27,432 bases of DNA from a virus, in IMG/VR virus record IMGVR_UViG_3300012211_000010, positions 1-27,432 of that record; one strand, 5' to 3'. Every line of letters begins with the position of its first letter. Position 1 is the stretch's first letter. Position numbers and translations under genes: made by a program. This document shows, piece by piece, positions 1 to 27,432 of this stretch. Below the pieces are notes generated by a model. It saw only the letters and a list, made by a program, of their open reading frames with translations. It searched no databases and had not been told where the DNA came from.

Positions 1-1
1 C

Positions 2-571
2 GGGCAGGTGTTTTTTCCTCGGTTGCTAGGTACAAATTTTGGTGTTGCGCCTAGCACCCCAACATTAACAAACGCAACAGGTCAATTGAACTTACCTGGA
101 TCGCAGTATTTTGCCGCGACAAACGGTACTCGCCTTCGGTTTATCGCTTCAGGAACGGTTACAACTGGTGCAGTTACGATCACCCCAACAATTACAATGT
201 CGGTTAATACCGGAACTTTGACAACTCCGCTTTACACTACAGTTGTCTCTGTCGCCCAAGCCCAGGCTACTGCATCTACGGCTTCTTGGTTCTTGGAAGC
301 ACACGTAGTTATCGGTGGCTTGACTGTGGTTACAGCCGGAAATTTTGCGGGTGCAATTGTTTCCGGTCAGCAGACCGCTATGGGTATCGGGATGTCGAAT
401 AATCTTCCGGCAGTTCCGGCATGGGCTGCTGCTGCAGCTACGACAAATCCCATTTCTTGGGTGAATACGGCTACGCAATCAGTAAGCGGTTTGGTGGTCG
501 GTGTAACCTTCGGTACAGCTAATGCTGCAAATGCAGCAACTTTGAATGAGTTCGTTATTCTAGGCGATTAA
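2..571 (+). CDS. Virion-type beta-rich protein (5' partial)
   Basis: The reading frame is open to the left edge, so the true start lies outside the window. A GTG at position 8 is in frame but has no visible ribosome binding site. At least 189 residues are seen, rich in Thr, Ala, Val and Gly, with alternating short hydrophobic and polar stretches typical of beta-sandwich phage structural proteins. There is no signal peptide, membrane segment or catalytic motif. The C-terminal end (LNEFVILGD) and general composition resemble small virion decoration or tail-associated proteins such as the one at 24161-24631, but I cannot align the two convincingly. It is followed by a GC-rich hairpin and another virion-type gene. 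A structural role is inferred from composition and location; the exact function is unknown. Confidence 0.6.
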   Translation, partial: GQVFFPRLLGTNFGVAPSTPTLTNATGQLNLPGSQYFAATNGTRLRFIASGTVTTGAVTITPTITMSVNTGTLTTPLYTTVVSVAQAQATASTASWFLEAHVVIGGLTVVTAGNFAGAIVSGQQTAMGIGMSNNLPAVPAWAAAAATTNPISWVNTATQSVSGLVVGVTFGTANAANAATLNEFVILGD

Positions 572-590
572 CTCAAAGTTGAAAGAGTTC

Positions 591-613
591 GGGGCGGCTC
601 TAGAAACCGCCCC
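591..613 (+). terminator. GC-rich hairpin, possible terminator or mRNA 3' end
   Basis: A perfect 7-bp stem, GGGGCGG (591-597) with CCGCCCC (607-613), closes a 9-base loop. It lies 20 bases after the stop of the first gene and just before the AAGGAGA ribosome site (624-630) of the next. The downstream ACATTTTCTT is only weakly T-rich, so this may be a leaky terminator or an mRNA-stabilising hairpin. Confidence 0.45.
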
Positions 614-634
614 ACATTTTCTTAAGGAGATAAA

Positions 635-1369
635 GTGAACAATCCGATAATTGATAACGCTGTCGTGAACTCGTCCATGACTCAGATCACGGTTTCAGGT
701 AGTGGCTTCAGCCCACAATCTCAGGCGCCGCAGGTTCGGTTTAATGGTTCGGCAATAACAGTGACCTCGTTTTCGGATACTCAGTTTGTCGCCACCCTTC
801 CAAACGGTTTGAGTGCGGCTACGTATTTACTTGAAGTAAGCACACAGGACCCTTTTGAGAAGGTTGAAGAGTTTGATGTAACCATAGGCGTTGTCGGACC
901 ACAAGGTCCTGCGGGGCCAACCGGACCTGTCGGTCCACAAGGTATTCCAGGGTCGGCTGGGTTTATTTCAAACAGTGTCCCAGGCGGTAATGTATTTTAC
1001 GGGTGGGCTAGAAATCTTCCTGTTAGTACTACGCCTTTAAATGTAGCAGCTTTTGGTTCGGAAACCTCAAGTGGGATTATTCACCCTAATTATGGGGGAA
1101 CAACAGCAGGTGGTCCGGCGCCAACTGTTTTAACTGATCCTTTGAATGCGCTCGGTGATTTGTGGGTTTCTTTAGTTAATAAAACAACAAACCAGCAGAG
1201 TGTTATAAGAGTATTTCACCCAGGAGAGCAAGACCCTACTTCTGCTGATTTACCCGGCACTAACTTAAACTCCAACGGTACCATTCGATGTCAGGGTGGG
1301 GATGTGGTTTTTATTCAGTTTCAGTTGGCGGCTGGCTCGGCTGTCATTCCATTTATATATTGGCAATAA
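635..1369 (+). CDS. IPT/TIG and collagen-like fibre protein
   Basis: The start is GTG, preceded by a strong AAGGAGA site ending 4 bases upstream. The 244-residue product has three parts. Residues about 4-85 resemble an IPT/TIG (Ig-like) domain, with the pattern ITVSGSGFSP, then a Val-Arg-Phe-Asn-Gly strand, then TYLLEVST. Residues 88-108 are seven uninterrupted Gly-X-Y triplets rich in proline, the collagen-like signature that makes phage fibres trimerise. Residues about 110-244 form a beta-rich C-terminal region of unknown type, which could be a trimeric knob. Such architecture is usual in capsid or tail fibres that touch the host surface. The domain assignment rests on reading the sequence; the receptor-binding role is inferred. 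Confidence 0.65.
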   Translation: MNNPIIDNAVVNSSMTQITVSGSGFSPQSQAPQVRFNGSAITVTSFSDTQFVATLPNGLSAATYLLEVSTQDPFEKVEEFDVTIGVVGPQGPAGPTGPVGPQGIPGSAGFISNSVPGGNVFYGWARNLPVSTTPLNVAAFGSETSSGIIHPNYGGTTAGGPAPTVLTDPLNALGDLWVSLVNKTTNQQSVIRVFHPGEQDPTSADLPGTNLNSNGTIRCQGGDVVFIQFQLAAGSAVIPFIYWQ

Positions 1370-1375
1370 GAGATC

Positions 1376-1492
1376 GTGGCTGACCTTGGCGGTACGCTGA
1401 TTATTAAGCGACCCCAGCAGCCCGACAATCCTCCTGTGGAATTCAGGGTTAGCATCCGTCATAACCGGAGCATTCTAGAAGGGAGCCCATAA
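1376..1492 (+). CDS. Possible 38-residue small protein
   Basis: A GTG-started frame begins 6 bases after the fibre gene stop and ends in TAA inside the loop of the hairpin at 1477-1501. The product begins MADLGGTLIIKRPQQP and is otherwise unrecognised: no membrane segment, no cysteines. The ribosome site is weak (AAGAGA overlapping the previous stop). It fills a 150-base interval that otherwise has no gene in a densely packed genome, which is the main reason to list it. It could equally be untranslated leader for the HNH gene. Confidence 0.35.
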   Translation: MADLGGTLIIKRPQQPDNPPVEFRVSIRHNRSILEGSP

Positions 1493-1501
1493 CTCCCTTC
1501 T
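1477..1501 (+). promoter_or_regulatory. Upstream hairpin of a tandem pair before the HNH gene
   Basis: A perfect 9-bp stem, AGAAGGGAG (1477-1485) with CTCCCTTCT (1493-1501), closes a 7-base loop holding the TAA of the possible small ORF. It sits directly against a second hairpin, sharing base 1501. No T-tract follows, so a mRNA-level role (translation control or 3' end protection) fits better than a classical terminator. Confidence 0.5.
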
Positions 1502-1523
1502 CGATTCTTTATGGGAGAATCGA
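1501..1523 (+). promoter_or_regulatory. Hairpin covering the HNH gene ribosome binding site
   Basis: TCGATTCT (1501-1508) pairs perfectly with AGAATCGA (1516-1523) across a 7-base loop. The likely Shine-Dalgarno GGGAG (1513-1517) lies partly in the loop and partly in the 3' arm, and the stem ends one base before the ATG at 1525. Folding should therefore reduce initiation. Hairpins that hide ribosome sites are known for T4 homing endonuclease genes; the same role here is inferred. Confidence 0.5.
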
Positions 1524-1524
1524 A

Positions 1525-1965
1525 ATGAGAACAAAAGAAGAGAAACTTGCCTACGATAAACGTTGGCAAAAAGAGCACCAACCTGAAGTTAATAAGTATC
1601 ACAGAAACTACAGGAACGGCCACCCTGAGTATTGCGAAAAGCAAAATGATGCGCGAAAGCGCCGATCAGAACGTGATCATCAACGATACGAGGGAAATCC
1701 TCTTCGGTTTATATCTGCTACTCGGAAGCGAAAGTATGGAATAACTCAAGAGGAGTTTGAAGCTCGAATAGACGCACAGAAAGGTCTTTGTGCCATTTGT
1801 TTTAAGCCAATGGTCGTTCCTCATATAGACCATAATCACGCAACGGGTAAGAATCGAGATTTGTTGTGTAAGAATTGTAACACGGCATTAGGTTTGTTTT
1901 GTGAGAGCGTGGATATCTTGAGTGGTGCTATAAAGTACCTCCAACGACACACTACTCAGGTTTGA
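1525..1965 (+). CDS. Endonuclease VII-like HNH nuclease
   Basis: The 146-residue product matches the phage recombination endonuclease VII family (beta-beta-alpha metal finger). Zinc ligands are visible as C89-x2-C92 and C115-x2-C118. The catalytic segment is IDHNHATG, with D102, H103 and H105, and N119 directly follows the last cysteine. These correspond in order to the Asp40 and Asn62 catalytic positions known for T4 endonuclease VII. The typical lead-in YGITQEEFEA (71-80) is present. Residues 1-65 are strongly basic with repeated R/K-W/Y-x-N-P-like segments, probably for DNA binding. The family cuts branched DNA before packaging, but free-standing members also act as homing endonucleases. 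Position between unrelated virion genes and the hairpin-covered start favour a mobile passenger, though a resolvase role is possible. Confidence 0.85.
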   Translation: MRTKEEKLAYDKRWQKEHQPEVNKYHRNYRNGHPEYCEKQNDARKRRSERDHQRYEGNPLRFISATRKRKYGITQEEFEARIDAQKGLCAICFKPMVVPHIDHNHATGKNRDLLCKNCNTALGLFCESVDILSGAIKYLQRHTTQV

Positions 1966-1970
1966 TTTCT

Positions 1971-2321
1971 ATGGTTGCTCCTCCTACACTTGTTCATGAA
2001 CTAATTAAATGGGCTACGATATTCACTAGCATTGGAAGTGCTTTAGCTGGAGTTTATCATTTTGGTATAAAAGTCTGGACTTGGATTATGGCGCCGCGCA
2101 GAATTATCATGGCGCTTACAACGAATCATTTCCCTCATCTTACAGCCACATTGCAAGAACATACTGAAGCGCTGATCGCGATGCAGTCAGATATTCGAAA
2201 CCTGGATACACAGGTTTCTGGTTATAGTCAGCGTCTTGATGATACTAAGACAGCCGTGGAAAGTCTAACTACAAAGTTTATTGAGCATCTGGATAAGGTT
2301 CCCCATGCCAGCGGAGTCTAA
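1971..2321 (+). CDS. Small membrane protein with coiled-coil tail
   Basis: I chose the ATG at 1971 (116 residues); a TTG at 1962 is in frame but overlaps the HNH stop. One hydrophobic stretch, residues about 9-40 (ATIFTSIGSALAGVYHFGIK is its core), could span the membrane once or form a short hairpin. The remainder (55-110) has heptad-like spacing suited to a coiled coil, ending in a charged tail. This is a common layout for small phage membrane proteins, including holin- or XhlA-like proteins and inner-membrane spanins, but no family signature is clear. It is the first gene of the accessory block that also holds the exported protease. A lysis role is speculative. Confidence 0.6.
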   Translation: MVAPPTLVHELIKWATIFTSIGSALAGVYHFGIKVWTWIMAPRRIIMALTTNHFPHLTATLQEHTEALIAMQSDIRNLDTQVSGYSQRLDDTKTAVESLTTKFIEHLDKVPHASGV

Positions 2322-2643
2322 AGCACAACGGATAGCGATGGCGATTGCGGAACATCACCCGGAAGACCTTTACGAACGCAATAAGGGTCTGAAGAAGATG
2401 ACGCATACGCAACTCCATGATTTTGCGTCCACTTCTGAAAAGGGTCTACCCGAACACGTGAAGAAAATGCACGATGGCGGTGTTGTTCCTGAAGACGGAA
2501 TTTTTGAGTTGCAAAAAGGGGAATTAGTTATTCCTACTTCTCCTGCTCCTGAAGGGCCGACTCTGGTTCCGACACACCAATCTCCTTACCAGAATCATGA
2601 GTATTCTCGGGCGTCATATAAGATGGCGATGCGGAAGAGTTAA
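2305..2643 (+). CDS. DUF3008-like small protein with a C-terminal extension
   Basis: The ATG at 2305 is chosen over an earlier in-frame TTG at 2281. It is preceded by a modest AAGG, and the product begins MPAESKAQR, the usual start of this family. Of 112 residues, 1-54 resemble DUF3008-type phage proteins: SKAQ near the start, then MTHTQLHDFASTSEKGLPEH. Residues 55-77 carry a second motif often seen in small phage proteins, H-x-G-G-V-V-x6-F-x-L-x-KGELVIP. The C-terminus (HEYSRASYKMA, 98-108) resembles a segment in the small protein at 5334-5549. The family has no known function. The gene overlaps the end of the preceding gene by 17 bases in another frame and the next by one base (TAATG). Confidence 0.65.
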   Translation: MPAESKAQRIAMAIAEHHPEDLYERNKGLKKMTHTQLHDFASTSEKGLPEHVKKMHDGGVVPEDGIFELQKGELVIPTSPAPEGPTLVPTHQSPYQNHEYSRASYKMAMRKS

Positions 2644-2975
2644 TGGCTGAGAAAAAGAGTTGGTTAAAAATTATTGGGCGGCTGAAGCGACTTATTAATG
2701 AGGTTGGGGGTTTGTGGCAAGGAACCTCTCTTTCCGGTTATGAAGAACACGGACCCTATCATTGTGAAGATTGCTCGTTTTTGAAAGGTCAAAAAGCCGG
2801 TGAGATTTTTCGGGATGTAGATGGAAAAGGTCGTTGTAATCATCCCGCCGTGATCGCCGACCCAAAAGTTGAAAAAGATCAAAAAACAGGATTGGGGATC
2901 GTCCATATCGAACGTGGATGTTGCGCTTTTGTGGATCAACCAAAAGAGCACAAAGGCAAGGAATCTGAAGTTTAG
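2643..2975 (+). CDS. Cysteine-rich, probably metal-binding protein
   Basis: The ATG overlaps the previous stop (TAATG), so translation is probably coupled. The 110-residue product has a basic amphipathic N-terminus (residues 1-25) and then five cysteines spaced C41-x2-C44, C65 (in GRCNHP) and C93-C94 (in ERGCCAF). This spacing suggests a zinc or iron-sulphur site, and similar C-x2-C ... C ... CC proteins recur in phage genomes as hypothetical proteins. There is no signal peptide or membrane segment. The metal and function are unknown. It lies in a run of small proteins before the terminase. Confidence 0.6.
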   Translation: MAEKKSWLKIIGRLKRLINEVGGLWQGTSLSGYEEHGPYHCEDCSFLKGQKAGEIFRDVDGKGRCNHPAVIADPKVEKDQKTGLGIVHIERGCCAFVDQPKEHKGKESEV

Positions 2976-2984
2976 GAGATCGGC

Positions 2985-3269
2985 ATGGCAGAAGAAAAGA
3001 AGAAGTTAAAGCACCACAAGACGAGTGGGCATCATACTACAACTGTTCGTCATCATGAAGATGGTAGCCACACCGTACGCCACGATCATGAAGACGGCTC
3101 CTCTAAAGAGTACGGCGTTGCAGACCATGATGGCATGATGGACGGTATGATGCAGCACACAAGTATGCCAGATGAGGAAGAGGCGTCTGCTGACTTGGGT
3201 GAACATGGTATTCCTGATGACATAGCCCAGAAAGCCGGGATGTCGGGGCCACGGCCTACAGGAGCATAA
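2985..3269 (+). CDS. Histidine-rich small acidic protein
   Basis: A good ribosome site (TAGGAGATC) precedes the ATG. The 94-residue product starts with a lysine-rich segment, then residues about 9-50 hold repeated paired histidines (KHHKTSGHH, VRHHEDGSHTVRHDHEDGS). This region repeats the unit H-x-D/E-DGS twice. The C-terminal half is acidic with several methionines (DGMMDGMMQ). Histidine-rich proteins with HHEDGSHTV-like text occur as hypotheticals in many phages; a metal-binding role is plausible from composition but not shown. It is unlikely to be membrane bound. Confidence 0.6.
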   Translation: MAEEKKKLKHHKTSGHHTTTVRHHEDGSHTVRHDHEDGSSKEYGVADHDGMMDGMMQHTSMPDEEEASADLGEHGIPDDIAQKAGMSGPRPTGA

Positions 3270-3270
3270 T

Positions 3271-3465
3271 ATGGCACGAGTAAAGAATCCATCGCTATAT
3301 CGAGCGCTTCATAAACTTCGTAAGGGTGGTTTGCATCGAGCTTTGGGTGTTGCCGAGGGCGAGAAGATTCCGGCTGCGAAGCTGGAAGCCGCACGTAATT
3401 CAAAGAATGAGCACGTGCGTAAGATGGCAAATTTTGCTCACACGATGAAGTCATGGAAACACTAA
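3271..3465 (+). CDS. Conserved small basic phage protein
   Basis: The AGGAG at 3260-3264 gives a clear start. The 64-residue product is basic and probably helical. Its core, GGLHRALGVAEGEKIPAAKL (residues 19-38) followed by KMANFAHTMK, is a pattern I recognise from many small phage hypotheticals, usually near structural or lysis genes. No enzymatic residues stand out. It begins one base after the histidine-rich gene and overlaps the next gene by 13 bases, which implies coupled translation with the small membrane protein. Confidence 0.65.
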   Translation: MARVKNPSLYRALHKLRKGGLHRALGVAEGEKIPAAKLEAARNSKNEHVRKMANFAHTMKSWKH

Positions 3466-3656
3466 ACAAGATTCTCGACGCTTTAACTAATCGGTTTCAC
3501 TTGATCCTTGCCACGATGTGTCAAGGTGCAATCGTTGTTTACCATTTCAAGACCGGGCATGATCTCGGTCCTGGGGTTGTGAACACGGTCTACGCATTTT
3601 ATGCGTTGTTGGCCGGACATGCTTTTACTTATCAAAAATATCCAGATTCGCAGTAA
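3453..3656 (+). CDS. Small membrane protein, holin-like candidate
   Basis: The ATG lies inside the end of the preceding gene. The 67-residue product has a hydrophobic segment at about 14-32 (LILATMCQGAIVVYHF) and a second at about 40-58 (VVNTVYAFYALLAGHAF), with a short charged turn between them and a polar C-terminus (QKYPDSQ). Two membrane spans in under 70 residues is compatible with a class II holin, but small phage membrane proteins with this LLAGHAFTY-type ending are known only as hypotheticals. No endolysin gene is visible nearby, so the holin reading stays tentative. Confidence 0.55.
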   Translation: METLNKILDALTNRFHLILATMCQGAIVVYHFKTGHDLGPGVVNTVYAFYALLAGHAFTYQKYPDSQ

Positions 3657-3708
3657 CGCCGAACAGAGGGTCCCTTAGGGAACGGCGGGCGATTGCTTAT
3701 GCTCTGTT
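3657..3708 (+). promoter_or_regulatory. Structured leader before the protease gene
   Basis: The 74-base gap before the protease holds overlapping inverted repeats. CGCCG (3657-3661) pairs with CGGCG (3683-3687); TCCC (3671-3674) with GGGA (3678-3681); AACAGAG (3662-3668) with CTCTGTT (3702-3708). The last pairing crosses the first, so they form either a pseudoknot or two alternative folds. CTCT (3702-3705) can also pair with AGAG (3710-3713), next to a purine-rich AAGAGGG that may be the ribosome site. Regulation of protease expression is inferred only. Confidence 0.35.
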
Positions 3709-3730
3709 AAGAGGGATCGCGGATAAGAAC

Positions 3731-4705
3731 ATGAAACTTGTCAAGTATGCTATCGCATTGATGTTGGTGCTTTCTCTTGGACTCCGTGCGGATCGTCAGG
3801 TTAGCATTCAACCACCAAAAGGTTTTGAAGGCGATGTATATAAAGCAACGTTTGCTTTATATGAACATCGCGGTAAGCAAGAGCAGTTCATTTGTACAAC
3901 TGAAGCTTATGAGAAGATTGGTGGTGGTTACCATTTGATTGGGGCAGGACACTGTGCCGACCCCAAAGCTGATTATTTTGCGGTAGCAGAAGATATCGGC
4001 GGTCCCGAGACAAAGGTAACTGTCATTAAATCGGAGTTAGATAAGAACGCCGACCTTGCTGTCTTCGAGATGAAAACGGATAAAGTTTACCCTGTGATTC
4101 CAATGGGGACAATAGATGGGGAGCGCATTGGGGATGCCGTCATCAATGTAAACTTTGCAGTTGGTATCGCGAAACAGTTGAGCGAAGGCAAAATTTCAAG
4201 TGGAGTTATAGCACCCACGGATGACAAATCTACCGATGTGTTTATAGCACAGATTTTCGGTGCTGGTGGATCATCAGGTTCTGCTGTTGTGTCTGTGAAT
4301 ACACATAAGATCATTGGAATCGTAATTTATGGGTTTCAAGACGATAACAATGATGGTTTTATACCAGTGCCCTTGAATATCGGTATGGGTATTGAGCCAA
4401 TCGATAAGTTTGCGGCGTTCTTGAATCGTCCAGGGTCACCGCTACCAGCAACAATCACTGACCAAGAGATGAAAGATAGTTTCGGACCAGAGCATTCCTT
4501 CATGCTTATGGTTCGTGGGGCGAGCCCAATCTTTGTCCAATCTGGATACAAGTTCAAAGTGGACATTAGCGGGTTTGAGTTGAGTGATGAAGTTTATTAC
4601 GATGTCCCTGTCTACATCATCAAAGATGACAGCGGTAACTATCGCTTAGTTAGCACAGCGGAGCCCCATTACGGGGTAGATATCGACCTTATCGGAAAGC
4701 AATGA
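3731..4705 (+). CDS. Exported trypsin-like serine protease
   Basis: The 324-residue product begins with a clear signal peptide (MKLVKYAIALMLVLSLGLRA), probably cut near residue 20. The trypsin/chymotrypsin-fold triad is readable in order: H74 in GAGHC, D108 in NADLAVFE, and S182 in GGSSGSAV (G-x-S-G-S). C55 and C75 flank the catalytic histidine like the Cys42-Cys58 disulphide of trypsin, which suits export to an oxidising compartment. The domain spans about 35-230. Residues 240-324 form an extra beta-rich C-terminal region of unknown role. The signal peptide argues against a prohead maturation protease. The gene ends in ATGA overlap with the phosphatase gene, so the two are coupled. Possible roles are cleavage of host envelope proteins, lysis support or altering the infected cell surface; none is proven. 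Confidence 0.85.
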   Translation: MKLVKYAIALMLVLSLGLRADRQVSIQPPKGFEGDVYKATFALYEHRGKQEQFICTTEAYEKIGGGYHLIGAGHCADPKADYFAVAEDIGGPETKVTVIKSELDKNADLAVFEMKTDKVYPVIPMGTIDGERIGDAVINVNFAVGIAKQLSEGKISSGVIAPTDDKSTDVFIAQIFGAGGSSGSAVVSVNTHKIIGIVIYGFQDDNNDGFIPVPLNIGMGIEPIDKFAAFLNRPGSPLPATITDQEMKDSFGPEHSFMLMVRGASPIFVQSGYKFKVDISGFELSDEVYYDVPVYIIKDDSGNYRLVSTAEPHYGVDIDLIGKQ

Positions 4706-5331
4706 AGTCAACCCATTATATTCGACCAGTATCTTATTTCGTTCGTCACGGGGAAACCGATCTAAACGATGAGAATGTTTTTCGTGGAGACCTGGACATA
4801 CCTCTCAACGATGAGGGTAAAAAGCAGGCTCAGGAAATAGTGCAATTTTTTAAAAGCAAAGACCTCGGTCGAATCTACGGCAGTGATAGAAAGCGCGTGA
4901 TCGAGACTTTGGCGCCGTTGGCTAAAGCTAAAAAGATGAAGATTGTTGTTCTTAATGATCTTGAATCTTTAAACACCGGGGATTTTTCTGGGAAGCCGAA
5001 GTCGAAAGAGAATTTGAAAGCGATCAAATGGTATAACGAGCATCCTGAGGTTATGATCCCTGGCGGGGAAACCGTTAGAGGTTTTCGAGAGCGCGTCGAT
5101 CCAGTTTTGATGAAGACTATTCACGTTGGAGATGATAATGGAATCCCTACCGTTGTTGGCGTTCACGGGTCGGTTTTGAAAGAGCTTTATAGAATGCTTT
5201 ACGGAACCATTGAGAGTAAGGCCCGAGTTGAGCCAGGCGGAATTGTGGCTATCTTCAAAGGCAGTCACGGATACGAAGCCATTCCGGTTCTTGGAGAAAA
5301 GGATCGGGAGGATATCCGGCCAGGGAGCTAG
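4702..5331 (+). CDS. Histidine phosphatase (phosphoglycerate mutase-like)
   Basis: The start overlaps the protease stop by four bases (ATGA). The 209-residue product is a histidine phosphatase superfamily member of normal length. FVRHGETD (13-20) carries the nucleophile H16 with R15. R65 lies in the SDRKRVIETL segment where the second phosphate-binding arginine is expected. E88 begins the ESLNTGDFSG segment as likely proton donor, and GGETVRGFRERV (121-132) is the usual following motif. The second catalytic histidine is H155 in VGVHGS. There is no signal peptide, so it should be cytoplasmic, unlike its partner. Family members remove phosphate from sugars, nucleotides or proteins; the substrate cannot be read from the sequence. 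Metabolic housekeeping is unlikely in a phage, so a nucleotide-related or anti-defence role may be considered. Confidence 0.88.
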   Translation: MKSTHYIRPVSYFVRHGETDLNDENVFRGDLDIPLNDEGKKQAQEIVQFFKSKDLGRIYGSDRKRVIETLAPLAKAKKMKIVVLNDLESLNTGDFSGKPKSKENLKAIKWYNEHPEVMIPGGETVRGFRERVDPVLMKTIHVGDDNGIPTVVGVHGSVLKELYRMLYGTIESKARVEPGGIVAIFKGSHGYEAIPVLGEKDREDIRPGS

Positions 5332-5333
5332 TG

Positions 5334-5549
5334 ATGCCAGATATATTAGAAGATGTAAAGCGAGTACAAGAAGTCGCGGATAGACCCGGTAAGACCTCCC
5401 CGACTCCTGTACCATCGGGATTGCGTAATGAGTTTTCAAACGCATCCTATAAGATGGCAGCACCAAAGAAATCAGCCACGCCAAAGGATGAAATGAGCAA
5501 GTCTTTGGATTGGAACGCTCAACAGCGTAAGGTAGCTGAAGAGCAATAA
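5334..5549 (+). CDS. Small protein preceding the terminase
   Basis: I prefer the ATG at 5334 to the GTG at 5331 because GGAG (5324-5327) is then better spaced. The 71-residue product is hydrophilic: an acidic helical N-terminus, a Pro-rich stretch, EFSNASYKMA (residues 33-42) and a charged C-terminal helix with QQRKVAEEQ. The ASYKMA segment is shared with the C-terminus of the protein at 2305-2643. No terminase small subunit signature (DNA-binding helix-turn-helix) is evident, although its place directly before the large subunit gene is where one would be sought. The function is unknown. Confidence 0.6.
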   Translation: MPDILEDVKRVQEVADRPGKTSPTPVPSGLRNEFSNASYKMAAPKKSATPKDEMSKSLDWNAQQRKVAEEQ

Positions 5550-5560
5550 ACGGAGTTCCA

Positions 5561-7810
5561 ATGTCCATATCAGTCGAGGAAGCAGCGCGTCTAGGTTTTA
5601 AATTGACTGAGACAGAAGCGAAAGTAATTGTTCGCGAGACGCTTGAGAACAACTTCCTGGATCGTATGAAGGCGTTGGATGCGGGTAACCAAGCCTTATC
5701 GCTTACTCCTGAAATACGTGGAAGCCAAGGAAAAGTATACGGACCTACAGATGAATGGGTCCAATTTGTTTTGGGGTTAAAGCGTAAGGAAGATGGTATC
5801 TATCCATGGCACTTATCTGAGGCCGCTAATTGGTATCATCTTGGGCAAACTTTCGTTGGTCGTGAATGGCTTGGACCGGAATCTGAGGAAGAGTCTGAGG
5901 ATGAAGAGGAAGAGATAGTCCGTCGCGCCAGCAAAAAGAAAAGTAAGAAAAAATCTGATACCTATAACCATATACCCGTTCCTTATAGAGTTCAGATTCT
6001 AGGTCAAGAGTCTTCATTTGTGGAGTGGTTGAGCTTACGTGATAAGGCCCGCAAGGATTTGTTTTGGCTTGGGGTTTCGGTTCTTAAGAAGAATTGGGTA
6101 GCGGAGACACATCAGCAAGTTTGCGATCAGTTCGTGCAGAAGAACTTTGATGGTGTTTATCACTCAGGTTACAATCTGACCGATGTTCAGAATGCTTTTG
6201 ATTCCCAGAAGCGATTCGATGGTGAGGGTCGCCCAACAAAAGAAATGATCTTGTTGGACTCCCGAGGTTTTTTCAAATCGACTATCGATGGTGTCGATTG
6301 CATTCAGTGGATGTTGAATGCTCCTGATATTCGAATCATGATCGTTACGGCTACGAAAGAGTTGGCCCGTGGCTTCATGAAGGAAATCAAGAACTACTTG
6401 TTTTATCAGCCGCATAATGAGGAAAGTACTTCTCTGGATTTGCATCTGTTGTTTCCAGATTACATCCTCTCGAAGGCGCCGTCTGAGAATAATACGCCGT
6501 TGCTGTTACGCGTGCGTAAGCACTGGCAAAAAGATAAGAGTGTTGCGATCTCTTCGATGGAGTCAGGTCAGGCGGGCGCTCACTGTGACGTGCTGAAGCG
6601 TGATGATTGCACTAACGAACAAAATTGTACTCCCGGCACACCAAAGCCGACGCTGGCGTTATTGAATTCAAAGATTAATACTACCGGCAACATTCCGATG
6701 CCGTGGGGTTTTATTGATAACATCGGAACTCGTTATCGAGTTGATGATTGGTTTGGACATAGAATTGCGTTGTTGGCGGTGAGCCCGGCGAAGTATTTTT
6801 GTCGAGCTTGCTGGGTTGTAAAAGACCAGTTTAAGATCGTTCCTTTGAAACAGATTACGGAAGAGATGGTGATTTTAAACTTCCCTAAGCTTTCAAAAAC
6901 AGCTTTTCAGGATTTGCGAAAGAAGTTGGCGGAAGACGAGATGGTTTTTCGTTGCCAACAGCTTAACGAACCCGCTATGGAGGCTGAGGAAGACAAGTTT
7001 AAGATTGCATTTATTTTGGATGAGCTTCGTCGGGCTACGATCCATCCCGCAGCAGCCGCCAAAGAAGGCAATATTTATATTGCCTGGGATACTGCTTACT
7101 CGAAGAATAAGCAGAGTGATTATTCGGCTGGCGCCGCTTCTCGAAGATTTAAACGTGCTGATGGTCGTTGGGGTCTAGAAATACTTGAAATTCGTCATGG
7201 TAAGTGGACATCTTCCGAATTAGCACAACAGATTGCCCAGATGGACAAGGATTGGAATCCAGTCCAGACCATCATTGAAAAAACAGTTAATGCAGAGCTT
7301 TTAGAGCTTCGACTCCAGGAATGGTATAAGCGTTTAGATTTCTTGCCACGAATTTGGTGGAGAGAGCCAAACCCAGAACCGGATGCGAAGAGAAACAGAA
7401 TCAAGCAGCTTGAGATTTTGTTGGTCGCGGATTTGTTGAAGTTTGTTTTTGGGGTAGCTAAAAAGCAACTTGATTGGATCGATCCAACATTTGACCAATT
7501 GACTGCATATACAGGTGAGAGAAAGAATCGCGGACGTAAGGACGATATCCCGGACGCGATGTCGATGTTGTGGTATTTCTTGCCCCTACACATTCCGACT
7601 CCACAAGAGATTGAGATGACGCAGAAGCGCGTGGAGTTGCTATGGCAAGCGGCGGCTCGACAGTCTTGGCAAAAATCGGTATTTGGTGGATGGGGAACAC
7701 AGAAGCCACAACAGGCTTCGTTGATACCTAACATGTCATCAGTGGACTCGCGCCGGAGTCCTATGACCGATGCAGGGCGACGAATAATGGGTCCTGGATT
7801 TCGGGTGTGA
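5561..7810 (+). CDS. terL: Terminase large subunit (packaging ATPase and nuclease)
   Basis: ACGGAG precedes the ATG. At 749 residues it is longer than the usual 450-650. The ATPase domain (about 165-420) shows a degenerate Walker A, LDSRGFFKST (232-241), with Phe in place of the Gly before the key Lys. A Walker B-like CDVLKRDDCTNEQ follows at 342-354. The RNase H-like nuclease domain has D510 (IAWDTAYS), E573 (TIIEKTV) and D662/D665 (KDDIPDAMSM). Residues 1-165 are an N-terminal extension containing an acidic run (108-118) followed by a lysine-serine run (124-132), probably a flexible linker. The enzyme pumps DNA into the prohead through the portal and cuts it. No separate small subunit is recognised, so the extension may carry part of that role; this is inference. 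Confidence 0.92.
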   Translation: MSISVEEAARLGFKLTETEAKVIVRETLENNFLDRMKALDAGNQALSLTPEIRGSQGKVYGPTDEWVQFVLGLKRKEDGIYPWHLSEAANWYHLGQTFVGREWLGPESEEESEDEEEEIVRRASKKKSKKKSDTYNHIPVPYRVQILGQESSFVEWLSLRDKARKDLFWLGVSVLKKNWVAETHQQVCDQFVQKNFDGVYHSGYNLTDVQNAFDSQKRFDGEGRPTKEMILLDSRGFFKSTIDGVDCIQWMLNAPDIRIMIVTATKELARGFMKEIKNYLFYQPHNEESTSLDLHLLFPDYILSKAPSENNTPLLLRVRKHWQKDKSVAISSMESGQAGAHCDVLKRDDCTNEQNCTPGTPKPTLALLNSKINTTGNIPMPWGFIDNIGTRYRVDDWFGHRIALLAVSPAKYFCRACWVVKDQFKIVPLKQITEEMVILNFPKLSKTAFQDLRKKLAEDEMVFRCQQLNEPAMEAEEDKFKIAFILDELRRATIHPAAAAKEGNIYIAWDTAYSKNKQSDYSAGAASRRFKRADGRWGLEILEIRHGKWTSSELAQQIAQMDKDWNPVQTIIEKTVNAELLELRLQEWYKRLDFLPRIWWREPNPEPDAKRNRIKQLEILLVADLLKFVFGVAKKQLDWIDPTFDQLTAYTGERKNRGRKDDIPDAMSMLWYFLPLHIPTPQEIEMTQKRVELLWQAAARQSWQKSVFGGWGTQKPQQASLIPNMSSVDSRRSPMTDAGRRIMGPGFRV

Positions 7811-7816
7811 TAAAGA

Positions 7817-9943
7817 ATGGCTGAACTGGAAAAAGCAAGCAGCAGTGAACTTGATGCATCTTTGGCTGCGAAATTCATTGATCCCGCCTCCGAGATCACT
7901 GTCGATAGCCTGATTACAGACTCTGAGACCGATACGATCATGTTCCAAGATCGCGAAGCGGTCATGCTTGTAATTAAGGACGCGGAACGTGCAGATCAGT
8001 GGTTAAACATAAACCAGTGGCCCAGTGGTTGGACTCTTGCTGACACCATTTATCAGTCACCGGCTGCTAATTCGGCATTCGATGGTGGTCAGGTTGCGCA
8101 AGCTAACGTTCCAAAGTTTACGGTTTCGAATCATATCAGTTCAATTGTACCGAAAATTATGGGTGGTATCTTCTATGAGAAGCCACCGTTTGAACTTCGG
8201 CCACGTCCTGGAACGGATAGGATTACTGTTGACGCCAAGAGATCATTATTTACAACTCAACTCGATCTAATGCATTTTGAGGAAGAGACAGAACGTGCTG
8301 TTGAGCAGCAGGCTCTTCTTGGAACTTGTATTATGAAGTGGGGTTATACCGAATACAAGCGCAAACAAAAGCGTTATGTTCGTAAGGGCGAGCAACATCA
8401 ATATATTCCTGCTACCGGCCAAGTCGAGATGGTCGATACGCCGGAGTCAGATTCTTTTGAAGTAGTAATCGACAACATTGTGGAGTCACATCCCTGGATT
8501 AAGTATTGTGACATTCGTACTGTTCTCGTGGACCCAGGAACTCGTGTTGGTGACATTCGTAAAGCAAAGTGGGTTGTATATCGAGATTATGCGACCTACG
8601 ATGACTTGGATAATTTGCGTGGGGTTCAAGGCTATAAGATTCCTTCAGAGGCCGAGCTTAAGAATTTGTTTTTGAGTAAGCCTACATCAGGTCCAGATAA
8701 CATCACCCTTACAATTCCTGAAGGAATGTATGGATATTTGCAGCATGCTTTGCCTCGTAGTTACAAGACGAGTGCGAATCCGCTTGATACACCTCTTGAG
8801 ATTCTAGAGCGTTGGGATAATGATCGTGTTATCGTGATTTTGTCGTTTAGTGGACACAATCTTTTAATTCGTAATGAAGTCAACCCTTACGGAAAGATTC
8901 CGTTCCTCTCCGCCAATTGGCGAAATATTCCTGATTGCTTCTATGGGCAGGGTCTTGGCATTTTGTTGGGACCGGATCAATTGGTTGAACAAGGTGTAAC
9001 CAACCTTTCTTTGGATTTGTTGGCTTTTTGTCTACAACCTCCTGCCGTTAGAAAGAAGGGTTTCAATACTCTTCAGCAGAATCAGAGATGGTCTCTCGGC
9101 GGCATTATTGACGTTGATGAAGACGTAGATAAGGCTTTCAGATTTTTAGAAATGCCTCGACCACCTTCAGAAGCCTTTGCGGCTATTGCCCAAAGTCAAG
9201 CCTCGGCTGCAGCATCCTCGGGTGCTAATGAGAATTTTGTTCAAGGAGCCGCATCTTCTGGGTCTAGGTCTACTGGTGCTCGCTCGGGGACCGGCGCCGC
9301 CGCCGTTATCCAAGCTAATGCCTCCCGTCTAGATAGTCCTATGGGTCGGTTCATTCGCCAGGTCTTTGAGCCGTGGCTTCAGATTATGGATGAGTTGAAC
9401 AATGATTTATTGCCAACATCTGTGTTGAAGCGAGTTCTTGGTGAAGAATTAGGGCCACAGTTTAAGATCGATCATATTCAGTTCCGAGAAGCAGAGCTTG
9501 AGTTTGAGGTATTAGCTGGGGCTCATCTTGGAGCTAAGAAAGAGATGACGCAATTTTTGCCAATCATGGTGCAGTTGATGACGGCGCCAGCTTTTAATAC
9601 AGGTCTCGCTCAAGCCTACATGAAGTGGGATTCCGTAGCTATTTTCAAGGCATTTGCGGAAGCCGCAGGCTGGAAGTACAGTCAAAATTTCTTAGTCAAG
9701 ATGACTGATGAAGAGAAGCAGCAGGCTAAGCAGAATCAGCCAGCCGCTATCCAAGCACGGCAGGCTCAGGCACAGCAAGCACAGTCGCAGCAGAAATTCC
9801 AGCAGGATCAACAGAAAGAAGCCCAGGAACAACTGGGTAAGGCCCAAAACGAAGTAATGCGTGGTGCTGTTGAACACGCCCTTCAATCGGAAGAGACCGG
9901 AGAACCAGCTAACACTGGATTCGGTAGCACAACCGAACTCTAA
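7817..9943 (+). CDS. Portal (head-tail connector) protein
   Basis: This 708-residue protein directly follows the terminase gene, the standard place for the portal, and its length fits podovirus-type portals. The core has portal-like mixed alpha/beta text with GQGLGILLGPDQLVEQ near residues 376-391, then a long helical stretch, and a Ser/Gly/Ala-rich loop about 455-510 that probably lies in the channel region. The C-terminal 90 residues are very rich in Gln and Ala (QARQAQAQQAQSQQ), predicted as a long helix or barrel extension into the capsid as seen in P22-like portals. It forms the dodecameric ring through which DNA enters and leaves. Identification rests on position, size and composition rather than one diagnostic motif. 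The start has only a weak ribosome site (ATAAAG). Confidence 0.85.
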   Translation: MAELEKASSSELDASLAAKFIDPASEITVDSLITDSETDTIMFQDREAVMLVIKDAERADQWLNINQWPSGWTLADTIYQSPAANSAFDGGQVAQANVPKFTVSNHISSIVPKIMGGIFYEKPPFELRPRPGTDRITVDAKRSLFTTQLDLMHFEEETERAVEQQALLGTCIMKWGYTEYKRKQKRYVRKGEQHQYIPATGQVEMVDTPESDSFEVVIDNIVESHPWIKYCDIRTVLVDPGTRVGDIRKAKWVVYRDYATYDDLDNLRGVQGYKIPSEAELKNLFLSKPTSGPDNITLTIPEGMYGYLQHALPRSYKTSANPLDTPLEILERWDNDRVIVILSFSGHNLLIRNEVNPYGKIPFLSANWRNIPDCFYGQGLGILLGPDQLVEQGVTNLSLDLLAFCLQPPAVRKKGFNTLQQNQRWSLGGIIDVDEDVDKAFRFLEMPRPPSEAFAAIAQSQASAAASSGANENFVQGAASSGSRSTGARSGTGAAAVIQANASRLDSPMGRFIRQVFEPWLQIMDELNNDLLPTSVLKRVLGEELGPQFKIDHIQFREAELEFEVLAGAHLGAKKEMTQFLPIMVQLMTAPAFNTGLAQAYMKWDSVAIFKAFAEAAGWKYSQNFLVKMTDEEKQQAKQNQPAAIQARQAQAQQAQSQQKFQQDQQKEAQEQLGKAQNEVMRGAVEHALQSEETGEPANTGFGSTTEL

Positions 9944-9963
9944 TCCAATAATCGGAGTACCCA

Positions 9964-10344
9964 ATGTCAGAACCTTTGTTATATGACGAGTTGACCCCGC
10001 AGCAACGGCAGATGCTGGCAGCATTATCAAAGCATCCCGGCTGGGAAGTGCTCGTTATGGTTTTTCATAAGTCTTGCGACATGGTCAATGCACGATTAGT
10101 CAGTATTAATCCTATGTCTGAAGGCTATGAAAAGAAGTTAGCGTTTGCTCATCTGCAGTCCCGGACTGTGAATGAGTTTTGTTCGGCTGTCAAGAAGTCT
10201 GTTGAATTTCATTCGCAACTAGAATCTATTCAAAGAAAAGTAACAGAAGAAAGTATTCGTAGAGAACTTCAAGACGCCGAGTCTCAATTGCGTGCGGGAA
10301 ATCCAATCCCAACGTATCTGGTTGAATCCAATTCAAAGGAATAG
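9964..10344 (+). CDS. Small helical protein between portal and scaffold
   Basis: CGGAG precedes the ATG. The 126-residue product is mostly helical and polar, with two cysteines, no signal peptide and no membrane span. The N-terminus (TPQQRQMLAALSKHPGWEVL) and the charged middle (KKSVEFHSQLESIQRKVTEE) suggest a helical bundle. Its place between portal and scaffold suggests a head assembly or small connector part, but I do not recognise a family. The end overlaps the ribosome site region (AAGGAATAG) of the next gene. Confidence 0.6.
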   Translation: MSEPLLYDELTPQQRQMLAALSKHPGWEVLVMVFHKSCDMVNARLVSINPMSEGYEKKLAFAHLQSRTVNEFCSAVKKSVEFHSQLESIQRKVTEESIRRELQDAESQLRAGNPIPTYLVESNSKE

Positions 10345-10350
10345 AATCCC

Positions 10351-11718
10351 ATGTCAACTCAGCAATCTGCACTTCGTGGTGAGAAACTTCCTTTCTCTCC
10401 TGAAGAAGTTTTGAAGTTAATGCCTGGTTTACGCACTAAAGCGGATGTTTATAAACTGCCTAACGAAGACCTTACACGTTTGATGAAAACGGAAGAAGGG
10501 TTGGCAGCAATTAATGCCGCTTTGAATGCGACTCCTGATAATCCGGTTGTAACCCCGGAAGAGATAACCGCAAAAGAACAAGTAGCAAAAGAAGCGGCAG
10601 AAAAAGCTGCTGTAGACGCTGTATCTGCTGAAGCCGCACGAGTTGTAGCCGAACAGGAAGCGGTCAAAAAAGCGGCAGAAACGGTCCCGAAGCCGTGGGA
10701 AACCGAAGACGCGAAGTATAAGGAAATCTTCGAGCGTCTAGGTGTCATCGTGACACGCGATGATCAAGGTAACATTACAAAGGTAGTTCAAAATTTTCAA
10801 GTTAAGGATGAGGCAGGGAAGCCAGTAGGCCGACCTACTCGTTTTGAAACTTCAGATTTGGGTGGGCTTTTGCTCAAAAACAATGAGTCCTACACGCAAG
10901 CGGTTCGTGCGTTTGACCGTCTGAAGACCCAAAAGGTTTCATTTAAGAACCAGGCAGAGATTCCTATCAGCAAGCCGCTGACAGATGAGGAAATGGCACA
11001 AGCTATTAAGGACTTGAAGAGTTCTGATGAGGCAAAAGCCATTGCCGCTGCTCGAAAGATTTCTGGTTCTGAAGTTGCTAAAGCTGAACTTAAGGCTCAT
11101 GAAGCCGAAGTCCAAGCCCAGGGTAAGGCAACTGCCTATGATTTCATGAAGCACCATATTCACGATTTTAATCCTTGCCAAGCTAATTCCGATATCATCG
11201 GCAAGTATCTTGAGGATAATCAACTCGAATACACGGTCGATAATCTTGAACTAGCTTTCTTGGCTAAGGAAAACGAATTGGCTCCGGTAATCCCGAAAGA
11301 GCCTGTAAGACCGACTCCGCCTGTGGTCAATCCATTACCGGCGTCAGAAGTATCCGCTTCTAAGATGAGAAAAGTAGTTATCACTAAAGGTGAGGCATAC
11401 CCAACGCCAGAGCCCGGTGAGACATTACTTATCATTGAAAAAGAGCCCGTGGTAGTGCCTGCTCCTCCTGCAGTGCCTGCCACACCGGCACCTCCCGCTG
11501 TACCAGTAAATCCTGAGTTACCAGCGTCGAGACCGGGAGTTAACGGGGGAATAGCCCCTGGCTCCCTATCGGGAACAAAGCCAGTGATTTCCACCGGAAA
11601 ACTTACAAAAGCGGCGATTCTTGAGATGGCTAAGAAGGAACCAGCTAAATTTAAGCGCATGATCGCAGACCCGAAATCTCGGACTGAGATGAATGCGATA
11701 CTGGCCGGACGAGCCTAA
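10351..11718 (+). CDS. Scaffold-like head assembly protein
   Basis: This 455-residue protein lies immediately before the capsid gene, as scaffold genes usually do. Residues about 70-115 are Ala/Glu/Lys-rich and strongly coiled-coil-like (AKEQVAKEAAEKAAVDA). Residues about 311-397 are proline-rich and probably disordered. The basic helical C-terminus (MAKKEPAKFKRMIADPKSR) is the type of tail that scaffold proteins use to bind capsid subunits. It is acidic/basic overall, with a single cysteine and no enzymatic motif. Scaffold proteins guide shell assembly and then leave. The longer than usual length and the disordered segment mean a minor capsid or internal head protein is an alternative. Confidence 0.7.
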   Translation: MSTQQSALRGEKLPFSPEEVLKLMPGLRTKADVYKLPNEDLTRLMKTEEGLAAINAALNATPDNPVVTPEEITAKEQVAKEAAEKAAVDAVSAEAARVVAEQEAVKKAAETVPKPWETEDAKYKEIFERLGVIVTRDDQGNITKVVQNFQVKDEAGKPVGRPTRFETSDLGGLLLKNNESYTQAVRAFDRLKTQKVSFKNQAEIPISKPLTDEEMAQAIKDLKSSDEAKAIAAARKISGSEVAKAELKAHEAEVQAQGKATAYDFMKHHIHDFNPCQANSDIIGKYLEDNQLEYTVDNLELAFLAKENELAPVIPKEPVRPTPPVVNPLPASEVSASKMRKVVITKGEAYPTPEPGETLLIIEKEPVVVPAPPAVPATPAPPAVPVNPELPASRPGVNGGIAPGSLSGTKPVISTGKLTKAAILEMAKKEPAKFKRMIADPKSRTEMNAILAGRA

Positions 11719-11756
11719 AGTTCGCGCAAAAAGACATGGAGTGACGAGGTAGATTT

Positions 11757-12788
11757 ATGCCAGCAGGTGGACCAAATCCGTCAGCAGCAAATATCGGTAA
11801 TATTTTAACCGCGCAAGCGATCTTGTTCGATAAGGAACTGATCCCTAACTTAAAGGGCGAAACGGACGCCTTTGTAGCGTGCGCGGAACGACGTGTGCAG
11901 CCTTTGCACATGGGCGTTAACCGTACCTTCTTCCAGTACAACACACTAACTGGGGACACAACCCAGCGTGCTGACGGCACTGTAGGATCGCCGGAATTGA
12001 TCACTCAGTTGAGCGCTCCTGCTCAGGTGGGCGAGTGGAACGACTACACAAACTTTTCAGCCTTCGCGATTGCGGCGGCTATCGATGAGTTGGTGGGCAA
12101 CTCGGCAGTTGAGTTGGGCTATCAAGCCGGTCAATCCATTAGTGAACTTTATAGCGCGGTAGCTGATTCCGCAAACTCGGTTGACTCTAACGTTAACCAG
12201 AGCGGTTTGCTATCGGCTCCTTTCGTACTCGATTTGGCAACACTTCGAGAAATGAAGCAGCAGTTGGTAAGCCACAACGTGCTTCCTTGCAAGAAGGGTA
12301 AGTTCATGGGAGCAGTATCACCAAACGTGCTAGGTGATATTTACAACGCGACAACAGTTAACGACTCCATTGTTGATTTGTTGAAGTTCGCACAGATTGA
12401 GAAGTTCGACAAGATTGCTGGTTCTGACCAGACACAGGATATCGAACTCCCAGGCACAAACATTATCCTGCGTCAGACACCGTTTGTTACGACAACCGCC
12501 AATTTCCAGTCTACTGGTAAGACAGCGTATCGTACATACGTGTTTGGCAACTACGCCTTGATTGGTGTGTGGCTCGAAGTTCCGGGCGATACCGATCTTG
12601 ACGAGGGAGATTGGCGAACAGTTCAGTGCTACGTCGTAACAGACGCACCACAGTCCGCGTTCGATCCAACAGGCACAATCGGTGGATGGGCCTCCTATAA
12701 GTTCCACCAGACAGTGACATTGCCACCAGCGACAGGCTTGAATACACAGCGTATTCGTTGGATTGACAGCGTACCTGCCATCCAGTAA
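11757..12788 (+). CDS. Major capsid protein
   Basis: GACGAGGT gives the ribosome site. The 343-residue product is of usual size for an HK97-fold capsid protein. Position after the scaffold and before a strong hairpin supports this. The text NRTFFQYNTLTGDTTQRADG then LITQLSAPAQVGEWNDY then AIDELVGNSAVELGYQAGQ resembles the N-terminal arm and spine of N4 gp56-like capsid proteins, where a beta strand pair leads to a long helix. The C-terminal part is beta-rich. Codon choice is more biased toward C-ending codons than in neighbours, as expected for the most highly made virion protein. I see no prohead protease gene in the window. The N4 gp56-type subfamily is less sure than the capsid role. Confidence 0.82.
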   Translation: MPAGGPNPSAANIGNILTAQAILFDKELIPNLKGETDAFVACAERRVQPLHMGVNRTFFQYNTLTGDTTQRADGTVGSPELITQLSAPAQVGEWNDYTNFSAFAIAAAIDELVGNSAVELGYQAGQSISELYSAVADSANSVDSNVNQSGLLSAPFVLDLATLREMKQQLVSHNVLPCKKGKFMGAVSPNVLGDIYNATTVNDSIVDLLKFAQIEKFDKIAGSDQTQDIELPGTNIILRQTPFVTTTANFQSTGKTAYRTYVFGNYALIGVWLEVPGDTDLDEGDWRTVQCYVVTDAPQSAFDPTGTIGGWASYKFHQTVTLPPATGLNTQRIRWIDSVPAIQ

Positions 12789-12795
12789 AGAATCC

Positions 12796-12825
12796 GTTTG
12801 GGGAGGTCTGCCGACCTCCCCGAAC
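12796..12825 (+). terminator. Strong hairpin after the capsid gene
   Basis: A 13-bp stem, GTTTGGGGAGGTC (12796-12808) with GACCTCCCCGAAC (12813-12825), has a single T-G wobble and a TGCC tetraloop. It starts 8 bases after the capsid stop. There is no T-tract, so it may be a partial terminator or a 3' stabiliser that raises capsid mRNA level over downstream genes. Such hairpins after capsid genes are common in phages. Confidence 0.75.
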
Positions 12826-12858
12826 ATAATCCTAATCCGTAAGGAAGGAATCTAATCA

Positions 12859-13515
12859 ATGACAGTGGAAAGAGCAGGACACGAGTACGAGAACTTCACG
12901 ATTCCCGTTGAGAATCCGATTCGGGATATTCATGACATGACGACTACTCGTACGAGTATTCGACACATGCTTGCTGGCGGTACCCCAAACTGGTTGAAGT
13001 GGCCGCAAGATTACAAAGCATTTGTTAAGGAAGCGTTTCAGTTCGAAAAAGAAAAATCAAATGCAATGGTTCAACAGTATAAGATGCAGGACCAAGAGAT
13101 TTTGGCTAATCCCCAGGGTCGATTGGTGAATTCTATCTCTATGTTTGATTTCATCACTACCCTCCGTAATAACGAAGTTAAGTGTTTCTTTGTCGATAAT
13201 GGGTTCCCGCCACAGACGGTGGCGTTGTGGGCAGCTAGACCTGGATCAGATCAGCTTGTCTACATTACCTATCTCCAGGTTCCACGTATGTACGAGTGGG
13301 ACGTGCTGAAACTCGACCGACATGGTTTGCCAGCCGGATTAGATTATCGTGGATGGCGATCCGCTGTATCAAGACTGATCACTGAAAGAATCTTGACCGA
13401 GGAAAAGGCTCACAAGATTTTCGGAAAACCAGTTTTGAGCCCCGTAAGTAGAATATATCGGCGTACTCTATGGCTTTTCAGAAATGGGAAGCTGGATTCA
13501 ACACCGAAGTCCTAA
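12859..13515 (+). CDS. Conserved phage protein, head region
   Basis: A strong AAGGAAGGAA site sits at 12841-12850. The 218-residue product is mixed alpha/beta without membrane segments. The middle (VKCFFVDNGFPPQTVALWAA) and the region MYEWDVLKLDRHGLPAGLDY look like a compact fold. The C-terminus (AHKIFGKPVLSPVSRIYRR) resembles text I associate with hypothetical proteins beside capsid genes in other podovirus-like phages. It may be a head-completion or decoration partner. No catalytic motif is seen and no function is assigned. Confidence 0.6.
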   Translation: MTVERAGHEYENFTIPVENPIRDIHDMTTTRTSIRHMLAGGTPNWLKWPQDYKAFVKEAFQFEKEKSNAMVQQYKMQDQEILANPQGRLVNSISMFDFITTLRNNEVKCFFVDNGFPPQTVALWAARPGSDQLVYITYLQVPRMYEWDVLKLDRHGLPAGLDYRGWRSAVSRLITERILTEEKAHKIFGKPVLSPVSRIYRRTLWLFRNGKLDSTPKS

Positions 13516-13548
13516 GTGCCCCGACACATTAAAACGGTGAGGTGAGTT

Positions 13549-14220
13549 ATGGCTGAATTTACTCAGCAGGACCTGGAGAAGTTATTTCAGGCAGTTACAA
13601 AGTTGGCTCAGACTGTTGCCGCCAAAGAGACGGAAGCAACTGAGAAAGTAGATGAGACTTCGGCTTTATTAGAACTTGTTCTAAAGCGCGAAGCTCGTTT
13701 GGAAGAAAAAGAAAAAAGTGCTCAGGTTGCTTTTGCGCAACGCGATAAACAGCGTCGTGCGAACGCAAGAGAGTTCGACGCAAATTTGAAGGCGATTCAG
13801 AGCCGATGTAAGCATAAGAAGGGTACTGGCAAGAAATGGGGAGGAATGGCAGATGGTCGAAACGATTACGCCATTATCCATCACGTCTTTGTCGATCACT
13901 CGGAAATGCGAATGTGTCAGATTTGCAAAATGAAGTGGCACCCAGGCGATACACATACCAGTCTTGTTAGAGACGGTAGAATTTTTCCGAACCACACAAA
14001 ATTGTCTTGGGAAGAGGTAGCTGCTTTCCCTACAACCAATACAATGACAGCATCGGAAGCTCCTATCGCTCCCGCAACCATGGAACGCGATGTTGCCACA
14101 AAGTTGTTAGATTTGATGAAGGATAAGGACGTTAGCAAGGTGATGGCTTTCTTGAAGTCTCCAGAAGGTCAACATTTTACGAACGATCAGTCCATTCCGA
14201 CAACAGAAGTAGTCGCTTAA
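13549..14220 (+). CDS. Coiled-coil protein with a zinc-finger-like motif
   Basis: GAGGTGAG precedes the ATG. The 223-residue product has a long N-terminal coiled coil (about 5-85, charged heptads such as LKREARLEEKEKSAQ). It then has a probable zinc site formed by C87-x-H89 and C123-x2-C126, with the surrounding text MRMCQICKMKWHPGD. Proteins with the same CxH...CxxC plus KW..GD pattern are frequent phage hypotheticals. The C-terminal 60 residues are helical and polar. It lies between capsid and tail adaptor genes, so a virion or assembly role is plausible; a DNA-binding role cannot be excluded. Confidence 0.62.
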   Translation: MAEFTQQDLEKLFQAVTKLAQTVAAKETEATEKVDETSALLELVLKREARLEEKEKSAQVAFAQRDKQRRANAREFDANLKAIQSRCKHKKGTGKKWGGMADGRNDYAIIHHVFVDHSEMRMCQICKMKWHPGDTHTSLVRDGRIFPNHTKLSWEEVAAFPTTNTMTASEAPIAPATMERDVATKLLDLMKDKDVSKVMAFLKSPEGQHFTNDQSIPTTEVVA

Positions 14221-14232
14221 GCATTGTACTGG

Positions 14233-14275
14233 CCCGGCAGGTTGATCTCGATAGGCCGGGAATTTCTATCGAGAT
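14233..14275 (+). promoter_or_regulatory. Candidate RNA pseudoknot before the adaptor gene
   Basis: CCCGGC (14233-14238) pairs with GCCGGG (14255-14260), and ATCTCGATAG (14245-14254) pairs with CTATCGAGAT (14266-14275). The order of the four arms is that of an H-type pseudoknot: 6-bp and 10-bp stems, connecting loops of 6, 0 and 5 bases, stems directly abutting. If both cannot form together they are two competing hairpins. The ribosome site AAGGAAGGAA begins at 14285, ten bases downstream, so the fold could influence translation of the gene at 14296, or act as a terminator-like element. Confidence 0.5.
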
Positions 14276-14295
14276 ATTTCTTTTAAGGAAGGAAT

Positions 14296-15411
14296 ATGGC
14301 GTCCTCCCTCTCCACAGTAAAGCTTCAAGACATTGTAGATATCGCACAAACTTTCGGACATCTGGCTCCGCAGTTGAACGTCCCTCAAGCCACCGCACAA
14401 CCAGCCCTTACAATAGCCAATGATGTTTTTTCAGCCATCTGCGCTATTCCTTTTCCTTGGAAGTGGAATGAACTTAAGGTTCCTCCTTTTTATACAAACT
14501 CATTTCAACAGGATTATGCTGGAATCTATTTGCCTGCGGCTTCAGGCGGCGACGCTACTCTAGGTAACGTCGGCCAATCCATTATGAATTTGTCGTGGTT
14601 AGAGCGTGGTATCTGCGTAAACGTTACAAATACGGCTGAGCCTAAGCCATGGAAACAGGTTGAGGTGGGCCGATCCCTACCACAACAAACTGGCTCAATG
14701 TATCTCAACACTAATTTTAATGCCCTTATGTATTTGGTGAATTGGTATCCGAACTACATGCTATATTATGGAACCTGGGGACAAGGTAACTCTGGAAACA
14801 GTACTTTCGGAAACAATCCCGTGTCTGGTGCAGTCTACATAAATCCGTTATCAGTAGCGAATTCAATGCCGTCGAATCCTATTACTCAGATTCGGGATGC
14901 AAACGGGAATTTTTTGGTCATCACAGGATATGGAACTGAGGGTACAACCGCCCCAGTTGCTCCTGCTTCTTCAGCAGCCGGGGTCGTTGCGACTCCAGGC
15001 GCTGGTGCTACAACCCAATGGACCGTTGTGGACCCAAGCGGTTGGGGTTTTAGAATTGTGCCCGCTCCCGCTCAGACAGGCGTGACATGGCAGTTCGTTC
15101 TTGTGGGGCAGCAGGCCCCCGTTCGGTTTACGTCGTTAGCACAGACGTTGGCACCGTTGCCAGATGAGTACGAACCTTTTTTCCGTCAAGGTTTTATCGC
15201 CCAGTGTTATCGATATGCTCCTGAAGCTAAGATTAAAGCTCAGTTCGCTCAGGAATGGGGATTATGGTTGAAGGGGTTGATGGAACTTCGTGCTAAGGAT
15301 GCCCGAGAGCAGGAAGAATATAGTTTTGTGCCGGGACGAGGGATCACGGGCTGGGGCACAGGACAAGCTCAACGTCTTAACCCACAGTGGCCTTTTCCTC
15401 CAACAAGGTAA
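14296..15411 (+). CDS. Adaptor-like tail protein (long copy)
   Basis: AAGGAAGGAA precedes the ATG. The 371-residue product shares scattered but ordered features with the shorter protein at 15776: a helix leading to IPFPWKWNEL (51-60), then FQQDY (70-74), then LSWLERG (99-105), and late LPDEYEPFFRQGF (288-300) followed by helices. Between about 150 and 285 it has an inserted Gly/Ser/Pro-rich, beta-type segment. This pattern and the place before the nozzle gene suggest a head-tail adaptor, functionally like T7 gp11, or a partner of one. No enzymatic motif is visible. Relation to the second copy is my reading and would need a profile comparison. Confidence 0.55.
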   Translation: MASSLSTVKLQDIVDIAQTFGHLAPQLNVPQATAQPALTIANDVFSAICAIPFPWKWNELKVPPFYTNSFQQDYAGIYLPAASGGDATLGNVGQSIMNLSWLERGICVNVTNTAEPKPWKQVEVGRSLPQQTGSMYLNTNFNALMYLVNWYPNYMLYYGTWGQGNSGNSTFGNNPVSGAVYINPLSVANSMPSNPITQIRDANGNFLVITGYGTEGTTAPVAPASSAAGVVATPGAGATTQWTVVDPSGWGFRIVPAPAQTGVTWQFVLVGQQAPVRFTSLAQTLAPLPDEYEPFFRQGFIAQCYRYAPEAKIKAQFAQEWGLWLKGLMELRAKDAREQEEYSFVPGRGITGWGTGQAQRLNPQWPFPPTR

Positions 15412-15417
15412 AATTTT

Positions 15418-15774
15418 ATGCCAGGTTTGGAAACTCCTCTTCAGATTATTCAGCAGCCACTAGGGCAATCTGTCTCTATCGGCGCCACAGCTACGTTTAC
15501 AGTTGTTGTGGTGGGCTCTGGCGTGCTCGCATACCAATGGCAAACAACAGATCACGACATTGCGTTAGCATCTGGTTTTCATCCATTACCTGGAGCCGAG
15601 ATTGATGGTTTCTGGACAATTGTGGGGGCTACGAGTGCAAGTTATACCACCCCAACGCTTTCGGCTTCAGAGAACGGGGCCGCGTTTCAGTGTTTGATTT
15701 CAAATACGCTTACGACGCCTCAGATTTTGTTTAGCGAGGCTATGACAATTCCTGCTGTCTTACTGGTACACTAA
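15418..15774 (+). CDS. Stand-alone Ig-like domain protein
   Basis: The 118-residue product is almost entirely one bacterial/phage Ig-like domain. It shows IIQQPLGQSVSIGATATFTV (residues 10-29), YQWQ with core W41, the hinge TIVGATSASYTTPTLSA, then ENGAAFQCLISN with C92. The partner cysteine of the classic Ig disulphide is missing, which is common in phage versions. Ig-like domains on virions bind weakly to cell-surface glycans or stabilise capsids. Its position between two adaptor-like genes implies a head-tail neck or tail decoration. The start codon ATG follows the previous stop by 6 bases. Confidence 0.75.
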   Translation: MPGLETPLQIIQQPLGQSVSIGATATFTVVVVGSGVLAYQWQTTDHDIALASGFHPLPGAEIDGFWTIVGATSASYTTPTLSASENGAAFQCLISNTLTTPQILFSEAMTIPAVLLVH

Positions 15775-15775
15775 A

Positions 15776-16489
15776 TTGGCGAACACCCTTCAAACGACTT
15801 TAAATTGGACGGCTCAGTATATCTACGGGCAACCTGTATCATCTCAGACGGGAAGTGAACCTGCTGTTTCAATTGCGTCCATGATTAAGAACTCGATACT
15901 TGGGGCTCCGTTAACATGGGCTTTTAATAGAAGTGAGGATTCAACTCAATCTACAACAGCCGGAACCCAAGATTATATATATGCCATCACAAATCTGGGG
16001 TTCTTGGAGAAAGTATCATTGACTGATTCTAATGGTAGGATTTGGGAGATTAAGGACGTTTATAATTTCCATCCTCTTTCTAAAGCTTCAGCACAACAGC
16101 GCCCGACAGCCGTATCCTTGATTTCTTCTACCCCCGGAACAAATTTTAAGATTCGATTCATGGGTGTACCAGAAGCAATTTACGTAATCAATTTGACGTA
16201 TCAGTTATTCCCTACTCAATTCTCTGCTCTATCTGATGCGTGGTCTCCTATTCCAGATTCATATAGTGATATCTATAACAATCTCTTCTTGGGTGAGGCT
16301 TTTGCAGCGGTCGATGATGCGCGAGCACAGATTTATCGACAGCGCGGGGTCGCAGCTTTTTTGAATAAGTCAGAAGGTCTGTCCGACACCCAGAAGAATA
16401 TCTTTGCGCAGCAATATTTGCAGCAAGATCGAGAGAAGTTATTGGGAACGCTGAAAGATCAGCAGGCAGTCCAGGCGCGGGGTATATAG
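15776..16489 (+). CDS. Adaptor-like tail protein (short copy)
   Basis: The start is probably TTG at 15776, one base after the previous stop codon. The first in-frame ATG (residue 36) would remove conserved-looking N-terminal helix text. The 237-residue product contains APLTWAFNRSE (44-54), a TTAGTQDYIYAI strand (60-71), LGFLEKVSL (74-82) and IPDSYSDIYNNLFLGEAFA (159-177), followed by an alpha-helical tail (DDARAQIYRQRGVAAF). This is the look of podovirus tail tubular A or head-tail adaptor proteins that join portal to nozzle. It directly preceded the nozzle gene before the GIY-YIG gene was inserted, if that gene is a passenger. There is no signal or membrane segment. Confidence 0.6.
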   Translation: MANTLQTTLNWTAQYIYGQPVSSQTGSEPAVSIASMIKNSILGAPLTWAFNRSEDSTQSTTAGTQDYIYAITNLGFLEKVSLTDSNGRIWEIKDVYNFHPLSKASAQQRPTAVSLISSTPGTNFKIRFMGVPEAIYVINLTYQLFPTQFSALSDAWSPIPDSYSDIYNNLFLGEAFAAVDDARAQIYRQRGVAAFLNKSEGLSDTQKNIFAQQYLQQDREKLLGTLKDQQAVQARGI

Positions 16490-17031
16490 TGTACATTTAC
16501 GTTATCACGAACAAAGTGAACGGAAAGAAGTACATAGGTCAAACCATACTTACTAAATTAGAGACATATTTTTATAGAAACATTTGGCGAGCTAAGAGTG
16601 GGGAGACTGGAAAGCCTTTTCTATACAACGCCATTCGAAAATACGGTGAGAATGCATTTGAGATTGAAGCATTGGTTGTTGTTCACTCAAAAGAAGACGC
16701 TGATTATTATGAGCGATTCTTGATTTCTGAATTTCAAACCCAGGATCGATCAATTGGGTACAATCTTGCAGCAGGTGGCGGCGGTAAACTAGGTCTTCCG
16801 GCATGGAATAGCGGCAAAAAGAATCCCTACTCTTTCGAAACATTGGAGAGAATGTCCGAATCGCAAAAACTTCGTATGAAGCGCGATGGTCATCCTGCGA
16901 AGGGTAAGAAGTATACACCAGAGCATTGCCAACGAATGAGTAAGGTATTCAAAGATTTGGGTATTAAACCTTCTGTAGATGCTTGCCGATTAGGCGGTCA
17001 AATGCGCCATCTAAAGGAGGAACATAGATAA
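16489..17031 (+). CDS. GIY-YIG homing-type endonuclease
   Basis: The GTG start overlaps the previous TAG by one base. Of 180 residues, 1-97 form a GIY-YIG nuclease domain: YIYVITN (2-8), KYIGQT (14-19), likely catalytic R34 in IWRAKSG, the LYNAIRKYG helix (45-53), metal-binding E75 in YYERFLI and N92 in GYNLAAGG. Residues 108-160 look like NUMOD3-type DNA-binding repeats (KGKKYTPEHCQRMSK and relatives) used by free-standing homing endonucleases. It sits between the short adaptor gene and the nozzle gene, an intergenic insertion typical of mobile endonucleases. Its last codons contain AAAGGAGG (17013-17020), which serves the next gene. The reading frame is intact, so it is probably active. Confidence 0.9.
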   Translation: MYIYVITNKVNGKKYIGQTILTKLETYFYRNIWRAKSGETGKPFLYNAIRKYGENAFEIEALVVVHSKEDADYYERFLISEFQTQDRSIGYNLAAGGGGKLGLPAWNSGKKNPYSFETLERMSESQKLRMKRDGHPAKGKKYTPEHCQRMSKVFKDLGIKPSVDACRLGGQMRHLKEEHR

Positions 17032-17034
17032 GTT

Positions 17035-20000
17035 ATGAACCTCCTACAGCAGCATAACGCTCAACCCCAAAAGCAGCCGAAGTATGTTCCGATCTTTATT
17101 GATCGGGCTTTTACGGGTCTTTATACTCAAAGAAACGTCCTTCACGATCCTTCCGACATCTATACCGCAAGATTTTATGGCGGTCGTCCAGATGCGTTAT
17201 GGATGGGCCGTAACGTCGAGCTTACAAATCGCTTGACGTTGCAGCGTCGTCCTGGACATGTGACGTTCTCGACCGCAACCTACCCAACAGCGCCTTTGCG
17301 GGCGTTTCCCTTTCAATTAACTGACAGCACAATTCGTGTTATCATCGATACAGGTTCTACGGGATCGTTGTCTATTACTTCTGTTGCGAACTCTTCCGGC
17401 TCAACTGCTGTTTATACCGGGACCTTCCCCAATGGTGGAAGTAACGCTTATGCGGGCTTGGTGTTTCAGATTGCCGGGTTCGTAACGAATCCAGGCGATA
17501 ACGGAACCTTTATCTGTAGCGCCTCGACTACAACCACACTGACATTAGGTAACGTGAATGCGATTGCTGAAACCCATACCGCGACCGCTCTTTCTACAGG
17601 CGCTGTGTACTGGGATCAACAGAATGGTTCAAAAACTCTTTTATTTGGAAAGGGCGTTGGAGCGCAGCAAACTTATTTTCAGGCTGTAGCCGGTATTTTG
17701 TATATGGGCGATGGTGTGGATACGTTTAAGTGGACCCCACTAAACACAAACCTTAACACTCAGAATCTAACATCTCATGCAACCGGAGTAGATGTCTCAC
17801 TTTGGAATTGGGGTGGAGTCGCACCTTCAATTGCCTCTGCTGCAGTCGCAACATCTTCTGGTTCTGCCGCTGGGTCATGGCAGGTTAGCACTTTGTTTTC
17901 GACAATGGGGCTAATAATAGATGCCAATAACAACATTCAACAGATTCATTCTATCTCTGGTGGAACAAACGTAGGCACTGTAGGGGTTTTGGGCAAGACA
18001 AGTGCTGGAGGCCCCAACTGGAACCAAAATCCAGGCGGAAGCACAACCGATAATACAGTTACATGGCGTAATCTTGGAAAAGTTGTTCAGTGGCAACCGT
18101 TTTTGCCAATTGAGACTGAGACACAACTTTTTAGTACCAACACAACCGCAGCAGCCGTTTATAGCAAAGTATCGGGTTGTATATACGTAAACATTGCGTC
18201 GAGCGGTCCAGGTTTTTCGGCTTCCGATCCCGGTACCATAACAAATGTTCCGGGAGCAGTTATTCCACCTAATGTGTTCACGTTTCAGACTGCGGCGTGG
18301 TATTGTCTAGGAAATATTAACCAGATCAATAAGATTTTCCAGAATTGGATTCCTGGTCAAGTCTTGGTGGCGGTTCCGAATCAAGTTCGTGTTATCGAAC
18401 CCTTTACGGTGCCGCAGCCGGGCCAACCGCTTACTGCTACGATTTATCTGCAGGAAAATACTACTAGCGGCACAACCGGCTCTACTTTTGGATCGATTTC
18501 ATGGGCTACAAATTTGGGGTTCTCTACAACTGAACCAGCGAACGCGAATGGCAGTGATATAACCTGGAGATTGATTTCTCTTAACAAGACTTGGCAATCT
18601 GGGGTTAGCTATACAGCCTGGACCTCTCCTAACTCGAACAGCTTTGGTGTGGTTGTTGATAGCAATGGAAGTTTCTGGGTCTGTATCCAGAGCGGAACTT
18701 CTGGGGGTAGTGATCCGTTTGCGGCTGCGGGTTGGTATTGGCAATCGAATCACGCTTACGCCCAAAGCACAATTATTATTGATACGAATTCAAATCGTCA
18801 GCAGGCTCAGAATACAGGAACTTCAACGAATGGTGGTCATCCAGCTTGGGCAACTGCGCAAGGCGCAACCACAACCGATACTGGTGTGACGTGGAAGAAT
18901 TTGGGCTCTGCATACGGCCTCCAAACACCGGACAATCAGGTTGTATGGGTGAATGTTGGTCAGTCCACTTCTTGGGCTGCAAGTACTCAGTGGTATCTTC
19001 CAACTGCAGGGTTTAGTGCCCCATTTAGTCAAACATCTTTCGGATCGGTTAATATTCAAGATACCAATACAAATATCGAGTATGTGGTTCAATCTGGTTT
19101 AAGTGGAGCGAGTCAGCCTACATGGAATACAAGCACTGTAGTCGGCGCAAACCAGACTGTGGATAATGTGGCTGTTTGGTATGACAACGGGCCATTTAAG
19201 CAAAATGCATTGGTGTGGTCGAGTTCGCATACGTGGGCAATTTCATATAAAGCGCGATCTCTGACAGATTTTTATTCGATAACTACAAGTGGAATCCCAA
19301 CAAATACTCCGCCTCCGGGTCAGCCATTTAATGGACCATTGCCAGCGCCGGTTGGGTCGGAGACAAATTGCATAACGACTGCGTCCCCAGTAGTTACGTT
19401 ATCGGGGGCTAATGCGGGCGCTGTTGTCTCGATTTATGGCAACTACTCTAGCGATCCTCAATTCGACACGATTGTGATTTGGCGAGACGCAGATGGAGGC
19501 GGCTTCGCGAATATGTTCGAATTGACGGAGATCACGAACGTGCCCGCGCAAGCTGGTTCTGGTAAGTATGTAATCGGTGGTGTAAAGTATGATTGGGTCT
19601 TTCAGGATTTCTTGCCGGATGTCGCAACGTCACAGTTTCCTGGTTTAAACAATCAGATATCGGCGCCTATTAATCATGTTAATGATCCACCACTTTCGGC
19701 ATTTTTGCCGATGGCGTATAACTTCCAGAAGATTTGGGGAGTTTCGGGCCAGAATGTGCCATTCAGTAAAGGTTTGGATACACCGATAGTTGGTAATGGT
19801 GCGGAGGCTTTCCCTCCGGCATATACACTCCCATTTTTAGCGCAGGTTGTGCGTTTAGTGCGAACTCCTGTGGGGTTGGTAACTTTCACTGTGGACTCGG
19901 TAGAATTAATTGGTGGAGGACCTCAGACTTCATCGTTCTATTCGGTAACATTGAGCCCAGGAATTGGGTTGTTGAGCTATAACTTTTTGGATGTGTATGC

Positions 20001-20781
20001 GGGGGAAATTTTCTTTTTCAGTGCCGATAAGGAGTTCATGGTCATGAGCCCGAGCTTGAACATCGCCAATTTTGGTTTCCCGTTAGGGGACCAATTCGCG
20101 AATTTACCTAGTTCTGGTTCTTCGGATACGACATGGAGCCCGTCCGTTGGGTATGTTGCCGTTCATCAGAATGGTATTGATAATTGTATCTTTGTTGCGG
20201 ATGGCTCAACTGGGTGGTATCGTGTGAACCCACGACAGGTTCCGGGTGGGCCTCAAGGTCCTGAGCCAATTTGGAGTCCATTTGCGGCTATCACAGGCGG
20301 AACTCAAATGGTTCAGAGTGTAGAGTATGCTCCGGGACTGAAGGCTTTATTGGTTGGGTCGCCAATAGGTGGGAACTCGATTTTAAAGCGTAGTCTATCA
20401 GTTTTCACCGATAATGGGACTCAATACGACGCCTTTTTCGTAATGGGTGGGATTATGCTTACTCATCCAGGTCAGCGAGCGTTGTTGAAGTTCATTGAGT
20501 GTGATTTTAGTGGTATCAGTTATCGTCCAACGGTATCGTATTTGCTTAATGAAATTTCAGGATCATTCACGGCTTTTGTTGGGACACCAGTTGCGGACCC
20601 ACCATCTGTTTATGGAGCGAACGCGGCTGCGACATACAGTCCAAATCGATATTATTTCTCAGGCAATGGTGGGATTGCTGTTGCTCGACATCTTCAACTG
20701 AAAGTTGATTTTGGCACAACAGCAAATGGCGATGAATTGTACGATCTCACAATATACGGACGTTTGGTGGTTGAACAGTAA
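17035..20781 (+). CDS. Large nozzle-like tail protein with repeated inserts
   Basis: The perfect site AAAGGAGG lies 14 bases before the ATG. At 1248 residues this is larger than T7 gp12 (about 800) but the position fits a nozzle. The N-terminus (QRNVLHDPSDIYTARFYGGR, 32-51, then NRLTLQRRPGH) and the region around 900-1248 look like a beta-propeller/nozzle core. Between them, residues about 281-350, 465-515, 572-624 and 648-718 are degenerate copies of one unit with the pattern D-x-N ... Q ... SG ... P-x-W ... T-x-DN-x-V-x-W-x-N-L-G. Residues 107-190 carry another beta module also seen in the gene at 20781. The repeats resemble small carbohydrate-binding folds and may contact host polysaccharide. 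The nozzle assignment is inferred from order and length. Confidence 0.65.
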   Translation: MNLLQQHNAQPQKQPKYVPIFIDRAFTGLYTQRNVLHDPSDIYTARFYGGRPDALWMGRNVELTNRLTLQRRPGHVTFSTATYPTAPLRAFPFQLTDSTIRVIIDTGSTGSLSITSVANSSGSTAVYTGTFPNGGSNAYAGLVFQIAGFVTNPGDNGTFICSASTTTTLTLGNVNAIAETHTATALSTGAVYWDQQNGSKTLLFGKGVGAQQTYFQAVAGILYMGDGVDTFKWTPLNTNLNTQNLTSHATGVDVSLWNWGGVAPSIASAAVATSSGSAAGSWQVSTLFSTMGLIIDANNNIQQIHSISGGTNVGTVGVLGKTSAGGPNWNQNPGGSTTDNTVTWRNLGKVVQWQPFLPIETETQLFSTNTTAAAVYSKVSGCIYVNIASSGPGFSASDPGTITNVPGAVIPPNVFTFQTAAWYCLGNINQINKIFQNWIPGQVLVAVPNQVRVIEPFTVPQPGQPLTATIYLQENTTSGTTGSTFGSISWATNLGFSTTEPANANGSDITWRLISLNKTWQSGVSYTAWTSPNSNSFGVVVDSNGSFWVCIQSGTSGGSDPFAAAGWYWQSNHAYAQSTIIIDTNSNRQQAQNTGTSTNGGHPAWATAQGATTTDTGVTWKNLGSAYGLQTPDNQVVWVNVGQSTSWAASTQWYLPTAGFSAPFSQTSFGSVNIQDTNTNIEYVVQSGLSGASQPTWNTSTVVGANQTVDNVAVWYDNGPFKQNALVWSSSHTWAISYKARSLTDFYSITTSGIPTNTPPPGQPFNGPLPAPVGSETNCITTASPVVTLSGANAGAVVSIYGNYSSDPQFDTIVIWRDADGGGFANMFELTEITNVPAQAGSGKYVIGGVKYDWVFQDFLPDVATSQFPGLNNQISAPINHVNDPPLSAFLPMAYNFQKIWGVSGQNVPFSKGLDTPIVGNGAEAFPPAYTLPFLAQVVRLVRTPVGLVTFTVDSVELIGGGPQTSSFYSVTLSPGIGLLSYNFLDVYAGEIFFFSADKEFMVMSPSLNIANFGFPLGDQFANLPSSGSSDTTWSPSVGYVAVHQNGIDNCIFVADGSTGWYRVNPRQVPGGPQGPEPIWSPFAAITGGTQMVQSVEYAPGLKALLVGSPIGGNSILKRSLSVFTDNGTQYDAFFVMGGIMLTHPGQRALLKFIECDFSGISYRPTVSYLLNEISGSFTAFVGTPVADPPSVYGANAAATYSPNRYYFSGNGGIAVARHLQLKVDFGTTANGDELYDLTIYGRLVVEQ

Positions 20782-23345
20782 TGGCCGAGGCACAAAAAGA
20801 GAAGCGAAATCCTTTTATCATCTCCGAGGATGAGGTTCCAGCCTCTTGGACTCCTGTAGAGGCCGAGCCTATCAATCCGAATGAGAGTGCGGCTGCGCCA
20901 TCACCTTCATTTGGATCGTTGCCGCTATATTTTAGGGGCACACTCGCCCCAAATCTGCAACATGATGCCCAGTTAGTGGCTACGGATAAGAACCCACGTG
21001 TAGCGTCTATGCCGCTTATGCCGACTGCGCCTTCGGCTAATCCGCAGAATAATGCTGGGTTTCAGAGTATTGTTAAGAATACAATCTCTTCAAGTTCGAC
21101 CCCGGATATTGATCCGTATCTTTTCTTTCGAGGGTCATGGCAATCATTCATTACCTATAACATAAACGATGTTGTAGTGCAAAACCTTAGCACTTATGCG
21201 GCGACTAAAGCAAATGTGGGATTACGACCTGACCAAAACTCAGGGTCTTGGACAATTATCGGAGAGAATTTAGTTTTTAATCCCGCAACTGTCCCTCTTT
21301 CACAAGGGTCTGGTGTGGGTGCATTCGATGGGCAGATATTGAATACTAGCGTTTCTCCTGGTGGGACGCTTCCAATAGTCGGGCCTTTGACTCCGTTAGC
21401 TGTAAATGATCTTGCGTTTTTGGCTATAAGCCAACGTGAGACCGATCTGGATAGTACTTGGATTAGGCTTTATACAAGCGGAGCCACCGTAGCGGTTGCT
21501 TTGAAGGCGTTGCCTACGGCTGGGACTTTGTCGGCGACCTTGACGACAACAGGCTTCCCCTGGGGAGCCAATCTGTTATTGTTTAGAGGTGCTGGAAACA
21601 ATTTCTCTACTTTGACTGGTTCTATAACTTCTGTTCAGGTGGTAAGCAACGTTGTTACTTGTTTGTGTGGAAACTCTTTTATTGCGGGAACGCAGGTCAT
21701 TGTAAGTGGTTTGGCCGGTGCTAATTTTCTTAATGGAACGCAGGCACAAATTATTAGTGCAACCGCGACTCAGTTTACTTTTGCGTTTACGCACGCTGAT
21801 TATGGACCTAGTGCAGATAGCGGGACGGCAACCTGGCTTCCTTATTATCAGTCTGTGCAGGCATCTTTTCCAGGAACAAACAATAGTCAGACAACTAATC
21901 ATTTAACATTCTCGAACCCGGTTAAAGCTGGTAGTGTTCTTGTTTTTGTCGGCATCACCGGAGATAATAACGCGAATGCCAACCTAGCTTCTATTTCCGA
22001 CACAACCGGAAATTCTTGGGTGGCTTTTGGTGATGGTCATTTTGGGTGCGCCGCTTCGGTTGGTTATTGTCAAAGTGCGGTAGGCGGTACTACTAATATG
22101 GCTTGTACCGGCGTCTGGTCTACACCTTCAGATGTCGGGATGGCTTTTGAGTTTCCAGGAGGCTTTTTACAAGGTTGGGAGCCTTATGATGTAGTTGAAT
22201 TTCGTGGATCGATCTTTGTTTGTCTCTCAGAGACTTTTAGTGATGCGTTTGCGGCCCCTTCTAAATGGGCATTGATCGGACCTGCAACAGGGTTTGTAAA
22301 GGTTAAGACAACAAATTATACAGCGGTTCAGAATGACGAAGGAAATCTTCTCTCGTTTAATTCTTCATCTGCGGCAACATTAACACTTCCTAACCCATTG
22401 CCGATAGTGGGCGTTCTAACGGATTCTGGTTGGTGGATCGCGATTGAGAACATCGGCACGGGTCCTTTGACTGTTTCTCCTAATGGCGCGACACTCGATG
22501 GGGGCGGTTCTCTGATATTGTTTCAGAATCAGGGATGTTTGGTATTTACCGATGGGTCAAATTTCTTTACGGTTCGAGCAGCCTCCTCGGGTTCAGGCTT
22601 CTCGGGCGGGGTGAATTCTCAGACGACAAACTATACGGCTGTCTTCGGAGACGGTGGTAAATTGATTTCTATGAATGGGTCGAGTTTGACCCTGACGTTG
22701 CCTAACCCTTCTCCGAACAATATTTGGTTCATTTGGATTGAAAATCTCAATGTGACGAATTTGACAGTTGCTCGAAACGGTTTGAACATCGATGGGGCGG
22801 CTTCAAACCTGACATTAGGCCAGAATCAGAATATCGGCATCTTTACGGACGGCACGAATTATTTTACGGTTCATGGGATGAATCGTTTGACAGTTCCTAG
22901 CTGGTTGAGTGCGACTGCACCGGATAGTTCAGGTAACGTCGCAATCACTACTCCGAATCAGACTGCTAATCAAGTTCTTGCTAGTCCGGCATTTGATGGG
23001 TCAGGACCGTTAACTGTTCGTCCGTTAGTTGGGGCAGATATGCCTCCACTTGCTGACGCAAGTTCTATTGGCACTCTCATTACTGGCAATCGAAGCGGTA
23101 ATTTACGATTACCTGGTAATGTCATCCCTCCCGCTGGCGTTTATCGTGTTAGCACGAATTTCTTTTTGCAATTCAATCCAAGTGCAGGTTCTTTGGCCGT
23201 CAGTTTTGGTTATAACGATGGGACGGCTGCACGAACTGATTCACCAGCATCAATGGACACTTCGGCTCTTAATCTTGAGGAGCACGATATAGTGGTTGTT
23301 TCCGATGGCGTGCATGATATTTCGTGGACAATGACACTGGTATAA
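20781..23345 (+). CDS. Modular tail fibre-like protein
   Basis: The start overlaps the previous stop by one base (TAATG). The 854-residue product is a mosaic. Residues 1-110 are a Pro/Ser-rich arm. Residues 113-161 resemble a chitin-binding-type module (FRGSWQSFITYNINDVVVQN ... SGSWTIIG), and 466-500 repeat its second half (DVVEFRGSIFVC ... SKWALIG). Residues 280-345 match a beta module of the nozzle-like protein, and 360-415 a module of the protein at 24635. Residues 511-597 and 615-696 are two copies of one domain (TNYTAV ... LTLPNP ... IENI/L ... FTDG-x-N-x-FTV). LTVRPLVGADMPPL (744-757) is a motif familiar from prophage tail fibres. A C-terminal beta domain follows. Receptor binding is inferred from this layout. 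Confidence 0.72.
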   Translation: MAEAQKEKRNPFIISEDEVPASWTPVEAEPINPNESAAAPSPSFGSLPLYFRGTLAPNLQHDAQLVATDKNPRVASMPLMPTAPSANPQNNAGFQSIVKNTISSSSTPDIDPYLFFRGSWQSFITYNINDVVVQNLSTYAATKANVGLRPDQNSGSWTIIGENLVFNPATVPLSQGSGVGAFDGQILNTSVSPGGTLPIVGPLTPLAVNDLAFLAISQRETDLDSTWIRLYTSGATVAVALKALPTAGTLSATLTTTGFPWGANLLLFRGAGNNFSTLTGSITSVQVVSNVVTCLCGNSFIAGTQVIVSGLAGANFLNGTQAQIISATATQFTFAFTHADYGPSADSGTATWLPYYQSVQASFPGTNNSQTTNHLTFSNPVKAGSVLVFVGITGDNNANANLASISDTTGNSWVAFGDGHFGCAASVGYCQSAVGGTTNMACTGVWSTPSDVGMAFEFPGGFLQGWEPYDVVEFRGSIFVCLSETFSDAFAAPSKWALIGPATGFVKVKTTNYTAVQNDEGNLLSFNSSSAATLTLPNPLPIVGVLTDSGWWIAIENIGTGPLTVSPNGATLDGGGSLILFQNQGCLVFTDGSNFFTVRAASSGSGFSGGVNSQTTNYTAVFGDGGKLISMNGSSLTLTLPNPSPNNIWFIWIENLNVTNLTVARNGLNIDGAASNLTLGQNQNIGIFTDGTNYFTVHGMNRLTVPSWLSATAPDSSGNVAITTPNQTANQVLASPAFDGSGPLTVRPLVGADMPPLADASSIGTLITGNRSGNLRLPGNVIPPAGVYRVSTNFFLQFNPSAGSLAVSFGYNDGTAARTDSPASMDTSALNLEEHDIVVVSDGVHDISWTMTLV

Positions 23346-23355
23346 AGGAAAAAAC

Positions 23356-24150
23356 ATGAGCCGTGTTGAGGACGATTTGAGAGTGAATACGTTGAAAGTT
23401 CTCGGAGTAGGGGGAACTTTTAGTCCGGCAACCTTCGGACTCTCGTTGGTGAATCCGACCCTGCCGGTGGTTCACCAAACGGTGACCACGACCGGCTCCA
23501 ATCAGACCATCTATACCGTCCCGACGGGTCGTCGAGCATTTCTCATGACCTGTGTTTTGAGCAATAACAGCGGCGTCAGCACTGCCATCAATCAAGTAAT
23601 AACTACCGGTGGGGCGACCATCACCTACGCGCCTCTTCCCGCCTCCTTGGCAAACGCTGCCGTAACAATCCTAAATAATAGTAATAACCCGATTCCGGTT
23701 TTAGAAGCGGGTGACACATTCGCTGTCAATACAACCCAGCAACCAATCGGAGTTTACATATCCGTTTTGGAGTTCGATACGTCTTCGAATTTAAAGAGCG
23801 TTAAGAAAACAGGTAGCTGGATTGTGGGAGATAACACCATCTATACGGTTCCCGGCGGCAAGACGGGAGTAGTCTTAACGGGAGGTTTGAGCGGCACGAG
23901 TGGTTATGCCGGTTTTGGCTACGTAAATGTTACCGGAAGTACCGATACCATTAAGTTTAATTTGGTGCCGAATGGCGGCTCTGTTTCCACGGCTAACTTA
24001 ATCAAAGCCAGCCTAGGCGTCGGTGCCGGGGGCGGAAATGCACTCAATACAGGGTCGGTCATTCTTATGTCTGCCGGAGATTTCTTTAGTATAAACACAA
24101 CTTCAGCAGCGGATACACAATTGGGATACGTGACTGTGATGGAGATTTAA
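23356..24150 (+). CDS. Internally duplicated virion protein
   Basis: AAAGGA precedes the ATG. The 264-residue product contains two copies of a beta-sandwich-like unit. NQTIYTVPTGRRAFLMT (49-65) parallels DNTIYTVPGGKTGVVLT (159-175), and LEAGDTFAVNTT (116-127) parallels MSAGDFFSINTT (238-249); each half ends with a strand leading to VLEF or VMEI. IYTVP-G-K modules are frequent in phage tail and decoration proteins. Base use differs from the gene before it: my hand count gives 56% G+C for 23401-23640 against 45% for 22681-22800, with more C-ending codons. This may reflect recent gain or high expression. The role is probably a virion surface or fibre-accessory protein. Confidence 0.68.
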   Translation: MSRVEDDLRVNTLKVLGVGGTFSPATFGLSLVNPTLPVVHQTVTTTGSNQTIYTVPTGRRAFLMTCVLSNNSGVSTAINQVITTGGATITYAPLPASLANAAVTILNNSNNPIPVLEAGDTFAVNTTQQPIGVYISVLEFDTSSNLKSVKKTGSWIVGDNTIYTVPGGKTGVVLTGGLSGTSGYAGFGYVNVTGSTDTIKFNLVPNGGSVSTANLIKASLGVGAGGGNALNTGSVILMSAGDFFSINTTSAADTQLGYVTVMEI

Positions 24151-24160
24151 GGAGAAGAAA

Positions 24161-24631
24161 ATGGCGACTTTGAAGGAACAAATTTCTGTAGCCGCGACAG
24201 GCATAACGATTACACTCGCAAGCTTGGGTTCTGGGTCTTGGCGGCAGAGCGTCTTTGTTGAGAATACAACAAACTTGCTGCTCGATGCCTTTGTCCAGTT
24301 AGTTGTGAAGACAGGCGCGACTGCGGCGGGCACTGTAGATATCTGGCTATACGGCTCCATCGACGGCACGACTTATTCAGATGGCGCCACGGGCACAGAC
24401 GTAGCATTTACGCCAACTGCAACTCCGAATCTTGTCTTTCTCGGTTCGGTGAACACTCCGACCGCGACGACCGCCTATACGTCTAAACTTATGTCTGTGG
24501 CGGCTGCTTTCGGTGGGAGTCTACCGAAGCAATGGGGTCTCGCGGTTAAGAACACCAATGGTGGCGTCCTCGACGCAACTGAAGGAAACTTCTCGAAGCA
24601 ATATCTTGGATTGACGTATCAAAGCGTGTAA
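24161..24631 (+). CDS. Conserved virion protein (jelly-roll-like)
   Basis: AGGAGAAG precedes the ATG. The 156-residue product begins with TGITITLASLGSGSWRQS (13-30), followed by FVENTTNLLLDAFVQL (32-47), YGSIDGTTYSDG (64-75) and VFLGSV, and ends with WGLAVKNTNGGVLDATEGN. This order of motifs is familiar from small phage structural proteins next to tail fibre genes. It is beta-rich, without signal peptide or cysteine. A fibre-accessory or decoration role is inferred from neighbours. G+C-rich codon choice continues from the preceding gene. Confidence 0.68.
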   Translation: MATLKEQISVAATGITITLASLGSGSWRQSVFVENTTNLLLDAFVQLVVKTGATAAGTVDIWLYGSIDGTTYSDGATGTDVAFTPTATPNLVFLGSVNTPTATTAYTSKLMSVAAAFGGSLPKQWGLAVKNTNGGVLDATEGNFSKQYLGLTYQSV

Positions 24632-24634
24632 CCA

Positions 24635-25378
24635 ATGGCTATTTCTTTCGTTAACTTTTCGGGTGGTGGAGCACAAAACGGGCCGTTTACCACGGTCGTA
24701 TCCTCCACCCAAAATGTATCTTCTGGGAATTCGTTAGTTGTTGGGTTGCGGTGGGGAACAACCAGTATTTCAGATAATGCGGGAAATACTTATCGAAACC
24801 TGACGAAATTACTTTGGCCGAACGGAAATCTGGGTGAAGGAAACCAATGGTTTCTTTGCAATAACTGTGTTGGGAACTCAAATCTCCAAGTAACCGGAAA
24901 CCTTGTCCCAACAAGTCAGGCTCTAGATACTTACACCACTATAGGTGTATGGCAGTTCAGTGGCGGAACGCTTGTGTATGATCAAGGCATCATAGGAAAT
25001 TCTGGGAGTTCGAGCACAACTCAGACTGTAACAGTAAATCCGCATTATCAGCAGTCGGTAGTTTGTTTGATCGACATGATTAACAATCTATCGACTTATT
25101 CTGCTAGTGGCGGATTGACTCTAGATGGCGGCAGTAGCGTAAACGGACAGCAAATTGCCGGAGCATCGCATCAAATTTTTAATAATGGATTCCAGTCCCA
25201 AACGTTTACGATGACTTCAGGAACTTCTGGCGCATGGCAACTTGCTGGGCCAGTGTTCGGAGTCGTATCGCAAATACCTCCTCCGATTCGGAATCGCAGA
25301 TCAGCAGCGGCGGCAGTGTCGCCTATGTTCACGGGCAGGATGTATGCCTATTACATCACGTTGGAGCGTTTACTCTAA
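24635..25378 (+). CDS. Virion protein sharing a fibre module
   Basis: The 247-residue product starts 3 bases after the previous stop, with a weak ribosome site. Residues 22-60 (STQNVSSGNSLVVGLRWG, then TSISDNAGNTYRNL) match a module in the fibre-like protein at 20781 (AGSVLVFVG ... ASISDTTGNSW), a fold often found in environmental phage and bacterial surface proteins. C75 and C78 (FLCNNC) may form a disulphide or metal pair. The middle is beta-rich with Ser/Thr/Gly runs. The C-terminus (PPPIRNRRSAAAAVSPMFTG, then RMYAYYITLERLL) looks like an anchoring tail. A tail or fibre accessory is the likely role. Confidence 0.62.
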   Translation: MAISFVNFSGGGAQNGPFTTVVSSTQNVSSGNSLVVGLRWGTTSISDNAGNTYRNLTKLLWPNGNLGEGNQWFLCNNCVGNSNLQVTGNLVPTSQALDTYTTIGVWQFSGGTLVYDQGIIGNSGSSSTTQTVTVNPHYQQSVVCLIDMINNLSTYSASGGLTLDGGSSVNGQQIAGASHQIFNNGFQSQTFTMTSGTSGAWQLAGPVFGVVSQIPPPIRNRRSAAAAVSPMFTGRMYAYYITLERLL

Positions 25379-25792
25379 ATGATCAAGTTCATTCCATCCA
25401 CGAAAGAAGATATGGACCAGATTCGAGAGTGGGCTGCAGCGGATACTTGGCATCAGGACCAGAAGCAGTCGGAATGGTGGTTGACTGGGTCCGGTCATAT
25501 TGCTTTCTGTGCGCAGGACGAGATCGGTCCAGTCGTGTACGTGAAGGTTGAAAAGGAAGAGGATTGGTATCGGCTTCATTGCCAGTTTGGACCCCGTGAG
25601 GAAGTAAGTCGTGAGCGATTACTTGAAGCTATGATGATTGGGCTCCCGGTTTTGTTTGGGGGTCTCAAGGATGGCAAGGGTGTGATCTTTAACTCCATGA
25701 ACCCGAGCCTAATTAAGTTTATGGTAAGTCTTGGTTTCAAACCTCGGGCTTGCCCAGTTGGAGATTACGAGTTGAAGTTTGAGGTGATATAG
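25379..25792 (+). CDS. GNAT-like protein
   Basis: The ATG immediately follows the TAA of the preceding gene. The 137-residue product reads like a compact GNAT fold. It has a helix near the start (TKEDMDQIREWAAADTWH), strands HIAFCAQDEIGPVVYVKVEK and WYRLHCQF, a helix (SRERLLEAMMIGLPVL) and a late NPSLIKFMVSLGFKPR, which matches the typical final acetyltransferase helix and strand. The expected acetyl-CoA loop (R/Q-x-x-G-x-G/A) is not clearly present, so activity is uncertain. Similar small proteins occur among phage tail genes. It could modify a virion or host protein, or be a structural derivative of the fold. Confidence 0.55.
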   Translation: MIKFIPSTKEDMDQIREWAAADTWHQDQKQSEWWLTGSGHIAFCAQDEIGPVVYVKVEKEEDWYRLHCQFGPREEVSRERLLEAMMIGLPVLFGGLKDGKGVIFNSMNPSLIKFMVSLGFKPRACPVGDYELKFEVI

Positions 25793-25793
25793 A

Positions 25794-26477
25794 ATGTGTG
25801 GACCATCGGGCGCGGAAACGTTAGCGCAGTCTCAGGAAGCGAATTTGTCTCAGATGTTGCAGCAAGTTTATAAAGATCGGTTTGTGTCGCAAACTGCTAC
25901 ACTGCAGGAGCTTAATACTCAATTACAGTCTCTTGCTGCTGGGAAAACACCTCAGGGTTTTGATGCAGCTACTCTCGCGACTTTGAATACACAAGCTATT
26001 AACACAAGTGCCGCCCAAACCCGAAACGCACAGCAAATGGTTTCAAATGCGGTTGCGGGCCAGGGCGGAGGAGCAGCCAACGCAGCCGGGCTCACAAGTG
26101 GAGTTCAGGAAATGGTTAGAGGGGATGTCGCGGCTAAGGGCGCAACTAACCTTTCGAATCAGTTGGGCGATATACGTTTGGAGAATTTTCAGGTTGGCCG
26201 TGAGAACTTGATTCGGTCTATTGCAGGAAATGAGGCATTGGCTGGGCTCCAGAGTCCACTACCGTATGCTGAAGCGGCTTCAGGAGCTAACGAGGCTTCG
26301 TTCGGTATGGCGAAGACAATTCAACAACAGAAGAACCAAGCGTGGGCTGATGTAGCTGGTGTTGTCACTGGTATTGGCGGCACAGCAGCGAAGGCTGGAT
26401 TAGGTCTCCTAAGCGGAGGCCGTGGCTTGAATCCAGAAGAGTCTGATATAAATTCTGATAGTAGTATAAACACGTAA
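25794..26477 (+). CDS. Probable internal (ejection) virion protein, small
   Basis: GAGGTGAT lies 6 bases before the ATG. The 227-residue product begins MCGPSGAETLAQ, an unusual start I recognise from phage proteins that open the internal-protein gene set. It is Gln/Ala-rich and helical, with GFDAATLATLNTQAINTSAA (55-74), a Gly-rich turn (GQGGGAANAAG) and GRENLIRS. Near the C-terminus, WADVAGVVTGIGGTAAKAGL (184-203) forms a Gly/Ala-spaced amphipathic or membrane-inserting helix. This resembles the role of T7 gp14 or P22 gp7, which are packed in the head and enter the host envelope at infection. The function is inferred from layout and order. Confidence 0.65.
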   Translation: MCGPSGAETLAQSQEANLSQMLQQVYKDRFVSQTATLQELNTQLQSLAAGKTPQGFDAATLATLNTQAINTSAAQTRNAQQMVSNAVAGQGGGAANAAGLTSGVQEMVRGDVAAKGATNLSNQLGDIRLENFQVGRENLIRSIAGNEALAGLQSPLPYAEAASGANEASFGMAKTIQQQKNQAWADVAGVVTGIGGTAAKAGLGLLSGGRGLNPEESDINSDSSINT

Positions 26478-26487
26478 GGGGATAACG

Positions 26488-27432
26488 ATGGCGCCACAGA
26501 ATCCACAGCAAGAACCGCAACAGGGGCAGAAACAGGGAATGGAGATTTTAGCGGGTGGTCAACCTCCTGCGGACCCCCAGACACTTGAGTATCGTTCTGA
26601 TCGGGATAGTGTCCCGACTGCGCAAACCCAAGAATATCGATCAGATCGAGATGCGGCTCCGGTAATGCAGACTCTCGCTCAGGGGCTTCCCGGCGCGACT
26701 ACGCAACCTCAATCGGATATGATACCTCCGTTTCCACGTCCAAAGCCTGTTGCTGCACCAGCAGGTCCACGTCCAGGCAGTTTTGGCTGGAAGTTGGCAC
26801 AGACTCTAAAAGGCGTTCAAATTGGGCTATCGGGTTTGGGGGATGCAGGCGCTGTAGGTACTGTTCCTGAAGGCGGCGGCTGGCTCACAGGCGCAGCCCG
26901 TACTGCGGGAGCAGCTACAGAACGAGCACGAGTTGAGCAAGCTCGTAAGGATAAATTGGCTCAAGAAGCTCGTGAGAACACGCGTGAGGATTGGAAGGCA
27001 ATGTCTTCGGTTGCGATGGCGAACGCGCAGATGCGTCATGAACAATATCTGACGTGGACGCTAGGCGATAAGGCTATGGATGATTCTATAGCTAACGGTC
27101 AACAGATGGTTTCAAGTTGGAAGTCTGGAATTGCGCCATCTGAGGTACTTCAAACTGGTGTTACAAGAGATCAGATTACGGCTATGTTGAATCAAAAGGA
27201 CCCAGATGGTAAGCCAGTACTTGATCCTACACAATATACAGCGTTCCCAGATGGTAAGAAGGTTGTGGATGAGAAAGACGGGCTTCCAGTCCATGCAATG
27301 ACTTATTCGATCATGAAGGTACCGCAACAATATATGCTAACTGATAAAGATCAGTCTTGGTTGAATGTTTTACACGGGGCAGGAATTAAGCCTGAATGGA
27401 AACCCGGAACTACCGTGCCAGGATATATCGCA
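26488..27432 (+). CDS. Large internal virion protein (3' partial)
   Basis: AAGGGG precedes the ATG. The frame stays open for 315 codons to the right edge, so the gene is truncated by the window and is likely long. The N-terminal 100 residues are Gln/Pro-rich and disordered, with an imperfect direct repeat QTLEYRSDRD and QTQEYRSDRD (31-40, 46-55). Then comes SFGWKLAQTLKGVQIGLSGL (98-117), a Gly-rich segment, and a charged helix (RVEQARKDKLAQEARENTRE). These traits and its place after the MCGP protein suit a large ejection protein or tail-tip component like the T7 gp15/gp16 group. No lytic transglycosylase motif appears in the visible part, but it could lie beyond the edge. Confidence 0.65.
   Translation, partial: MAPQNPQQEPQQGQKQGMEILAGGQPPADPQTLEYRSDRDSVPTAQTQEYRSDRDAAPVMQTLAQGLPGATTQPQSDMIPPFPRPKPVAAPAGPRPGSFGWKLAQTLKGVQIGLSGLGDAGAVGTVPEGGGWLTGAARTAGAATERARVEQARKDKLAQEARENTREDWKAMSSVAMANAQMRHEQYLTWTLGDKAMDDSIANGQQMVSSWKSGIAPSEVLQTGVTRDQITAMLNQKDPDGKPVLDPTQYTAFPDGKKVVDEKDGLPVHAMTYSIMKVPQQYMLTDKDQSWLNVLHGAGIKPEWKPGTTVPGYIA

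Follow-up and report, generated by a model that had tools for sequence, protein, structure and literature searches.

A candidate pseudoknotted, terminator-like element at the 3' end of a capsid gene block in a phage family

What might a perfect H-type pseudoknot do in the short gap between two genes of a virus? This question is raised by a single IMG/VR contig of 27,432 bases, analysed over its whole length and here called the window, in which two interleaved stems, S1 and S2, occupy positions 14233-14275 between the genes p223 and p371. The features needed below are the following, with the arms and loops of the pseudoknot taken from an exact-stem scan.

From 5561: terminase gene
From 7817: portal gene
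Listed between portal and major head protein genes: gene of 455 amino acids
11757-12788, + strand: major head protein (MCP) gene, presumed first gene of the block closed by the pseudoknot
Between the MCP and p223 genes: p218 gene
13549-14220, + strand: p223 gene, with the pseudoknot at its 3' end
14233-14238, + strand: 5' arm of S1, CCCGGC
14239-14244, + strand: loop L1, AGGTTG, which would cross S2
14245-14254, + strand: 5' arm of S2, ATCTCGATAG
14255-14260, + strand: 3' arm of S1, GCCGGG, inside the loop of S2
14261-14265, + strand: loop L3, AATTT, which would cross S1
14266-14275, + strand: 3' arm of S2, CTATCGAGAT
14276-14284, + strand: T-rich tail ATTTCTTTT following S2, as in an intrinsic terminator
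14285-14294, + strand: Shine-Dalgarno-like AAGGAAGGAA of p371
14296-15411, + strand: p371 gene (371 amino acids), the next structural gene

Further large genes lie downstream of p371 in the window. Neither p223 nor p371 gave a PHROG or Pfam match, and a tblastn search with p223 remained without a match. Among 17 homologous p223 sequences the residues C88, H90, C121 and C124 (L018 numbering) are invariant, in the arrangement C..H and C..C, and the family is perhaps a zinc-binding protein. A scan of IMG/VR based on the MCP yielded 76 loci. No near-identical phage was found in GenBank, where the only phage with a related MCP (35.5%) is Tunturiibacter phage Tunturi_3. Its host is an acidobacterium, and a gene annotated as 'structural protein' occupies the place of p371. 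Judged from this sole isolate relative, Acidobacteriota are the probable hosts of the family; few studies have dealt with the phages of this group. A search of bacterial and archaeal genomes returned nothing for p223 and one contig for the MCP. This contig, L159 (CABMCB010000038.1), is filed as an uncultured archaeon and holds an MCP with 76% identity to that of the window in the best segment; it is probably a phage contig that was binned wrongly. Several relatives show peculiarities of the same gene region. L018 has a tRNA gene (10188-10259) that separates its p218 and p223 homologues. The MCP gene is interrupted in L025 (2386-2625), and similarly in L056, L057, L065 and L082, by stretches measuring at least about 240 nt. 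The interruption in L025 looks like an intron because it contains in-frame stops; no match to these interruptions was found in Rfam. The p371 gene, too, is split in many relatives.

Re-reading of the sequence at 14233-14275 confirmed two interleaved perfect stems of 6 bp (S1) and 10 bp (S2) with loops of 6, 0 and 5 nt, and hence the short-looped, interleaved geometry of an H-type pseudoknot. From general knowledge, loops of 6 nt across 10 bp (L1) and of 5 nt across 6 bp (L3) look feasible. S2 begins 24 nt past the p223 stop. Two distances given in the initial annotation had to be corrected: the gap between the genes is 75 nt (14221-14295) instead of 76, and AAGGAAGGAA, placed there 10 bases away, starts at 14285, 9 nt past S2. 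The idea of two mutually exclusive hairpins acting as a switch fails, since S1 and S2 share no arm. The nearest relative (L014) does not keep the nested alternative that the window could form inside S1 (GUUG/CGAU). Across the window there were no Rfam matches, and the best local match reached 14.6 bits versus 50 needed. At least 60 repeat families exist in the window, and none of the 20 largest lies at the pseudoknot.

When the complete window was scanned by exact matching for H-type pseudoknots with perfect stems, this element came first, with a summed stacking of -32.7 kcal/mol. The runners-up, both intergenic, reach -28.3 (1477-1515) and -25.3 (584-613), and the fourth, at -19.8, follows after a clear gap. 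The third strongest consists of a GGGGCGG hairpin with a T-rich tail and a 4-bp S1, and ends gene 8-571. The rarity of such an arrangement by chance is borne out by 400 whole-window dinucleotide shuffles (27.4 kb), of which the best reaches -31.1 and none -32.6. Over 59 deduplicated loci (728 kb), elements at or below -24 are found 30 times in 34 kb of non-coding sequence versus 18 times in 694 kb of coding sequence. A rough estimate from Turner stacks and a fixed Dirks-Pierce-style penalty of 9.6 gives about -22.9 for the pseudoknot of the window; the best nested fold reaches -16.5 and S2 on its own -12.1, placing the knot about 6 kcal/mol ahead of any nested fold there.

In the nearest relative, a single contig represented by L003 and L014 (88% identity in p371, 78% in p223), S1 is unchanged, the outer pair of S2 is G-C instead of A-T, and L3 is shortened from 5 to 4 nt. 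Five more distant contigs (L036, L072, L055, L018 and L016), designated class (a), carry a pseudoknot of 39-40 nt with the same layout directly 3' of the p223 homologue: TCCGG, an L1 of 7-8 nt starting with CGG, a 9-bp S2, CCGGA, TTTA or CCTA, and the second arm of S2. Of 70 cells in these five, 98.6% are paired, with three S2 pairs changed on both sides and a single mispaired cell, T.T, in L016. The covariation score is 0.250 versus at most 0.050 in slid-partner controls. A U-G pair in L055 and a G-U pair in L018 fit RNA of the + strand only, as they become A.C on the opposite strand; the exact scanner is blind to G-U pairs and thus understates these two loci. With the window and L014 added by hand, eight of the nine S2 pairs vary, and the outer core pair of S1 is T-A in five sequences and C-G in two. 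Since S1 is invariant inside class (a), its covariation rests on this one between-group pair. The compensating changes which the initial annotation expected in both stems are thus strong in S2 and confined to one pair in S1. An S1 of 5-6 G+C-rich pairs is retained in all seven.

A pattern with S1 and L3 fixed and S2 left free retrieved four IMG/VR contigs, all of them family members with the element at the p223 end, and S2 pairs in 4/4. The window's own S1, used as a pattern, returned 47 contigs: the known relatives L092 and L121, and 45 further ones that served only as control phages. A covariance model of class (a) including S2 puts position 14233 of the window first in 27 kb, yet with an E-value of 0.64, and did not report L014 at an E limit of 5. 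Over 88 loci (1.3 Mb, L014 included) only members of class (a) fall below E 1, and a model of S1 only found neither the window element nor L014. Place and layout make it likely that the window knot and class (a) are of common descent, a kinship unproven by score. The pseudoknot is very likely a real, selected RNA structure.

Loss of a stem in relatives with the same gene order had been named as evidence against a conserved pseudoknot, and here the picture is mixed. Both stems are present in L003, whereas the other lineages in which p371 directly follows p223 have a weaker S1 or none: L015 and L025 hold an interleaved element with an S1 of only 3 bp, L004/L021 (one contig) a hairpin with a 3-bp S1, L024 a plain hairpin, and L006/L007 a gap of 1 nt and no element. 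Other designs are found at the same gene end. Class (b), in L010 and L017, reads CGGC-TT-TCCGGTGT-GCCG-AAA-ACACCGGA, and the knot of L015 and L025 is similar. L017 and L018 have the flank TTAGCGGACTGACGTAC in common, which is followed by different pseudoknots, of class (b) in the former and class (a) in the latter. Class (c), CCG-A-GGGGCGG-CGG...CCGCCCC with a 3-bp S1, occurs in many relatives; both arms of this stem have changed together in L082 (ACG...CGT), and in L056 the stem is disrupted. For designs with a 3-bp S1 (L015, class (c)) the rough energies give no real advantage of the knot. In Tunturi_3 a 6-bp hairpin precedes the counterpart of p371, and inspection by eye revealed no S1. A further sequence of this kind, AGGC-TTT-GCCGGTTGT-GCCT-CAAA-ACAACCGGC, lies between genes at about 3408-3440 of L193, where a TAG stands just upstream and GAGGAGG and ATG follow; L193 was the one contig retrieved with a pattern of class (b) type that does not match L015, and it was not fetched by any family protein.

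The position of the element is informative. In L010, L016, L017 and L018 about 1.0-2.6 kb separate p223 from p371, and the knot is found beside the p223 stop, mostly with a T-rich tail after it. Among distinct relatives' regions, a hairpin follows p223 in 37 of 42, and in 29 of 42 it has a T-rich tail. For the junction after p218 the numbers are 10 and 0 of 47, and after the MCP gene 38 and 8 of 51, many of the latter in inserted endonuclease cassettes. The window itself has a 9-bp hairpin, GGGGAGGTC/GACCTCCCC, without a T tail after its MCP gene (12800-12821). Five of the 42 post-p223 rows lack a hairpin by the exact test; L028 and L055 have an imperfect one and L075 none. In L079 the hairpin lies before the assumed p223 stop, which is probably misplaced, and the same probably holds for L033. 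L014 (GATTTCAG) and L016 (ATTTCGAG) have only a poor T-rich tail.

With its 10 bp, S2 places a stable hairpin at a gene end, as in a terminator; our terminator scan, which allows loops of at most 8, therefore reported only a 5-bp sub-hairpin (14246-14261). Against a terminator, the Shine-Dalgarno sequence of the downstream gene comes within about 10-20 nt of most listed copies, a short distance if transcription is to stop completely. One copy ends a different gene: on contig G003 (L172, 1768-1798) a knot of class (b) type, CCGC-TTCA-GGGGATGA-GCGG-AAA-TCATCCCC, has the tail ATTTTTCT and is followed from 1809 by a promoter-like TTGACA-17-TATAGT, as expected at the border of a transcription unit. 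In six nearly whole contigs knots at or below -24 are few and mostly of the gene-end or endonuclease-leader kinds; one of these contigs, G005, has none between genes.

Judged from the sequence, we hold with moderate confidence that the locus is a pseudoknotted, terminator-like 3'-end element which acts in + strand RNA and closes the block MCP-p218-p223. We infer the terminator role from the hairpin, the T-rich tail, the place and the promoter of the G003 copy. S2 would be the hairpin of this element, with its T-rich tail, and S1 would pair the loop of that hairpin with the segment just upstream, so that both stems could stack end to end. As RNA polymerase leaves p223, S1 may form first; S2 would close next and stack on S1. 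A hairpin that is otherwise rich in A+T might gain enough stability from this stacking for transcription to end or be attenuated there, and/or the message might be left with a knotted 3' end that resists exonucleases. The abundant capsid message would thereby be separated from the tail genes. More tentatively, the elements may represent a class of terminators whose loop is trapped by RNA lying upstream, with unrelated knot sequences swapped into one gene end in the course of evolution while the knot was kept (window and class (a), class (b), perhaps class (c)); we regard this wider reading as possible rather than probable.

An element serving only the stability or processing of the mRNA 3' end, which would block 3' to 5' exonucleases or mark where an RNase separates the capsid message from the tail message, with no termination involved, is unlikely, if by no means far-fetched. 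The copies with weak T tails (L014 and L016) retain both stems, and hairpins without such tails also stand after the MCP gene, as at 12800-12821 of the window, all of which would suit it. The T-rich tails of most post-p223 hairpins (29/42 regions) and the promoter-like sequence after the G003 copy point instead to the terminator-like element.

Does S1 then matter at all, or is S2 an ordinary hairpin and S1 a chance or inherited pairing without function? Plain hairpins fill the same place at the p223 end in L008, L045, L061, L063, L064, L077 and L081, and S1 covaries at one pair only. However, S1 is retained in every member of the set formed by the window, L014 and class (a), further S1 sequences are found repeatedly in the remaining classes, and flank swaps produce less S1-like pairing than is observed. 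Pairing of the hairpin loop with upstream RNA at or below -9 kcal/mol is seen in 7 of 37 post-p223 hairpins, versus 1.6 in flank swaps and 1.8 in dinucleotide shuffles, the seven rows amounting to only about four independent designs. At a looser limit of -5 there are 25 versus 15.2 and 14.3, and at -6.5 the count does not differ significantly from the shuffle control (9 versus 5.9; 7.6% of the shuffles are as high). No clear excess of such pairing was seen in a control set of 140 intergenic hairpins from 45 other phage loci. We rely on the post-p223 test because the strong-S1 rows of this control set include minus-strand mirror images of an endonuclease leader. On balance, a role for S2 only appears improbable.

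About equally improbable is a translational operator for p371, bound by a phage protein in the manner of T4 gene 32, which would match the translational control element suggested by the initial annotation. The element does lie just upstream of the p371 Shine-Dalgarno sequence, and gene 32 sets a precedent for a pseudoknot operator in phage mRNA (PMC3014915). But where other genes intervene, it stays with the p223 stop and does not remain upstream of the p371 start codon as a gene 32-like operator would; the same pseudoknot class precedes different downstream genes, and the Shine-Dalgarno sequence itself is outside the knot. Pseudoknots a few nucleotides past a site stimulate recoding in other systems, and in the window only 12 nt separate the TAA from the knot, with p223 and p371 in one frame; yet stop readthrough or frameshifting that joins the two is very improbable and largely refuted by the frame offset of 0 in the window versus 2 in L003, and is opposed as well by a second in-frame TAA (14284-14286), differing downstream genes among relatives and a variable distance from stop to knot.

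The same search geometry also detected a different element. The second strongest candidate of the window (1477-1515) is a leader before an Endonuclease_7 gene (1525-1965), which is found in many relatives as well (L070 3340, L062 2288, L076 2367, L024 4114, L055 3998), and its motif is present in L159 (9004-9046). It is built in the order S1, G, CCnnnAA, C, S1', a spacer with CTCT, TTnnnGG, AGAG and ATG, and precedes endonuclease-like genes (GIY-YIG, Endonuclease VII and others). The complement TTnnnGG overlaps the Shine-Dalgarno sequence and is often flanked by CTCT and AGAG, so that two hairpin loops can kiss. We found 46 candidates, a few of them false. For G-C-closed 7-nt loops starting with CC the complement lies within the next 26 nt in 42 of 43; among all 635 hairpins with such loop sizes 51 have a complement, versus 7.2 by swapping. 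Because the complement of the loop overlaps the Shine-Dalgarno sequence, the predicted kissing loop or pseudoknot can hide it. The leader of the window has no Rfam match, literature searches on homing endonucleases with a pseudoknot listed no such leader, and it may be a more novel element than the knot at the p223 end. After the MCP gene it forms part of a cassette of a sigma-70-like promoter, an inverted repeat between or over the boxes (TTGACACAGGTTGCAACTTGTGTTAAGAT type), the kissing leader and an endonuclease-like gene, as in the following loci and others:

L015, 9021-9109: post-MCP cassette
L020, 4935-5030: post-MCP cassette
L025, 2716-2804: post-MCP cassette
L055, 3957-4041: post-MCP cassette

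Palindromes of the TGTAGCTACA or TTGTACGTACAA type recur just upstream of the leader (L070 3340, L076 2367, L064 5267, L086 3303, L165 9842).

How does the p223-end element compare with known systems? Literature on pseudoknots with intrinsic termination or terminator hairpins in phages yielded papers on riboswitches, recoding and other subjects, and no phage pseudoknot-terminator was found among those listed; a term search of PMC11924767 gave no mention of terminators, introns or hairpins. Antitoxin RNAs of type III toxin-antitoxin systems (ToxI, CptI) have an H-type pseudoknot between the transcribed region and the downstream gene (PMC5086642). Such an RNA was considered and rejected: it would come with tandem repeats, a terminator and a toxin gene, whereas the element of the window is single copy, with no array there among the 20 largest repeat families (of at least 60 in all), there is no separate terminator before a toxin, and the neighbours are those of a capsid-tail block. 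Pseudoknotted riboswitches with a terminator platform, such as the fluoride type, reportedly have the pseudoknot near the terminator hairpin. In the window, unlike these, one hairpin serves as both and stands at the 3' end; no ligand core was recognised and Rfam gave no match. The mRNA of gene 32 in T4 and T2 contains an H-type pseudoknot with coaxially stacked stems (PMC3014915) and is alike in being a pseudoknot in phage mRNA. It lies upstream of the start codon that it regulates, whereas the knot of the window keeps to the 3' end of the gene that precedes it.

There is also a likeness to intrinsic (Rho-independent) terminators, in which a hairpin at a gene end is followed by a T-rich run; after p223 such a run is present in 29 of 42 regions and poor in L014 and L016. 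The place is comparable as well, since the element stands at the border of a gene block past the capsid gene, much as the T7 terminator comes after gene 10. If S1 tunes the ending of the capsid message, the pseudoknot would be part of the intrinsic terminator itself and not of a nearby riboswitch. This would be a compact way of setting capsid-to-tail expression. The relatives also provide a set of naturally occurring matched pairs with which to test how RNA polymerase responds to tertiary RNA structure in its exit channel. Two features set the element apart from ordinary intrinsic terminators: S2, the candidate terminator stem of the window, has G-C in only 4 of its 10 pairs, and the hairpin loop of 9-11 nt forms 5-6 bp with RNA lying upstream, so that the whole becomes an H-type pseudoknot.
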